Below are positions 1 to 64,000 of a DNA stretch of 64,000 nt, piece after piece. Positions within the stretch are counted from its first letter, which is position 1; every line of letters starts with the position of its first letter. The notes under the pieces were generated by a model that saw only the letters and a list, made by a program, of their open reading frames with translations, was not told the origin of the DNA and did not search any database. Made by a program: the position numbers and the translations under genes. The stretch comes from Apibacter sp. B3706 (GTDB lineage Bacteria > Bacteroidota > Bacteroidia > Flavobacteriales > Weeksellaceae), in contig NZ_CP049715.1 in assembly GCF_011082725.1 (NCBI RefSeq), positions 124,001 through 188,000 on the forward strand. Direction: 5' to 3'.

Positions 1-113
1 AATATTGCAGTATATTAAAATCTTCTATAGATGCTCAAACCACCTATTTAGATTTATTGAACAACTACAATCAAACCTTAATTGAGCTAAACTATTTAAC
101 ACAATCCAATTAA
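1..113 (+). CDS. C-terminal end of a TolC/CzcC-like outer-membrane efflux protein (partial)
   Basis: The frame is open from base 3 to a TAA at 111-113 and encodes the last 36 residues of a gene that starts outside the window. The residues IDAQTTYLDLLNNYNQTLIE resemble the closing helix of TolC-family outer-membrane channels, where a conserved A-x-x-x-Y-L-D-L-L pattern is followed by an N-rich stretch. It ends 10 bases before the start of an RND periplasmic adaptor, the order usual for Bacteroidota heavy-metal efflux operons (pump, channel, adaptor). The family call rests on a short tail plus context. Confidence 0.6.
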   Translation, partial: YCSILKSSIDAQTTYLDLLNNYNQTLIELNYLTQSN

Positions 114-123
114 TTTATCCATC

Positions 124-1266
124 ATGAAAATAATAACTCATATAATACTATTTTTTATTTCAATATTGCTTAGTTATTCCTGTTCATCCAAAAATAAAGA
201 AAACTCTATCGAAAAAGAATCCCGTGTACATTCAGGAATTACCTTGAGCGAAGAACAGATTAAAACCAATGATATAAAATTCGGTACTGCAGAATTACGT
301 CCCATTGAATCCAAAATTATGGTTACCGGCGTCATACATGCCTTGCCTCAAAATAAGGCATCTATACATAGTAAAGTAGATGGATTTATTGGAAAAATAA
401 ACTTCATAACCGGTGATTTCGTTCGTAAGGGGCAAGAATTGGCAACGGTAAATAACCCTTCATTCATCTCTTTACAAAAACAATTTCTAGAGAGTTATTA
501 TACAATGAACTTAGCTTATAAGGATTATCAGCGAAAAAATGCCCTATTAGAAAGTGATGCAATTAGCAGAAAATCGTATGAACAATCTTTAGCAACATAT
601 CAAGTTTCAACTGCAGAATATGAAAGTCTGAAATCTGAATTACAATTACTGGGATTTTCTCCTGCCACTATAATTAAAACAGGAAAAATTAATCCGGAAT
701 TAAAAATTGTAAGTCCTTTAAGTGGATTTATTCAAGCAAAGGAAATTTCTCCCGGTAAACAAATAACAACTACAGATGAATTATTCTTAATAATAAATCA
801 GGAAAAACTTCATGTGGAACTAAATGTTCCCGCAAAATATGCTTCAACCCTCTTTGTAGGACAAAAAATTGAATTTACATTGCCTGAAATTTCAGATACC
901 TTACAAGGAACAATTCACATCATAGGTAAAGTAACAAGTACCGAAAACAACACCATACAGGTTCATGCAGATATTCAAACAAAATTGCCTGACACAAATT
1001 TCTATGAAAATCGATTTGTAAATGCATATATAATTAATAAAAGTAAAGAAGTGCTAACTGTACCTAAAGAGGCAGTATATGAAGAAAAAGGTAAAAATTA
1101 TGTATTTATTAGAAAAAATAATCAAATAGAACAAAAAGAAATACTAATTGGAAATTCAAATAATAATTTTTTGGAAGTGACTAATTTAGATCCTCATCAA
1201 GAACTTGTAATTTCAGGGGTTTATTATCTACAATCAGGAGAAATGGAATCCGGACATAATCACTGA
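124..1266 (+). CDS. Efflux RND transporter periplasmic adaptor subunit (CusB/CzcB/HlyD-like lipoprotein)
   Basis: 380 aa. The start shows a lipoprotein signal with lipobox LSYSC, lipid-anchored at Cys20. Around residues 60-100 is the first half of the barrel-sandwich (biotinyl-lipoyl-like) domain, a short alpha-hairpin follows at about 115-170, then the second lipoyl half (IVSPLSGFIQAKEISPGKQI, about 195-215), a beta-barrel domain and a membrane-proximal domain (LTVPKEAVYEEKGKNYVFIR). These are the blocks of adaptors that link an inner-membrane RND pump to a TolC channel. The C-terminal ESGHNH may bind metal and fits the CusB/CzcB heavy-metal branch, but substrate is inference. It follows the TolC-like tail by 10 bases and is probably the last gene of that operon. 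Confidence 0.85.
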   Translation: MKIITHIILFFISILLSYSCSSKNKENSIEKESRVHSGITLSEEQIKTNDIKFGTAELRPIESKIMVTGVIHALPQNKASIHSKVDGFIGKINFITGDFVRKGQELATVNNPSFISLQKQFLESYYTMNLAYKDYQRKNALLESDAISRKSYEQSLATYQVSTAEYESLKSELQLLGFSPATIIKTGKINPELKIVSPLSGFIQAKEISPGKQITTTDELFLIINQEKLHVELNVPAKYASTLFVGQKIEFTLPEISDTLQGTIHIIGKVTSTENNTIQVHADIQTKLPDTNFYENRFVNAYIINKSKEVLTVPKEAVYEEKGKNYVFIRKNNQIEQKEILIGNSNNNFLEVTNLDPHQELVISGVYYLQSGEMESGHNH

Positions 1267-1308
1267 TTAAAAAATTACTAAACTTATTGAATAAATAATA
1301 AAAATCAG

Positions 1309-1357
1309 TCATTTGGTTATGGCAAGTTAATAAACACAACTTGGCATAATTAAATGA
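1309..1357. repeat. Long imperfect inverted repeat (stem-loop) downstream of the efflux operon
   Basis: Left arm 1309-1328 and right arm 1338-1357 can form a stem of about 20 pairs: TCATTT with AAATGA, TTATG with CATAA, CAAGTT with AACTTG, two G-T wobbles between them and one G-G mismatch; the loop is 9 bases (1329-1337). It lies 43 bases after the adaptor stop. There is no adjacent T-run on either strand (a T8 run comes only at about 1384), so it may be a 3'-end RNA stabiliser or processed terminator rather than a classic intrinsic terminator. Confidence 0.45.
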
Positions 1358-1500
1358 TCAATAACATCCAATTATGAAAATAGTTTTTTTTAATGGCTAA
1401 ATTTAAAAAAACTAAATAAAAAATTTATCTTAAGTAGTTGTTAATTAAATATTTAAGTTTCTTTTATGATTTAATATTTCCTTAAAAATAGCAGTATTTG

Positions 1501-1508
1501 TAATTTTG
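1501..1508 (+). promoter_or_regulatory. Bacteroidota -7 promoter box for the radical SAM gene
   Basis: TAATTTTG matches TAnnTTTG. It ends only 6 bases before the ATG at 1515, so a transcript starting the usual 5-7 bases downstream would be leaderless or nearly so. No clear TTG -33 element is seen at the expected spacing. Confidence 0.5.
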
Positions 1509-1514
1509 TTATAT

Positions 1515-2771
1515 ATGAATGAACAAATTATCAATAAACTCGCAACTTTAGCAGAATCAGCTAAATATGATGTTTCTTGTTCCTCAAGTGGAGTTGGAAG
1601 AAAGAGTAAAGTCGGAGGTATAGGCTCAACTTCATCTTCAGGAATTTGTCATACATTTACTGAAGATGGACGATGTGTTTCCTTATTAAAAATTATGATG
1701 ACCAATTATTGCATGTACGATTGTGCATACTGCATTAGTCGTAAAAGCAATGATATAAAAAGAGCTTCGTTTAGCGTTAAGGAATTGGTGGAATTAACCC
1801 TAGAATTTTATAAAAGGAATTACATAGAAGGCTTATTCTTAAGTTCAGGAGTGGTTAAAAGTCCGGATCATACAATGGAAAGAATGGTGCGGGTAATTAA
1901 AGAACTCCGAACGGTTCATAAATATAATGGATATATCCATATGAAAAGCATCCCTGGCGCCAGTAAAGAATTAGTTACACAAGCCGGATTATATGCAGAC
2001 AGGCTCAGCGTAAATATTGAAATACCCACAGAAAAAAATCTCAAATTTTTAGCTCCCGAAAAAGACCATAAAAGTGTCTTTGCACCTATGAAGTACATTC
2101 AAAACGGGGTATTAGAATATAAAGAAGAAAAGAAAAAATATAAATCTACTCCTAAATTCACCCCTGCCGGGCAGAGTACACAAATGATTATTGGAGCAAC
2201 TAATGAAACCGATCAAGATATATTGAAAGTTTCTTCACTTTTATATATGCAATCAAGCATGAGAAGAGTGTATTATTCGGGATTCATACCGGTCAATCCT
2301 TACGACAATAGACTTCCTGCTTTACAACAAGCGCCTCTAGTAAGAGAAAATCGATTATATCAGGCGGATTGGTTAATGAGATTTTATCATTTCACGGCTG
2401 ATGAAATAATTGATGATACAAACCCAAACCTTGATTTGGAAGTAGATCCAAAATTATCCTGGGCTCTTCGTCATCCCGAAATGTTTCCTGTTGATGTAAA
2501 TACAGCAGAATACAGGCAAATAGTACGAGTGCCCGGCATCGGAATTAAATCGGCTAAATTGATTATAGCTTCCCGTAAGTTTGGTAAATTAGATAGGTAT
2601 CAATTAAAAAAAATAGGTGTTATCATAAAAAGAGCCCAATATTTTATTACTTGTAGAAATTCGTCAGGAACAACAATTAATGAAATAAAGCCTGAATTCG
2701 TAAAAAAAATACTTGTAAACAAAAAACATACATCCCAAAACACCAATCAAATATCTTTGATTTTCCCTTAA
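1515..2771 (+). CDS. Putative DNA modification/repair radical SAM protein (TIGR03916-like)
   Basis: 418 aa from ATG 1515; an upstream in-frame TTG at 1506 lies inside the -7 promoter box and is rejected. The radical SAM [4Fe-4S] motif CX3CX2C is visible as Cys66, Cys70 and Cys73 (YCMYDCAYC). Extra cysteines precede it (C22, C45, C54). The C-terminal third has a helix-hairpin-helix signature (VDVNTAEYRQIVRVPGIGIKSAK), which binds DNA backbone. This combination defines the rSAM family genomically linked to uracil-DNA-glycosylase-like or DUF4130 partners. The partner follows 16 bases downstream, so the two are probably co-transcribed. Substrate and reaction are unknown; a role in DNA repair or modification is inferred from the HhH domain and linkage. 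Confidence 0.88.
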   Translation: MNEQIINKLATLAESAKYDVSCSSSGVGRKSKVGGIGSTSSSGICHTFTEDGRCVSLLKIMMTNYCMYDCAYCISRKSNDIKRASFSVKELVELTLEFYKRNYIEGLFLSSGVVKSPDHTMERMVRVIKELRTVHKYNGYIHMKSIPGASKELVTQAGLYADRLSVNIEIPTEKNLKFLAPEKDHKSVFAPMKYIQNGVLEYKEEKKKYKSTPKFTPAGQSTQMIIGATNETDQDILKVSSLLYMQSSMRRVYYSGFIPVNPYDNRLPALQQAPLVRENRLYQADWLMRFYHFTADEIIDDTNPNLDLEVDPKLSWALRHPEMFPVDVNTAEYRQIVRVPGIGIKSAKLIIASRKFGKLDRYQLKKIGVIIKRAQYFITCRNSSGTTINEIKPEFVKKILVNKKHTSQNTNQISLIFP

Positions 2772-2787
2772 AAAAGCTATTAAAATT

Positions 2788-3552
2788 ATGATAGTATTCT
2801 CTTACGATAAATCGTTGGATGGACTTTTATGTGTAATTTATGAAGCATATGAAAGAAAAATTTTTCCTGAACTATTAATTCAATCGGGAGAAATACCCCC
2901 TTTGTTCGTTGATCAATTACTTGAAATACAAACACGAGATAAAATAGTTAGTAAAACTTGGGCATATTTAGAGAAAAAGATGTCTAAAGAATCTCTCAAT
3001 ATGATGCAAGCTGTATGGTTGTCAGAGCAAGACGATAGAGATTGGCTATTATATAAATTTATTAAAAAAGCCATTGATACAAAATTTACTGGACATACTG
3101 ATTTTGGGGATGAAGTCATTATTAACATTCATAATCTGGCTAAAAAAGTATACAAAGAAGGCTATAATTGGAAACAATTTGTAAGATTTAAAAAGTCGAA
3201 AGACGGAATTTTTTTTGCTCCCGTATATCCAATTTATAATAGTTTACCATTGGCGATTCCTCATTTTAAAGATCGATTTTCTTCACAGTCTTGGATTATT
3301 TATGATTTAAACCGCAATTATGGATTTTATTATGATGGAAAAGTAGTGATTGAAATGACTTTGGAAAGCGATAATGAATATTTTAATTCAGATCAACCCA
3401 ACGAAAAATTATTAGATTCAAAAGAAATTTTATTTCAAGAATCGTGGAAAAAATACTTTCAAGCTTTATCAATAAAAGAGAGAATTAATTTGAAACTACA
3501 AAAACAACATATGCCTAAAAGATATTGGAAATATCTCACAGAAATGCAATAA
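2788..3552 (+). CDS. TIGR03915/DUF4130 family putative DNA metabolism protein
   Basis: 254 aa. The N-terminus (MIVFSYDKSLDGLLCVIYEAYERKIFPELL) and the closing PKRYWKYLTEMQ match the DUF4130 family. In many bacteria this domain is fused to, or sits beside, a UdgX/uracil-DNA-glycosylase-like domain and is paired with the radical SAM protein encoded just upstream. Here it is a stand-alone domain of ordinary length, with no glycosylase domain attached. The gene starts 16 bases after the radical SAM stop. No catalytic motif is recognised and the biochemical function is unknown; a joint role in nucleic-acid repair is inference from conserved pairing. Confidence 0.85.
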   Translation: MIVFSYDKSLDGLLCVIYEAYERKIFPELLIQSGEIPPLFVDQLLEIQTRDKIVSKTWAYLEKKMSKESLNMMQAVWLSEQDDRDWLLYKFIKKAIDTKFTGHTDFGDEVIINIHNLAKKVYKEGYNWKQFVRFKKSKDGIFFAPVYPIYNSLPLAIPHFKDRFSSQSWIIYDLNRNYGFYYDGKVVIEMTLESDNEYFNSDQPNEKLLDSKEILFQESWKKYFQALSIKERINLKLQKQHMPKRYWKYLTEMQ

Positions 3553-3790
3553 ATATAAAAAGGTATTTGAACTCTAATTTCTTAGGTCATCTATTTTGAA
3601 GAATAACTCATATATTCAATTTCGTTTCAAAAAATGTAAACAAGTTTTTAAGACACATGAAAAATTACGTAATACATACGGAATTTTAAACCTGGCAAAA
3701 GTGGTATAAGTCATAAGTTAATTTTCAAAAATTATCAATCCTATTTATATCATATTGAATTATTAAGAAATAAAAATCTTTTATAAATAA

Positions 3791-3820
3791 AAAACTACCT
3801 GCAAAGCAGGTAGTTTTTAT
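3791..3820. terminator. Bidirectional intrinsic terminator between DUF4130 and the TonB receptor
   Basis: Arms 3791-3802 (AAAACTACCTGC) and 3806-3817 (GCAGGTAGTTTT) form a perfect 12-bp stem with an AAA loop. T-runs flank it on both strands. It sits 33 bases beyond the stop of the minus-strand TonB receptor and about 240 bases after the plus-strand gene. Confidence 0.85.
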
Positions 3821-3850
3821 AGTGTAATTAAAAATTATTTTATGAAAAAA

Positions 3851-6328
3851 TTAGAAATTATATGAAAGTTGAAGTTTAAAATTTCTAGGATCGATTTGAT
3901 TAATATAACCTCCTCTATAATATGAAGTATAACCAATTTTATCGAATATATTATTAAAGAAGAATTTCAAACCAACTTTTTTATACGTATATCCCAATTG
4001 AGCATTAACAGTTGTATAATCCGGCATGTTGAAAGGTTTAATGCCCGGTGTTGAACCGTGTCCATCTGCTCTTAAGTTTGAACTGTAGTCATTAATTGGG
4101 CGATCTCCCACATAATAAACACCTACACCCAAAACAAGATTTTTTAATGTTCCTCGATTAAATAAATATTGTACCCATCCGTTAGCGGTAGAATATGGAG
4201 CATTCATTGGTCTGGAACCGTTTACATAAGCAACACTGTTTTTATATTGAACATCCGAATAAGAATATCCTAAAATTACTTGTAAATTTTCTAAAATATG
4301 CCCGTTTGCCTCAATTTCAATACCGTTTCTACGTAAATCACCTGCTTTAGAGTAAAAGCCTGTTCCCACTCCATTTTCGTATATCTGATATGAAATATCA
4401 TTATTTTTAATAAAGTAATAGGTTACATTGAAATCCAATTTTTTATTAAACCAATCAGATTTAACTCCAACTTCAAATTGGTTAGTAACTGAAGATCCAA
4501 TAGTCCCTCCATCTTTGGTAGGATTACTTGCTGAACGCAAATTGGTTGTAGTAGCATAATTACCAAAAAGACTTATATTTTTTACCGGACTAACCATGAT
4601 TCCTACAAAAGGATCCCATGCTTCATTAGCAGCTCCTATATTGGGTTTTTTAGCATCTTGACTATAACGTAATCCAACATTGGCTCTTATATATTCATTG
4701 ATTTCCACAGCATCTTGAATCATAATACCATAAACTTCAGATTCGCTGGAGCTGGTAGAAGCTATGGCATCAAAAGATGATTTATTGATTCCCTTAGGTA
4801 ATACATTAGGTATTTTGTCAAATATATTAATAATATCAACTTCAATGGATCTGTCAATAAGAGGCAATCCGGTTTTTGGATCTAAGATAACTTTTCCGTC
4901 TTTATCTTTTCTGTATTTTCCGTGAGTGGTAGAATTCGTATTATTGATCTTATAATCAAATCCTGTTTGAAAAGTATGTTTAACTTTACCGGTATATAAA
5001 TTTTTTCCAATTAAATCAATCTGAATCACTTTGTTTTTATCTTCACTTTCGGACCAAGTTAGAGTTCTTGTACGTCTTAAAAAATCCGAAATTTTTTGTC
5101 CTTTTGCTTCTACATTAAAGGTATATGGACTAGCTATGGAACCTAATCCATAAGTTTCTTCGTTGTTTATTGATGCCGCATATAAGGCACGTAAACTTAA
5201 TACTTCATTTAATTTTCGTACAATTTTGGCGCTATAGGTTGTAGTCCTAGTATTTTGATTATCCGTTGCCCAGCCAAAAAATTTATGCGTAGCATCTAAT
5301 AAATTATTTTTATCGGCATCAGTTGAATTTACAGTACCTCTGTCGGGAGTTATATTGTTATTAATATAATCCATTTCCAATGTAACAGTCGTTCTATCAT
5401 CCGGTCTCCATTCAAAAGAAGGATTTATATAAACTCTATTATTGTCAACTCTTGGTTTATAGCTGTCCGCTCTTTGATATGCACCATTTAAACGAAATGC
5501 AGCAGTACCTTTTTTGTCCAAAATGGTTTGATAATCAAAAGTTGGTCGAAATAACCCCCAGCTTCCGGTTTCAATAGCAACATTTCCTCCGGTTAAAAAT
5601 AATGGAGTCTTGGTAACTACATTAATTACACCTCCCGGACTTCCTAATCCGTTACCAATACCTTGAGTTATAGCCGCTGATCCACGTAAAACTTGGATGC
5701 TTGATACCCCTTGCATATCAGTCAAAAGAGAAGCAGAACGAAAATCGGAATCAACCTGAACTCCGTTTTTCAATACAGGAGTTCCACGATATCCCCTGAT
5801 AGACATACTTTCCGAAGACCCCCCATAAGTACCGAATAAATTAACCCCCGGAACATTTCTAACTGCATCGGTTATAGTAAGTGCACCCTGTTCGTTAATA
5901 ATTTCACTGGAAATTACGGATATATTTTGTGGTAATTCTCTCGGAGCAACCGGCAAACGAGTAATCATGTCTAAACCATGTATTTGTTTAGTTCCGTATA
6001 TAGTAACATCATCAATATCTCCTTTACCGTATAATGTTATATTAATTTCTTTTACCTCATCAGGATTGAGAATAAAGGATTCGTTATAATCATTGAATTT
6101 AGGAGAAGAAATGGTCAAATTATGAAATCCATCACTTAATCCCGATATTTCAAAAAAACCGGTTTGATTGTCGATCTCAGAAATTTTTTCACCGTCAATG
6201 TAGAAAGTTGCTTTTTTTATCGGTTTGTCTTCTACATCAAATAAATATCCTTTGATCCCTGATGTATATTGCGCTATTAGAAGCTGCCCTAAACATAAAA
6301 GAACAAAAGCTATGTATGTTTTTTTCAT
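3851..6328 (-). CDS. TonB-dependent siderophore receptor (FhuA/FoxA type)
   Basis: 825 aa. A Sec signal peptide (MKKTYIAFVLLCLGQLLIAQ) is followed by a carboxypeptidase-regulatory-like beta-sandwich (about 22-100), common in Bacteroidota receptors. The plug domain runs from about 130 to 240 and includes PQNISVISSEIINEQGALTI, VPGVNLFGTYGG, IRGYRGTPVLKNGV and SPGGVINVVTKTP. The rest is a 22-strand-type barrel with many aromatic-rich strands, ending in the beta-signal NFKLQLSYNF with terminal Phe. The plug pattern is that of ferric hydroxamate/catecholate receptors, so it should import iron-siderophore across the outer membrane using TonB-ExbBD encoded elsewhere. No siderophore reductase or ABC importer genes are adjacent, and I see no obvious Fur-box palindrome upstream. 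Confidence 0.92.
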   Translation of the reverse strand: MKKTYIAFVLLCLGQLLIAQYTSGIKGYLFDVEDKPIKKATFYIDGEKISEIDNQTGFFEISGLSDGFHNLTISSPKFNDYNESFILNPDEVKEINITLYGKGDIDDVTIYGTKQIHGLDMITRLPVAPRELPQNISVISSEIINEQGALTITDAVRNVPGVNLFGTYGGSSESMSIRGYRGTPVLKNGVQVDSDFRSASLLTDMQGVSSIQVLRGSAAITQGIGNGLGSPGGVINVVTKTPLFLTGGNVAIETGSWGLFRPTFDYQTILDKKGTAAFRLNGAYQRADSYKPRVDNNRVYINPSFEWRPDDRTTVTLEMDYINNNITPDRGTVNSTDADKNNLLDATHKFFGWATDNQNTRTTTYSAKIVRKLNEVLSLRALYAASINNEETYGLGSIASPYTFNVEAKGQKISDFLRRTRTLTWSESEDKNKVIQIDLIGKNLYTGKVKHTFQTGFDYKINNTNSTTHGKYRKDKDGKVILDPKTGLPLIDRSIEVDIINIFDKIPNVLPKGINKSSFDAIASTSSSESEVYGIMIQDAVEINEYIRANVGLRYSQDAKKPNIGAANEAWDPFVGIMVSPVKNISLFGNYATTTNLRSASNPTKDGGTIGSSVTNQFEVGVKSDWFNKKLDFNVTYYFIKNNDISYQIYENGVGTGFYSKAGDLRRNGIEIEANGHILENLQVILGYSYSDVQYKNSVAYVNGSRPMNAPYSTANGWVQYLFNRGTLKNLVLGVGVYYVGDRPINDYSSNLRADGHGSTPGIKPFNMPDYTTVNAQLGYTYKKVGLKFFFNNIFDKIGYTSYYRGGYINQIDPRNFKLQLSYNF

Positions 6329-6347
6329 AATAATTTTTATTTTTGGG

Positions 6348-6378
6348 CAAATATAATTTTAATTTAGACCAATTACAA
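6348..6378 (-). promoter_or_regulatory. Promoter of the TonB receptor (TTG-N20-TATATTTG)
   Basis: On the minus strand a -33 TTG (6376-6378) is followed after 20 bases by the -7 box TATATTTG (6348-6355). The box ends 19 bases before the ATG at 6328, giving a short leader. Confidence 0.65.
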
Positions 6379-6529
6379 ATAAAAAAGGTGTTTTTATATT
6401 ATCTTTTTTTATAAACAGTTGAAATATAATAAGATATGTGTTTTTGAACGATTTTTTAATATGAATAAAATAAGGACTAATTAGGTGATGTTTACAGGTT
6501 TAAATAGAGATCAACTCTAAAAAATATAT

Positions 6530-6537
6530 TAACTTTG
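6530..6537 (+). promoter_or_regulatory. -7 promoter box upstream of nuoA
   Basis: TAACTTTG fits TAnnTTTG and lies 35 bases before the nuoA ATG. No TTG is found at -33. AGAAAGG directly abuts the ATG, too close to act as a normal Shine-Dalgarno site. Confidence 0.5.
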
Positions 6538-6572
6538 CAATCTAAATTAAAAAGTATAATAAATTAGAAAGG

Positions 6573-6938
6573 ATGAGTTTACCTATAGATTATGTTCCGG
6601 TACTTATACAGGTTGCAGTTGCTTTGGGTTTCAGTGTGATAGCACTGGTCGGTTCAGCAATGTTAGGTTCGAGAGTACACGGTAAAGTTAAGGATGATAC
6701 CTTTGAATGCGGGATTGCTTATGAAGGTGATGCCCGTTCGCCTTTTTCAGTTAAATATTTTTTAACAGCAATATTATTTGTACTATTTGATATTGAGATT
6801 ATTTTCTTTTATCCTTATGCGTTGAACATCAGAGATTTTGGAGTTGAAGGCTTTTTAGCAGTATTAACCTTTATCTCGGTTTTTCTTTTAGGATTCGTAT
6901 ATGTAGTTAAAAAAGGAGCGTTAGATTGGGAAAAATAG
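6573..6938 (+). CDS. nuoA: NADH-quinone oxidoreductase subunit A (complex I)
   Basis: 121 aa, the usual length. Three membrane helices are visible (about 8-32, 60-85 and 92-114). The conserved loop between helices 1 and 2 contains DDTFECGIAYEGDARSPFSVKYF, matching the ND3/NuoA signature with its Cys and the following PF-x-V-K-[YF]F block. NuoA is an inner-membrane subunit at the junction between the Q-site module and the proton-pumping arm. It is the first gene of a nuoABCD unit and is preceded by a TAACTTTG promoter box. Confidence 0.95.
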   Translation: MSLPIDYVPVLIQVAVALGFSVIALVGSAMLGSRVHGKVKDDTFECGIAYEGDARSPFSVKYFLTAILFVLFDIEIIFFYPYALNIRDFGVEGFLAVLTFISVFLLGFVYVVKKGALDWEK

Positions 6939-6976
6939 GAATAAAATATCTATTTTAAATATTTTTTAAAAAAGAC

Positions 6977-7525
6977 ATGGCAGAAAAAAAAGTTAAGATT
7001 GTTGATGCTCCTGAAGGAGTAAGTGGGCCCGGATATTTTGCCGGAAGTTTTGATAAAATTATAGGATTGGCAAGGTCATATTCTTTATGGCCGTTACCGT
7101 TTGCTACCTCTTGTTGCGGAATTGAGTTTATGGCTATACAAGCTGCCAATTATGATTTATCGCGTTTTGGAGCAGAAAATATGTGTTTTTCGCCAAGACA
7201 GGCAGACCTTTTAATGGTTTGCGGAACGATATCCAAAAAATTAGCTCCGGTTTTAAAACGTGTATACACTCAAATGGCAGAACCAAAATGGGTAATGGCT
7301 GTCGGAGCTTGTGCTTCCAGCGGTGGAATTTTTGATACCTATTCTGTATTGCAAGGAATAGATAAAGTTATACCTGTTGATGTATACGTACCCGGTTGTC
7401 CTCCAAGACCCGAACAAATTATAGAAGGTTTTATGCAGATACAAGAAATAGCTAGAAATGAAAGCTTACGAAGAAGAGAATCTGCTGAATATAAAGAGTT
7501 GTTAAAATCCTATGAAATATCGTAA
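6977..7525 (+). CDS. nuoB: NADH-quinone oxidoreductase subunit B (complex I, cluster N2)
   Basis: 182 aa. All four ligands of the [4Fe-4S] cluster N2 are present: adjacent Cys46-Cys47 (ATSCCGIEF), Cys112 (VGACASSGG) and Cys141 (VPGCPPRPE). NuoB transfers electrons from the peripheral Fe-S chain to quinone, at the interface with NuoD. The gene begins 38 bases after nuoA and ends 2 bases before nuoC, as expected within one operon. Confidence 0.96.
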   Translation: MAEKKVKIVDAPEGVSGPGYFAGSFDKIIGLARSYSLWPLPFATSCCGIEFMAIQAANYDLSRFGAENMCFSPRQADLLMVCGTISKKLAPVLKRVYTQMAEPKWVMAVGACASSGGIFDTYSVLQGIDKVIPVDVYVPGCPPRPEQIIEGFMQIQEIARNESLRRRESAEYKELLKSYEIS

Positions 7526-7527
7526 TC

Positions 7528-8037
7528 ATGGAAGGAAAAATTATAGATAATCAATTGGTATTACAACTCATATCAGATGAGTTTGGTGATGGTATTATAA
7601 GGGCATACGAGCCGGATGGAATTTTAACCATTGAAATAAAAAAAGATATTGTACTTTCCTTACTAACATTTATTAAAAATCATGAGATAAAAATTGATTT
7701 TTTAACTGATGTGTGCGGAATACATTATCCCAATAATAAAGGATCGGAATTAGGAGTTATTTACCATCTACATAGTTTCATAAACAACTTTAGAATACGA
7801 ATTAAAGCATTCTTTTCTATTGAGAATCCTGAAATTGATTCGGTTACCTCAATTTATTCTGCAGCTAACTGGCAGGAAAGAGAGACTTTTGATTTTTACG
7901 GAATAGTATTTAAAGGACATCCTAATTTAACAAGGATTTTAAACAGGGATGATATGGACTATCATCCGCTTTTAAAACAATATACGCTGGAAGATACTAC
8001 CCGTACGGATAAGAATGATGCCATGTTCGGCAGATAA
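7528..8037 (+). CDS. nuoC: NADH-quinone oxidoreductase subunit C (complex I 30 kDa)
   Basis: 169 aa, a stand-alone NuoC (not the NuoCD fusion of enterobacteria). The family signature is clear: IDFLTDVCGIHYP, LHSFINNFRIRIKAFF, then SIYSAANWQERETFDFYGIVFKGHPNLTRILNRDDMDYHPLLKQ. It is a peripheral-arm subunit that packs against NuoB and NuoD. Only 2 bases separate it from nuoB and 30 from nuoD. Confidence 0.95.
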   Translation: MEGKIIDNQLVLQLISDEFGDGIIRAYEPDGILTIEIKKDIVLSLLTFIKNHEIKIDFLTDVCGIHYPNNKGSELGVIYHLHSFINNFRIRIKAFFSIENPEIDSVTSIYSAANWQERETFDFYGIVFKGHPNLTRILNRDDMDYHPLLKQYTLEDTTRTDKNDAMFGR

Positions 8038-8067
8038 TTAGTAAATTAAAAAAGTTAGAATTAAAAA

Positions 8068-9312
8068 ATGTCTAAACAAAAAAATATAAGTGATTTGGTC
8101 GATTTATCCAATACGGTGGACAAATACATTGTGAAGGAACAAGTCGATGGAGAATTACAAAAAATAAATTTAGGACCAACACACCCATCTACCCATGGTA
8201 TTTTTGAAAATAAAATATTAATGGATGGGGAAAGGATTGTTTCAGCAAAATCAACCGTTGGATATATTCACCGTGCATTTGAAAAAATCTCTGAAAGAAG
8301 AACATATTCACAAATAACCACCTTAACCGATAGACTTAATTATTGCTCTTCTCCTATAAATAATATGGGATGGCATATGACCATGGAAAAATTTTTGGGC
8401 GTGAAAGTATCCAAAAAGATTGATTATATGCGTATCATTATTATGGAGTTGGCAAGAATTGCGGACCATTTGGTTTGCGATTCAGTAATGGGAGTTGATA
8501 CAGGTGCTTTAACCGGATTTACTTATGTATTTCAGGATAGAGAAAAGATATATGACCTATATGAACAGGTTTGCGGAGCTCGAATGACTACTAATATTGG
8601 AAGAATTGGAGGGTTTGAGCGTGATTTTAGTCCAAAATTCCATCAATTAATTAAAGAATTTATTGCAGAATTTCCAAAAAGATTGGAAGAATTCGCTAAA
8701 TTATTGGAAAGAAACCGAATCTTTATGGATCGTACGATCGGGGTAGGAGGTATTTCAGCTGAAAGAGCTTTGAATTATGGATTTACCGGTCCAAACTTAC
8801 GTGCAGCAGGGGTAGACTATGATGTGAGAGTCATGAGCCCTTATTCTTCTTATGATGACTTTGATTTTATTATTCCTATTGGGACTTCAGGAGATGCTTA
8901 CGATCGTTTCATGGTTCGTTTGCAAGAAATGAGGGAAAGTTTCAAATTGGTTAAAAATGCTTATGAAAATTTACCTGAAGGAAATTATCATGTAGAGGTT
9001 CCCGAATATTATCTACCGGATAAGCCGGATGTTTATACCAGTATGGAAGCTCTTATCTATCATTTTAAAATTATCATGGGAGAAACAGATATTCCTACCG
9101 GTGAAGTTTTTCATTCAGTTGAAGGAGGAAATGGTGAATTAGGATTTTATATGGTTAGTGACGGAGGAAGAAGTCCTTATAGATTACATTTTAGAAGACC
9201 TTGCTTTATTTACTACCAAGCCTATCCGGAATTGATCAAAGACCAAATGCTGTCTGATGCTATTATTACGTTAGGAAGTTTAAACGTGATTGCGGGTGAA
9301 CTTGATGCGTAA
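8068..9312 (+). CDS. nuoD: NADH-quinone oxidoreductase subunit D (complex I 49 kDa)
   Basis: 414 aa, full length. The N-terminal [21 protein letters not shown] carries the quinone-site histidines, and the family blocks [26 protein letters not shown] and [15 protein letters not shown] are present. With NuoB it forms the quinone-binding pocket. An intrinsic terminator begins 30 bases after the stop and the next gene is unrelated, so the unit ends here instead of continuing into nuoE-N as in the usual 14-gene operon. The remaining subunits must be encoded elsewhere if complex I is complete; this cannot be seen from the window. Confidence 0.96.
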
Positions 9313-9342
9313 AAGTTACTCAACACAAAATTAAATTAATAT

Positions 9343-9368
9343 AAAACTCTCATTATTGAGAGTTTTTT
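9343..9368 (+). terminator. Intrinsic terminator after nuoD
   Basis: Arms AAAACTCTCA (9343-9352) and TGAGAGTTTT (9357-9366) form a perfect 10-bp stem with loop TTAT, followed by T residues to 9368. Confidence 0.88.
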
Positions 9369-9667
9369 CATTTTGAAATAGTTGACATTATAATTTAATG
9401 TTTTATAATTATATTCTTTATTATTGCTCTAAGATACTTTGTTAATAAAAAATAATAACATTATATATTATAATTTTTATTGAATTATGGCTTAATAGAT
9501 AATAATTGTTGTTTTTTATGTGTTAATAATAATGTGGTTTACATTAATTGTATATTATAATATAAATATCATATAATTATTATATATATTTCAATATGGG
9601 ACAAAATTATTTATTTTTAGTTTAAATTTAATAATTTTGCGGGGTATATAGCGTGTAAGCATATTTT
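9369..9667. other. AT-rich intergenic stretch upstream of the GT-C-like gene
   Basis: About 300 bases, nearly all A/T, with no convincing ORF. The only signal is a TAATTTTG -7 box at 9632-9639. No stable hairpin or repeat was recognised. Confidence 0.5.
9632..9639 (+). promoter_or_regulatory. -7 promoter box of the GT-C-like membrane protein
   Basis: TAATTTTG fits TAnnTTTG, 28 bases before the ATG at 9668. No -33 TTG. Confidence 0.45.
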
Positions 9668-11062
9668 ATGAAATCAACCTTCCCCTACAAATTTTTTAAT
9701 TGGAGTATTATAATATTATTTTTAGCAACTTTATTTCCCTTATTACTTTTAAGTTTTTATTCAGAACCGATCCTTGATGATTATGTATATGCCATTAAAC
9801 TTTTATCGAGATCTTTTTTTGACGTACAAGTTTATGAATATATGTATTGGGGTAGTAGGTATACAGCGACCGGAATATTAATTACTAATCCAATCTATTT
9901 TGGATGGTTTGGGGGATATCATGTACTTTCATTCTTAATGATATTTTTATTTGTCTTGGGATCATATTTTATGTTTTATCAGATTTCAAGAAATAAAAAA
10001 ATCACAGTGGTTTTAATGGCTACATTTTGCTTTACCTATTTTTTTATGTTACCGGATATAACCTCGGCTTTTTACTGGTTGGCGGGTTCAGCTACTTATA
10101 ATTTAGGTAACATTCTTTCTTTATTTTTTATAGGAAGCATAATAAAGGCAAAAAAATGCGATAATTATTTTTATAAGATCATTGTTTTTGTATTAGTATT
10201 TTTAATTATTGGATGCAATGAAATATCCATGATCTATATAGATGTTTTTATTTTCCTATTGTTCGTCTATTCATATTTTAATAATAAGAAAATCGATGTA
10301 TTATATTTGTCATTGTTTATTTTTGCGGGGGCATTAACATTGCTCATTTTTGCATCGCCCGGAAACCAACTCAGGTCTTCATCAACAATTGCTCATCATT
10401 TGTCTTTGTCTCAATGTATTTTAAAAACTATAAAAAAGTCAATAACGATCATTGTAAGATATTTCATATTAGTTTTTATAATTCAACTTTTAGTATTATT
10501 TAATATAAGGGAATGGCTAAAAAAAAGAAATTTTTCATATTTAAAACATTCCATAGCATTTTTTATATTTCTTTTACTAGCTGTTTTATTTTTAGGTTCT
10601 TTTCCAAGTTTATGGTCCGTTGGTTTTTTTCCGCCTTTGCGAACGGTAAATGTGATTTTCTTTGAAATGTTAATCTTCTCCATGATTATAGCACATAAAA
10701 TAGTTATAATGCCGTATTTCGATACTATTAATATTTCACCCTATTTTTTAGTAGTAATCTTATTTGTAACTATTTTTAGTTATGTATTTGCTGTTCAAGA
10801 TAAGAAAGTTTATGATTTAACAAATAATCTATATCATTCTTATAAAGACATAGTAAGCGGTGATATGATAAAATATAAAAAAGAAATGGAGGAAAGGTAT
10901 GAATTTATACGCAATTCTAAAGAAGATACAATCTATGTTAAGCCTATTAAGATTAAACCAGAAACTATTTTTAGAAGCGATTTAAAGGAAACTAATGACC
11001 ATTTTTATAACAAAAATATGGCAAATTTCTTTGGTAAAAGTGCAATAATACTTAGAAAATAA
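9668..11062 (+). CDS. Polytopic membrane protein, GT-C glycosyltransferase-like (DUF6056-like)
   Basis: 464 aa with about 9-11 hydrophobic helices. Just after the first helix is LSFYSEPILDDYVYA, an acidic DDY motif in the first extracytoplasmic loop, typical of GT-C fold lipid-linked glycosyltransferases. A second family-like block is TSAFYWLAGSATYNLGNILSL. A soluble C-terminal tail of about 80 residues follows the last helix. It resembles the uncharacterised DUF6056 group. It probably transfers a sugar from a polyprenyl-phosphate carrier on the outer face of the inner membrane, but donor and acceptor are unknown. It stands alone, between the nuo terminator and a convergent gene 22 bases away. 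Confidence 0.65.
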   Translation: MKSTFPYKFFNWSIIILFLATLFPLLLLSFYSEPILDDYVYAIKLLSRSFFDVQVYEYMYWGSRYTATGILITNPIYFGWFGGYHVLSFLMIFLFVLGSYFMFYQISRNKKITVVLMATFCFTYFFMLPDITSAFYWLAGSATYNLGNILSLFFIGSIIKAKKCDNYFYKIIVFVLVFLIIGCNEISMIYIDVFIFLLFVYSYFNNKKIDVLYLSLFIFAGALTLLIFASPGNQLRSSSTIAHHLSLSQCILKTIKKSITIIVRYFILVFIIQLLVLFNIREWLKKRNFSYLKHSIAFFIFLLLAVLFLGSFPSLWSVGFFPPLRTVNVIFFEMLIFSMIIAHKIVIMPYFDTINISPYFLVVILFVTIFSYVFAVQDKKVYDLTNNLYHSYKDIVSGDMIKYKKEMEERYEFIRNSKEDTIYVKPIKIKPETIFRSDLKETNDHFYNKNMANFFGKSAIILRK

Positions 11063-11084
11063 AAATTCTTAAAATGGTGGATAA

Positions 11085-11759
11085 TCAAAAATGAATTTTC
11101 ATGTAATTTATAAACAGCGTTCGATATAATTCATTATTTTCATCAAGAGGTACAAACTTATAAATAATCATATGTTCAGAATCTAATTTATATAAATAAA
11201 AGCTATCTTGAATCGGGTTATATTGAGAATTTATACATTTTTTTAAAAATTTATCCGTTTTATTTTTCGGAAAAGTTATTTCGGATGGTTCAGAAACAGA
11301 TTCAGTAGTTAGAATTCCACTTTTTTTATTTAAGTTAAAACATCCTGTATATGTACTTGTAGAAGATACAGGCTTTTTTATAAATAAATGAGTAAAATAG
11401 TTGAACTCTAATGTTTCATTAATTTCATATTTTTCCCATTCTTCGAAATTTTTTCCCGAAAAATCCGATACAGATTTTAAAATCCAGGCTCCGTGTAAAT
11501 CTTTTATTTTAAATTTTTTCTGAGTTCTTTTTTTTAAATATTGTAAAACATCTTCACGTACCTCATAATTAAATTGATCGGGATTAGCTTCCATTTCAAA
11601 GACTGTCCCTGAAGCAAGATCCTTAAAACTTCTTTTAATATATTTTCCGCTGGTATCTTTTTTTATTTCAAACAGTACAGTAACATTTTCTTGATCTATT
11701 TCCATTTGGGAATAGCTATAAACGCTCCACAAAAGAAAAAATATTAAAATAACTTTCAT
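11085..11759 (-). CDS. Hypothetical exported protein, lipocalin-like
   Basis: 224 aa with an N-terminal signal peptide (MKVILIFFLLWSVYSYSQ). From about residue 90 the pattern AWILKSVSDFSGKNFEEWEKYEINETLEF followed by short beta-strands and TYTGCFNLNKKSG resembles the lipocalin-like domains common in secreted Bacteroidota proteins. No enzymatic motif is seen. Two cysteines in the mature part could pair. It starts 13 bases after the upstream YbjQ-family gene, so the two are probably co-transcribed. Function is not recognised. Confidence 0.6.
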   Translation of the reverse strand: MKVILIFFLLWSVYSYSQMEIDQENVTVLFEIKKDTSGKYIKRSFKDLASGTVFEMEANPDQFNYEVREDVLQYLKKRTQKKFKIKDLHGAWILKSVSDFSGKNFEEWEKYEINETLEFNYFTHLFIKKPVSSTSTYTGCFNLNKKSGILTTESVSEPSEITFPKNKTDKFLKKCINSQYNPIQDSFYLYKLDSEHMIIYKFVPLDENNELYRTLFINYMKIHF

Positions 11760-11772
11760 AAATAATATGATT

Positions 11773-12090
11773 TTAAATTACAACTGCAGTGCCACAGATC
11801 GAAACCATCAACATACTGCCTTTAGCTCCTAAGGCTTCATAATCAAAATGAATACCGATTACAGCGTTAGCTCCTAAAAGAATTGCTTTTTCTTCCAATT
11901 CTTTCAATGCGGTTTGTTTAGCTTCAACCAATACTTTTTCATAAGCGTTAGATCGGCCACCGAAAAAATCTGTAAGATTAGCCTTAAAATCCTTAATAAA
12001 ATTAGCACCAATTATAGTTTCTCCGGTTACAATTCCTTTGTACTCTTTGATTGAAGATCCTTCAATAGAGTTAGTTGTAGTTAAAATCAT
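11773..12090 (-). CDS. YbjQ/UPF0145 family protein
   Basis: 105 aa, the normal length for the family. Matching blocks are SIKEYKGIVTGETIIGANFIKDFKANLTDFFGGRS, ARKTAL-like EAKQTALKELEEKAILLGANAVIGIHFDYE and the terminal GTAVVI. The fold is a small pentameric alpha/beta domain formerly called DUF74 or heavy-metal-binding; its function is unproven. It is first in a two-gene minus-strand unit and divergent from the peptidase gene. Confidence 0.85.
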   Translation of the reverse strand: MILTTTNSIEGSSIKEYKGIVTGETIIGANFIKDFKANLTDFFGGRSNAYEKVLVEAKQTALKELEEKAILLGANAVIGIHFDYEALGAKGSMLMVSICGTAVVI

Positions 12091-12301
12091 TGATTGTTAA
12101 ATTTAAATGATAAAAGTAAATATAAAGATATTCTTATAATTTGAATACATAGTCACTTAAATTACCAATTTATACGTATGAAGTTTAGGTCAAATTTCTA
12201 GCCTAATGAGATAAGTTAATTGTTAAATTAATGACAATTAGTTATGATTACAATAGATCTATTTTAATTAAATACGTTTTTAAATAAAAAGACTAATATA
12301 A

Positions 12302-12332
12302 TTGATTTTATATAGTATTACCCTTATTTTTG
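12302..12332 (+). promoter_or_regulatory. Promoter of the S9 peptidase gene (TTG-N20-TATTTTTG)
   Basis: TTG at 12302-12304, 20 bases, then TATTTTTG at 12325-12332. This is a full Bacteroidota promoter. It lies inside a longer in-frame ORF that could be opened at the same TTG, and so argues that translation starts at the ATG at 12356. Confidence 0.7.
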
Positions 12333-12355
12333 ATGTTTATATAAATAAAGTATTT

Positions 12356-14401
12356 ATGAAAGCACCGGTAGCAAAAAAAATTCCTAAAAAATTAATTACG
12401 CATAACGATATTCGAATTGATAATTATTATTGGCTTAACGATAGAGAAAACCCTGAAGTAATAAAATATTTGGAGGAAGAAAATGCTTATACAAAAGAGC
12501 AGATGAAATCTACCGATTTATTGCAAAAAAAATTATTTGAGGAAATGAAATCCAGGATAAAAGAAGATGATGAGTCCGTTCCCTATAAATTCAATCAATA
12601 TTGGTATACCACCAAATACATAAAAGGAGGAGAATATCCTCTCTATATAAGAAAAAAAGACTCTTTAGAAGCCAAAGAAGAAATCATGTTTGATGTCAAT
12701 GAGATGGCCAAAGGACATAAATTTTACCAAATTGGAAGTGTTAGCGTTAGTCCGGATAATACCATGGCTTGTTATTCAGTTGATACAGTGAGTCGAAGAA
12801 TATATACCATTCAAATAAAAAATTTGGTAACCGGCGAAATACTTTCCGATGAATTAAAAGATACCACAGGAAATGTAGTGTGGGCCAATGATAACCGAAC
12901 CATTTTTTATTCTGTACAAGATCCTAAAACTTTACGTTCATCTAAAATATATAAACATATTTTAGGAACTTCTCAAAAGGAAGACCTATTGGTCTTTGAA
13001 GAACATGACGAAACATTTAATGTCTATGTCACCAAAACTAAATCCTTACAATATATTGTAATAGCCTCCGGAAGTACCTTAACAGATGAATATAGATTTA
13101 TTCCTGCCGATCATCCCGAAGATAAATGGAAAATATTTCAAGAAAGGATTAGGGGATTGGAATATTCCTTTGATCATTATGAAGGATTTTTTTATATCCT
13201 TACGAACAAAGACGGGGCAACTAATTTTAAATTAATGAAGACCCCAATAACAGATACTTCAATTGAAAATTGGATTGAAGTAATACCACACAATGAGGAA
13301 ATTTTATTGGAGGGTTTTGAGCTATTTAAAAATTATTTAGTAACCGAAGAACGAGAAAGAGGGTTGACTCATATAAAAATTAAGAGTTGGGATAATTCAA
13401 TTAATTATGAGATACCTTTCGAAGAAGAAGTTTATACAGTAGGAACTTCTGTAAACAGAGATTTCGATACAGATATTATCAGATATCGTTATACTTCAAT
13501 GACCACCCCATGGAGCGATATTGATTTTAATATGCGCACCAAAGAAAAAAAGGTTTTAAAAGAGCAAGAAGTATTGGGTAATTTTAATAAAGATAACTAT
13601 GTTACTAAAAGAATTTGGGCTCAAGCACGAGACGGAGTACAAATCCCTTTATCTTTAGTAATGAAGAAAGACACTCAGCCATCTAAAAATACCCCTTTGT
13701 TATTGTATGCTTATGGATCCTATGGATATTCAATGGATGCAACATTTAGCTCCATACGGTTATCCTTGTTAGATCGAGGCTTTATATATGTAATTGCCCA
13801 CGTGAGAGGAGGAGAAGACTTAGGAAGGCCTTGGTATGAAAATGGAAAAATGTTAAAAAAGAAAAATACATTTTTCGATTTTATAGACTGTGCTGAATAT
13901 TTAATCAAAAAAAAATATACATCGTCTAATCATTTATATGCCAATGGAGGTAGTGCCGGTGGATTATTAATAGGAGCAGTTATTAACCATGCCCCCAAAC
14001 TATTTCATGGAGTAGTGGCAGATGTACCTTTTGTAGATGTAGTTACAACTATGTTAGATGACAGTATTCCTTTAACGACGGGAGAATACGATGAATGGGG
14101 TAATCCGAATCAACTAGAATACTATAATTACATGAAATCGTATTCACCCTATGATAATGTTGAAAATAAAGAATATCCCAATATGTTGGTAACAACCGGC
14201 TTACATGATTCTCAAGTACAATACTGGGAACCGGCCAAGTGGGTGGCTAAACTTAGGGATATGAAAACAGATTCTAACCTTTTATTACTTCAAACTAATA
14301 TGGATGCAGGACATGGAGGATCTAGCGGACGTTTTGAATCCTTAAAAGAAGTAGCCTTAGAATATGCCTTTTATTTATATTTAGAAAATAAATTAAACTA
14401 G
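12356..14401 (+). CDS. ptrB: S9 family peptidase, oligopeptidase B type
   Basis: 681 aa from ATG 12356, close to E. coli oligopeptidase B. The first 400 residues form the seven-bladed beta-propeller (start KIPKKLITHNDIRIDNYYWLNDRENPEV). The C-terminal alpha/beta-hydrolase carries the nucleophile in NGGSAGGLL (Ser533), an Asp near TTGLHDSQVQYWEPAKW and the His in DAGHGGSSGRF. It cleaves short peptides, usually after basic residues; no signal peptide is seen, so it is probably cytoplasmic. The longer 18-residue N-terminal extension opened by TTG 12302 is rejected because that TTG is the -33 promoter element. Confidence 0.93.
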   Translation: MKAPVAKKIPKKLITHNDIRIDNYYWLNDRENPEVIKYLEEENAYTKEQMKSTDLLQKKLFEEMKSRIKEDDESVPYKFNQYWYTTKYIKGGEYPLYIRKKDSLEAKEEIMFDVNEMAKGHKFYQIGSVSVSPDNTMACYSVDTVSRRIYTIQIKNLVTGEILSDELKDTTGNVVWANDNRTIFYSVQDPKTLRSSKIYKHILGTSQKEDLLVFEEHDETFNVYVTKTKSLQYIVIASGSTLTDEYRFIPADHPEDKWKIFQERIRGLEYSFDHYEGFFYILTNKDGATNFKLMKTPITDTSIENWIEVIPHNEEILLEGFELFKNYLVTEERERGLTHIKIKSWDNSINYEIPFEEEVYTVGTSVNRDFDTDIIRYRYTSMTTPWSDIDFNMRTKEKKVLKEQEVLGNFNKDNYVTKRIWAQARDGVQIPLSLVMKKDTQPSKNTPLLLYAYGSYGYSMDATFSSIRLSLLDRGFIYVIAHVRGGEDLGRPWYENGKMLKKKNTFFDFIDCAEYLIKKKYTSSNHLYANGGSAGGLLIGAVINHAPKLFHGVVADVPFVDVVTTMLDDSIPLTTGEYDEWGNPNQLEYYNYMKSYSPYDNVENKEYPNMLVTTGLHDSQVQYWEPAKWVAKLRDMKTDSNLLLLQTNMDAGHGGSSGRFESLKEVALEYAFYLYLENKLN

Positions 14402-14412
14402 TAAATGACTTT

Positions 14413-14453
14413 AGGAAATTTGAAAAATGATTTAATTATTTTTTAAATTTCCT
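14413..14453. terminator. Stem-loop after the S9 peptidase gene (probable terminator)
   Basis: Arms 14413-14428 (AGGAAATTTGAAAAAT) and 14438-14453 (ATTTTTTAAATTTCCT) pair over 16 bp with one G-T wobble; the loop is 9 bases. It begins 11 bases after the stop. No T-run follows, so termination efficiency is uncertain. Confidence 0.5.
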
Positions 14454-14598
14454 TACCTAATTCCAATATAATTTTTTATACATATTTATATGTTGGCGCG
14501 TGGTAAATATAAGTTTACTTATAGGTAGAAAATAAATAATTTTTTGGATTTTACTAATATGAAAATAATTGCAAATTGAAGAAATAAGTCGAGGTAAT

Positions 14599-15576
14599 TT
14601 AGTGTTTTCTTTCAATAACGTATTTAAGCATCAATTCCAATGAATCTCTATTTTCATTTTTTGGAAAATTAACTAAAATATCGAGCGCTTTTTGCTTATA
14701 CTCATTCATCTTATCAATCGTATAATTAATCCCCCCGTTTTCCTTTACAAATTTGATTATTTCAGCAACTCTTTTTTTATCTTTATTGTGATTTTTAATG
14801 GAATTTATCAACCATTTTTTATTTTCTTTACTTGCGTTGTTAAGCACATAAATTAATGGAAGTGTCATTTTCCTTTCTTGAATATCAATACCGACCGGTT
14901 TCCCGATTAAATTAGTACTTGTATAATCAAACAAATCATCTTTTATTTGAAATGCAATTCCGGTATATTCTCCAAAAAGGCGAAGTTTTTCAGCATTTTC
15001 ATCCGAAGCATAGGTAGAACGTGCTCCCGATTCACAACAGGCAGATATTAAAACAGCTGTTTTTTGGCGTATAATTTCAAAATAGACCTCTTCCGTAATA
15101 TCAAGTTTTCTACTTTTTTCCAATTGCAGTAGTTCTCCCTCAGACATTTCTCGTATAGTTCTGGAAATAATAGATAATAAATCAAAATCTTGATTATCAG
15201 TAGCTAATAATACACTTTTAGATAGAAGATAATCGCCCACTAAAACAGCAATTTTATTTTTCCATAAAGCATTGATTGAAAAAAAACCTCGTCTCATGTA
15301 GCTTTCATCTACTACATCGTCATGAACAAGTGTGGCTGTATGGATAAGTTCGATTAATGAAGCTGCTCGATATGTTTTATCCGTTACAGTACCGGTAAGC
15401 TTAGCTGTTAAAAAAACAAACATGGGACGCATTTGCTTACCTTTTCTTCTAACTATAAACTGGGTGATTCTATCCAATAATGGAACTTTACTTTTCATGG
15501 ATTCATAGAACCTTTTTTCGAAAAGCTTCATTTCATCTGCTATTGGAATTTTAATTTGTTCAGTAACTTTGGACAT
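14599..15576 (-). CDS. ispB: Polyprenyl diphosphate synthase (trans-isoprenyl, long chain)
   Basis: 325 aa. Both aspartate-rich motifs are present: LVHDDVVDESYMRRG (first DDxxD) and FQIKDDLFDYTS (second DDxxD), with GKQMRP binding isopentenyl diphosphate near residue 50. The enzyme adds isopentenyl units to farnesyl diphosphate to make the menaquinone side chain; chain length cannot be read from the sequence. The residues before the first DDxxD (LIELIHTATLVHDD) are those of octaprenyl/heptaprenyl synthases. A -7 box 7 bases before the ATG suggests a leaderless message. Confidence 0.92.
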   Translation of the reverse strand: MSKVTEQIKIPIADEMKLFEKRFYESMKSKVPLLDRITQFIVRRKGKQMRPMFVFLTAKLTGTVTDKTYRAASLIELIHTATLVHDDVVDESYMRRGFFSINALWKNKIAVLVGDYLLSKSVLLATDNQDFDLLSIISRTIREMSEGELLQLEKSRKLDITEEVYFEIIRQKTAVLISACCESGARSTYASDENAEKLRLFGEYTGIAFQIKDDLFDYTSTNLIGKPVGIDIQERKMTLPLIYVLNNASKENKKWLINSIKNHNKDKKRVAEIIKFVKENGGINYTIDKMNEYKQKALDILVNFPKNENRDSLELMLKYVIERKH

Positions 15577-15583
15577 TAGGTTT

Positions 15584-15591
15584 CAAAAATA
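15584..15591 (-). promoter_or_regulatory. -7 promoter box of ispB
   Basis: Minus-strand TATTTTTG. Only 7 bases separate it from the ATG at 15576, so the transcript may be leaderless. Confidence 0.45.
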
Positions 15592-15727
15592 ATCAAATTT
15601 TACATATTTTAATTTGAAACTTCCATTTTATTTTATAAAGAAGAGGTAAAAAGATAATTAAAATAAAGGTTATATACTAAAAATAAGTTAATAACAAAAT
15701 AAAGAGTATAAACATAAAAAGAATTAT

Positions 15728-15735
15728 TATCTTTG
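15728..15735 (+). promoter_or_regulatory. -7 promoter box of the DUF6089-uppS-bamA operon
   Basis: TATCTTTG fits TAnnTTTG, 103 bases before the DUF6089 start. The resulting leader of about 95 bases is long for this window and contains a strong inverted repeat. Confidence 0.5.
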
Positions 15736-15785
15736 TTGCTTGAGAAGATATATAATATTGCAGAGGATAATGCAACAAAATGACT

Positions 15786-15826
15786 TTATTTCACGTTTAA
15801 AGCAATTATGCAATTACGTGAAATAA
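15786..15826 (+). repeat. 11-bp perfect inverted repeat in the 5' leader of the envelope operon
   Basis: TTATTTCACGT (15786-15796) and ACGTGAAATAA (15816-15826) are exact reverse complements with a 19-base loop. The repeat ends 12 bases before the DUF6089 ATG. It could be an mRNA hairpin affecting translation or a site for a dimeric regulator. A smaller TTGCA/TGCAA repeat lies just upstream. Confidence 0.55.
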
Positions 15827-15838
15827 TATTAAATTAAA

Positions 15839-16705
15839 ATGAAAAAAGTTTTCTTACTGGTTATTCTGATTTGTACTTGTTGTTTAATGCATATAAAAGC
15901 TCAACGTAATGAAGTAGGAATATCTATTGGAAGAGCCAATATAATTGGTGATATAGGTAAAACCGATTATATTGAAATATTCCCTATGGATAGGTATAGA
16001 ATTCCAATTTCATTAGGAGTACTTTATAGGTATAATTTAGATAATAGACAAAGTTTACGTTTAAATTTAATTTATAACAGAGTCTATTTTGACGATGAGA
16101 AAGCAAGTGAAGATTATAGATTTAAAAGAAAAATATCAGGAAGTAATACCATTTTTGAAACTTCAGTTTTATTTGAATATTATTTCTTTGATATCAATGA
16201 TATAAAATATTCAGGTTCTTCTCCATATATATTTGCCGGAGTAGGCGGGTATGGTTTTTATGACAGGAAATATACAATCAATCATACGAGAGCTAAAGAT
16301 TATAATGGTTCTTACAGGAATCCTTTAAATTTTCAGGATTTTGTAACAGAAGAAAATTATAAGAAATCTATGAAATTCGATTTTAATATTCCTTTTGGCG
16401 TGGGATATAAATTTAAAATTAAATACGATTGGTTATTATCTCTTGAAATAGGAGCAAGATATACATTCCAGGATAATCTTGATTATAGTTCTATAAAAAA
16501 CAAAAATATAACTATAAACATAGATCCTCAATTAAACAATATAAGTACTGTAGACCCTAAGCTTAAGGATGAGATAAATAGAAGAAATGCTAAAATCATA
16601 GGAAAACATCAAACAGGTAATACATATAAAAGTAACGATTGGTATTTAATATGGGGGATAAATCTTACTTACACATTTGGAAGACCTCCATGTTATTGTT
16701 ATTAA
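15839..16705 (+). CDS. DUF6089 family outer-membrane beta-barrel protein
   Basis: 288 aa. A signal peptide (MKKVFLLVILICTCCLMHIKAQ) precedes a small beta-barrel with alternating aromatic strands: NEVGISIGRANIIGDIGKTDYI, ISLGVLYRYNL, SPYIFAGVGGYGFYDRKY, WLLSLEIGARYTFQDNLDY and a closing WYLIWGINLTYTFGRP. DUF6089 proteins commonly precede uppS and bamA in Flavobacteriia, as here (13-base gap to uppS). The role is unknown; position suggests outer-membrane assembly. A short PCYCY tail with two cysteines follows the last strand. Confidence 0.8.
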   Translation: MKKVFLLVILICTCCLMHIKAQRNEVGISIGRANIIGDIGKTDYIEIFPMDRYRIPISLGVLYRYNLDNRQSLRLNLIYNRVYFDDEKASEDYRFKRKISGSNTIFETSVLFEYYFFDINDIKYSGSSPYIFAGVGGYGFYDRKYTINHTRAKDYNGSYRNPLNFQDFVTEENYKKSMKFDFNIPFGVGYKFKIKYDWLLSLEIGARYTFQDNLDYSSIKNKNITINIDPQLNNISTVDPKLKDEINRRNAKIIGKHQTGNTYKSNDWYLIWGINLTYTFGRPPCYCY

Positions 16706-16718
16706 ATTATAATTATTA

Positions 16719-17468
16719 ATGTCTAAAAAAGATATATTTATAGAAGAAAATAAAATGCCTAAACACGTTGCCATTATTATGGATGGTAATGGAAGATGGG
16801 CTAAAAAAAGAGGTATGATTCGTAGTCTTGGCCATCAAAATGCTATTAAAGCAGTTCGAGAGGCGATTGAATTTTGTGATGATGCAAATATTCCCTATCT
16901 TACCTTATATGCTTTTTCAACAGAAAATTGGAATAGACCTATTTTAGAAGTGAATTCTTTGATGAGTCTATTGATTAACACTATAAAAAAAGAAACAAAA
17001 AAATTAAAAGAAAAAGGTATTAGAGTTAAAGTTATCGGCAATATTGATAAATTTCCAACTAACGTCCGAGAGGAATTAATCCTGCTTACCAAAGATACAT
17101 GCAATAATCAAAGGGGCACATTGACATTGGCATTAAGTTATGGGGCTAAAAATGAAATTCTCGATGCTGCCAAAAAAATTGCTCTGGATTATTCAAATAA
17201 CGAAATATCTTTGGAACAATTAAATGAAGATACCTTTAATCAATATTTATATACAAACGATCTACCGGATGTAGATCTTCTCATTAGAACGAGTGGAGAG
17301 CAAAGAATAAGTAATTTTTTACTTTGGCAAATAGCATATGCAGAATTATATTTTACAGATACATTATGGCCTGATTTTAATAAAGAAGAATTTTTAAAAG
17401 CATTAGATTTTTATCAGAGCAGAGAAAGAAGATTCGGGAAAATAAGTGAACAATTAAAAGTAAAGTAA
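16719..17468 (+). CDS. uppS: Isoprenyl transferase / di-trans,poly-cis-undecaprenyl diphosphate synthase
   Basis: 249 aa. The catalytic HVAIIMDGNGRWAKKRG, the SxxxFSTENWNRP block (LYAFSTENWNRP) and the C-terminal DLLIRTSGEQRISNFLLWQIAYAELYF are all present. It builds the C55 lipid carrier used for peptidoglycan, LPS O-units and other glycans. It lies in the DUF6089-uppS-bamA operon with gaps of 13 and 18 bases. Confidence 0.96.
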   Translation: MSKKDIFIEENKMPKHVAIIMDGNGRWAKKRGMIRSLGHQNAIKAVREAIEFCDDANIPYLTLYAFSTENWNRPILEVNSLMSLLINTIKKETKKLKEKGIRVKVIGNIDKFPTNVREELILLTKDTCNNQRGTLTLALSYGAKNEILDAAKKIALDYSNNEISLEQLNEDTFNQYLYTNDLPDVDLLIRTSGEQRISNFLLWQIAYAELYFTDTLWPDFNKEEFLKALDFYQSRERRFGKISEQLKVK

Positions 17469-17486
17469 AAGAAGTAAAAAGTGTAC

Positions 17487-20051
17487 ATGAAGAAATTATT
17501 AGCGGCCGTTTTATTCTCAGTAAACATATTTATATTTGGTCAGGTTGCAGACAGTGTTCAAATATCACCACAAGAACCAAAGGCTGATGTTCAAAAAGAT
17601 ATAGACCCTATTAAAAAAGACGATTCTGCTTTACGTATTAAAGAAATCAAAATTACCGGAACCGATAAATATTCTAAGAATCAAATCATGAGGTATACGG
17701 GGTTGTATGAAGGAGATTTTGTGGAAATACCGGGAATGCAAATTAACACGGCAGTCAAAAAACTTTGGGATTCTAAGCTTTTCGCTAACGTAGAAATTTT
17801 TTTAACTAAAGTAATCAACAATGAGGTGTACCTTCGTATAAATTTGGTAGCACTTCCGGATTTAGGTACTGTAAAATTTCATGGAATCAGTAAATCTAAA
17901 GGCGAAAAGTTAATAAAAGACAATGGTCTTAAAACAAAGGCTAAAATTACCGATGATCTGCGTTCTAAACTTCAAAACTCAATAAGAAATGAATATACAG
18001 ATAAAGGATTTCCGGATGCCAAAGCAATAATAAAAGAATCGACCAATCCAACAGATCCTAACTTAGTCAATTGGAATGTAACTATAGATAAAGGTCCTAG
18101 AGTTAAAGTTAAAACAATTAAAATAGAAGGAACTAAAGTATTAAAAGCTTCAACCGTCAGATCACGAGCTTTCAAAAATACTAAACAAAAAAGATTTTAT
18201 CGCTTTTGGAAGAAATCAAAATATGTTCCTGAAAAATACCTGGAAGATTTAAATAGAGTTGTTGAAACTTTTCAATCGTACGGTTTTAGAGATGCGAAAA
18301 TAACTTCAGATACTGTACTCAGAGCTAATAAAAAGAATTTTGATATAGATGTTCATGTATCAGAAGGAAAAAGATATTATCTGGGAAATGTAACTTTCTC
18401 AGGAAATTCTGCATATTCTAGTGAGACACTTTCAAAAGTTATCGGATATAAAAAAGGAGAACCCTATGATGCAGTAGGTTTCAATAAAAAAGTATCAGGA
18501 TCAGAAAAAAACGATGATATTTCAACACTATATTATAATAACGGGTATGTTTTTGCCAATGTAGTTCCCATTGAAAAAGCAGTTAGAAATGATACGATAG
18601 ATATTGAAATTAAAATAAGAGAAGGAGAACAGGCTTATTGGGACAAAGTTACTTTCTCAGGAAATACCAAAACTCACGATCACGTGATCCAACGATCATT
18701 GAGCACAAGACCCGGAGATCTTTTCTCAAAAGAAGATATACAAAGAACCATTATGGAATTAGCCCAAATGGGATACTTTGAAGCACAGACTTTGCGCCCT
18801 GATATTACACCGAATGTTGAAACTCGTACGGTAGACGTTAATTATAAATTAGAAGAAAAGGGAACAAACAGTCAAATAGAATTACAAGGAGGTTATGGAG
18901 GAAATCGTTTTATTGGAACTTTAGGTTTAACTTTTGGTAATTTCTCATTTAATGATTTTTTCAAGAAAAAAGCTTGGAAACCTATTCCTTCCGGTGATGG
19001 ACAAAGTATATCTTTAAGAGCCCAAGCAGGAAGTAATTATCAGAATTACAGCATTTCATTCACAGAACCATGGATTACAGGTAAAAGGCCTACTTCCATG
19101 ACTGTTTCTCTTTACAGCACGATATTGAATTATAATAACTATTATGCAGAAGGAAGAAACAAACTAAATATATATGGAGGTCAAGTGGGATTAACCACTC
19201 GTTTAAATTGGCCGGATAATTATTTCAGGCTTTCCTATGGTATCAATTATCAATTATACTCTTTTAGAAATTATCCGTTTAATATAGCAGATGAAAATGC
19301 CTTAGGATATACAACATGGGATAATGGAGAAAGTAACAATTTCAGTTTTTATGCAAGTTTAGGTAGATATTCAGCAGGATTTGATCCTATATTCCCGACA
19401 ATGGGTTCTGAATTTGAGCTTTCAGTGAAATTTACTCCCCCATATTCCGCATTTAACAATGAAGATTACAGCAAAAAAACCGATAAGGAAAAATACAAAT
19501 GGCTGGAATATTATAAAATAAAGATGAAAGCCTATTGGTATCAGGAATTAGTAGGTAAATTTGTTTTAAAAGCAGGAGGAGAATTCGGATTTTTAAGTAA
19601 TTATAATTCTAAAGTAGGAATTCCTCCTTTTGAAAGATTCTATTTAGGAGGAACCGGGCTATATGGAAATAGATTTGATGGTAGAGAAATTATCCCTTTA
19701 CGTGGGTATAGAGATGCTACATCCTTCGGAGGAGTTTCCGGTGAAGACATTACCCCATTAGGAGGGGGTACTTCATATTCAAGGTTTATGTTGGAATTGC
19801 GTTATCCGGTATTATTAGGAGGAGCTACGAAAATTTACGCGTTAACATTTGCGGAAGGAGGAAATACTTGGAGCAATAATAAATCTTTTAATCCGTTTGA
19901 GCTAAAAAGATCTGCCGGTTTTGGTATTAGAATTTTTATGCCACAATTCGGAATGTTAGGTTTTGATTTTGCTAAAGGATTTGATTCAACCATTAATTCA
20001 AACAGTGCCAACGGATGGGAAACCCATTTCATATTTGGTCAACAATTTTAG
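17487..20051 (+). CDS. bamA: Outer membrane protein assembly factor BamA
   Basis: 854 aa from ATG 17487; a GTG two codons upstream is less likely because the signal peptide MKKLLAAVLFSVNIFIFGQ starts exactly at the ATG. Successive POTRA repeats are visible (for example LRIKEIKITGTDKYSKNQIM, PRVKVKTIKIEGTKVLKASTV, YYLGNVTFSGNSAYSSETLS, AYWDKVTFSGNTKTHDHVIQ), then a 16-strand barrel. The loop-6 motif VRGF appears here as PLRGYRD. The protein ends in FIFGQQF with terminal Phe. BamA inserts beta-barrel proteins into the outer membrane. Two ompH/skp-like genes follow. Confidence 0.95.
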   Translation: MKKLLAAVLFSVNIFIFGQVADSVQISPQEPKADVQKDIDPIKKDDSALRIKEIKITGTDKYSKNQIMRYTGLYEGDFVEIPGMQINTAVKKLWDSKLFANVEIFLTKVINNEVYLRINLVALPDLGTVKFHGISKSKGEKLIKDNGLKTKAKITDDLRSKLQNSIRNEYTDKGFPDAKAIIKESTNPTDPNLVNWNVTIDKGPRVKVKTIKIEGTKVLKASTVRSRAFKNTKQKRFYRFWKKSKYVPEKYLEDLNRVVETFQSYGFRDAKITSDTVLRANKKNFDIDVHVSEGKRYYLGNVTFSGNSAYSSETLSKVIGYKKGEPYDAVGFNKKVSGSEKNDDISTLYYNNGYVFANVVPIEKAVRNDTIDIEIKIREGEQAYWDKVTFSGNTKTHDHVIQRSLSTRPGDLFSKEDIQRTIMELAQMGYFEAQTLRPDITPNVETRTVDVNYKLEEKGTNSQIELQGGYGGNRFIGTLGLTFGNFSFNDFFKKKAWKPIPSGDGQSISLRAQAGSNYQNYSISFTEPWITGKRPTSMTVSLYSTILNYNNYYAEGRNKLNIYGGQVGLTTRLNWPDNYFRLSYGINYQLYSFRNYPFNIADENALGYTTWDNGESNNFSFYASLGRYSAGFDPIFPTMGSEFELSVKFTPPYSAFNNEDYSKKTDKEKYKWLEYYKIKMKAYWYQELVGKFVLKAGGEFGFLSNYNSKVGIPPFERFYLGGTGLYGNRFDGREIIPLRGYRDATSFGGVSGEDITPLGGGTSYSRFMLELRYPVLLGGATKIYALTFAEGGNTWSNNKSFNPFELKRSAGFGIRIFMPQFGMLGFDFAKGFDSTINSNSANGWETHFIFGQQF

Positions 20052-20150
20052 ATGATTTTTGCTTATATTGAATTATAATAATATATTTATAGCAAAATAA
20101 AGTTTATAAAAACTTGGTATGATTTTAGAAAAGCCTTATATATAGTTACC

Positions 20151-21143
20151 ATGAAGAAAACATTGACATATGCTCTGCTCTTGCTTTTTAGTTTTGGCAT
20201 TGCTCAAAAAATGGCTTACGTAGATACGCAGTATATTTTAAAACAATTGCCGCAATATCAACAATCAGAACAAAGACTTGACCATGAAGTTAAAAAATGG
20301 CAGGAAGAGATTGTTAACAGACAATCCATGTTAGAAAAACTTCGTATTGAGTATGAGAATGAAAAAGTTTTATTAACAGAGGATCAGCAAAAGTCAAGGT
20401 TGATGTCAATTGATAGCACAGATAAGGCGCTCCATGAATTTATTGAAAAAAAATTCGGATCAAAAGGAGAATCAGTCAATCTAAGAATTAATTTGGTTAA
20501 ACCTATACAAGATCAAATTTGGAATGCAATAAATGCCATAGCTATAAAAGATAAATATAATTTAATCTTAGACAAATCGTCAGATTTAATTATGGTTTAT
20601 ACAGATTCCAAATATGACATCACAGATAAAGTGTTGAAACAATTAGGAATTGCAACCAAAAAGAAAGAGGATAAAAATGGTAAATCATCTTCTATGATAT
20701 CCAATTCAGATGAAGTTGATGATAAAGAAGCTAAAATTAAAAATGCTAAGAATTCTGATGAAAATGCAATAGATAAAAAAGATAAAGAATCTACTAAAAA
20801 GCAACAAAAATCAGGATGGGGAAGAAAGTATGTTCCTAAAAACAAACAAACTAAAAAGGAACAGGTTCAAAAAGAAGAAGTAAATGAAGTTTCTTCTGAA
20901 AAAGTAGATGAAGTTTCAGAGGAAAAAAATATAAATAATGTAAAAAGTAAAGATTATCCTAAGGAGGAAGATGTACATGAAATAACTGCACCGGCTCCTA
21001 AGAATAAAGAAAGTAAAACAGTAAATAATAAAGAATCTAAAACTACCATTAAATCGCAACCAAAATCAGGATATGGTAGTAAGTATATACCTAAGAAAAA
21101 AACTCAAAATAATAATCAAACTAATGATAAAACAAGTAAATAA
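20151..21143 (+). CDS. OmpH/Skp family periplasmic chaperone with long low-complexity C-terminal extension
   Basis: 330 aa. Residues 1-18 form a signal peptide and about 19-165 are the OmpH/Skp domain (MAYVDTQYILKQLPQYQQSEQRLDHEVKKWQ, then the coiled tentacles). Typical members are about 160-200 aa. Here about 150 extra residues rich in Lys, Glu and Ser follow, containing the repeated module KSGWGRKYVPKN (near 221) and KSGYGSKYIPKK (near 305). It sits 99 bases after bamA and 16 bases before a second, normal-sized ompH, so it probably escorts outer-membrane proteins to BamA. The function of the extension is unknown; its basic repeats could bind peptidoglycan or LPS. Confidence 0.85.
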   Translation: MKKTLTYALLLLFSFGIAQKMAYVDTQYILKQLPQYQQSEQRLDHEVKKWQEEIVNRQSMLEKLRIEYENEKVLLTEDQQKSRLMSIDSTDKALHEFIEKKFGSKGESVNLRINLVKPIQDQIWNAINAIAIKDKYNLILDKSSDLIMVYTDSKYDITDKVLKQLGIATKKKEDKNGKSSSMISNSDEVDDKEAKIKNAKNSDENAIDKKDKESTKKQQKSGWGRKYVPKNKQTKKEQVQKEEVNEVSSEKVDEVSEEKNINNVKSKDYPKEEDVHEITAPAPKNKESKTVNNKESKTTIKSQPKSGYGSKYIPKKKTQNNNQTNDKTSK

Positions 21144-21159
21144 TAAAATTAGAATAAAA

Positions 21160-21684
21160 ATGAAGAAAATCACATTAGTATTCCTCTTAACTGCATTTGT
21201 TGGAGCTTTTCAATTAGTTAAAGCTCAAAATATAGCTCATGTTAATTCAATGGAATTATTAAGCCTGATGCCTGAAAAAAAAGCAGCTGATGATCAATTA
21301 AAAACATTAGCAGACCAAAAAAAGGCAGAAATTAAAAAACAAGAAGACAGTTTTTCTGCTAAGTATGAAAAAATTCAAAAAGATTTGCAAGGAAAATCAC
21401 AAGCTGATCTTGAAAAAATGAAAGATCAACTTCAAAAATACGAAGAAGATTTCCAAAAAGATCAACAAAGTCTAGTAGCTTTAAGAGAAGAAGCAGCAAA
21501 AGCTTTAGATAAAAAACAAGCAGATTTATATGAGCCTATCATGAAAAAAGCACAAGATGCAATTGATAGTGTTGCTAAAGCTAAAGGTTACCTTTATGTT
21601 TTTGATACTTCTCAACCATCTCTTTTATATGCTGAAGGACCAAATATTCTAAATGATGTTAAAGCTAAATTAGGAATAAAATAA
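21160..21684 (+). CDS. OmpH/Skp family periplasmic chaperone
   Basis: 174 aa from ATG 21160. A longer reading from 21073 would overlap the preceding gene and push the signal peptide (MKKITLVFLLTAFVGAFQLVKAQ) inside, so it is rejected. The mature part opens with NIAHVNSMELLSLMPEKKAADDQLKTLADQ and continues as a long Lys/Gln/Glu-rich coiled coil (about 45-130), then returns to the trimerisation strand YLYVFDTSQPSLLYAEGPNI. This is the standard Skp architecture. It is last in the bamA-ompH-ompH run and is followed by a strong terminator. Confidence 0.9.
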   Translation: MKKITLVFLLTAFVGAFQLVKAQNIAHVNSMELLSLMPEKKAADDQLKTLADQKKAEIKKQEDSFSAKYEKIQKDLQGKSQADLEKMKDQLQKYEEDFQKDQQSLVALREEAAKALDKKQADLYEPIMKKAQDAIDSVAKAKGYLYVFDTSQPSLLYAEGPNILNDVKAKLGIK

Positions 21685-21704
21685 GAATTAAGATAGAACA
21701 AAAT

Positions 21705-21733
21705 AAAAAGAGGCTATTAAGCCTCTTTTTTTT
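21705..21733 (+). terminator. Intrinsic terminator after the second ompH
   Basis: Arms AAAAAGAGGC (21705-21714) and GCCTCTTTTT (21721-21730), 6-base loop, T-run to 21733. Confidence 0.9.
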
Positions 21734-21845
21734 ATTTATAAAAACAAAAAATTAGATTAAAACTTTAAATAAATGGTAAAAAATTTATGATGTAATAAAA
21801 CCTTATATGATAATAATTTACCCAAGAAATTACACCTAAAGAATT

Positions 21846-23123
21846 TTAGGGTAAAAAATCGATAAGCCTTTCTAAAGCCATGGCGCGAGAACCTTTCAAT
21901 AAAATATTTTGCGTTGGTAGGGTATGGCTTTTAAGATATTCTTTCATATCATTAGTTGAATGAAATTTTTGAACTCTGGTAGTCATCGTGTTGGTTGAAT
22001 AAAAATTTTCACCAACTAAATAAATAAAATCAAAATTTAACTTTTCTGCAAGATTTACAATCTTTTGATGTTCTAAAACCGATTCGCTGCCCAATTCATA
22101 CATATCTCCAATAATTATAGATTTAGTTCCTTTAAAATGAGAAAAATTTTCTAAGGATACTTCCATACTGCTCGGATTAGCATTATAGGTGTCTAATACT
22201 AAAACTACGTTTTCCTTTTCCACAACTTGTGAACGTTGATTTTGAGGGGTATAATTTTCAATCCCTTTTTTAATCTTATGCGTATCTATGCCAAAATAAA
22301 GCCCTAAGGAAAAAGCAGCGCAAATATTTGTAAAATTGTATTGACCGGTAAGTTGAGAATTAATTACAAGGTCTTTATATTGAATACTAACCCGATGGTT
22401 ATTTCCTAATAAAGAGAAAGTATATGAGCCATGAGAACCGAAAGTTATTTTTTCTATTCCTTGACTCAAGGAAACTTGTAAAGGATCGTCGGTATTTATC
22501 AGAGCCGTTTTTTTATACTCTCTCAAGAAAGCATAAAGTTCTGATTTTCCTTTAATTACTCCTTCTTTGCCACCAAAGCCTTCTAAATGAGCTTTACCAA
22601 AATTTGTTATATAGCCAATAGTTGGTTGTGAAATACCGCTTAATAATTCAATTTCTTTACGATGATTGGCTCCCATTTCAATAATAGCAATTTCATGCTC
22701 AGTATTTATAGATAAGATGGTAAGCGGCACTCCAATATGGTTATTTAGATTGCCCTTTGTGTATAAAACATTAAATTTTTCACTTAAAACGGAAGCTATT
22801 AGTTCTTTAGAAGTAGTTTTACCATTACTTCCGGTTAAACCAATAACAGGAATGTTTATTTGATTTCTATGATATCTTGCTAAATTTTGTAAAGCAACTA
22901 AAGAATTTTCAAAATAGAAAATGCCTTTTTCAGGATTTGATACATCAATATCATCTACAACGGCAGCTAAAGCGCCATTCTTTATTGCTTGTTCAGCAAA
23001 TCTATTTCCATCAAAATTATTTCCTTTTAAAGCAAAAAATAAATTGCCTTTTTTAATTTTTCTGGTGTCCGTTGCAATTCCTGAAGATTGCAAAAAAATG
23101 GAATATAATTCAATAATTGTCAT
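21846..23123 (-). CDS. murF: UDP-N-acetylmuramoyl-tripeptide--D-alanyl-D-alanine ligase
   Basis: 425 aa from ATG 23123. Mur ligase architecture: N-terminal substrate domain (SSGIATDTRKIKKGNLFFALKG with FDGNRFAEQAIKNGA), the ATP loop PVIGLTGSNGKTTSKELI, the central NHIGVPLTIL and EMGANHRKEIELLSGISQPTIGYITNFGKAHLEGFGG, and a C-terminal domain with DTYNANPSSMEVSLENF. It adds D-Ala-D-Ala to the UDP-MurNAc-tripeptide in the cytoplasm. The upstream TTG at 23192 that could extend the ORF is the -33 element of the promoter, so the extension is rejected. murF stands away from a dcw cluster, as is common in Bacteroidota. Confidence 0.95.
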   Translation of the reverse strand: MTIIELYSIFLQSSGIATDTRKIKKGNLFFALKGNNFDGNRFAEQAIKNGALAAVVDDIDVSNPEKGIFYFENSLVALQNLARYHRNQINIPVIGLTGSNGKTTSKELIASVLSEKFNVLYTKGNLNNHIGVPLTILSINTEHEIAIIEMGANHRKEIELLSGISQPTIGYITNFGKAHLEGFGGKEGVIKGKSELYAFLREYKKTALINTDDPLQVSLSQGIEKITFGSHGSYTFSLLGNNHRVSIQYKDLVINSQLTGQYNFTNICAAFSLGLYFGIDTHKIKKGIENYTPQNQRSQVVEKENVVLVLDTYNANPSSMEVSLENFSHFKGTKSIIIGDMYELGSESVLEHQKIVNLAEKLNFDFIYLVGENFYSTNTMTTRVQKFHSTNDMKEYLKSHTLPTQNILLKGSRAMALERLIDFLP

Positions 23124-23159
23124 ATATAATCTTCCTAGTTTATTTTGAAATTTACTATA

Positions 23160-23192
23160 CAAAAATAAATAATTGTTAGCTACATAGATCAA
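23160..23192 (-). promoter_or_regulatory. Promoter of murF (TTG-N22-TATTTTTG)
   Basis: On the minus strand TTG (23190-23192), 22 bases, then TATTTTTG (23160-23167). The box ends 36 bases before the murF ATG. Confidence 0.55.
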
Positions 23193-23394
23193 TAATCAAT
23201 CTTTAATAATTCAATCATATAAATATAGTCAGAACAAACAAAAGTTGTTTTTGATACATGTTTTATTTAAAAAAATCAAAAATTTCAAATAAATAAATTT
23301 ATGAAGTTAAAGAACGGTTAATTAAATTGAAGTTAAATTTTCTAATTTGTAATGTAGGGATTAATTTTAAAATTAATGTGAAAGGAGATATAAT

Positions 23395-23423
23395 AAAAAA
23401 ACAGCTTACTAATAAGCTGTTTT
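23395..23423 (-). terminator. Intrinsic terminator after mdh
   Basis: On the minus strand, AAAACAGCTTA (23423-23413) and TAAGCTGTTTT (23408-23398) pair over 11 bp with a 4-base loop, followed by a T-run. It lies 24 bases after the mdh stop. Confidence 0.85.
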
Positions 23424-23446
23424 AAATTTATTTAGTTTTTACAACT

Positions 23447-24385
23447 TTATAGAACCTTCATTTCGTATAAAACATTATTCATATTCCTTACCGCATCAGC
23501 TGAAGCTTTAAATTTAGCTTTTTCAGTATCATTGAGTTCCAATTCAACAATTTTTTCAATACCGTTTTTACCTAAAACTACAGGTACTCCAATACAAATA
23601 TCGGTTTCACCATATTCACCGTCTAGGTAAACGGAACAAGGAATTACTTTTTTCTCGTCTCTAATAATGGATTCAACCACTGCAGCTCCGGCAGCTCCGG
23701 GAGCATACCATGCTGAAGTTCCTAATAGTTTAGTTAATGTAGCACCACCAACCATTGTATCAGAAGCAACTTTTTCTAATTTATCTGCAGATAATATTTT
23801 TGAAAAAGGTACCCCTTGGCAAGAAGCAAAACGAGTTAAAGGAATCATCGTTGTATCCCCGTGTCCCCCTATAACCGTAGCTTGAATATCGTTTTGAGAA
23901 GCTCCACTAGCTAAAGATAAGTAGGTTTTGAAACGAGATGAATCCAATGCTCCTCCCATACCAATAACTCTAGATTTAGGTAATCCTAAAGATTTAAGAG
24001 CTAAATAGGTCATAGTATCCATAGGATTCGAAATGATTACCAATATAGCTTCCGGAGAATATTTTAATATGTTAGTTGCAACGTCTTTAACAATTCCTGC
24101 ATTAGTACCAATAAGATCTTCACGACTCATTCCCGGTTTTCTGGGAATACCTGAAGTAATCACGGCAACGTGAGATCCGGCAGTTTTAGAATAATCGTTA
24201 GTACTTCCCGTAATAGTAGTGTCAAATCCTAAAAGTGATGTGGTTTGTGTTAAATCTAAAGCTTTACCTTCGGCAAAACCTTCTTTTATATCAACGATTA
24301 CTAGTTCGTCAACTATTTCTTTCCTTGCAATGTTATCAGCACAAGTAGCCCCTACGGCTCCGGCGCCTACTACAGTTACTTTCAT
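23447..24385 (-). CDS. mdh: Malate dehydrogenase (LDH-like type)
   Basis: 312 aa. The NAD-binding glycine loop VTVVGAGAVGATCADNIA, the acidic residue ending strand 2 (ELVIVDI), the substrate motif SGIPRKPGMSREDLI with its arginines, ISNPMDTMTYLALKSLG and catalytic GGHGDTTMIPL are all present. IPRKPGMSR distinguishes MDH from LDH. It interconverts malate and oxaloacetate with NAD in the TCA cycle. It is a single-gene unit with its own promoter box and terminator. Confidence 0.96.
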   Translation of the reverse strand: MKVTVVGAGAVGATCADNIARKEIVDELVIVDIKEGFAEGKALDLTQTTSLLGFDTTITGSTNDYSKTAGSHVAVITSGIPRKPGMSREDLIGTNAGIVKDVATNILKYSPEAILVIISNPMDTMTYLALKSLGLPKSRVIGMGGALDSSRFKTYLSLASGASQNDIQATVIGGHGDTTMIPLTRFASCQGVPFSKILSADKLEKVASDTMVGGATLTKLLGTSAWYAPGAAGAAVVESIIRDEKKVIPCSVYLDGEYGETDICIGVPVVLGKNGIEKIVELELNDTEKAKFKASADAVRNMNNVLYEMKVL

Positions 24386-24419
24386 ATTTTTATACTTAAT
24401 TTATTGTTAATAATCTTCT

Positions 24420-24427
24420 CAAAGGTA
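24420..24427 (-). promoter_or_regulatory. -7 promoter box of mdh
   Basis: Minus-strand TACCTTTG fits TAnnTTTG, 34 bases before the mdh ATG. Confidence 0.5.
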
Positions 24428-24508
24428 TAATAAGTTTAATTATAATAAAATGTCGTTTATCATCTTTTAAAACATAACTCTTCAATTTTAAATTCACTAT
24501 TTTTTTAA

Positions 24509-24516
24509 TAAATTTG
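24509..24516 (+). promoter_or_regulatory. -7 promoter box of the GT2 gene
   Basis: TAAATTTG, 24 bases before ATG 24541. It overlaps an in-frame TTG (24514), arguing against that codon as the start. Confidence 0.5.
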
Positions 24517-24540
24517 ATAATTATTTTACATCCCACATAC

Positions 24541-25257
24541 ATGGAATATGAATTAACGGTAATAATACCGGTTTTTAATGAAGAAGATAATCTTGAACGA
24601 GTTAAAGAAGAAATGTTGGCATTTCTACATGCTGCTAAGAAAAAGTCAAAAGTACTTTTTGTTAACGACGGTTCTAAAGATTCAAGTCTTTCGGTAATTC
24701 AAAAAATTTGCAACGAGAATCAAGAATTCTTTTATATATCATTCGATAAAAATTATGGATTAAGTGCCGCAATAAAGGCCGGATTTGATTATGCCGATAC
24801 ACAATGGGTTGGATATATTGATGCAGATCTTCAAACATCTCCCATGGATTTCAACATTCTTTTAGATTATGCGGATCAATACCAATTGGTTACAGGAGTT
24901 CGATCCAACAGGAAAGACAGTAAAGTTAAGAATCTTTCATCGAAAATTGCGAATGGAATCCGACGTGCTTTTACTCATGACGGGATGGATGATACGGGGT
25001 GTCCTTTAAAAATTATTCAAACTGAATATGCGAAAAAAATTCCGATGTTTAAAGGATTGCATCGTTTTCTACCGGCAATGATATTACTTCAAAACGGGAA
25101 AATTAAACAACTTCCGGTTCAGCATTTCGAAAGAATAGCCGGTAAATCCAAATTTCATTTATGGAATCGTCTGATTGGACCTCTAAGTGATTGCTTTGCT
25201 TACATTTGGATGAAAAATAAATATATCAATTATAAAGTAGCTGAGAAAAAAATATGA
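24541..25257 (+). CDS. Family 2 glycosyltransferase, polyprenyl-phosphate sugar transferase type
   Basis: 238 aa from ATG 24541. GT-A fold signatures: LTVIIPVFNEEDNL, VLFVNDGSKDSS and the DxD motif in YIDADLQTSP. No C-terminal membrane helices, as in DPM1-like or ArnC-like short forms that charge undecaprenyl phosphate with a sugar at the cytoplasmic face. It overlaps the next gene (tandem LAB_N protein) by 4 bases, and an ArnT-like GT39 follows. Together they suggest a pathway making a lipid-linked sugar and transferring it to lipid A. The sugar is unknown. Confidence 0.85.
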   Translation: MEYELTVIIPVFNEEDNLERVKEEMLAFLHAAKKKSKVLFVNDGSKDSSLSVIQKICNENQEFFYISFDKNYGLSAAIKAGFDYADTQWVGYIDADLQTSPMDFNILLDYADQYQLVTGVRSNRKDSKVKNLSSKIANGIRRAFTHDGMDDTGCPLKIIQTEYAKKIPMFKGLHRFLPAMILLQNGKIKQLPVQHFERIAGKSKFHLWNRLIGPLSDCFAYIWMKNKYINYKVAEKKI

Positions 25258-25919
25258 AAAATATCTTAGCTGAGAATCTTTTTTTTAATGATCTATTTGC
25301 AAAGTATTTTACCTTAAGTTTAGGTTTTCTTGCACAAATACTTTTTTCAAGTAGAATGATAATTCAATGGATTTCAGCAGAAAAAAATAAAAAGGTTACT
25401 TCTGATCTCATCTTTTGGCAGGTAAGTCTTGTTGCTTCCTTCTTTTTATTCGTTTACGGATATTTAAGACATGATTTTTCAATTATGTTAGGGCAGTTGA
25501 TAACTTATTACATTTACATTAGGAATATTCAGCTTCATGATGCCTGGATGAAATATCATGTAGTTTTTAGATATATTTTATATTTATTTCCTGTAGTGGC
25601 AATTATATTTAGCCTTTGGAACAGTGCTTTTGATTTACATAAACTTTTTAGCAGGGAAAATATACCCTTATGGTTACTTATATGGGGAAGCCTCGGACAA
25701 GTTTTGTTTACTATGCGATTTATCTATCAATGGATTTATTCGGAAAAAATTAAGAAATCTGAATTGCCTATGGGCTTTTGGATTTTAAGTCTTACCGGAT
25801 CATTGATGATCTTTATTTATTCAATTATTAGAAAAGACCCTGTATTATTTGCCGGGCACATTATAGGAATTATTGTTTATACAAGAAACATAATTATCCT
25901 GAAGAAAAGTGATAGTTAA
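25254..25919 (+). CDS. Tandem LAB_N (lipid-A-disaccharide synthase N-terminal-like) membrane protein
   Basis: 221 aa made of two copies of the same module. Copy 1 (about 17-90) has LGFLAQILFSSRMIIQWISAE and GYLRHDFSIMLGQLITYYIYIRNI; copy 2 (about 140-215) has WGSLGQVLFTMRFIYQWIYSEK and SIIRKDPVLFAGHIIGIIVYTRN. Each has about three membrane helices. LAB_N modules are often encoded with GT2 and ArnT-like genes in lipid A modification loci; they may act as small lipid-sugar flippases or partners, which is unproven. Its start overlaps the GT2 stop (ATGA). Confidence 0.82.
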   Translation: MKNILAENLFFNDLFAKYFTLSLGFLAQILFSSRMIIQWISAEKNKKVTSDLIFWQVSLVASFFLFVYGYLRHDFSIMLGQLITYYIYIRNIQLHDAWMKYHVVFRYILYLFPVVAIIFSLWNSAFDLHKLFSRENIPLWLLIWGSLGQVLFTMRFIYQWIYSEKIKKSELPMGFWILSLTGSLMIFIYSIIRKDPVLFAGHIIGIIVYTRNIIILKKSDS

Positions 25920-26016
25920 ATAAAATAGTTAATAAAATATATTTGACTATTTTTCGATTATATAGTAATGAAAATTTTTTATTTAAAAATATCATTTTAA
26001 ATAAAATAAAATATGC

Positions 26017-27672
26017 ATGAAAAATAATAACACTAAGCATATAATAGTATTGTTTTGCACTTCTCTGATTATATTAGGGGTAAACTTAGGAGTCATGCCG
26101 GTTAATATAATGGAGGCACGAAACTTTATCACTGCAAGAGAAATGGTGCAAGACGGACATTGGTTTTTGACTACATTAAACGGTGAACCTAGGTATGAAA
26201 AACCACCTCTTCCAACTTGGATGACTGCTTTTTTTGGGTATTTATTCGGATTTCATTCGGTGGCAATTTTACGTATATCCGTAGTTCTTGTGACTATGCT
26301 CCTCGTATTTTATATCTATAAATTTTCACTGAAATTAGGGCTTACGGGGCAAACCGGTTTTCAAAACGGATTGATTCTATTAACTTCTTTTTATGTTTAT
26401 TTTGCGGGTAGAGATAACCAATGGGATATTTATTGTCACAGTTTTATGATTGTTTCAATATTTTATCTATGGAATTTATTACGTTTGAAAAACGGTGCAA
26501 TAAAAAATTCAATACTGGGAGGAATTTTTCTTGCCTTTTCCATGCTTAGTAAAGGTCCTGTTTCATTATATGCATTGATTCTTCCGTTTTTAATTTCTTA
26601 TGGGTTTATTTACAAATTTAATTTTAAAAATAAAAAGATTTTAAAACCACTATGTATATATATACTTATTGGTCTTATAGGAGGCCTTTCTTGGTCGGCT
26701 TATGTACATTGGATGGATCCGGAACATTTGAATTCAATGGCAAAAAAAGAAACGGCCCGATGGATTAATGATTATAACTCCAAATCCTTTTTTTATTATT
26801 GGAGCTTTTTTACTCAATCCGGAGTATGGACGATATCTTCCTTAGTAGCTCTCTTTTATCCTTATATGAAAAATAAGGTTTCCAACCTTAAAGCCTATCA
26901 ATTTACCTTACTGTGGACACTATTTTCCTTGCTTTTACTCAGTTTTATTCCGGAAAAAAAAGTACGGTATATTTTGCCCACCTTAATTCCCCTTGCTTTG
27001 AATACAGGATTCTATATAGAATTCATTCTTAAGGGAATTAAAAATAAAAAAGATTCTGTGTTGATTAAGATAAACTTTGGGTTATTAGGTTTAGTAGGAA
27101 TTGTTTATCCTTTGGTAATATATTTATTTTTTAAAGAAAAAATTACGCGACAATCCGATTGGGCTTTATACTCATCCCTGGTTTTATTTATAGTAGGAAT
27201 TAGTATTATGTATTTCCTTATTAAAAAATCTTGGCACCGTGTATTTAATTCAATTATACTATTACAATGTGTGGTTATCATTTTTGTTTTCCCTCTAGCC
27301 AAAAGTTTTTTGTATAATCCCAATTACAAATCTGTAAAAGATTTGCATAGATTTACTGCGAATAAAATGACCTTGTATGATTATAAATACATGTCACCCG
27401 AAATTGTTTGGGATTACGAAGATAAGATTCCATCTATTGACAAGGTAGGAATTAGAGATCAATTGGTATTAAAAAATAAAAATTATGTCGGAGTCCTTTG
27501 CTTTCAAAAAGATACGGAAAATTTAATTAAAGAATTAAGCTCAATTTATAACGTTAAAAAAGTTTCGTATGTTGATTTAAATACTGTGGCTCCTTCCGGC
27601 AAATCATACAAAGAGAGATTAGCTCGTGACTTCCTGATTATTTATAAAAAATCAAATTCAAATCAAGAATAA
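26017..27672 (+). CDS. Family 39 glycosyltransferase, ArnT-like
   Basis: 551 aa with about 11-12 membrane helices in the first 420 residues and a soluble C-terminal domain. The first periplasmic loop carries NIMEARNFITAREMVQDGHWFLTTLNGEPRYEKPPLPTW (E then YEKPPL), the catalytic signature of ArnT/PMT-type enzymes that take sugar from undecaprenyl phosphate and add it to lipid A or protein on the periplasmic side. It follows the GT2 and LAB_N genes by 97 bases, supporting a shared lipid A modification pathway. Acceptor and sugar are inferred, not seen. It converges on the LPS kinase gene with 7 bases between. Confidence 0.85.
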   Translation: MKNNNTKHIIVLFCTSLIILGVNLGVMPVNIMEARNFITAREMVQDGHWFLTTLNGEPRYEKPPLPTWMTAFFGYLFGFHSVAILRISVVLVTMLLVFYIYKFSLKLGLTGQTGFQNGLILLTSFYVYFAGRDNQWDIYCHSFMIVSIFYLWNLLRLKNGAIKNSILGGIFLAFSMLSKGPVSLYALILPFLISYGFIYKFNFKNKKILKPLCIYILIGLIGGLSWSAYVHWMDPEHLNSMAKKETARWINDYNSKSFFYYWSFFTQSGVWTISSLVALFYPYMKNKVSNLKAYQFTLLWTLFSLLLLSFIPEKKVRYILPTLIPLALNTGFYIEFILKGIKNKKDSVLIKINFGLLGLVGIVYPLVIYLFFKEKITRQSDWALYSSLVLFIVGISIMYFLIKKSWHRVFNSIILLQCVVIIFVFPLAKSFLYNPNYKSVKDLHRFTANKMTLYDYKYMSPEIVWDYEDKIPSIDKVGIRDQLVLKNKNYVGVLCFQKDTENLIKELSSIYNVKKVSYVDLNTVAPSGKSYKERLARDFLIIYKKSNSNQE

Positions 27673-27679
27673 ATGATAG

Positions 27680-28435
27680 CTATTTAAATATTTTTTTTAA
27701 AAAACGTTTAAATTTTGCTTTCGATTCAATTTTACGATTAAATTCTTTCTGATAATGATCAATTTTAGATTTTACTTCATGTAAAGGATATCCGGAAACC
27801 TTAGAATATTCTTCAATTAATAGGTCCAGATAGGGTTGCTCCTTAATATTATTTGATAAACTTTTCATCTTAATATCAAAAGATAACTCTTCATGAAATT
27901 CCATTCTGTTTAAATCTACCAAATACATTTCGTAATCGTTATTTTTACGGATAATAAGAGTATTTCCGGGTGTATTATCTTTAATATAAACCCCTTTAGT
28001 ATGAACATAGTAGGAAAACCGAGCAAAGGCTTTCACACATTCAAAACCATCCGGTTGATCATATAATTCACGCAAGGTAAAATCATAGGAAACATATTTT
28101 GATATGTAATAACTGGAAGTTAAACCCATGATATCAAAATTTTCAATATAGCCTAAAGGTTCAGGATTTAATATATCTAATTCCAAAAGTTTTGTTCCGT
28201 GTTCAAAAGATCTTCTAGCTTTGGATTTTCTAAAATATCGGTATACAAATTTATTTATTAAGTGAGGTTTTTTAAAACTTTTAATCGTAATATAATCTCC
28301 CTTAAAAGGAACTTTTTTTATAACATTTCTTTCCGGGTTTCCAAGTATTTCATCATAACTATCAAAATTATTGATAATGTTTAATAATTCATCTTTGCTT
28401 TCCTGATATTTTTTGTTTAGAATGTATTTGCGCAT
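27680..28435 (-). CDS. Lipopolysaccharide kinase, InaA/KdkA family
   Basis: 251 aa. A protein-kinase-like fold: an N-terminal lobe with GDYITIKSFKKPHLINKFVYRYFRKSKARRSFEHGTKLLEL (Lys plus Glu pair), hinge YISKYVSYDFTLREL, catalytic loop VHTKGVYIKDNTPGNTLI (Asp and Asn at the usual spacing) and metal-binding YLVDLNRM. This is the InaA/WaaP/KdkA branch that phosphorylates Kdo or core heptose of LPS in the cytoplasm. Its location beside the lipid A sugar genes fits an LPS role. Confidence 0.82.
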   Translation of the reverse strand: MRKYILNKKYQESKDELLNIINNFDSYDEILGNPERNVIKKVPFKGDYITIKSFKKPHLINKFVYRYFRKSKARRSFEHGTKLLELDILNPEPLGYIENFDIMGLTSSYYISKYVSYDFTLRELYDQPDGFECVKAFARFSYYVHTKGVYIKDNTPGNTLIIRKNNDYEMYLVDLNRMEFHEELSFDIKMKSLSNNIKEQPYLDLLIEEYSKVSGYPLHEVKSKIDHYQKEFNRKIESKAKFKRFLKKIFK

Positions 28436-28466
28436 TTAATATAAAAATTATAATTATTTTTAATAA

Positions 28467-28474
28467 CAAATTTA
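28467..28474 (-). promoter_or_regulatory. -7 promoter box of the LPS kinase gene
   Basis: Minus-strand TAAATTTG, 31 bases before the ATG at 28435. Confidence 0.45.
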
Positions 28475-28565
28475 GCTTATATTTAAGGTTTTATAAGATA
28501 AGAGATAATAAGTGAAATAGTAGGCATTTAAAAACAACAAATTTAATAAATTTTCGTTTTTTTAT

Positions 28566-28573
28566 TAGCTTTG
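28566..28573 (+). promoter_or_regulatory. -7 promoter box of porW/sprE
   Basis: TAGCTTTG fits TAnnTTTG, 17 bases before the ATG at 28591. Confidence 0.5.
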
Positions 28574-28590
28574 TCAATTATAAGAAATAA

Positions 28591-31059
28591 ATGAAGAAAA
28601 TTATATATTCAATTCTGATTTTAAGCCTTTTGGGAGGCTGCTCAACCAAAAAAAACGGGATAACTCATCGTACGTATCATCGGATTACTACTTGGAACAA
28701 TACTTTATTCAACGGGCAAGAAGCATTAAATGAAGAATTGAAATCAAGAAACTCAAGATACAGGGATAATTTTTCTGCCATTTTACCGGTAGAACCGGGT
28801 AATCCTTTTGTGGAGGAAAAAGAAAATTCTCTTGATAATTTCTTAGCAAGTTCAGATAATAACACTGCAAATCTATCAGGAGAACTAAAAGATAATTTAA
28901 AAAATTTAGATGCCCAAGGAGCCATAAATTCCTTATCTGACGCTTTTGGAAAGATGTTAGGTGCAGGTAATGATTCAAAAGCGCAAGGTTATGACAAAGC
29001 TATAGAAAAAGGAAAGAAAGCCGTCGAAAAACACTCAATGCTTATAAAAGGAAAAGAATATAATTCTATGATGAGTGAGGCTTATCTTTTATTAGCCAGA
29101 GCTTATTATTATAAAAGAGATCCGTTTGAATCTCTTAACTATTTGAATTATATGAATTCAACTTTAGTAAAAAATACAAAAAAAGCTCAAGTTGAAGGTT
29201 ATATGGCCTTAGCACAAGCGCAGTCAGGAAATTCTTTTCAAGCGAATGAGATTTATGAAAAACTCATCAATCAAAAATTAAAAAAAAGAGATGCAAAATT
29301 TATCTCTAAAATATATTCTCAATTTTTAATTGATGAAAAAAGATATTCTGAAGCTGTAAAAGCTCTAGAAGTTGCAAAAAAATATAATAAATGCAATACA
29401 AACCAAGCTCGTTTTAGTTTTATTCAAGGTCAATTATCAGAAAAATTGAACGAAAAGGATTTGGCAAGAAACTATTATAATTTAGCTTTTAAGAAAAAAT
29501 CTACTCCCGAGTTGGAGATCAAATCACAAATTGCTTTATCTAGATTGTATAAAAAAGAGGATAGCTTAGCTTATACGAATAGAATTAAATTTTTAAAAGG
29601 GTTAACCAAAAAAGGATTGTACCAATCCAGAAAAAATGAAATATACTATGCAATGGGTCTAACTTCCCTAAAAGAAGAAAGAAATAAAGATGCGATGAAC
29701 TATTTTTTTGCCTCTTTAAAAGAGGAAGAGAGTGATCCTCAAATACGAGCATTAGTTTATCAAGAAATAGGAGATAATTATTTTTCAAAACCTGACTATG
29801 TCTATGCAAGTGCCTATTATGATAGCGCAATTTCAAGATTTGTTGATCCGGCAATGAAAAGAAAATTAACAGCTAAAAATAAAGTTTTAGGAGAAGTAAC
29901 CAAAAAATATTATTTAGTAAAAAAGAATGATAGTATTATAACGGTTGCTAAAATGTTACCCGAGCAAAGAAATAATTATTATCAAAAATATATAAATCAA
30001 CTAAAAGAAAAAGAAGAAAAAGAAAGATTACAACAAGAAAAGAATCAAAGAAGAGAAAATAATACCGAGTTTGCTACCGAATCGTTTGAAAATACAACAT
30101 CTGCATTTACGATGATTACACCCAATACCAAAGGAAAATGGTATTTTTATAATAATAACCTGAAGCAAGTAGGTCAATCAGAATTTAGAAAACAATGGGG
30201 GGATAGAATGTTGGAGGATAACTGGCGAATAAGCAATAAGATTTCTAATTTAGATGATGTTAAAACGCAATTATCCGGTCAATCGGATTCTAAGAATCCT
30301 AGACGATTTGAGGTTGAATATTATACAGAAAATTTACCTAAAAGTCAATCAGAAATAGATGTTTTAAAAAATCAAAGAGATTCTGTGGAATTATCATTAG
30401 GAATTTTATATTACGATCAGTTACATGATGTAAAATCAGCTACCTCCACTTTAGAACATTTATTATCAACTCAACCTTACAATGAGGAAATAAAAGTTTT
30501 GGCAATGTATAACTTGTATCGATTTAATCAAGGAGAAAATCAAGTGTTAGCAAAAAAATACTCAGATATAATAACTAGCCAATATCCTGATACTAAATAT
30601 GCTTACGCTATTTTGCATCCTCAAGTTAATGAGTTAAAAACTAATTCTTCAGATGCAATCTTGTTTTATGAAAATGCCTATCAAAAATACAAAAGAGGTA
30701 ACTATTCAGAAGTAAAAGACATGGCAATTCAGGCACTTTCCAAATATCCCAAAGATGAGATAATAGCTAAATTTGCCTTACTTTCTGCTTTTTGCGATGC
30801 AAAATTAGGAAATAAAGAAGAGTTTGAACAATCGTTAGAACACATTGCTGTCTTATATAAAGATAAAGAAGAGGGAAAGAAGGCTGCAGATTTATTAAAA
30901 TTCTTTAAAGATAAAGAAAAGGAAAGCAACAAAAAATCTGTAAAAGCAAATGATCCTGATATCAAAACTAATATGCCGGTATTAGAAACAAACTCAATGA
31001 ATTTGCCTACATTAGAAAATTGGCAAAACAATGACGTGGATATTGATAGTAAAGATTAA
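28591..31059 (+). CDS. porW: Type IX secretion/gliding motility TPR lipoprotein, PorW/SprE-like
   Basis: 822 aa. Lipobox LLGGC with Cys17, followed by THRTYHRITTWNNTLFNGQEAL, the N-terminal signature shared by SprE (Flavobacterium) and PorW (Porphyromonas). TPR-like helical repeats run from about 150 to 430 (SEAYLLLARAYYYKRDPFESLNYL, YMALAQAQSGNSFQANEIYEKL and others) and again at about 590-770. Between them is a charged coiled coil and a FYNNNLKQVGQSEFRKQWGDRMLEDNWR block conserved in the family. These lipoproteins are needed for T9SS secretion and gliding. The other T9SS genes are not in the window. Assignment to PorW/SprE is from memory of the family N-terminus. Confidence 0.82.
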   Translation: MKKIIYSILILSLLGGCSTKKNGITHRTYHRITTWNNTLFNGQEALNEELKSRNSRYRDNFSAILPVEPGNPFVEEKENSLDNFLASSDNNTANLSGELKDNLKNLDAQGAINSLSDAFGKMLGAGNDSKAQGYDKAIEKGKKAVEKHSMLIKGKEYNSMMSEAYLLLARAYYYKRDPFESLNYLNYMNSTLVKNTKKAQVEGYMALAQAQSGNSFQANEIYEKLINQKLKKRDAKFISKIYSQFLIDEKRYSEAVKALEVAKKYNKCNTNQARFSFIQGQLSEKLNEKDLARNYYNLAFKKKSTPELEIKSQIALSRLYKKEDSLAYTNRIKFLKGLTKKGLYQSRKNEIYYAMGLTSLKEERNKDAMNYFFASLKEEESDPQIRALVYQEIGDNYFSKPDYVYASAYYDSAISRFVDPAMKRKLTAKNKVLGEVTKKYYLVKKNDSIITVAKMLPEQRNNYYQKYINQLKEKEEKERLQQEKNQRRENNTEFATESFENTTSAFTMITPNTKGKWYFYNNNLKQVGQSEFRKQWGDRMLEDNWRISNKISNLDDVKTQLSGQSDSKNPRRFEVEYYTENLPKSQSEIDVLKNQRDSVELSLGILYYDQLHDVKSATSTLEHLLSTQPYNEEIKVLAMYNLYRFNQGENQVLAKKYSDIITSQYPDTKYAYAILHPQVNELKTNSSDAILFYENAYQKYKRGNYSEVKDMAIQALSKYPKDEIIAKFALLSAFCDAKLGNKEEFEQSLEHIAVLYKDKEEGKKAADLLKFFKDKEKESNKKSVKANDPDIKTNMPVLETNSMNLPTLENWQNNDVDIDSKD

Positions 31060-31130
31060 ATGGGTTCGCTTAGCTTAGTAAGTATAATTTTTAAAAAGTT
31101 GTATTTAGCTAACTAAATGCTATCTATTAG

Positions 31131-31154
31131 ATTATATGATTTAAATCATATAAT
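31131..31154. repeat. 24-bp perfect palindrome between porW and aspS
   Basis: The half-site ATTATATGATTT (31131-31142) is followed without a gap by its exact reverse complement (31143-31154). No T-run follows, so it is not a standard terminator. It lies 29 bases upstream of a TAACTTTG promoter box and could be an operator for the transcript starting there. Confidence 0.5.
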
Positions 31155-31182
31155 TATTTAAAATCATTCTAAATAAAAAACA

Positions 31183-31190
31183 TAACTTTG
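31183..31190 (+). promoter_or_regulatory. -7 promoter box in the porW-aspS intergenic region
   Basis: TAACTTTG matches TAnnTTTG but no annotated gene follows on this strand. It could drive a small RNA that ends at the terminator at 31287-31328. Confidence 0.45.
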
Positions 31191-31195
31191 AATTG

Positions 31196-31328
31196 ATAAA
31201 TGAAAAATTTACTTTATATAAATAAAGTAAAGGAGTAATTTTCACTGTGTGTTCTCACAAAATTGGTTTTATTTTATTTAGTTTATAAAGCAAAATTTTT
31301 GGTTACAAAAATTTTGCTTTTTATTTTT
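31196..31328 (+). ncRNA. Candidate structured small RNA (or very short peptide gene)
   Basis: The segment has its own promoter box (31183-31190) and intrinsic terminator. Three hairpins are visible: TTTACTTTA (31208-31216) with TAAAGTAAA (31223-31231); AATTTT (31237-31242) with AAAATT (31259-31264) enclosing GTG/CAC; and the terminator stem. A 12-codon ORF (MKNLLYINKVKE) begins at 31200, 9 bases after the promoter box. No known RNA family is recognised, and the terminator also serves aspS on the other strand, which weakens the case. Confidence 0.35.
31287..31328. terminator. Bidirectional intrinsic terminator (aspS / plus-strand transcripts)
   Basis: AAAGCAAAATTTTT (31287-31300) and AAAAATTTTGCTTT (31307-31320) form a perfect 14-bp stem with a 6-base loop, followed by T-rich sequence on the plus strand to 31328. 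It is 33 bases beyond the minus-strand aspS stop. Confidence 0.8.
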
Positions 31329-31353
31329 TACTAGGTATACTATAAGAATTGAT

Positions 31354-33105
31354 TTATTCTTTGGTTATTTTTAAGTTTAATTCCTCTAATTGTTGCTCAT
31401 GAATATAGGAAGGAGCATCTATCATAACATCTCTTCCCGAATTGTTTTTTGGAAATGCAATATAATCTCGGATTACTTCTTGTCCTCCTAAAATAGCTAC
31501 AAAACGATCAAAGCCAAAAGCTATTCCGCCATGAGGAGGAGCACCAAATTTAAAAGCATTCATTAAAAAACCAAATTGAGCTTCGGCTTCTTCTTGAGAA
31601 AATCCTAATAAAGAAAGCATTTTCCCTTGTAATTCTTTATTATAGATACGAACAGAACCTCCTCCAATTTCATTACCGTTTAAAACGAGGTCATAAGCAT
31701 TGGCTCTAACTTCTCCGGGGTGGGTATCCAAAAGAGGAATATCTTCAGGTTTTGGAGAGGTAAACGGATGATGCATGGCAACATACCTGTTTTCTTCCTC
31801 ATCCCATTCTAGTAACGGAAAATCGACAACCCATAAAGGAGCATAAACCTCAGGATTTCGTAAGCCTAAACGTTCAGCCAATTCCATACGTAGCGCACTT
31901 AATTGAGGGCGTACTTTATGAGCTTGCCCCGATAAAATTAAGATCAAATCACCGGGTTGAGCATTTGCTTTTTGTATGACAACTTTTAGTTTTTCTTCAG
32001 AATAAAACTTATCTACAGAAGATTTAATACTACCGTCTTCATTGTAACGTATATAAACCAATCCCGATGCACCAATTTGAGGTCTTTTTACCCAATCGGT
32101 CAATTCGTCCAGCTGTTTTCTAGTATAAACAGCACATTTTTCAACATTAATACCAACCACTAATTCCGCTTCATCAAATACTTTAAAACCGCTGTTCTGT
32201 AATTCTTCATTGAATTCAATAAATTCCATTCCGAATCGAATGTCCGGCTTATCATTACCGTATTTCTTCATTGCTTCCGCATAAGTCATTCTAGGGAATT
32301 TATCAAAAGAAAGATTTTTCAGCTCTTTTAAAAGATGTTTGGTCAGACCTTCAAATGTTCTGAGAATATCTTCTTGTTCAACAAAAGACATTTCGCAATC
32401 AATTTGAGTGAATTCGGGTTGGCGGTCAGCACGTAAATCTTCATCACGAAAACACTTAACTAATTGAAAATATTTATCTAGGCCTCCAACCATAAGTAAT
32501 TGTTTAAAAGTTTGAGGCGATTGAGGCAAGGCATAAAATTGTCCGGGATTCATACGAGACGGCACCACGAAGTCTCGTGCTCCTTCAGGTGTAGACTTTA
32601 TTAAGACAGGGGTCTCCACTTCAATAAAACCTTCTTGAGATAGATAATTTCTTACCAGTTGAGCAACCTTACTTCTGAAAATTAATTTTTCTTTAACCGG
32701 ATTACGTCTTATATCCAAATATCTGTATTTCATACGTAATTCTTCGCCCCCGTCCGTTTCATCTTCAATTGTAAATGGAGGAACCAACGATGGATTAAGT
32801 ATGGATAATTCTTCAACTAAAATTTCAATAGCACCTGTAGGTAAATTAGGATTTTTGCTGGATCTTTCAATTACTGTTCCTGAGGCTTGAATAACAAATT
32901 CACGACCTAATTTTTTTGCTTTATCAATTAGATCCTTATCGGTTCGTTGTTCATCAAAAACAAGTTGAGTGATTCCATATCGGTCGCGTAAATCTATCCA
33001 GGTAAGGAATCCTTTATCACGAATAGTTTGGATCCATCCGGCAAGAATTACTTTTTGTCCTATATTTGATTCATTAAGTTCTCCGCAGGTGTTGGTTCTA
33101 TACAT
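31354..33105 (-). CDS. aspS: Aspartate--tRNA ligase
   Basis: 583 aa, the bacterial type. The N-terminal OB anticodon-binding domain opens with [44 protein letters not shown]. Class II motifs follow: motif 1 near [25 protein letters not shown], motif 2 [29 protein letters not shown], and motif 3 [15 protein letters not shown]. The GAD insertion domain (about 285-420) is present. It charges tRNA-Asp. It is a single-gene unit with a promoter box 16 bases upstream. Confidence 0.97.
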
Positions 33106-33475
33106 GTTGACAATTTTTATACAAAAATAATTATAATCTGTTGAATAGGAATTAGAAATTTTACGTTAATGTAAAATTTAAAAGTCACTTGATTTATCAA
33201 CAATTTTTTTTTGATTAAGTAGTCTTTTCAATTATTTACTAGGAGAAATATTTAGTTTAGATTTAACCTATAGAAAATTAAAAGAATAACTAATCATAGT
33301 TATTTGACTCGTTAGCATTAAAATCCTCTTGTATTATTTTATCTTATAAATAAAAAAATATTTAAAAACCTTAAATGATTATAAAAAAAGAGTTAAAAGT
33401 AAAATTTCACAAATTGGAAATTGTTTTGAGATCGTAGTACTTAAGTCAAATTAATTGAAATTTTTTGAAAAAGTT
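33106..33475. other. Intergenic region between corA and aspS
   Basis: 370 AT-rich bases. It holds the aspS promoter box at 33122-33129. Both flanking genes are on the minus strand, so it is also the 3' side of corA, but no clear terminator hairpin is seen there. No ORF, RNA motif or repeat was recognised in the rest. Confidence 0.5.
33122..33129 (-). promoter_or_regulatory. -7 promoter box of aspS
   Basis: Minus-strand TATTTTTG, 16 bases before the ATG at 33105. Confidence 0.5.
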
Positions 33476-34369
33476 TTAAAGCCATTTTTTTTTCTTCAAC
33501 CAATAATAAATAATCAGGGTAATAATAAACATAATCAATAATATGATCGGATACCCCAATTTAAATTCCAGTTCAGGCATATAATGAAAATTCATCCCGT
33601 AAATACCCGCAATAAATGTCAAGGGCATAAAGAATATTGAGAAAATGGTAAGTGTTTTCATTATCTCATTGGTCTTTTGTGAAGATAGGGAAATATATAA
33701 ATTGAGTAAATTATTGAGGTCGTCTATTACTTGTTCATAAAGAGTTGTTAACTTTAGATATAAATCCTTAGCATCTTGATGGGCAGCCTTTTCTTGCTTA
33801 GAGGGTTTAATAGAATTAATCACCTCATCCGAAAGAATTAAAAGTTTAGTACAAAGATTGGTTTTTCTTTTTAAAGAATAAATGCTTTGCAAAACTTTGG
33901 AAGAGGGATCTTTTAAAAAAAGTTTATTTTCATAAGATTCCAATCTATTAATAATGTGTAATATGGAATCATTATAAGTTTGTAATACACTTTTTAAAAT
34001 TTTTATAATAACCATATTTGTCGAGAAAGTTTGTCCCATACTTTGACATTTGTTGGCAATATCATCGATAAAGGGCATTTCAATACGGTGTATAGTAATT
34101 AGTAAAGAATCATTAAAAAAAACGGCAATTTTGTTGGAAAGACTTTCAATATTGGTGTCTTTTTTATCGCCTTTATGTACTACTCTTAATATTAGGAAAT
34201 TAATGCCATTTTCAGTTTCAAATTTTGGTAAATGATTAGGCTCTAAACTATCTGCTAGATTATAGAAATTAAGATTGCATTTTTCCGCAATCTTTTGCAT
34301 TTCTTCTTTCGTAGGATTAAGTAGGTCTATCCATTCATAATTGGACTGATTAATTATTTTTACTGCCAT
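33476..34369 (-). CDS. corA: CorA family divalent cation (magnesium) transporter
   Basis: 297 aa. A long cytoplasmic N-terminal domain with alternating beta and coiled helices (about 1-235) is followed by two membrane helices. The signature GMN occurs in FIAGIYGMNFHYMPELE at the end of the first helix, and the protein closes with a second helix and a basic KKKKW tail. CorA pentamers import Mg2+ (or Co2+/Ni2+). No other transport gene is adjacent and no magnesium riboswitch was recognised upstream. Confidence 0.9.
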   Translation of the reverse strand: MAVKIINQSNYEWIDLLNPTKEEMQKIAEKCNLNFYNLADSLEPNHLPKFETENGINFLILRVVHKGDKKDTNIESLSNKIAVFFNDSLLITIHRIEMPFIDDIANKCQSMGQTFSTNMVIIKILKSVLQTYNDSILHIINRLESYENKLFLKDPSSKVLQSIYSLKRKTNLCTKLLILSDEVINSIKPSKQEKAAHQDAKDLYLKLTTLYEQVIDDLNNLLNLYISLSSQKTNEIMKTLTIFSIFFMPLTFIAGIYGMNFHYMPELEFKLGYPIILLIMFIITLIIYYWLKKKKWL

Positions 34370-34624
34370 TAAATACCTTTTTTGTAAAAGTACTACTTTT
34401 AGAAATAAGAATATTCAAAAAATAAATTAAATCATTGCAATTTTAAAAGAATTTTATAAAATAAATTACTAAATAGATAAAACTAAAATACATTATTTAC
34501 ATTTATCTTAATTTTTGATAATTTGAAAAACAGATTTATATGGAATTTATTACGTATTTGTGGACAATAGATTTGTTTTAATAAATCATAGGTCTAGTAA
34601 AGTACTTGCGTAGCAAAACGTATA

Positions 34625-35254
34625 TTAAATAATTTCCAATTCATATTTTTGTGCATGCGTAAGGAATGCTTCTTCAGATCTTGCAGAAAAATAAATATCC
34701 TCAATTCTTACATTCTCTTTATTGTAAACATACCAAAGTAAACAATCCGGTTTCCAATAAATTTGTAAACCGTTATACCTTACCACATCTTCCCATTCCG
34801 TATGGATGAAAATTTCAAAATCTTCTTCTGAAATGTTGGAAATTCCTAAATATTCATATCCACCTTGAGCGCATTGATAATACAACATTACTTTTAAAAA
34901 TTCAATCAGCGGAATTTGTTCCTCATACCATTCATTTTCATTTAACAATTGATATACTTTTGGATTAGTATTTTCCGGATCAATTTCAAATCCCCAATAG
35001 CATATATTTTGATTTTCTTCTAAAAAAACTATTTTATTATCATCTCTTTGAAGTTGCGTAGGTAAAGCAAAACGATTGAATGATTCCATCAACATTCCAT
35101 TTTTTCCGGTCATCAAATAAAGATCACGAATAATATCAGGCAGTGCGAAACCCAATTTACTTTCAACTTTATCGAGTTCCGAAGACTTAACTCCGTCACT
35201 TTTAGTTAATTTTCTACCCAATAATCGCTCTGCCAAAGAATTAATAGTATTCAT
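34625..35254 (-). CDS. SMI1/KNR4 (SUKH) family protein
   Basis: 209 aa. The N-terminal half has the SUKH pattern: SSELDKVESKLGFALPDIIRDLYLMTGKNG (E-x-x-L-x-x-x-LP-x-x-[IV]-R-x-LY), then GFEIDPENTNPKVYQLLN. SUKH proteins are often immunity partners of polymorphic toxins, but many are isolated and of unknown function. No toxin gene is next to it. The neighbours are corA and pepE. A single-gene unit with its own promoter box. Confidence 0.75.
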   Translation of the reverse strand: MNTINSLAERLLGRKLTKSDGVKSSELDKVESKLGFALPDIIRDLYLMTGKNGMLMESFNRFALPTQLQRDDNKIVFLEENQNICYWGFEIDPENTNPKVYQLLNENEWYEEQIPLIEFLKVMLYYQCAQGGYEYLGISNISEEDFEIFIHTEWEDVVRYNGLQIYWKPDCLLWYVYNKENVRIEDIYFSARSEEAFLTHAQKYELEII

Positions 35255-35269
35255 TTAAATAATTTTTTT

Positions 35270-35277
35270 CAAAATTA
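35270..35277 (-). promoter_or_regulatory. -7 promoter box of the SUKH gene
   Basis: Minus-strand TAATTTTG, 15 bases before the ATG at 35254. Confidence 0.45.
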
Positions 35278-35549
35278 TATATAAAATTAAATTGATAAAA
35301 TGATATTTGTAACCAACAGTAATAAAAATTTAACGAATTGAAATAACCATATTCTACTTCAAATTTATTTATTCAATTCATAAAATGGAATTTGAGTTAA
35401 TTTCTAGTTATATTTGACTTTAAAATGTAACAATTTATTACTTGAATTATAACATTAGTTATAGCTATTAACGTTCTCATAATGATTTATTTTAAGTAAT
35501 AAATAAAGAAAAATTATTTATTTTAATAATGATTGGTAATAGTAAAAAA

Positions 35550-36263
35550 ATGAAGCTTTTATTACTCAGTAATTCCACTAATGTTGGAGAAAAATATCTT
35601 GAATTTTCAAAAAAACAAGTACAATCATTCCTGGGTACTGAAAAAATAACTATTATATTTATACCTTTTGCAGCAGTAACTTTCTCGTATGAGGAATACG
35701 AAAATAAAGTTAATGAAGCCTGGAAAGAAATAGGTATAGAAGTGAAAAGTATACATCATTTTTCAGATCCTAAAGAAGCGATAAAAAGGGCAGACGCAAT
35801 TGTCGTAGGAGGGGGAAATACCTGGAATTTGGTAAAAAAATTACAACAAGAAAAATTACTTTCGCTTATCCAAGAAAGAGTTAAAGAGGGAATACCCTAT
35901 ATAGGTTGGAGTGCAGGATCCAATATTGCATGTCCCAGCTTGAGAACAACTAATGATATGCCAGTAGTTGAACCGGAAAATTTCCAAACCTTAAATTTGA
36001 TCCCTTTTCAAATTAATCCCCATTATATAGATACACATCCTGACGATTTTGGTGGAGAAACCCGTGAACAAAGAATTAGAGAGTTTATAACCTTAAATCA
36101 TAATTTATATGTAGTAGGATTAAGAGAAGGTACTATGTTGCATTATGAAAATGAAAAGTTAAAGTTGATAGGAGAAAAAACGGCAAGAATTTTTAAATAC
36201 AATCAACCCATTAAAGAACTGGGCTCTGAAGAAGATTTTGACTTTCTATTTACATTAAGTTAA
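35550..36263 (+). CDS. pepE: Dipeptidase E (alpha-aspartyl dipeptidase, S51)
   Basis: 237 aa from ATG 35550, where the family start MKLLLLSNSTN begins; an in-frame ATG 21 bases upstream (35529) would add seven residues and cannot be excluded. Class-I glutamine-amidotransferase-like fold with the nucleophile in YIGWSAGSNIACPSL and the preceding VVGGGNTWNLVKKL. INPHYIDTHPDD supplies the histidine region. It cleaves N-terminal Asp-Xaa dipeptides in the cytoplasm. An AT-rich palindrome follows and may terminate its transcript. Confidence 0.92.
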   Translation: MKLLLLSNSTNVGEKYLEFSKKQVQSFLGTEKITIIFIPFAAVTFSYEEYENKVNEAWKEIGIEVKSIHHFSDPKEAIKRADAIVVGGGNTWNLVKKLQQEKLLSLIQERVKEGIPYIGWSAGSNIACPSLRTTNDMPVVEPENFQTLNLIPFQINPHYIDTHPDDFGGETREQRIREFITLNHNLYVVGLREGTMLHYENEKLKLIGEKTARIFKYNQPIKELGSEEDFDFLFTLS

Positions 36264-36277
36264 ATTAAAAATAAGAT

Positions 36278-36301
36278 AAATACAATTTTAAAATTGTATT
36301 T
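36278..36301. repeat. 24-bp perfect palindrome overlapping the manA promoter
   Basis: The half-site AAATACAATTTT (36278-36289) is followed directly by its exact reverse complement (36290-36301), then TTTG. On the plus strand it could form a weak terminator for pepE; its last five bases lie inside the manA -7 box (36297-36304). It could also be an operator controlling manA. Confidence 0.5.
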
Positions 36302-36304
36302 TTG
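36297..36304 (+). promoter_or_regulatory. -7 promoter box of manA-plsC-yqaA
   Basis: TATTTTTG, 19 bases before the ATG at 36324, overlapping the right end of a 24-bp palindrome. Confidence 0.5.
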
Positions 36305-36323
36305 CATATAAATTAACATAAGT

Positions 36324-37289
36324 ATGTCACTATATCCATTGGTATTTCAACCTTCCTACCATTACAGAATATGGGGGGGAAATAAACTAAAACAATTCGG
36401 TAAAGAAAGTAAGGAAGAAAAACTGGGAGAAAGCTGGGAAATTTCAACTGTTCCGGGATATGTTAGTATAGTAAGCAACGGAAGCCTAAAGGGTAAAAAT
36501 TTAGACGATTTAATCAAAGAGTATAAAGACCGTTTAGTAGGGAAAAAAGTATATAAGAAATATGGAGATAAATTTCCCTTACTCATTAAATTCTTAGATG
36601 CAGCTCAACCCTTATCTGTTCAAGTTCATCCCAACGATGAGTATGCAGCAGTTCACCATCATTCTTTCGGAAAAACGGAAATGTGGTATGTATTGGATTC
36701 AGAGCCCAATTCAGAGGTTATACTAGGATTTGAAAAAGGAACAAATAAGACTATTTTCACAGAAAATATTGAAAAAAATACTTTAGATACAATCCTCAGA
36801 AAAATACACCCTGACAACGGAAGTGTTATATATATACCGTCCGGTAGAGTTCATGCCATGGGAAAAGGAATTTCAGTAGTTGAAATCCAACAAAATTCAG
36901 ATGTGACGTATAGAATCTACGATTATGATCGTATTGATAAAGACGGAAAAAAAAGAGAATTACATCTTGATCAAGCTAAAGAGGTAATGGATTATTCTTT
37001 TGTTGAAGATCCATTTTCACATTATGATAAAAATGCAAAAGAGACAACACTATTAGCATCTCCATATTTTACGGTTTCATCGATGGAAGTTACAGAAAAT
37101 AAAATTTTAAATAACTTGTCCAATTCATTTCGTATACTGATTTGCTTAGAAGGAGAATGTACCCTATTGAATAAGACCTTACCCGTAACCCTTAAAAAAG
37201 GGGATACGGTGTTGCTTCCTGCGGAAGTTGAGAATGTTGAAGTAACCCCCCTTGTACAAACAAAACTCTTAGAAGTTCATATAGATTAA
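36324..37289 (+). CDS. manA: Mannose-6-phosphate isomerase, class I
   Basis: 321 aa, the short Bacillus-like type. Cupin core with metal ligands in PLSVQVHPNDEYAAVHH and KTEMWYVLDSEPNSEVILGF, and IYIPSGRVHAMGKGISVVEIQQNSDVTYRIYDYDR. The start FQPSYHYRIWGGNKL is typical. It interconverts fructose-6-P and mannose-6-P for mannose use or for GDP-mannose synthesis. It leads an operon: plsC begins 2 bases after its stop. Confidence 0.94.
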   Translation: MSLYPLVFQPSYHYRIWGGNKLKQFGKESKEEKLGESWEISTVPGYVSIVSNGSLKGKNLDDLIKEYKDRLVGKKVYKKYGDKFPLLIKFLDAAQPLSVQVHPNDEYAAVHHHSFGKTEMWYVLDSEPNSEVILGFEKGTNKTIFTENIEKNTLDTILRKIHPDNGSVIYIPSGRVHAMGKGISVVEIQQNSDVTYRIYDYDRIDKDGKKRELHLDQAKEVMDYSFVEDPFSHYDKNAKETTLLASPYFTVSSMEVTENKILNNLSNSFRILICLEGECTLLNKTLPVTLKKGDTVLLPAEVENVEVTPLVQTKLLEVHID

Positions 37290-37291
37290 AT

Positions 37292-38041
37292 ATGAAATAT
37301 CTTAGGACTGTAGCTACCATACTTTGGAGAATCTGGTTTTATATTTTAGCTGCCCTTTGCACACTTACCATTGGTGTGGTAATTTATCTGATGACTTATC
37401 AGAAAAATAATAAGCTAACCTATTTCTTTATGCGAATGTGGGGATGGGTGCTTTTCTATGGATCGGGATTTACCTATTCATTACTATCGGAAGTAAATTT
37501 AGATCCTAAAGAAAATTACATATTTATTGCCAATCACACTTCCTTAATAGACGTGGTCTTAATGTATGTACTCCATCCTCATCATCCGATCATATTTGTA
37601 GGAAAAAAAGAGTTGGAAAAATATCCCGTATTCGGAAGAATTTATAAAAAAGTATCCATCCTGGTAGATAGATCCAGTAGACAAAGCAAACAAGCAGTTT
37701 TTTCTGCCGTAAAAAAAGAATTAACCCAACAAAATAAAAATGTGGTTATCTTTCCGGAAGGAGGGGTTCCCAAGAGAAAAATAAAATTGGAAAAATTTAA
37801 AGATGGAGCATTTATAGCTTCAATTTATTGTAATAGTCCTATTGTTGTATATGCATTTCATAATCTAAAAAATATGTTTCCATTTGTATTTAATTTAGGA
37901 TATCCGGGTAAAGTTAAAGTAGAGCGTGTAAAAATATTGTATCCGAATGGAGAAACGAAAGAATCACTTAAAGAAAAAGCCTATCACCTAATTTATGAAA
38001 GGATAAAAGATGATAAGATAGATTTTATGAATGTAAAATAA
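37292..38041 (+). CDS. plsC: 1-acyl-sn-glycerol-3-phosphate acyltransferase
   Basis: 249 aa with one or two N-terminal membrane helices (about 10-32). Acyltransferase motifs are in order: IANHTSLIDVVLM (NHxxxxD), KKVSILVDRSSRQSK and VVIFPEGGVPKRK. It acylates lysophosphatidate to phosphatidate at the inner membrane. It starts 2 bases after manA and ends 10 bases before the YqaA-like gene. Confidence 0.9.
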   Translation: MKYLRTVATILWRIWFYILAALCTLTIGVVIYLMTYQKNNKLTYFFMRMWGWVLFYGSGFTYSLLSEVNLDPKENYIFIANHTSLIDVVLMYVLHPHHPIIFVGKKELEKYPVFGRIYKKVSILVDRSSRQSKQAVFSAVKKELTQQNKNVVIFPEGGVPKRKIKLEKFKDGAFIASIYCNSPIVVYAFHNLKNMFPFVFNLGYPGKVKVERVKILYPNGETKESLKEKAYHLIYERIKDDKIDFMNVK

Positions 38042-38051
38042 GTAATTTTAT

Positions 38052-38507
38052 ATGTTAGACGGATTAGTAGACTATGGATATATAGGATTATTTATTGCTT
38101 CTTATCTCGCAGCAACCATTTTACCCTTTAGCTCCGAAGCTGTTCTTACAGGAATACTCATTATGGGCGGGAATCCATGGATAAGTATTCTGATAGCTAC
38201 CATTGGAAACTGGTTAGGAGGAATGACCGGTTACTACCTGGGAAGGCTGGGTAAAATAGAATGGATTGAAAAATATTTAAAGATAAATAAAACAAAAATT
38301 GATAAAGTCACTCAAAGATTAAATAAAAAAGGAGCATATATTTCCTTTTTTTCTTTTTTACCCATTATTGGAGATATCATACCTGTAGCCTTAGGATATA
38401 TGAGATCCAATGTCTATTTCGTATCCCTGTCTATGTTAGCCGGTAAACTATTTCGTTACCTTTTAATTATGTATGCTTACAAAGGTTTTGCGAATTTCAT
38501 TAAATAG
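38052..38507 (+). CDS. YqaA/DedA-like small membrane protein
   Basis: 151 aa with about four hydrophobic segments. YGYIGLFIASYLAATILPFSSEAVLTGILIMGG and IGNWLGGMTGYYLGRLG match the YqaA branch of the SNARE-associated/DedA superfamily, with ISFFSFLPIIGDIIPVALGYMR in the second half. DedA-type proteins are implicated in lipid-carrier recycling; a function for YqaA forms is not established. It is the last gene of the manA-plsC-yqaA run and overlaps the convergent FUSC gene by 8 bases. Confidence 0.82.
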   Translation: MLDGLVDYGYIGLFIASYLAATILPFSSEAVLTGILIMGGNPWISILIATIGNWLGGMTGYYLGRLGKIEWIEKYLKINKTKIDKVTQRLNKKGAYISFFSFLPIIGDIIPVALGYMRSNVYFVSLSMLAGKLFRYLLIMYAYKGFANFIK

Positions 38508-40716
38508 AAAAATCCCTTTTAGAATCTTTCCACTCCTGAAAATTATTGAGCTTATTTATATAGGAATAAATTTGCTGTGATAAAAGATTAATTTCCCGAA
38601 GCTGGTAAGAAATTAATGATTGATCATCTGCTAAAACATTTAATTCTTCCTCTTTTTCTTGACATTCCGTATCACAATCAAAGGAAGACCCTTTGATATT
38701 TCGTAAACATTTATTTAAAGTATTTTCAATAGATGAGATCAACTGTTTATCTATATCAGATGCTTTACTGTTTTCATTAATATAGGATCTAAGGGATGAT
38801 ATTCTTGTAGAAAGAAGGTTTATAAAAGTTTGAATATTATATATATCGGATTTGTAATTTTTTGAAATTTTAGGTTCTGATACAATTCTTTGAAAAGTAC
38901 TTGATAAATTAGAAGTTCCCAACAAAACGTCCTTTCTGGACAGTTTTATATCGGTATCAGAAAGCTTATCAACATTCAATAAATTATAAGTTATTTTTGT
39001 AAAATAATCTAAATTATATTTCAATAACTTTTCAATCAATACAGGAAGATTTTTATATTCCCAAGTAGGAAGAAAAGAAAAACTTAAAATAAAACTGATC
39101 ACAACGGCAATCGTTGTTCCTCCCAATCGATGATAAATATTTGTCCAACCATCACTTCCGCTGTGTTCCAGAAAAATCAGGAGTATAACAAATATGGTAA
39201 CAAAAGCAACCCCCGTTCTATAACTGATTGGTATAAAACTATAAGCGCCCACAATACAAATAAAAGTTACTATAGAAATCACATAAATGTTATGTGTAAC
39301 AAGAAGGAGACCCAACGTTAATACTCCCCCGATTAGAGTACCTTGCAACCTTTGAATAGAAGAGTTTTTCGTATTTCCATAAAAAGGTTTTAAAATTAAA
39401 ATGATGGTTAAATAAACCCAAGCAAAATACTCAATTTTAAGTAAAGTACAAATTATATAAGAAACCGATATGGCGACACTTACTCGTAAAGCATGTTTAA
39501 AAATGTTGGATTTAAGATTTAAATTAGCTTTAAATGTAGAAAAGCTATAATTATATTGTCTGGTGAACTTTTCCAAATCCAAATCCTCATATTGTTTTCT
39601 CTCCGATCTAAACTCTCCGTTGATAAGTGATTTAATAAAACCGGTTTGTTTATAAAATGATTTAAAAATAAAACGAACATGTTTTAAAGCATTGATATCA
39701 ATAACGGATTTCTCATTATTTTTTTCCTTTTCTTCAATCGAAAGTATTTTTTCTTTAAAACGATCCAGTGGAGCGGTATCAATAGTTACAGTGACCTTTT
39801 TATGGAAGTTTATAGACCAACTTAATTCATAGAGGATTTTTTCCATATTGGCTAAATGATATTCAAAATCCCTTTTTAGCCCACTTTTAACCAGAGATTG
39901 AATCAACTTGTCATCTTGACAATTTAATGATAAAAGTTGTTCATACAGATCGATTAATGCGCTGAAAATTAAAGTCATTTTTCTACCTTTTGCAGAAAAA
40001 CTTTTAGCATTAATCCGCAGTTTAAAAAGATTTTCTCGGATATCCTCATGAGTACTGTGTATTTTTGTTTGTTTTTCAAACAGCTTATTTAAAATCTCTG
40101 TTTGTTTTTGACTATTAGCAGGATTTTTAATTTTTAACAAAAAGTACTCATGTATTAGCTCAGTATACTCATTTAAAAGTTTAATATTTTCACTAATTTT
40201 TTGTTCAATCACCCGATACGGTTGAATTCTCCATAAAACCAAAGAAATAAATCCATACCATACAATACCCATCATCATTCCCAACGTATTAGTTATAATG
40301 TGATTAGCTTCAAAACTACATGCATAGACCACACATAATAAAGAAGAGGTGCTAACACTAACCGCACGAGAGCCGTAAATAAAAAACATGGAAAAGAAAA
40401 AGCCACACAAAGTAATCCAAATACCGAAAATAATTTCATGCGATATCAACAACTGACACACAAAAACCACTAAAAAGTAAAATAAAGCAGCAATAGATTG
40501 AGTATAAAATTTAACACGAATTGATCCGGGATTATCTCCCAGTCCGGCTACAAGAGCTCCGGAAGAAGCAACTATACCAATATCGGGTCTCTTAAAAAAC
40601 CATCCGGCGAGTAGGGGGATTACAATAGCAAGAGCAATACGTAAGCCACGACTAAAATAAAAACTAAAAATAAAAAAGGTACTTTCGGAGACTATATGTT
40701 TAATTTTTTGCTGCAT
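38500..40716 (-). CDS. FUSC family inner-membrane protein (YccS/YhfK-like)
   Basis: 738 aa. Two similar membrane blocks flank a large soluble region. Block 1 (about 20-165) has LRIALAIVIPLLAGWFFKRPDIGIVASSGALVAGLGDNPGS. A soluble helical region follows (about 170-400). Block 2 (about 405-540) has HALRVSVAISVSYIICTLLKIEYFAWVYLTIILILKPFYGNT, then a cytoplasmic tail. This matches YccS-type FUSC proteins, related to aromatic acid exporters. Substrate unknown. It is the third gene of a minus-strand run after TauE and DUF1634. Confidence 0.85.
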   Translation of the reverse strand: MQQKIKHIVSESTFFIFSFYFSRGLRIALAIVIPLLAGWFFKRPDIGIVASSGALVAGLGDNPGSIRVKFYTQSIAALFYFLVVFVCQLLISHEIIFGIWITLCGFFFSMFFIYGSRAVSVSTSSLLCVVYACSFEANHIITNTLGMMMGIVWYGFISLVLWRIQPYRVIEQKISENIKLLNEYTELIHEYFLLKIKNPANSQKQTEILNKLFEKQTKIHSTHEDIRENLFKLRINAKSFSAKGRKMTLIFSALIDLYEQLLSLNCQDDKLIQSLVKSGLKRDFEYHLANMEKILYELSWSINFHKKVTVTIDTAPLDRFKEKILSIEEKEKNNEKSVIDINALKHVRFIFKSFYKQTGFIKSLINGEFRSERKQYEDLDLEKFTRQYNYSFSTFKANLNLKSNIFKHALRVSVAISVSYIICTLLKIEYFAWVYLTIILILKPFYGNTKNSSIQRLQGTLIGGVLTLGLLLVTHNIYVISIVTFICIVGAYSFIPISYRTGVAFVTIFVILLIFLEHSGSDGWTNIYHRLGGTTIAVVISFILSFSFLPTWEYKNLPVLIEKLLKYNLDYFTKITYNLLNVDKLSDTDIKLSRKDVLLGTSNLSSTFQRIVSEPKISKNYKSDIYNIQTFINLLSTRISSLRSYINENSKASDIDKQLISSIENTLNKCLRNIKGSSFDCDTECQEKEEELNVLADDQSLISYQLREINLLSQQIYSYINKLNNFQEWKDSKRDFSI

Positions 40717-40763
40717 GAAAATAAGTAAGCAGTGATTAGTAAATAAAAATTTCCGGTTAGTTT

Positions 40764-41162
40764 TTATCCTTCCAGACCAAAAATCATATTTGATAAGATA
40801 ATAGCTAAAACAATACAGGTTATAACAATATACATTCGATCTTTTTCAATAGCAAAAGCCACTATTGAAAAAGCCACCCGTAAAATAGGAGTGGCGATCA
40901 AAACGGCAACTCCCAGCTGTATGATTGCTAACCCGTCCAATTTTAAAACAGCGGGTAATAAAGTAGATAATTCCCTCAAATAATTTGGGGCCCCTACAAA
41001 TGTTTTAAAATTGAGTTGTTGATCCGGATGTTGAGATATATAAATTACTCCGCCGGTAATAGTAATAATAGAAGAAAGAATAACTCCGTAACGCAGCAAT
41101 TTACCAATATAAAGCTCTACATCACGTTCTACCCAAAATTTTCTCGAAAATAAATTACTCAT
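40764..41162 (-). CDS. DUF1634 domain membrane protein
   Basis: 132 aa with three hydrophobic helices (about 24-44, 74-97 and 105-128). The first helix region VELYIGKLLRYGVILSSIITITGGVIYI and LGVAVLIATPILRVAFSIVAFAIEKDRMYI match DUF1634. Such proteins are typically encoded directly after a TauE/SafE permease, here 12 bases upstream, so they probably act with it. Molecular function unknown. Confidence 0.85.
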   Translation of the reverse strand: MSNLFSRKFWVERDVELYIGKLLRYGVILSSIITITGGVIYISQHPDQQLNFKTFVGAPNYLRELSTLLPAVLKLDGLAIIQLGVAVLIATPILRVAFSIVAFAIEKDRMYIVITCIVLAIILSNMIFGLEG

Positions 41163-41174
41163 AACACACTCAGC

Positions 41175-42050
41175 TTAAAGTTTAGGAAAATTGATATGTG
41201 GAAACCATTTAATCAATGAAGGTTCCAATCCTCTATAGATCATTTGAATTGCAAGAATAGCAATAACCAAACTGAAAATTTTACGTAACAACTGAACGTT
41301 TATAGCCATCAATATTTTTGAACCGAGAAAAGCTCCAAACAAAACCCCTACCACTATAGGCATGGCAAGAAAAGGATCAATTTGACCTCTTTGAAAGTAA
41401 ATAACTGCACTGGCGGCCGCAGTAACCCCTACCATAAAATTAGAAGTAGTAGTCGAAACTTTAAAAGGTATTTTCATAGCCGTGTCCATAGCTAATACTT
41501 TAAGCGCTCCCGATCCAATACCTAAGATACCGGAAAGCACACCGGCTATAGTCATTAGAGAAAAACCCGCACCAATATTTCGAACATTATATTTTTTAAT
41601 TCCGTCAGGAGTAGGATACGTTCCGTTTAATTTCAATGTAGTAGCTAATTTACTCCCCGGAGCAGTATAATCTATAGATGCATTTTTCTTTCTTAAAGTC
41701 ATGACAGATGAAAAGATAAGAGTGAAACCTAAAATTATATAAATTGCGGAAGTAGGTAGAAAAACAGCAAGTAAGGCACCTAAAACTGCTCCCAGGGTGG
41801 TAGCAATTTCAAGAAACATTCCAATACGCACATTAGTCATTCCTTCTTTAATGTAAGCAGCTGCGGCCCCCGAAGAAGTAGCTATCGAAGTAACCAATGC
41901 GGTTCCAACAGCATATTTAATATCAACACCAAAACCCAGAGTTAATAGAGGAATTATGACTACTCCGCCGCCAAGTCCGGTAAGAGAACCCAGAGTACCC
42001 GCTGCAATTGCTCCAAAAAATAGAATAATTGTAAAAGTTATTATAGTCAA
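41175..42050 (-). CDS. Sulfite exporter TauE/SafE family permease
   Basis: 291 aa with about eight membrane helices. Two inverted TauE repeats are visible: GTLGSLTGLGGGVVIIPLLTLGFGVDIKYAVGTALVTSIATSS near the start and AGVLSGILGIGSGALKVLAMDTAMKIPFKVSTTTSNFMVGVTAA in the second half. Family members move sulfite, sulfoacetate or other organosulfur anions; the substrate here is unknown. It is first of three tightly spaced minus-strand genes (TauE, DUF1634, FUSC) and has a -7 box 28 bases upstream. Confidence 0.88.
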   Translation of the reverse strand: MTIITFTIILFFGAIAAGTLGSLTGLGGGVVIIPLLTLGFGVDIKYAVGTALVTSIATSSGAAAAYIKEGMTNVRIGMFLEIATTLGAVLGALLAVFLPTSAIYIILGFTLIFSSVMTLRKKNASIDYTAPGSKLATTLKLNGTYPTPDGIKKYNVRNIGAGFSLMTIAGVLSGILGIGSGALKVLAMDTAMKIPFKVSTTTSNFMVGVTAAASAVIYFQRGQIDPFLAMPIVVGVLFGAFLGSKILMAINVQLLRKIFSLVIAILAIQMIYRGLEPSLIKWFPHINFPKL

Positions 42051-42078
42051 AATGAATTAAAATTAAGAAATTAAGTAA

Positions 42079-42086
42079 CAAATTTA
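42079..42086 (-). promoter_or_regulatory. -7 promoter box of the TauE-DUF1634-FUSC run
   Basis: Minus-strand TAAATTTG, 28 bases before the ATG at 42050. Confidence 0.5.
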
Positions 42087-42160
42087 AAGATTCCTACTTT
42101 AATCTGTTACTATTAATTTAAATTTAATTCTATAGTCCAATAATTGAAAAATTAAGGTAA

Positions 42161-42210
42161 AAAAACAACCCTTTACATAGAGTTTTATTATACTGATGAT
42201 CAAAGGGTTA
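42161..42210 (-). terminator. Probable intrinsic terminator after the ABC-F gene
   Basis: On the minus strand AACCCTTT (42210-42203) pairs with AAAGGGTT (42175-42168), loop of 27 bases, followed by GTTTTTTT. It lies 66 bases beyond the ABC-F stop. The loop is long, so confidence is moderate. Confidence 0.55.
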
Positions 42211-42276
42211 ATTGCAAAATATAATTACTTTTATTTAATAGGTAACTATCTATTATAAAAGGAAATCATGCCATAC

Positions 42277-44184
42277 CTATCCGTTTAATTGAGAAAACAT
42301 GTTCTCCCACTCATGAGTAATTCGGGTAAGCTTTTCCTTTAATTCAGAATACTCCTTAATATCTTCCTCTTTTGGGTTTTCCTTACTAAATATATCTTCA
42401 AAAGCAGAAATCTTTTGTTCTGTATTTTCAATGTCATTTTCAAGTTTAGACAATTTATTTTCTAACGATTTTTGTTCTTTCGATTTAAATTGCTTTTCCT
42501 GAGAAGTTTTAGTAGGTGTATTTTCTGAAGTCACTTTACGGGTAGTTGATTTTTCGATATCAACTTCTCTCATATTTTCTTTTTTACGATACTCTAAATA
42601 TTCATTGATATTACCTAAAAATTCTTTTACTTCTCCATTTCTGAATTCAAAAATCTTGTCGGCTAAGTCATCTAAGAATTCACGATCATGAGATACTAAA
42701 ATCAGTGTCCCCGTAAAATTCTTTAAGGCGTGTTTTAATATCGCTTTAGATTGTATATCCAAGTGATTTGTAGGCTCGTCCATTATCAACGTATTGAAAG
42801 GTCGAAGAAGTAATTTACATAAAGCCAATCGATTTCTTTCCCCTCCGGAAAGTACAGACACTTTTTTATGAACATCATCTCCTTGAAAAAGAAATGAACC
42901 TAACAAGTCTCGAACTTTAGGACGAGATTCTTCTGTAGCCGAATCTTCAGCTTCTTCTAAGATAGTTTTAGAAGCATTTAGCTCTTCAGATTGGTTTTGA
43001 GCAAAATATCCAATTTGAACGTTGTGGCCTATTTCAAGTTTTCCCTGATAAGATAATAAGCCATCCATAATTCTAGCCATAGTAGTTTTTCCCTGACCGT
43101 TTTGACCGATGAAAGCTATTTTCTCTCCCCGTTCGATGTAAAAATTGGCATTTTCAAAAATAGTATGAGTATCGAAAGATTTACCTAAATTTTCTGCTTT
43201 AAAAATTATTTTTCCGGGAGTAATACTCGGTTCGAAACGAATATTAAAACGAGTTATGTCATCATCTTCCACCTCAATGCGTTCTACCTTATCTAATTTC
43301 TTCATAAGAGATTGAGCAAAAGAAGCCTTACTAGCTTTTGCACGAAATTTATTGATTAATTGTTCCGTACGCTTAATCTCTTGTTCTTGATTTTTTTGTT
43401 GCTGAAGAAGTTTTTCCTTTCTTTCTTGCCTTAAAATAAGGTATTTGGTATAATTAGCTTTATAATCTTGTATGGATTTATTGGAAATTTCAATAGTTCG
43501 ATTGGTAACATTGGTTAAAAACTGTTTATCGTGTGAAACTAGCACCACCGCTCCACTATAAGTAATTAAAAAACTTTCCAACCAAATGATGGATTCAATA
43601 TCTAAATGGTTGGTAGGCTCGTCAAGAAGCAGCACATCATTTTCTTCCAATAAGAGTTTAGCTAACTCAATTCTCATTCTCCATCCTCCTGAAAAATCAT
43701 CAGTAAGCCTATTAAAATCGGATTCTTTAAAACCTAACCCTTTTAATATTTTTTCAATTTCTCCATCAATATTGTAGCCGCCTAAATGAGAAAATCGATC
43801 GGTTAGATCGGTTAAATCATGAATAAGCTTGTGATATTCCTCAGATTCATAGTCGGTCCTTGTAGCAAGAGCATGATTGATTGTATCAATTTTTTCATTG
43901 ATTATATTTAATTCTTTGAAAGCCAGTTTTGCCTCATCCCATACGGTTCTTCCTTTCTCAAAATCTAAATCTTGTTTTAAGAATCCAATGCGAACTTCTC
44001 CTTCTTTTTCAACATTTCCTTCAGTTGAAGGTTGCTCACCGGACAAAATTTTTAATAAAGTTGATTTACCTGCACCATTTTTACCCGCTAATCCAATACG
44101 ATCATTTTTATTAATTCTAAAATTTACATTTTCAAATAGATAAGATCCTGCAAAATGTAAACCTAGATTCTGGACTAATATCAT
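42277..44184 (-). CDS. ABC-F family ATP-binding protein (Uup/YheS-like)
   Basis: 635 aa with two ABC cassettes and no membrane domain. Cassette 1: Walker A GLAGKNGAGKSTLL, signature DDFSGGWRMRIELA, Walker B VLLLDEPTNHLDI. Cassette 2: GQNGQGKTTMARI, LSGGERNRLALC, TLIMDEPTNHLDI. The linker (about 240-300) is charged and helical like the P-site tRNA-interacting motif, and a C-terminal coiled coil (about 560-630) follows. ABC-F proteins act on ribosomes as translation factors. Nothing marks it as an antibiotic-resistance type. Confidence 0.93.
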   Translation of the reverse strand: MILVQNLGLHFAGSYLFENVNFRINKNDRIGLAGKNGAGKSTLLKILSGEQPSTEGNVEKEGEVRIGFLKQDLDFEKGRTVWDEAKLAFKELNIINEKIDTINHALATRTDYESEEYHKLIHDLTDLTDRFSHLGGYNIDGEIEKILKGLGFKESDFNRLTDDFSGGWRMRIELAKLLLEENDVLLLDEPTNHLDIESIIWLESFLITYSGAVVLVSHDKQFLTNVTNRTIEISNKSIQDYKANYTKYLILRQERKEKLLQQQKNQEQEIKRTEQLINKFRAKASKASFAQSLMKKLDKVERIEVEDDDITRFNIRFEPSITPGKIIFKAENLGKSFDTHTIFENANFYIERGEKIAFIGQNGQGKTTMARIMDGLLSYQGKLEIGHNVQIGYFAQNQSEELNASKTILEEAEDSATEESRPKVRDLLGSFLFQGDDVHKKVSVLSGGERNRLALCKLLLRPFNTLIMDEPTNHLDIQSKAILKHALKNFTGTLILVSHDREFLDDLADKIFEFRNGEVKEFLGNINEYLEYRKKENMREVDIEKSTTRKVTSENTPTKTSQEKQFKSKEQKSLENKLSKLENDIENTEQKISAFEDIFSKENPKEEDIKEYSELKEKLTRITHEWENMFSQLNG

Positions 44185-44207
44185 TTTCTTGTTAAATTTT
44201 GAACATG

Positions 44208-44215
44208 CAAAGATA
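44208..44215 (-). promoter_or_regulatory. -7 promoter box of the ABC-F gene
   Basis: Minus-strand TATCTTTG, 23 bases before the ATG at 44184. Confidence 0.5.
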
Positions 44216-44291
44216 CGATTTTAAACTTAATTCCTTCATTTTTGTCTTTGTTATAAGAAAAATATGTAAATTAGTTTTTTAATATAATTTT

Positions 44292-44858
44292 ATGAAAAAA
44301 ATAGTATCAATAGTAGTACTAACATTATGTTTTACTGTATTTTTAACTAGTTGCAGTGACGATGATGACAAAGGAAGTGTTGTAGTTAACACGGATACAA
44401 TTTCAAGAGTATTTGAAATTGAAAGTTCTTTTAGATTTGACAGTCAATTGGGTTGGGTGATCAACGGAGAGCTTAGACCGGCCATAATAAACGGAGATCA
44501 TTTATTAATATATAGGCTTTCTGCTGAAAATGCTTCCGGTAAAGATGTATGGCAACTTATACCTCGAACTTTTTATGTTGATTTGAATAATGATGGGATT
44601 ACTGAAAGCGAATTTTCTTATGATTATGATTTTAGTATTGAAGATTTTAATATTTATGCCGGTGGAAGTTATGATTTGACTTTAACTCCTGGATTAATTA
44701 ATAAACAAGTTTTTAGAATTGTTATTATCCCGGGAAGCTCTTCTGGTAATGCATTTAGTAGTAAAATGCCTATTGATTACAAAGATTATAACGCTGTAAT
44801 TAAATACTATCATATTAATGATGACCAAGTAATTAAATTACAACCGAAACTGAAATAA
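44292..44858 (+). CDS. Hypothetical lipoprotein with an acidic surface-export tag
   Basis: 188 aa. Signal peptide with lipobox FLTSC (Cys21) followed at once by SDDDDKG. A run of acidic residues just after the lipidated Cys is the lipoprotein export signal that sends Bacteroidota lipoproteins to the outside of the outer membrane, so surface exposure is likely. The mature part is beta-rich (ISRVFEIESSFRFDSQLGWVINGEL, LLIYRLSAENASGKDVWQLIPRTFYVDLNNDG) and matches no family I know. Single gene, followed by a strong terminator. Confidence 0.75.
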   Translation: MKKIVSIVVLTLCFTVFLTSCSDDDDKGSVVVNTDTISRVFEIESSFRFDSQLGWVINGELRPAIINGDHLLIYRLSAENASGKDVWQLIPRTFYVDLNNDGITESEFSYDYDFSIEDFNIYAGGSYDLTLTPGLINKQVFRIVIIPGSSSGNAFSSKMPIDYKDYNAVIKYYHINDDQVIKLQPKLK

Positions 44859-44870
44859 AAGTATTTCTAT

Positions 44871-44905
44871 AAAAAAGAGGCTTTAAAATAAGCCTCTTTT
44901 TTTTA
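44871..44905. terminator. Bidirectional intrinsic terminator between the lipoprotein gene and fabI
   Basis: AAAAGAGGCTT (44873-44883) and AAGCCTCTTTT (44890-44900) form an 11-bp stem with a 6-base loop. T-runs occur on both strands. It ends the lipoprotein gene (+) and fabI (-). Confidence 0.9.
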
Positions 44906-44923
44906 TAGAATTTTATTAACCAA

Positions 44924-45733
44924 TTATTTTTCAAAACGTTTCATAACTCTTTCACTAACTCCAACATTGGAGAAACCTCCATCATGGAAAAGATTTTGAA
45001 GAGTTACTTTTCTGGTTAGGTCGGAAAATAACGTAATACAATAATTTGCACATTCCTCAGCGGTAGCATTACCAAGCGGAGAAATTTCTTCAGCAAATTC
45101 AATAAATCCACCAAAACCTTTTACCCCGTTTCCTGCAGTAGTAGGAGTAGGCGATTGAGAAATTGTATTAACTCTAACTTTGTTACGGATTCCCCATTCG
45201 TAACCGAAACTTCTTGCAATACTTTCCAAATAAGCTTTATTATCAGCCATATCATTATAGCCGGGAAAAGTTCTTTGAGCGGCAATATAAGAAAGAGCCA
45301 AAATACTACCCCATTCATTCATAGCGTCTTTATCCCAAGCAGTTTTCATAACTTTATGGAAAGAAACAGCAGAAATATCCCAGCCTTTAGTTAACCATTC
45401 GTAATTTATATCAGTATAATCTTTATTTTTTCTGACATTAATAGACATTCCTATAGAATGTAAAATAAAATCAAGCTTTCCGAATTTTTCAAGAGCATGA
45501 TCGAAAAGTTTATTCAAATCTTCCATTGAAGTGGCATCAGCAGGAACCGTATCAGAGCCGGTTTTTTCAGCCAATGCGTTAAGTTCCCCTTTTCTAAGAG
45601 CGACTGGGGAATTAGTAAGGATAAATTCAGCTCCTTCTGCATGAGCTTGTTCTGCAACTTTCCATGCAATGGAGTTAGAATCTAGCGCCCCGAAAATAAT
45701 TCCCTTTTTCCCCTTTAATAATCCGTGAGACAT
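44924..45733 (-). CDS. fabI: Enoyl-[acyl-carrier-protein] reductase (NADH)
   Basis: 269 aa. SDR-type FabI: the cofactor region LLKGKKGIIFGALDSNSIAWKVAEQAHAEGA, LDFILHSIGMSINVRKNKDY, and the catalytic pair in ALSYIAAQRTFPGYNDMADNKAYLES, where Tyr and Lys are separated by six residues. ISQSPTPTTAGNGVKGF covers the substrate loop. It performs the last reduction of the fatty acid elongation cycle. Single gene, divergent from ligA. Confidence 0.95.
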   Translation of the reverse strand: MSHGLLKGKKGIIFGALDSNSIAWKVAEQAHAEGAEFILTNSPVALRKGELNALAEKTGSDTVPADATSMEDLNKLFDHALEKFGKLDFILHSIGMSINVRKNKDYTDINYEWLTKGWDISAVSFHKVMKTAWDKDAMNEWGSILALSYIAAQRTFPGYNDMADNKAYLESIARSFGYEWGIRNKVRVNTISQSPTPTTAGNGVKGFGGFIEFAEEISPLGNATAEECANYCITLFSDLTRKVTLQNLFHDGGFSNVGVSERVMKRFEK

Positions 45734-45760
45734 AGTATTTATTTAAAAATGTTAACAGAA

Positions 45761-45768
45761 CAAATTTA
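45761..45768 (-). promoter_or_regulatory. -7 promoter box of fabI
   Basis: Minus-strand TAAATTTG, 27 bases before the ATG at 45733. Confidence 0.5.
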
Positions 45769-46012
45769 TGTAAATATTTTTATATGTAACCGAAAAGTTT
45801 AGTATCTAACCCGATTAATAAATCAATTCATAAAAACTAAAGAAATTATACGATGTATTTTGCATAATCCCTTATAAATGAAAATTGAGCATGATTTGTG
45901 TATTTTGGTATAATTTAATCTAAAATGCATCGATTTTTATAAAAATATAGATAAAAAATACTTAGTATACTAAATAGTATCCATTAGTATTTAACATATC
46001 AACCATTGTTTA

Positions 46013-46020
46013 TAAATTTG
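46013..46020 (+). promoter_or_regulatory. -7 promoter box of ligA
   Basis: TAAATTTG, 16 bases before the ATG at 46037. Confidence 0.5.
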
Positions 46021-46021
46021 A

Positions 46022-48070
<2,049 letters not shown>

Positions 48071-48094
48071 AAACGAATGGAAAAAATTAGAGTA

Positions 48095-48119
48095 TGAACT
48101 GCAATTAAAAATTGCAGTT
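48095..48119. terminator. Terminator hairpin between ligA and the his operon
   Basis: GAACTGCAATT (48095-48105) and AATTGCAGTTC (48109-48119) form a perfect 11-bp stem with an AAA loop. The T-tracts on either side are weak. It lies 7 bases beyond the hisIE stop (minus) and 24 after ligA (plus). Confidence 0.65.
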
Positions 48120-48126
48120 CTTATAT

Positions 48127-48714
48127 TTAATGGTTTCGATCAAATAATACTTTTTCAATATCTTCCAGTTGAAAACCCTTTGCTTTCAAAAGGATAAGGT
48201 AATGGTATAGCAGATCTGCTGCTTCATTCTTAAACAAAACATCATCCGTATCCTTTGCTTCAATAACAACTTCAACAGCCTCTTCACCTACCTTTTGTGC
48301 TACTTTGTTAATTCCTTTTTGATAAAGTTGATAGGTATACGACCCGTTTACTTTTTCGTCAATTCGTTGACTGATTATATTTTGTAATTTATATACAAAT
48401 CCTTTTACATTTTGTTCCTCAAAACAAGAATAACTTCCCGTATGACAGGTAGGTCCTTCTGGAGAAACTTTAATTAGAAGAGTATCGTGATCGCAATCTA
48501 TATCAATTTTTTTTACCCATAAATAATTATGGGAGGTTTCACCTTTCGTCCATAATCGATTTTTGGAGCGGCTGAAAAAAGTCACTTTTCCTTCCCTTTT
48601 TGTTTTTTCAAAGGCTTCTTCATTCATATAACCCAGCATGAGTACTTGCAGGGTAAGTTCATCCTGAATAATTACAGGAATCAATCCGTTATTTTTATAA
48701 AAATCTAATTTCAT
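48127..48714 (-). CDS. hisIE: Bifunctional phosphoribosyl-AMP cyclohydrolase / phosphoribosyl-ATP pyrophosphatase
   Basis: 195 aa fusion. The N-terminal HisI domain (1-105) has [36 protein letters not shown] and the zinc-binding [26 protein letters not shown]. The C-terminal HisE domain (about 108-195) has [26 protein letters not shown] with the MazG-like acidic helix. It performs steps 2 and 3 of histidine synthesis. It overlaps hisF by 4 bases and is the last gene of the operon. Confidence 0.96.
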
Positions 48715-49463
48715 CGTATAGGAATATTTTTAGTTTTTAAAAATCTTTTTAATTCGGGAATGGGAATCTCATTAAAATGAAATACACTGGCAGCCAGAGC
48801 CGCCGATGCTTTAGTGTTTAAAAATACATCCGAAAAATGCTCTTTAGTACCGGCTCCTCCTGAAGCAATAACGGGAATATTTACGCTAGATGCAACATCA
48901 TGCGTAATATCAAGAGAAAATCCGTTTTTCGTACCGTCACTATTCATGGAAGTAAGTAAAATTTCACCAGCTCCCAATTGTTCCGCCTTTTTTACCCAAT
49001 CTAATGTTAAAATCGTAGTCGGGGTTCTTCCCCCGTGAGTATACACTTTCCAACCTGTATTTTCTTTTTTGGTATCCACAGCAACTACCACGCATTGACT
49101 TCCGAAACGGGAAGCAATTTCTGAAATCAATTCCGGTCTTTTTACAGCTGAAGAATTTATGCTTACTTTATCTGCACCGGCTTGAGTTAAAGAAAATACA
49201 TCTTCTACGGAATTTATTCCTCCTCCTACCGTAAATGGAATGTTAATTTCATTAGCAATTTTTTCTACTAAGTGAAGCAAGGTGGAACGGTTTTCAATAG
49301 TTGCGGTTATATCCAGGAAAACTAATTCATCTGCTCCTTGTTGTACATAAGCTTTAGCCAATTCTACCGGATCTCCGGCATCGGTGAGGCTCACAAAATT
49401 TACTCCTTTAACAGTTCTGCCGTTTTTTATATCCAAACAAGGAATTATACGTTTTTTTAGCAC
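48711..49463 (-). CDS. hisF: Imidazole glycerol phosphate synthase, cyclase subunit
   Basis: 250 aa TIM barrel. [21 protein letters not shown] contains the first catalytic Asp; [56 protein letters not shown] and [18 protein letters not shown] (second catalytic Asp) follow. With HisH it converts PRFAR and ammonia into IGP and AICAR. The start is 100 bases after hisA and its end overlaps hisIE by 4 bases. Confidence 0.97.
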
Positions 49464-49563
49464 TTCTTTTTATATTTTTTTTAAAAAATTAAAATTTGCA
49501 TGAAAAGTCTAAAGCGATTGTTTAGTAACCATACAAAGTTTCTATAAAATTACTTTACCCGTT

Positions 49564-50277
49564 TTATAAAAATTGCTTAAGTTCCTTCAATTTGATTTTT
49601 CCTTCATAAATAGCCTTTCCGATAATAGCGCCTTCACAACCTAGTTCCTTTAGTTTAAGCAAATCTTCCAGCGAAGACACCCCCCCACTGGCTATTAAAT
49701 GTATGGAAGTCGATTGAAGGATTTCTTCATACAATTCATTTGATGGGCCTTCTAAAGTTCCGTCTTTGGAAATATCTGTGCAAATTACATTACGAATGCC
49801 TTTTTTCTCATATTCTTTAATAAAATCAACTACATCTAAAGAAGAAGATTCTGTCCAACCTTGGGTGGCTATCATTCGATGATTACAATCTGCCCCTAAA
49901 ATAATTTTATCATTTCCAAAAGTTGAAAGCCAAGAAAGAAATAATTCAGGATTTTTTACGGCAATACTTCCGCCCGTAATTTGTGAAGCTCCATTTTCAA
50001 ATGCAATTTTCAAATCATCATCGCTTTTTAAGCCCCCTCCAAAATCAATTTTTAAATTTGTTTGGGAAGCTATTTTATAGAGTGTTTTATAATTGATGAT
50101 TCGGTTGGATTTTGCGCCGTCTAAATCAACCACATGCAAATATTGAATTCCGATATCCTCATATTCTTTAGCGGCATCCAAAGGATCTTCCCGATAAATT
50201 TTTTCCGTAGAATAATCTCCTTTAGTTAAACGTACACATTTTCCGTTAATAATATCTATGGCGGGTATAATTCTCAT
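49564..50277 (-). CDS. hisA: ProFAR isomerase
   Basis: 237 aa TIM barrel related to His[29 protein letters not shown] with the catalytic Asp, [57 protein letters not shown] and [21 protein letters not shown] with the second catalytic Asp are visible. It isomerises ProFAR to PRFAR (step 4). Gaps of 95 and 100 bases separate it from hisH and hisF, rather long for this operon. Confidence 0.96.
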
Positions 50278-50372
50278 TTTTTATTTCAGCTTTATTATTT
50301 TTTATTAAAGTTACGAGGGTTTACTCGTAACATACCATTGATTGAATGATAACTTTTTATCTATGCGGAAAT

Positions 50373-50951
50373 TTACAGTTCAATAAAACTTTTTAATATT
50401 TGATCACCCACATCTGCCGATTTTTCGGGATGAAATTGAGTAGCAAAAAAATTGTCTTTTTGTAAAGCAGCACTAAACGGTAAAATATAAGTACAGGTAG
50501 CAGAAGTATCTGCACATAAATCCGCATAGTAACTATGCAAAAAATATACATCATCATGGTCAGTATTTTTTTTAAAAATTTCTCCCTTTAAATCATAGAT
50601 TGTATTCCAACCCATATGAGGCACAATATCGGTAGAAGGAAATTTTCGAACGTTAACATCGAAAATATTCAGACAATGGGTGTTGCCTTCTTCCGAATGA
50701 GAACACATTAACTGCTGTCCTAAACAAATCCCCAAAAAAGGACGTGTAATCGATTTTATTAAAACATCCATACCTCTTTCCTGCAAATATGACATAGCAC
50801 TTCCGGCTTCACCTACTCCCGGAAAAATAACTTTATCGGCATGTATTATCGTGTTGGGATCATCGGTAACAACAGATTCAACCCCCAAGCGTGTTAGTGC
50901 GTTTTGTACTGATTTAATATTACCTGCATTGTATTTTATAATTGCTATCAT
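50373..50951 (-). CDS. hisH: Imidazole glycerol phosphate synthase, glutamine amidotransferase subunit
   Basis: 192 aa class I glutaminase. KYNAGNIKSVQNALTRLG, PGVGEAGSAMSYL, the nucleophile Cys in PFLGICLGQQLMC, and the His-Glu pair in FFATQFHPEKSADVG complete the catalytic triad. It supplies ammonia to HisF. It follows hisB after 119 bases. Confidence 0.96.
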   Translation of the reverse strand: MIAIIKYNAGNIKSVQNALTRLGVESVVTDDPNTIIHADKVIFPGVGEAGSAMSYLQERGMDVLIKSITRPFLGICLGQQLMCSHSEEGNTHCLNIFDVNVRKFPSTDIVPHMGWNTIYDLKGEIFKKNTDHDDVYFLHSYYADLCADTSATCTYILPFSAALQKDNFFATQFHPEKSADVGDQILKSFIEL

Positions 50952-51070
50952 TTTTCACAAGCCTTTTTTATAATTTTTGAAAGTATGTATTTTTCTTAAA
51001 TGTTTGAATTACTTAATTATTTAAAACTTTAGAAATAAGCGGTAAAAAGTAAAAAATAAGTTTATGTATT

Positions 51071-52165
51071 TTATAAACTGCCTTTTGTGCTTGGAATGGC
51101 AAAATTATCATCGGTTTGTTTAACAGCCATTTTGATAGCTTTTGCAAAGGCCTTAAAAATAGCTTCTATTTTATGATGTTCATTACTTCCTTCCGCTTTT
51201 ATATTTAAGTTAGATTTCGAATTATCGCTAAAAGATTTAAAAAAATGATAAAACATTTCGGTTGGCATTTCTCCGATCCTTTCTCTTTTAAATTCTGCCT
51301 CCCAAACGATCCACGGACGCCCCCCGAAATCGATGCCTACTTGAGCCAAACAATCATCCATCGGCAACAGAAATCCATATCTTTCAATTCCTTTTTTACT
51401 TCCAAGCGCTTGTAAAATAGCTTCACCTAAAACAATTCCCGTATCTTCTATTGTGTGATGTTCATCTACATTCAAATCTCCGTCTACTTTAATATATAAA
51501 TCCATAGAACCATGTTTGGCTATTTGTTCCAACATATGATCAAAAAAGCCTAAGCCTGTGGATATGGAACTTTTTCCCGAACCGTCCAAATATATTTCCA
51601 CGGAAATTTTGGTTTCTTTAGTATTGCGAATCACTTTAGCTTTTCGGGGTTGCTTTTTTAAATATTGATAAATTTCTTCCCAGCTTTGCGTTTGTAATTC
51701 TGCACCGGAGTTTTCTTTCATTCCCATATATATAGAACGACAGCCTAAATTTTTTGCTAATTGTACATCGGTTAATCGATCGCCAATTACATACGAATGG
51801 GAGAGATCATACTTTCCTTTTATATAATGAGTTAACATTCCCGTTCCGGGTTTTCGTGTAGGTAGATTTTCATGTTCAAAACTTCTGTCTATCAGAATTT
51901 CAGAAAACGTTATTCCTTCATTTTCAAAAGCTTTGATGATTTTATTTTGTGAAGGCCAAAAAGTTTCTTCCGGAAAGGATTCGGTACCCAATCCATCTTG
52001 ATTGGTTACCATAACCAATTCGTAATCCATTTCACGAGATATTTTGGAAAGGCTTTGGAAAACCAGGGGATAAAATTCCAATTTTTCCAAGCTGTCCAAT
52101 TGGTAATCTATCAGAGGCTCTTTAACTAAAGTGCCGTCACGGTCTATAAATAATACTTTTTTCAT
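51071..52165 (-). CDS. hisB: Bifunctional histidinol-phosphatase / imidazoleglycerol-phosphate dehydratase
   Basis: 364 aa fusion. The N-terminal HAD phosphatase has the DxD nucleophile in [16 protein letters not shown] and [24 protein letters not shown]. The C-terminal dehydratase (about 170-364) has [39 protein letters not shown] and [23 protein letters not shown] with its manganese-binding histidines. It catalyses steps 6 and 8. It overlaps hisC by 4 bases (translational coupling). Confidence 0.96.
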
Positions 52166-53199
52166 AAGGTATCGTTTAGCCTAGATAATGAATTAATTAA
52201 TTTTAAATTTTCTTCCGGAGATCCAACCGTAATACGAAGACTGTTGTTAATTTTGGAGGATTGATCTCGTACAATGATACCTTCTTGCATTAATTGGTGG
52301 AAAACTTGATTGGAATTGGAGAATTCAACGAGCAAGAAGTTCGTATCGGAAGGGTAAATTTTCGTTACTAGCGATAGCTTTTCCAAAGCAGAACGCAATT
52401 TTTCTTTTTCTTCAAGAATAATTTTTTTTCTTTTTTCAAATTCACTGCTTTGATTCAGCGCTTCCAAAGCAGCCTTTTGATTCAATTCGCTGATGTTATA
52501 TGGATGCTTTACTTTGTTAAGTAAATGAATAATTTCAGGTTGAGCATAGGCCATACCAATACGTACTCCCGCAATTCCCCAAGCCTTACTGAGCGTTTGG
52601 AACAGTACAAGATTTGGGTATTGATCCATTTTTTCCATATAGGAAGGTTGGTTGGTAAATTCTATATATGCTTCATCGATTGCAACAATTCCGTTAAATT
52701 TTTTTAGTATAAAATCAATATCTTTTGGATTAATCGCATTGCCGGTCGGATTGTTGGGAGTACAAATAACAATTACTTTTAGATTTTCATCGTTGAAATA
52801 TTTTTGAGCTTCTTCGATATTGATTTGAAAATCGGATGTTAAAGGAATATCAACAATCGTAACATCGTTCAACTCTGCTGCTACCTGGTACATTCCGAAA
52901 GTTGGACTGAAAAACATGGCTTTGTCTTTACCGGGATTGCAAAATACCCGATAAATATGATCTATTATTTCATCACTTCCGTTCCCAATAAAAATTTTTT
53001 CCGTTGCAATATTTTTAATTTCACTTAATTTTTGTTTTAAATCTTTTTGGTAGGGATCCGGATAACGATTATTGTTTCCAAAAGGGTTTTCGTTGGCGTC
53101 TAAAAAAATTCCTTTTATTCCTCCGGATTCATCTCTTGCGGAAGAATACGGATGCATGGCAAGCACATTGGGACGGGCCAGTTGATTTATATTTTTCAT
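52162..53199 (-). CDS. hisC: Histidinol-phosphate aminotransferase
   Basis: 345 aa from ATG 53199, chosen because the family start ([22 protein letters not shown]) begins here; an in-frame ATG at 53232 would add 11 residues and is possible. Fold-type I PLP enzyme: [43 protein letters not shown], and the PLP lysine in [20 protein letters not shown]. It transaminates imidazole-acetol phosphate (step 7). Confidence 0.95.
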
Positions 53200-53271
53200 G
53201 GTTATTATTTTTATTGAATTAAAAGCGTTCATTCTACCCTATTTGTTTTTAAATAAAATATATAAATTAGT

Positions 53272-54552
53272 TTAATTGGATCGTAAACGTATGCTCACCG
53301 CATTTTTATGAGCTTGCAGCTCTTCAGCTTCAGCCATTAATTCTATAGTATTTCCGATCTTTTGCAATCCCTCTTTGGTTAGTTCTTGAAAAGTGATTTT
53401 TTTGTAAAAACTATCCAGAGAAACCCCGCTGTAATTTCGTGCATAGCCATTAGTAGGCAATGTGTGGTTCGTTCCGCTTGCATAATCTCCGGCACTTTCA
53501 CAGCTATAATTGCCTAGAAATACAGATCCTGCATTTTCAATAGAGTGTGTATAGTTTTTGGCTTGATCAATAGCTAAGATCAGATGTTCCGGAGCATAAA
53601 GATTACTCAATTGAAAACATTCTTCTAAGGAATTCAATAAAACACCTAAACTATTACGTAAAGCTTTTTTAGCAATTTCTTTTCGAGGAAGACTTTCGAG
53701 TTGAGTATTGATTTCGGCTAGGGTCTGATTTAAAATTTCTGAATCCGTGGTTAGGAATACAACTTGACTGTCAGGGCCATGCTCTGCTTGTGAGAGTAAA
53801 TCGGAAGCAACATACGCAGGATTAGCGGACGAATCAGCCACTACTAATACCTCACTGGGCCCAGCAGGTAAATCTATGCTGACTTTGAATTCTTGGGCGT
53901 ATTGTTTAGCTGCGGTTACATATTGGTTTCCCGGACCGAAAATTTTATAGACTGGTGAAATGGATTCTGTACCTACAGTCATCGCTGCGATGGCTTGAAC
54001 ACCTCCTACCTTGTATATATTTTTGATACCTATCGTTTTTGCTGCATATAAAATAGCAGGATGTATTTTGCCTTCTTTATTGGGAGGGGTGCATAATACA
54101 ATTTCTTTACATTCTGCAATTCTAGCGGGTACTCCCAACATTAAAACGGTCGAAAAAAGCGGTGCAGACCCTCCGGGAATATATAATCCAACTTTTTCTA
54201 TAGCTCTGGATTCCCTCCAACATTCAATGCCGGGTTGTATTTCAATAATTTTCTTCTTTTCTTTTTGAGAAAGATGAAATTTTTCAATGTTGGATTTAGC
54301 TTGTAAGATGGCTTGTTTCAATTCATCGGAAACTAATGATTCCGCCTCAAAAAGTTCTTGTTCTGAGACAGTAAAGCTAGTTAAAGACACTTGGTCAAAT
54401 TGAAGAGTATATTTTTTTAAGGCTGCATCGCCTTCATTTTTTACATCGGTAAATACATTTTTTACGGTTTCATACAATGAAACTTTTTCATTTTCAGGTC
54501 TTTTGACTAAATGGTGCCAATCATTTATTGGAGGATATTTTATAATGTTCAT
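53272..54552 (-). CDS. hisD: Histidinol dehydrogenase
   Basis: 426 aa. GLYIPGGSAPLFSTVLMLGVPARIAECKEIVLCTPP, VGGVQAIAAMTVGT, KIFGPGNQYVTAAKQ, DLPAGPSEVLVVADSSANPAYVASDLLSQAEHGPDSQVVFLT and the catalytic/zinc region YAPEHLILAI and GDYASGTNHTLPTNGYA are all conserved. It oxidises histidinol to histidine with NAD (final steps). It follows hisG after 73 bases. Confidence 0.97.
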   Translation of the reverse strand: MNIIKYPPINDWHHLVKRPENEKVSLYETVKNVFTDVKNEGDAALKKYTLQFDQVSLTSFTVSEQELFEAESLVSDELKQAILQAKSNIEKFHLSQKEKKKIIEIQPGIECWRESRAIEKVGLYIPGGSAPLFSTVLMLGVPARIAECKEIVLCTPPNKEGKIHPAILYAAKTIGIKNIYKVGGVQAIAAMTVGTESISPVYKIFGPGNQYVTAAKQYAQEFKVSIDLPAGPSEVLVVADSSANPAYVASDLLSQAEHGPDSQVVFLTTDSEILNQTLAEINTQLESLPRKEIAKKALRNSLGVLLNSLEECFQLSNLYAPEHLILAIDQAKNYTHSIENAGSVFLGNYSCESAGDYASGTNHTLPTNGYARNYSGVSLDSFYKKITFQELTKEGLQKIGNTIELMAEAEELQAHKNAVSIRLRSN

Positions 54553-54625
54553 TTTTGAGCTCTATTAATAGATAAAATGGTTGATTGTTAAGTAAACTGA
54601 ATGGGTTTCCTTTAATTTTAAAAAT

Positions 54626-55483
54626 TTAAAGAATCATTTTTTGAATAGGAATGACTAAAATTCCTTGCGCTCCAAATTCTTTTAATTGTTCAATGATGTC
54701 CCAAAACTTATCTTCTTTAATTACAGAATGTATGCTGCTCCATCCTTCTTTTGCCAGGGGTAAAATAGTAGGACTTTTAACTCCGGGTAATAAAGAAATT
54801 ATGTCTTTCAGGTTTTCATTAGGAGCATTCAACAAGATGTATTTATTTTCTCGTGAATATAGTACCGATTGAATTCTGAACAATAATTTATCTAGAATTT
54901 CTTGTTTATCTTGGGAGAGTTTTTTTGATTTTATAAGGGCTGCTTCGCTTTTAGTAACGGTTTCCACTTCTTTTAGTCCGTTCATGAGAAGTGTACTTCC
55001 GGTGCTGACAATATCGAAAATGCAATTAGCCAAACCTATTCCCGGAGCTATTTCAACGCTTCCGCCGATTTCTTCAATTTCAACCTTTACATTGTTTTTT
55101 TTGCAAAATTTCTTTAAAATTTTAGGATAACTAGTTGCAATTCTTTTATTATTAAAATAAGCAATTCCCGTATATGTTTCTTCTTTAGGTATAGCCAAAC
55201 ACATTCGGCAATTACCGAAACCTAATTTCTTTATGATTTCTACATTTCGGTCTTTTTCCCAAACTTCGTTTTCGCCTAAAATCCCAATATCGGCTACATT
55301 TTGTTCTACATATTGTGGGATATCATCATCTCTAAGAAATAAGATTTCAATAGGAAAATTGGTAGATACAGTTTTCAATTTCTGATTACCATTTGGAATT
55401 TTTATTCCGCATTCACTCAATAATTCCAGTGATTTTTGACTTAGCCGTCCGTTTTTTTGGATAGCAATTTTCAGTTTACTCAT
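54626..55483 (-). CDS. hisG: ATP phosphoribosyltransferase, long form
   Basis: 285 aa. The length indicates the long form with a C-terminal histidine-sensing regulatory domain (about 210-285, SLLPGVKSPTILPLAKEGWSSIHSVIKEDKFW), so HisZ is not needed. Catalytic parts: LKIAIQKNGRLSQKSLELLSECGI, RDDDIPQYVEQNVADIGILGENE and the PRPP loop LANCIFDIVSTGSTLLMNGLKEV. It commits ATP and PRPP to histidine synthesis. The first gene of the operon; a leader peptide and an attenuator lie directly upstream. Confidence 0.96.
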   Translation of the reverse strand: MSKLKIAIQKNGRLSQKSLELLSECGIKIPNGNQKLKTVSTNFPIEILFLRDDDIPQYVEQNVADIGILGENEVWEKDRNVEIIKKLGFGNCRMCLAIPKEETYTGIAYFNNKRIATSYPKILKKFCKKNNVKVEIEEIGGSVEIAPGIGLANCIFDIVSTGSTLLMNGLKEVETVTKSEAALIKSKKLSQDKQEILDKLLFRIQSVLYSRENKYILLNAPNENLKDIISLLPGVKSPTILPLAKEGWSSIHSVIKEDKFWDIIEQLKEFGAQGILVIPIQKMIL

Positions 55484-55524
55484 TAGCCATAGTTTTTAAA
55501 TTTTTTTACTATTGAAGTGATCCT

Positions 55525-55553
55525 AAAAAAAAACCGCCCGAAAACTCAGGCGG
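55525..55553 (-). terminator. his operon attenuator terminator
   Basis: On the minus strand CCGCCTG (55553-55547) pairs with CGGGCGG (55540-55534), one T-G wobble and a 6-base loop, followed by nine T residues (55533-55525). It lies between the His-rich leader ORF and hisG. The leader segment TCAGGTG (55603-55597) can pair instead with CGCCTGA of the 5' arm to make an antiterminator. Confidence 0.85.
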
Positions 55554-55590
55554 CTATTATTTATTTTGACATTTTGCATAACAAAATTAC

Positions 55591-55647
55591 TTACCTCACC
55601 TGATTGTAAGTGTGTAAATAATGATGATGTATATGTGTTTGAATCAT
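55591..55647 (-). CDS. hisL: his operon leader peptide
   Basis: An 18-codon ORF on the minus strand encodes MIQTHIHHHYLHTYNQVR, with five histidines at positions 5, 7, 8, 9 and 12. It sits 107 bases before hisG, just 5' of a GC-rich terminator, downstream of a TAAATTTG promoter box. His-rich leader peptides that stall on low charged tRNA-His are the textbook sensor of his attenuation. When the ribosome stalls at codons 5-12 the segment TCAGGTG (codons 15-17) is free to form the antiterminator; when it reaches the stop, that segment is covered and the terminator forms. The composition could hardly arise by chance. Confidence 0.85.
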   Translation of the reverse strand: MIQTHIHHHYLHTYNQVR

Positions 55648-55668
55648 TTTTGTTTATATTGATTGGTA

Positions 55669-55676
55669 CAAATTTA
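55669..55676 (-). promoter_or_regulatory. -7 promoter box of the his leader and operon
   Basis: Minus-strand TAAATTTG, 21 bases before the leader peptide ATG at 55647. Confidence 0.55.
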
Positions 55677-55773
55677 TAAAAAATATAATAAAGCACTAAT
55701 AATAAATTACAATTATATTATCCTATATAAATGAACGGGTTACTATATAAATTAATAACATAATCTTATATGT

Positions 55774-56064
55774 CTAGTAAATTTGTTTGATGACATCAAT
55801 ATCTAACTCATCATATTTGCCATCAATGAATTTTATAAAATCTTTAAATAGTTTGGTATTATTATGAATATTAATAGCCTCTTGGGATTTCCATACTTCA
55901 ATTATAGAAAGTTTAGAAGGATCTTTTATGCTTTCATGTAAATCATAAGATACATTACCTTCTTCTTTACGGGAGCCATCTGCTAAGGAATACACTATTT
56001 TTTTAACATCATCAAGATAGTCAGGTTTTACTTGTATGGTTGCAATTATTTTTAATTCTGACAT
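55774..56064 (-). CDS. Antibiotic biosynthesis monooxygenase (ABM/YgiN-like) family protein
   Basis: 96 aa. ELKIIATIQVKPDYLDDVKKIV, KEEGNVSYDLHESIKDPSKLSIIEVWKSQEAINIHNNTKLFKDF match the ABM ferredoxin-like dimer fold of putative quinol monooxygenases. Such proteins act on quinones or related substrates, often without a cofactor; the substrate here is unknown. A single-gene unit with its own promoter box, upstream of the his leader promoter on the same strand. Confidence 0.82.
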   Translation of the reverse strand: MSELKIIATIQVKPDYLDDVKKIVYSLADGSRKEEGNVSYDLHESIKDPSKLSIIEVWKSQEAINIHNNTKLFKDFIKFIDGKYDELDIDVIKQIY

Positions 56065-56085
56065 GGTATAAATAATTTAATATGT

Positions 56086-56093
56086 CAAAAGTA
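56086..56093 (-). promoter_or_regulatory. -7 promoter box of the ABM gene
   Basis: Minus-strand TACTTTTG, 21 bases before the ATG at 56064. Confidence 0.45.
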
Positions 56094-56163
56094 ATTAATA
56101 TAATTAAAACCCTATATATGTTGTTTAAATAAATTTTAATAGTATGTAATGAATATGTTTTGA

Positions 56164-57174
56164 TTAATGAAGTATTTTATATAACATTTCCATTAAAATA
56201 TCTTTAGAAGTTGCATGAGATGAAACATCCACTCCTTTGGATTTCATGTCTGCATCTCGCAAATAAGCGATACATGCAGTAGTTTTTTTTAAAGAATAAT
56301 TTTTAATGGCGGTTAAATACTCATTAGCAAAGAAAGGGTTAATACGAAGTTCTTTAGCTATATTTTGTGGAGTTTTTATCGGTAAAGTGTGTACAATAAG
56401 AATATTGGAAAATAAACTTATTAATGTTCCAAAAGTCAAAACAATAGGATTTGCTTTTGGGTTTTTTTCAAAATAGTCTATTATTTTATAAGCCTGTTTC
56501 GTATTTTTCTCAACGATGGCCTTTCTTAATTCGAAATTGTTGTACTCTTTACTAATTCCAATATTTCGTTCAATAATTTCAGGAGTTATCTTTTTGGAAT
56601 TACCTACAATTAATTTAAGTTTTTGAATTTCGTTATCAATACGGGAAAGTTCAGTGCCTAAAAATTCGGCAAGTAAAATCCTGGATTTTTCGTCAATTTC
56701 CAAACCGTTAGACTGACATAATGAACCGATCCAAGTGGGTACTTGGTTGTCATATAGCTTTTCGCTTGTAAAAATATATCCTTGTTTACTGAGTAATTTA
56801 GTCACCGACTTTCTTTTATCTAAAGATTTGTATTTATAATTGATGACCAATACAGTTGAATGCTGAGGATTTTTTATATAATTATCAAAGGCTTCGGATT
56901 TGTCAAAAGGCAATCCCTTTGCTTCTTTAATTATTATAAGCTGCTTATCGGCTCCCATTGGAAATTGCTTTGCCAAAGATATAATTTGATCCAAATCAGA
57001 TTCTGTACCGTAAATAATATTTTGGTTAAAAGCCTTTTCTTCTTCCTTTAGGACATTTTCTTCCAGTAATTCGGTAAGTTTATCGATGTAAAAAGGCTCA
57101 TCACCCTGTAAAAAATATACAGGCAGAAACTTTTTATTTTTAATATCTTTGACTAAATTATTATATTCTTTCAT
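56164..57174 (-). CDS. holA: DNA polymerase III subunit delta
   Basis: 336 aa from ATG 57174; an upstream in-frame ATG at 57213 would overlap the divergent gene and is not family-like. KKFLPVYFLQGDEPFYIDKLTELLEENVL, the degenerate AAA+ domain (FPMGADKQLIIIKEAKGLPF), and DNEIQKLKLIVGNSKKITPEIIERNIGISKEYNNFELRKAIVEKN match HolA. It opens the sliding clamp in the clamp loader. Only 10 bases separate its start from the divergent nuclease-like gene. Confidence 0.92.
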   Translation of the reverse strand: MKEYNNLVKDIKNKKFLPVYFLQGDEPFYIDKLTELLEENVLKEEEKAFNQNIIYGTESDLDQIISLAKQFPMGADKQLIIIKEAKGLPFDKSEAFDNYIKNPQHSTVLVINYKYKSLDKRKSVTKLLSKQGYIFTSEKLYDNQVPTWIGSLCQSNGLEIDEKSRILLAEFLGTELSRIDNEIQKLKLIVGNSKKITPEIIERNIGISKEYNNFELRKAIVEKNTKQAYKIIDYFEKNPKANPIVLTFGTLISLFSNILIVHTLPIKTPQNIAKELRINPFFANEYLTAIKNYSLKKTTACIAYLRDADMKSKGVDVSSHATSKDILMEMLYKILH

Positions 57175-57184
57175 AATTAGAATA

Positions 57185-57631
57185 ATGGAACTTCCGGTTT
57201 TAAATTTCCCCAAAAAATATAATTTTCAAATAAAGGAGAAAGAATCTCTTTGGTATATTTTTGACGAAGTTAGAAAAAAATGGTTAATTCTAACACCTGA
57301 AGAATGGGTAAGGCAACATATTATTTTTTATTTTAAAACCGAAAAAAAAATTCCTCAATCAGCATTTATAATCGAAAAAAAAATAAACCTCAATCAACAA
57401 ACCAAACGTTTGGATATCTTACTGTATAAAAAATCAGAACCCAGATTATTGGTTGAATGCAAAGCTCCTGAAATACCTATTACTCAAACTACCTTTGAAC
57501 AGGCAGCTCGATATAATACGCAAATTAAATCCAAATATATTTTATTAACCAATGGATTTAAACACTTGTATTTTACTTACGACGCTGTTAATAATCAGTA
57601 TAAAGTTGTTGACGATTTTGATTGGTCTTAA
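57185..57631 (+). CDS. Small HsdR N-terminal-domain (PD-(D/E)XK-like) nuclease family protein
   Basis: 148 aa from ATG 57185. The core TKRLDILLYKKSEPRLLVECKAPEIPITQTTFEQAARYN has the Asp ... Glu-x-Lys arrangement of PD-(D/E)XK nucleases, as in the N-terminal domain of type I restriction HsdR; the Q-x-x-x-Y motif is conserved as QAARYN. It lacks the helicase motor, and no HsdM or HsdS is nearby, so it is not a restriction enzyme by itself. Proteins of this kind beside holA recur in Bacteroidota, as I recall, suggesting a replication or repair link. DNA cleavage is inferred. Confidence 0.82.
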   Translation: MELPVLNFPKKYNFQIKEKESLWYIFDEVRKKWLILTPEEWVRQHIIFYFKTEKKIPQSAFIIEKKINLNQQTKRLDILLYKKSEPRLLVECKAPEIPITQTTFEQAARYNTQIKSKYILLTNGFKHLYFTYDAVNNQYKVVDDFDWS

Positions 57632-57681
57632 TAATTTAAACAACCTTAACACAAAAAACAATTAAATTAAAAATTAGTAGC

Positions 57682-58896
57682 TTATTTATTTCTTTTCTTA
57701 GTTTCGGGTAGAAAAGATGCTACCAATCCCAATAAAGGCAAAAAAGAACAAAGATAGTATACGTATTGAATACCCGTTTTATCGGCAATTTTACCTAGAA
57801 TAGCAGAAGCTATTCCGGCTATTCCAAAAGCCAAACCAAAAAAAAGTCCACTTATAAGTCCCACCTTTCCTGGTACTAATTCTTGAGCATAGATAAGAAT
57901 GGCCGAAAAGGCTGACGACAAAATCAATCCTATGATAATACTTAAAATGCATGTCCAAGTAAGATTCGCATAAGGCATTAAGAGAGCAAAAGGAGCAGTT
58001 CCGAGAATGGAAATCCAAATTACATATTTTCGACCTATTCGATCGCCAACAGGGCCGCCAATAATTGTACCTGCTGCAATAGCAAATAAAAAAGCGAAAA
58101 GATAGATTTGAGCTTCATCAATACTAACACCAAATTTATTAATAAGATAAAAAGTATAATAACTGGTAAGACTTGCCATATAAACATATTTTGAAAAAAC
58201 CAGAAGTAATAAAATACCTATAGCTAAAACTACTTTAGATCGAGGCAAAGAAATATTTTTTATGGAATTTTGATCTCCGATATTTTTTTCGGATTCTTTT
58301 TTGGTTTTTAAAAGAACTAAATTTTTTTTGTACCATTTGCTGATTACAAGCATTATTCCAATACCCAATAAAGCGATGATGGCTAACCATCCCACATTTT
58401 TTTGGCCATAAGGGGTTATGATCCATAACGCAATTAAAGGACCTATGGAACTTCCGAAATTACCGCCCACTTGAAAGATGGATTGAGCCAGACCGTGCTT
58501 ACCTCCAGAAGCCAGATAGGCAAGACGAGAGGCTTCCGGATGAAATATGGACGATCCTAATCCTGTAAAAAAAACAGCTAATAGCACATGAGTGAAATTC
58601 GTGGCAAGGGCCAGCGATATAACGCCCATCATGCTGAAAGTCATTCCAACGGGTAAAGAATAGGGTTGAGGGTGCTTGTCGGTAAAAATTCCGATTATGG
58701 GTTGGAATAAGGAGGAGGACATTTGATAAACAAGGGTTATCAAACCTATTTGAGTAAAAGTTAGAGCCAATGAATTTTTTAAAAGCGGATATATGGCAGG
58801 TATAACCGATTGCAATGTGTCATTAAACATATGAGATAGTGCTAATAACGACAACAAGGTGAATGCGGTACCGGTTGGTTGAGATGATTTTTCCAT
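57682..58896 (-). CDS. MFS transporter, fosmidomycin-resistance (Fsr)-like
   Basis: 404 aa with 12 membrane helices. ALSHMFNDTLQSVIPAIYPLLKNSLALTFTQIGLITLVYQ, SSLFQPIIGIFTDKHP and GLGSSIFHPEASRLAYLASGGKHGLAQSIFQVGGNFGSSIGPLI match the Fsr branch of MFS exporters. A basic cytoplasmic loop lies between helices 6 and 7. Substrate not determinable. Single gene with its own promoter box. Confidence 0.88.
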   Translation of the reverse strand: MEKSSQPTGTAFTLLSLLALSHMFNDTLQSVIPAIYPLLKNSLALTFTQIGLITLVYQMSSSLFQPIIGIFTDKHPQPYSLPVGMTFSMMGVISLALATNFTHVLLAVFFTGLGSSIFHPEASRLAYLASGGKHGLAQSIFQVGGNFGSSIGPLIALWIITPYGQKNVGWLAIIALLGIGIMLVISKWYKKNLVLLKTKKESEKNIGDQNSIKNISLPRSKVVLAIGILLLLVFSKYVYMASLTSYYTFYLINKFGVSIDEAQIYLFAFLFAIAAGTIIGGPVGDRIGRKYVIWISILGTAPFALLMPYANLTWTCILSIIIGLILSSAFSAILIYAQELVPGKVGLISGLFFGLAFGIAGIASAILGKIADKTGIQYVYYLCSFLPLLGLVASFLPETKKRNK

Positions 58897-58925
58897 AGTT
58901 ACAGGTATGGTGAAAAAAATAACTG

Positions 58926-58933
58926 CAAATATA
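58926..58933 (-). promoter_or_regulatory. -7 promoter box of the MFS gene
   Basis: Minus-strand TATATTTG, 29 bases before the ATG at 58896. Confidence 0.45.
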
Positions 58934-59085
58934 TTACTAATTGTACGAATTGGAATAAATTTGGATTATAAAAAGTTGATAAACTAACTTTTACGATGAT
59001 TATAAGTATCGAACTATGGTAATTCACTTAATGGGACAAAAAAGAAAATGAATACAATTAATTCAGAAAAATACATAAGTTCGAT

Positions 59086-59496
59086 ATGGAAAATAAATCA
59101 GGTTCATGGAAAAAATCAATGATAATCCTATTCTTAATTATCAGTGTTTTAGGGGGTGCAATATTTTATGTGTATTATTATGTACCTTACGGAGACAGCA
59201 GTGTAAAGTCCGGGCAATTAAATTATATCATGCATAAAGGGATTATTTTTAAAACTTATGAAGGAAAATTAATTCAAACCGGTTTCAAATCAAGAACCAC
59301 CGGAGGTATGCAATCCAATGAATTTGAATTTTCTGTGGATAATGAAGAATTGGCACATCAATTAATGAAGCTTACCGGAAAGGATGTTATCTTGCACTAT
59401 AAGGAATATTTCGGAGCATTACCTTGGAGAGGATATACTAAATATATTGTTGACAGTATAATTTCTTCACAAAACCATGCGGAAACCATACCGTAA
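59086..59496 (+). CDS. Uncharacterised single-pass membrane protein
   Basis: 136 aa. One N-terminal membrane helix (about 11-32, MIILFLIISVLGGAIFYVYYYV) leads into an extracytoplasmic beta-rich domain with SVKSGQLNYIMHKGIIFKTYEGKLIQTGF and a closing GYTKYIVDSI. Similar short proteins with the KxGxxxKTYEG pattern are common in Bacteroidota but have no assigned function that I can support. No operon partner is evident. Confidence 0.7.
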   Translation: MENKSGSWKKSMIILFLIISVLGGAIFYVYYYVPYGDSSVKSGQLNYIMHKGIIFKTYEGKLIQTGFKSRTTGGMQSNEFEFSVDNEELAHQLMKLTGKDVILHYKEYFGALPWRGYTKYIVDSIISSQNHAETIP

Positions 59497-59588
59497 AAGT
59501 TGTGTTTAAATCTTTTTTTTTCAAATAATCACATTATTTTTCGGATAAACCTTCAAAATGATTTAAGATTTTTTTAATTTAAATCCGG

Positions 59589-59596
59589 TATTTTTG
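59589..59596 (+). promoter_or_regulatory. -7 promoter box of the PaaE-like reductase gene
   Basis: TATTTTTG, 25 bases before the ATG at 59622. Confidence 0.5.
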
Positions 59597-59621
59597 CAGA
59601 CCTAAAAGAAATAATAAAATA

Positions 59622-60686
59622 ATGCAATTTTATTCCTTACGTGTACAAAAAGTGATACCGCTTACTTCAGGAAGTGTTCGATTAGACTTGTCAATTCCTG
59701 AAGAATTAAAATCTATATTCCGTTGGAAAGCGGGGCAGTTTATTCGCTTTCAATTTGAGATCAATGGAGAAATATTTGAAAGGGAATATTCGATATGCAC
59801 TGCACCGTATGAAGGATATCTGTCTTTTGCTGTAAAGAAGGCTAAAAATGCATTTGTATCTGAATTTGTGCAAAACCATGTGAAGGAAGGATATCTTGTA
59901 TCGATTTCTGCTCCCATGGGGACTTTTGGAATTCCCTCGCGACCCAATGAAAAAAGAACTTTGGCAGCATTTGCCTCCGGTAGCGGTATAGCTCCGATTG
60001 TAAGCATTATCAAAGATACCTTATATCATGAGCCTAATGTTCAATTCTATCTTTTTTATGGTAATACGAATGAAAATGAAGCAATTTTTAAAGATGAATT
60101 GACTGAATTACAAAAACAAAATCCTACTAATTTTTTCCCTTATTTTTTTTATACCCGCCAAGAAATGCAAGATAAATTTTTTGAGGGAAAATTGGATGCT
60201 CACAAAATTAAATTAATCATAAATCAAATTATGGATTGGGATGAATTGGACGAAGCGCTAATTTGCGGTCCAAAAGATATGATCGTTACCCTGGCTAATG
60301 CTATTTATGAGCAAGGTATCCCTAAAAAAAATATACATTACGAATTGTATGAGCCGGTAGAAAAAGTTTTTTTTGATGATAAAGTCAAACGGTCTACAGT
60401 TAAAGAAGTAAAAGTGACCTATACATTTCGGAAAATTACAAAAACAATGAATTGGATAAATAACGGTTCTTCCTTACTTACTGCTTTGCTGGATAGTGGA
60501 GTAGAAGCTCCTTATTCCTGTAAAGGAGGAGTTTGTGGAGCATGTATTTGTACTAAAACTGAAGGGGAAGTATATTTAGATGAAAACTTAGTTTTAACAG
60601 AAAATGATCTAAAAAAAGGTAAAATACTAACCTGTATGGCTCATCCTAAAACAAAAACATTGACCATTAATTTAGATGAAGCATAA
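59622..60686 (+). CDS. Ferredoxin-NADP reductase-like oxidoreductase with 2Fe-2S domain (PaaE-like)
   Basis: 354 aa. N-terminal FAD domain (RWKAGQFIRFQFEINGEIFEREYSICTAP with the RxYS motif), NAD(P) domain (FASGSGIAPIVSIIKDTLY, EALICGPKDMI), then a plant-type [2Fe-2S] domain with ligands Cys300, Cys305, Cys308 and Cys338. This is the layout of PaaE, the reductase of phenylacetyl-CoA epoxidase. None of paaABCD is adjacent, so it may serve another oxygenase or desaturase. A thiolase follows 156 bases later. Confidence 0.88.
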   Translation: MQFYSLRVQKVIPLTSGSVRLDLSIPEELKSIFRWKAGQFIRFQFEINGEIFEREYSICTAPYEGYLSFAVKKAKNAFVSEFVQNHVKEGYLVSISAPMGTFGIPSRPNEKRTLAAFASGSGIAPIVSIIKDTLYHEPNVQFYLFYGNTNENEAIFKDELTELQKQNPTNFFPYFFYTRQEMQDKFFEGKLDAHKIKLIINQIMDWDELDEALICGPKDMIVTLANAIYEQGIPKKNIHYELYEPVEKVFFDDKVKRSTVKEVKVTYTFRKITKTMNWINNGSSLLTALLDSGVEAPYSCKGGVCGACICTKTEGEVYLDENLVLTENDLKKGKILTCMAHPKTKTLTINLDEA

Positions 60687-60842
60687 AAATTTTTTAAAAC
60701 ATTCTTGTGTGTACTATATTAATTTTCATCTTTCTTTAATGATAGGAATAGAAGCAAAATACCGTATGATAAAGTAAAAATAAGTATATTTACCACAAGT
60801 CAACAGTAAAATTAAAGATTAAAAATATACTACCATTAAAAA

Positions 60843-62021
60843 ATGAAAGAACTAGTTATTGTTTCTGCTGCGAGAACACCCATAGGAAGTTTTTTAGGCA
60901 GTCTATCAAGCCTTTCAGCGGTGCAATTAGGGTCAGCAGCCATTGAAGGGGCACTGAATAAAATTAAATTGGAAAAAACTTTGATCAATGAGGTTTTTAT
61001 GGGTAATGTTTTACAAGCCAATGTAGGACAGGCACCGGCAAAACAAGCTTCATTAGGAGCCGGAATACCAAATAACGTCCCTTGTACTACCATAAACAAA
61101 GTATGTGCTTCAGGAATGAAAGCGGTAATTATTGGTGCACAATCCATTCAAGCAGGAGATAATGAAATAGTAGTGGCAGGAGGAATGGAATCCATGTCGC
61201 AAGTACCTTATTATCTAACAAAAGGAAGAATTGGAAACAAGTTGGGAGATCAAAAGTTAGTTGATGGTTTACTAAAAGACGGGTTGATAAATGTATACGA
61301 TCGCAATCATATGGGTATATGTGCAGATACTTGTGCAGAAGAGTATAATATTTCCAGAGAAGAGCAAGATGCTTTCGCCATACAATCGTATACACGTTCG
61401 GAATTAGCATGGAAATCCGGTAAATTCAAAGATGAAGTTGTGCCTGTGACTGTTCCTCAGAGAAAAAAAGATCCGATAGTCATTTCAGAAGATGAAGAAT
61501 TTAAAAATGTAAATTTCGATAAGCTAAAACAACTATCCCCTGTTTTTCAGAAAGAAGGAACTGTAACTGCAGCCAATGCATCCACTTTAAATGATGGAGC
61601 ATCAGCACTAATACTAATGACAGCTGAGAAAGCTAAAGAATTAGGATTAAAACCGTTAGTAAAAATTATTTCCTATGCAGATGCTGCTTGTGAGCCTGAA
61701 AAATTCACTATAGCACCTTCCTTAGCTCTTCCCAAAGCCCTAAAAAAAGCAAATTTATCTTTAGATGATATTGATTTTTTTGAGTTCAATGAAGCATTTT
61801 CCGTAGTTGGATTAGCGAATGCCAAAATACTAAACATAGATAGTTCAAAAGTAAATGTAAATGGAGGCGCTATTTCTTTAGGGCATCCTTTAGGCAATAG
61901 CGGTTCGAGAATTATAGTTACTCTAATCCATGTGTTAAAACAAAATAATGCAAAGTATGGAGCGGCAGCAATCTGTAATGGAGGTGGAGGAGCTAGTGCA
62001 ATTATACTTGAAAATATATAA
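60843..62021 (+). CDS. Thiolase (acetyl-CoA C-acyltransferase)
   Basis: 392 aa. The acyl-accepting nucleophile is Cys88 in TINKVCASGMKAV; GGMESMSQVPY, EFNEAFSVVGLAN, the His in GGAISLGHPLGNSGSRI and the second Cys in CNGGGGASA complete the active site. The sequence favours the biosynthetic acetoacetyl-CoA thiolase type (AtoB-like), but a degradative role cannot be excluded. It is followed by a strong terminator, so it is not co-transcribed with hypX. Confidence 0.92.
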   Translation: MKELVIVSAARTPIGSFLGSLSSLSAVQLGSAAIEGALNKIKLEKTLINEVFMGNVLQANVGQAPAKQASLGAGIPNNVPCTTINKVCASGMKAVIIGAQSIQAGDNEIVVAGGMESMSQVPYYLTKGRIGNKLGDQKLVDGLLKDGLINVYDRNHMGICADTCAEEYNISREEQDAFAIQSYTRSELAWKSGKFKDEVVPVTVPQRKKDPIVISEDEEFKNVNFDKLKQLSPVFQKEGTVTAANASTLNDGASALILMTAEKAKELGLKPLVKIISYADAACEPEKFTIAPSLALPKALKKANLSLDDIDFFEFNEAFSVVGLANAKILNIDSSKVNVNGGAISLGHPLGNSGSRIIVTLIHVLKQNNAKYGAAAICNGGGGASAIILENI

Positions 62022-62040
62022 GCTTTTATAAAATATAATA

Positions 62041-62073
62041 AAAAGGCAGATTTAAAAAAATCTGCCTTTTTTA
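62041..62073 (+). terminator. Intrinsic terminator after the thiolase gene
   Basis: AAAAGGCAGATTT (62041-62053) and AAATCTGCCTTTT (62058-62070) form a perfect 13-bp stem with an AAAA loop; T residues continue beyond 62070. Confidence 0.9.
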
Positions 62074-62114
62074 TTATCAATTCAGATAATAAGTTTTAAT
62101 CGATTATAAACTAT

Positions 62115-62144
62115 TTAATATAATTTAAATTTAAATTATATTAA
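62115..62144. repeat. 30-bp A/T-only perfect palindrome upstream of hypX
   Basis: The half-site TTAATATAATTTAAA (62115-62129) is followed directly by its exact reverse complement (62130-62144). It lies 29 bases upstream of the hypX -7 box and could be an operator, although A/T-only palindromes arise more easily by chance in this DNA. Confidence 0.4.
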
Positions 62145-62172
62145 TATTATAAAAATATTTAATTGATTTATA

Positions 62173-62180
62173 TATATTTG
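62173..62180 (+). promoter_or_regulatory. -7 promoter box of hypX
   Basis: TATATTTG, 46 bases before the ATG at 62227. Confidence 0.45.
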
Positions 62181-62226
62181 TTAGATAAACAAAAATTATA
62201 TTTTGAATTAAATAATATTAGAAATC

Positions 62227-63927
62227 ATGAAGAATACATTAAATATTATCTTGCTTTCGTCAGCCTTTAATGGATTAACTCAAAGAGTCTGGCTTTCATT
62301 GAAAGAAGCAGGATATCAGGTTAGTTTTTTACTTTTTACCACAGAGCAAGAGGTTATAGATTCAATCGAAACTGCCCATCCGGACCTTGTTATTTGTCCT
62401 TTTTTAAAAGATAGAGTACCTGAAGTTCTTTGGAAAAATGAGACAAGACCTATTATAATTATCCATCCGGGTATTAGAGGAGATAGAGGAGCCTCTTCTT
62501 TAGACTGGGCAATTTTAAGAAATTTTGACACATGGGGAGTAACTGCTTTACAAGCCGTAGAAGAAATGGATGCCGGACCCATTTGGGCAAGTCATGAATT
62601 TAAAAAACCTGCTTTAATAAGAAAATCAGAGCTCTATAACAATTTTGTAAGTGATGCCGCTATAAAATGTATTTTTGAGGCTATTGATAAATTTATAAAT
62701 AAAGAAAAACCCATCCCATTAGATTATAATAACGAAAATGTAAAGGGGAGGCTAGAACCTAATATGAAACAATCGGACCGTCATTTTGAATGGACTAGTT
62801 CGGCAAAAGAAATTTTAAATATAGTAAATTCAGCAGAAGGAATTCCGGGAGTATTAGCAGAAATAGAAGGTGAAAAATTTTATATATATGATGCTTATTT
62901 GGATCATCGTGAAGGTGAAGCGGGAAAACTTTTAGCCCGCCGTGAAGATGCAGTTTTAATTGGAACAGGAGAAAAAAGCTTATGGATTGGTTCGTTAAAA
63001 AGAGCAGCTAAAGACCAATTGCCCTTTAAACTACCGGCTGTACAAGTTTTAAAAGAAAAAGCAGAAAGTCTAAAAGATTTAACCCTTTCATTGTACAATA
63101 CGGTTTTATCTAATGAGGAATACTGTACAATACATTATTCCCAAAAAGGAAAAATAGGAGAGTTAACCTTTAATTTTTATAATGGTGCTATGAGTACCCA
63201 ACAATGTGAAAGGCTGATAAAAGCTATTCAATTTGCTAAAGAACAGGAAACTAATGTGTTGATAATTAAAGGGGGATATAATGCTTTTTCCAATGGTGTA
63301 CACCTTAATACGATAGAAGCAGCAGAAAATCCGGCAGAAGAGGCCTGGAAAAATATACATGCTATAGACGATGTATGTTTAGAACTTTTAGATACGAAAC
63401 AATGGGTAATTGCCGGTGTGACAGGAAGTGCCGGAGCGGGGGGAGTAATGTTAGCTTTAACAGCTGATTTTGTAGCTGCAAGAGATGGAATAATACTTAA
63501 TCCTCATTATGCCACGATGGGATTATATGGTTCAGAATATTGGACATATACTTTGCCTAAACGGGTAGGAGAGCAACAGGCTAGAAGGTTAACCGAAGAA
63601 TGTTTACCCGTAAGTGTAACCCGAGCATTGGAGATTGGATTAATTGATTCTATAGGTCCCAGAGAAATACACAATTTCAATGAATGGTTATGGGTACAAG
63701 CTAAAAAAGCAGAAGAAGTAAATAAAAAAGCCTCGAAAAAACCTTTTGATTCGGAAAAAGCAGCTGAGTGTAGAAAAAAAGAATTAGAAGAGATGAAAGA
63801 AGATATGCTTTACGACCGAAATTCTTTTTCTGTAAAAAGAAATTGTTTTGTGCTTAAAAAAAGAGCTTGTAATACTCCGGATCGATTGATCGCCAATTGG
63901 GCAAGAGTTAAACAAAATAAGGAATAA
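62227..63927 (+). CDS. hypX: HypX/HoxX hydrogenase maturation protein (formyltransferase-enoyl-CoA hydratase fusion)
   Basis: 566 aa, the family length. The N-terminal half is a formyl-THF transferase-like domain with IHPGIRGDRGASSLDWAIL and EEMDAGPIWA (His and Asp at the expected positions), then a C-terminal OB-like part. The second half (about 300-560) is a crotonase fold (GGYNAFSNGVHLN, VTGSAGAGGVMLALTADFVAARDG). In aerobic bacteria HypX makes CO for the [NiFe] hydrogenase active site from formyl-THF by way of formyl-CoA. No hydrogenase or other hyp gene lies in the window. It is a single-gene unit with its own promoter and terminator, next to a tRNA gene. Confidence 0.88.
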   Translation: MKNTLNIILLSSAFNGLTQRVWLSLKEAGYQVSFLLFTTEQEVIDSIETAHPDLVICPFLKDRVPEVLWKNETRPIIIIHPGIRGDRGASSLDWAILRNFDTWGVTALQAVEEMDAGPIWASHEFKKPALIRKSELYNNFVSDAAIKCIFEAIDKFINKEKPIPLDYNNENVKGRLEPNMKQSDRHFEWTSSAKEILNIVNSAEGIPGVLAEIEGEKFYIYDAYLDHREGEAGKLLARREDAVLIGTGEKSLWIGSLKRAAKDQLPFKLPAVQVLKEKAESLKDLTLSLYNTVLSNEEYCTIHYSQKGKIGELTFNFYNGAMSTQQCERLIKAIQFAKEQETNVLIIKGGYNAFSNGVHLNTIEAAENPAEEAWKNIHAIDDVCLELLDTKQWVIAGVTGSAGAGGVMLALTADFVAARDGIILNPHYATMGLYGSEYWTYTLPKRVGEQQARRLTEECLPVSVTRALEIGLIDSIGPREIHNFNEWLWVQAKKAEEVNKKASKKPFDSEKAAECRKKELEEMKEDMLYDRNSFSVKRNCFVLKKRACNTPDRLIANWARVKQNKE

Positions 63928-63929
63928 TA

Positions 63930-63957
63930 AAAAACCATCTCAATTGAGATGGTTTTT
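63930..63957. terminator. Intrinsic terminator after hypX
   Basis: A 28-base perfect palindrome, half-site AAAAACCATCTCAA, with T-runs on both strands. It begins 3 bases after the hypX stop and can also terminate the minus-strand tRNA transcript. Confidence 0.9.
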
Positions 63958-63961
63958 ATTG

Positions 63962-64000
63962 AGGCTTCGAGCGGATTCGAACCGCTGTACAAGGTTTTGC
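63962..64000 (-). tRNA. tRNA-Cys (GCA), partial, 3' half
   Basis: On the minus strand the T-arm AGCGG-TTCGAAT-CCGCT (63986-63970) is followed by the 3' acceptor strand CGAAGCC and a discriminator U. The sequence before the T-arm reads GCA AA ACCTT GTAC: anticodon GCA, two purines, the 3' anticodon stem, and a four-base variable loop. A four-base variable loop and U73 are features of bacterial tRNA-Cys. CCA is not encoded. The 5' half lies beyond the window, so the identity is a strong inference rather than a full structure. Confidence 0.75.

Follow-up and report, generated by a model that had tools for sequence, protein, structure and literature searches.

A ribosome-mediated transcription attenuator very probably controls the histidine operon of Apibacter sp. 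B3706, judging from the sequence and from folding with modelled ribosomes. The stretch analyzed here, 64,000 nucleotides long and hereafter called the window, is part of a 2.3 Mb genome. Coordinates are those of the window, and the features described in it lie on its minus strand. A promoter -7 box of the Bacteroidota TAnnTTTG type, TAAATTTG (55676-55669), precedes a leader ORF of 18 codons, MIQTHIHHHYLHTYNQVR (55647-55591), that runs from ATG to a TAA stop codon at 55593-55591. Five leader codons encode histidine, at 55635-55633, 55629-55621 (a run of three), and 55614-55612. The leader is followed by a GC-rich terminator hairpin, CCGCCTGA GTTT TCGGGCGG (55553-55534), and then by nine T residues. 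The initial annotation had placed the box, the ORF with its five histidines, and the terminator upstream of hisG at these positions, and its coordinates hold.

The first regulated gene is hisG (55483-54626), which scores above the cut-off of both TIGR00070 and TIGR03455. It is followed by hisD, hisC, hisB (bifunctional), hisH, hisA, hisF, and hisIE (54552-48127), each with an NCBIfam model above cut-off. The operon downstream of the attenuator contains eight genes in the order hisG-D-C-B-H-A-F-IE. HisG of the window is 93% identical to that of Apibacter mensalis (L001) and 79-91% identical to those of an Apibacter MAG, A. adventoris, a Flavobacteriaceae MAG, and A. muscae (L002-L005). A four-codon ORF, ATGGCTAATGAGTAA (55476-55490), overlaps the start of hisG in another reading frame, and ATGATTAATGAATAA occupies this place in A. 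mensalis.

Four segments can form the pairings of a classic attenuator. Segment 1 (CTTAC, 55610-55606) pairs with GTGAG (55599-55595) to make the anti-antiterminator, stem 1:2, as identified by alignment. Segment 2 (55603-55595), defined by alignment and by pairing against shuffles, contains this GTGAG and the overlapping TCAGGTG (55603-55597), whose partner is the 5′ arm of the terminator. That arm, CCGCCTGA (55553-55546), is segment 3 and is common to the antiterminator (2:3) and the terminator (3:4). Segment 4 (55541-55525) consists of the 3′ arm TCGGGCGG (55541-55534) and the nine-T run (55533-55525).

Three features expected of a leader-peptide attenuator are present, and read-through would be predicted to rise when its tRNA is uncharged. 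At the level of sequence, an ORF rich in the amino acid of the pathway lies upstream of the operon. An intrinsic terminator, as a sequence feature, lies between leader and first gene. Sequence and folding together give an antiterminator that is exclusive with the terminator and whose 5′ part a ribosome positioned on the stop codon would cover. From the sequence, its conservation, the compensatory changes, and the folding under modelled ribosome positions, we infer the transcription start, leader translation, dependence on His-tRNA, and termination itself. Transcription would begin a few bases past the TAnnTTTG box, and a ribosome would load on the A-rich leader without a Shine-Dalgarno (SD) sequence. 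With charged His-tRNA present, the ribosome would reach the stop codon and cover segment 2, segment 3 would pair with segment 4, and transcription would stop at the T run. With charged His-tRNA scarce, the ribosome would stall in the His codons and leave segment 2 free. Segment 2 would then pair with segment 3 ahead of the synthesis of segment 4, and the polymerase would proceed into hisG.

Conservation of the Leader

We compared the window with the best 80 of 497 relatives found by a HisG scan, which include records from Flavobacterium, Empedobacter, Epilithonimonas, Bacteroidales, Chitinophagaceae, Crocinitomicaceae, and Saprospiraceae. A leader with at least three His codons followed by a terminator occurs at the same place upstream of hisG in 74 of these 80. 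We found no leader in the other six (L026, L033, L036, L038, L039, and L063), of which L038 has just 150 bases upstream and L063 keeps the terminator. In L063, a Fluviicola MAG, the terminator and the fifth segment described below are visible and the leader could have been removed by misassembly or truly lost. The comparison among Flavobacteriia that the initial annotation proposed bears out its reading: the His codons and both main pairings are kept there, and also in Bacteroidales and Chitinophagales records.

The chance level was estimated with dinucleotide shuffles of the 400 bases upstream of hisG, scored for an ORF of 8-40 codons with a run of at least three His codons. Such a run was found in 68 of 81 upstream regions (the 80 relatives and the window) vs. 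3 of 1620 shuffles. For the window alone, shuffles gave a run of at least three in 3/2000 and five His codons in 0/2000. In 68/75 loci vs. 5/75 with one shuffle each, the 60 nt that precede the leader start contain a TAnnTTTG motif, the form given for the sigma-A consensus in PMC9723704, and the median distance from the end of the box to the start codon is 19 nt. An SD-like 4-mer precedes the leader start in one locus of the 75. The other 74, the window among them, have none, in line with the initial annotation and in contrast to the enterobacterial his leader. Ribosomes of this phylum fail to recognize SD sequences (PMC9976891), and therefore leader ribosomes must load by another route.

A wider sample contained 198 genomes of the phylum, 171 of them with HisG. 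We looked upstream of hisG in 69 (40 hand-picked ones and the 29 that ranked best behind the window's own genome), which by label comprise 20 genomes of the same family or order, 24 of the same class, and 25 of the same phylum. As raw counts without shuffle control, and with some hisG starts placed roughly, an ORF with at least three His codons is present in 20/20 order-level, 24/24 class-level, and 16/25 phylum-level genomes (L147 and L150 among the last are unconvincing), and the script found a terminator after the His-rich ORF in 20/20, 14/24, and 9/25, respectively. In L092 it found a terminator and no His-rich ORF. Beyond the order, leader and terminator sequences diverge.

Conservation of the Pairings

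The pairings were evaluated on an alignment of 49 non-redundant sequences (A1), with slid registers and shuffled columns as controls. L011, L067, and L069, which have a long distance between terminator and hisG, are absent from A1 and are kept in the 75-element count for the fifth segment. In the antiterminator (2:3), 89.0% of cells are paired vs. at most 41.4% in slid registers, and nine cells are changed on both sides. The corresponding values are 94.3% vs. at most 45.7% with 24 changed cells for the terminator (3:4), and 83.7% vs. at most 44.7% with six changed cells for stem 1:2. Only 0 to 9 of 500 column shuffles, which leave relatedness in, reached the observed percentage of paired cells, number of changed cells, or covariation score. 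Pairs that changed on both sides are no more numerous than in shuffled columns, since their number is reached by 323 (2:3), 64 (1:2), and 283 (3:4) of 500.

Against shuffles, and with a z cut-off of -2 chosen by us, the 2:3 pairing is below the cut-off in 52/75 elements, including the window (z -2.5), and falls short of it in 23/75. Co-changes are seen in the partners CAGGCG/CGTCTG, CAAGCG or CAAACG/CGTTTG, and, in the window, CAGGTG/CGCCTG. In 74/75 elements, the end of segment 2 is no more than 10 nt before or after the leader stop codon. The pairing of TCAGGTG with the 5′ arm of the terminator, first proposed from the window sequence alone, is thus conserved. The second hairpin proposed at that time, ACTTAC/GTAAGT, read as a possible pause or anti-antiterminator stem, did not stand up as a conserved stem. 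It is present in the window, but at least five of its six pairs form in only 5/49 non-redundant sequences. In the register CTTAC/GTGAG (55610-55606 with 55599-55595), at least four of five pairs form in 39/49.

Leaders at Other Amino Acid Operons

In the Bacteroidota genomes examined, trpE, pheA, thrA, and ilvD can also bear leaders rich in their own amino acids. Trp-rich leaders are found upstream of trpE in L151, L152, L154, L155, and L159-L165 (11 of 15 trpE loci have a terminator), Phe-rich leaders upstream of pheA in L234-L237, L239, and L241-L244, and Thr/Ile-rich leaders upstream of thrA in L220, L221, L223, L225, and L227 (5/11 thrA stretches). From these sequences, attenuation seems to be common in the phylum.

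The genome of the window also has a leader, MYQHNYILLLLLVLVNIY, upstream of ilvD, outside the window (G000:C1 near 1715985-1716154; L183:1277-1446). AGAGAAAGGG lies right past its stop codon and can form 10 bp with the 5′ arm of a hairpin; the T run is weak. This is likely an ilv attenuator. The ilvD of Empedobacter brevis (L189) is preceded by two tandem units of leader plus terminator, the second with six consecutive Ile codons.

A Fifth Segment in the Relatives

Most relatives carry a further segment between the terminator and hisG, in the region that corresponds to 55524-55484 of the window. This segment 5, e.g., GATTTACTCAGAC, is complementary to the 5′ arm and loop of the terminator (GTCTGAGTAAATC). 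The duplex has a z below -2 against dinucleotide shuffles in 59/75 elements (median z -5.1), and in 51/75 none of 100 shuffles is as strong. At the same cut-off it is absent in 16/75 (the window, L001-L004, L009, L011, L023, L044, L048-L050, L056, L067, L069, and L078). In the window the pairing is insignificant, with a z of -1.2 and 10/100 shuffles that pair equally well. Within Apibacter-type elements the z falls from -0.7 in L001 and L002 through -1.3 in the MAG L004 and -1.9 in A. adventoris (L003) to -2.2 in A. muscae (L005). Segment 5 is lost or decaying in Apibacter, and the window's copy has lost it.

On A1, the core of the 3:5 pairing has 89.4% of cells paired vs. at most 39.1% in slid registers, with 14 cells changed on both sides. 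The changed cells were reached by 1/500 column shuffles; the changed pairs were reached by 180/500 and are not above chance. When partners were exchanged at random between species, the paired fraction over 13 pairs was 0.819 for true partners vs. a mean of 0.749 and a maximum of 0.777 for exchanged ones. The loop part carries the signal (0.727 vs. an exchange mean of 0.597 and maximum of 0.657). The two arm parts (0.862 and 0.893) are not above the best exchange (0.872 and 0.898), as expected because the arm sequence hardly varies. Differing loops are matched by differing segments 5, as in GTATATC/GATATAC, GTGTACT/AGTACAT, and AAGGGAAAC/GTTTCCTTT.

It is unlikely that segment 5, instead of being an RNA arm, serves as one side of a protein-binding inverted repeat in the DNA. 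Segments 3 and 5 do form an inverted repeat, and matches to a 13-base segment 5 pattern occur as opposite-strand pairs 44-52 bases apart. Nevertheless, both sides change together between genera, which is hard to fit with a fixed binding specificity, and the spacing between segments 3 and 5 varies.

The geometry was measured in 36 non-redundant elements, with those above z -2 and near-identical ones dropped. The duplex is 9-15 bp long (median 12.5). The 3′ end of segment 5 lies a median of 15 nt before the hisG start, and this distance is tighter (sd 2.9) than that to the terminator (sd 6.0). The spacing would suit a leader that acts mainly on hisG translation, with a secondary terminator and with segment 5 of the relatives as the arm that governs hisG; we regard this as very improbable, given that in the window a complete terminator with nine T residues is accompanied by no significant segment 5. 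At pheA, the terminator hairpin ends 13-18 nt before the gene (L234-L237 and L241-L244), close to the distance from the segment 5 end to hisG. Such a helix edge close to position -15 may recur as a common theme.

In the wider sample, segment 5 reaches a z below -2 in 15/20 order-level genomes and in 0/14 class-level genomes with a terminator. Three of the 10 phylum-level genomes tested pass the cut-off, and the his segment 5 motif is present in L118 only. We considered whether segment 5 is a general part of Bacteroidota attenuators, and this is unsupported, as nearly all trp, ilv, and phe leaders tested are without it. No trp leader with a terminator passes the cut-off (0/11, from 15 trpE loci), and neither do the ilv leaders with a script-found terminator (0/3, from 10 ilvD loci; the leader-bearing L181 and L183 are outside this count). 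Of nine phe leaders (12 pheA loci), one is marginal (L235, z -2.2, 14 bases after the terminator; its neighbor L234 has -1.9). On these sequence comparisons, segment 5 seems to be special to his.

Folding With Modelled Ribosomes

We folded the RNA made before the 3′ arm of the terminator for three cases: a ribosome within the run of His codons, a ribosome at the stop codon, and no ribosome. The ribosome was assumed to cover 15 nt upstream and 12 nt downstream of the A site. L080, whose contig begins too close to the leader, was dropped, leaving 74 of 75 elements. The mean probability of the 2:3 pairing before segment 4 is 0.93 when the ribosome is stalled at the His codons, 0.06 when it has reached the stop codon, and 0.35 when no ribosome is present. 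It exceeds 0.5 in 74/74, 0/74, and 26/74 elements, respectively, and is 0.98, 0.00, and 0.57 in the window. The low value at the stop codon is largely built in, because it follows from the assumed footprint and from segment 2 ending within 10 nt of the stop.

For the complete RNA at equilibrium, the terminator hairpin wins in most elements at any ribosome position. Without a ribosome it beats the alternatives, 3:5 included, in 24 of 25 chosen elements, five of them Apibacter-type. The switch must therefore be kinetic. Known attenuators are likewise kinetic switches. The same equilibrium result would fit a terminator that is constitutive or answers another signal, with an incidental His-rich ORF, yet this is scarcely credible when His runs and the 2:3 pairing are conserved far above chance and other amino acid operons bear leaders rich in their own amino acid.

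The folding also gave no support to segment 5 competing with the terminator at equilibrium, since 3:4 beats 3:5 without a ribosome in those 24 elements. Segment 5 is transcribed after the terminator and so can have no influence on that termination; it must act after the transcription decision. Because the terminator outcompetes it at equilibrium, 3:5 pairing in cis would occur mainly in antiterminated RNA, where segment 3 is already out of the terminator.

Our proposal for segment 5, which we hold with evenly balanced confidence, is that it lies just before hisG in the majority of sampled Bacteroidia close to the window, pairs with the 5′ arm and loop of the terminator, and acts after the decision. 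The loop would perhaps be a toehold for displacing segment 2, and the state of the leader would thus set either the translation of hisG or a pause of the polymerase at its start. In a variant of the proposal, the terminated leader RNA would bind in trans to segment 5 on those his mRNAs that survive. In Apibacter the arm would be lost or on its way out. Translational control of hisG is our leading guess for the role. The trp leader RNA of Sinorhizobium acts in trans. An sRNA produced by termination at a riboswitch is described in PMC9373788, and a leader peptide working in trans in PMC7298713. A search of 10 genomes with the 13-base pattern for other segment 5 copies as trans targets gave no clear second target. 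There were 34 matches vs. 7 with the reversed control, part of the matches being the his element itself, and one copy of segment 5 can match the pattern on both strands.

Relation to Known Attenuators

The E. coli his leader has alternative pairings. In a comparison with the hisL-hisG region of E. coli K-12, the window resembles the enterobacterial his leader (hisL; RF00514) in that a leader peptide rich in His and a terminator immediately precede hisG. The window scores 24.2 bits with the RF00514 His_leader model vs. a gathering score of 49 and is thus below the threshold of that family. A scan of the window against Rfam at gathering scores gave no match, and no Rfam family reached threshold at any of the 16 relatives' loci scanned (16 of the 80). 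E. coli his is without segment 5, as 187/200 shuffles pair equally well. The initial annotation had seen in the window a compact version of the enterobacterial his switch. The attenuator layout is supported; it is also widely shared, and the window is not a special compact case.

Attenuation in this group has been hinted at in print. A structured element upstream of hisG, conserved in Flavobacteriaceae and without an Rfam match, was described in 2021 together with strong clues for leader-peptide attenuation at amino acid operons of Flavobacterium psychrophilum (PMC9723704). For hisG, the available text of that paper describes neither a leader peptide nor a pairing nor a fifth segment. The His attenuators of Firmicutes (PMC9413887; PMC2965389) also have a short His-rich peptide and a terminator, and the one in PMC9413887 has an alternative antiterminator too, as in the window. 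They belong to another phylum, and no word beginning with Bacteroid- occurs in the main text of either paper. Before the Firmicutes case of 2010, leader-peptide systems were known solely in Proteobacteria and Actinobacteria, ermC apart (PMC2965389). In the available text of a 2021 study of Bacteroidota his genes, the word leader is absent and attenuation is named once, for E. coli and Salmonella (PMC8305728). Leader-like sORFs are mentioned for Bacteroides thetaiotaomicron in a paper whose main text has neither histidine nor hisG (PMC7366714). We did not find a paper describing a His leader peptide or a fifth segment in Bacteroidota in the open-licence PubMed Central literature. A Russian comparative study of attenuators from 2010 reportedly may cover Bacteroidetes.

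The attenuator of the window is well supported and ordinary in its mechanism. The novelty lies in documenting it throughout the Bacteroidia sampled and in the relatives' fifth segment, which looks to be new. The results indicate that ribosome-stalling attenuation of amino acid operons is widespread in a phylum whose ribosomes do not recognize SD sequences. If the fifth segment is functional, it would give one of the best-known bacterial RNA switches an additional layer, acting after transcription.
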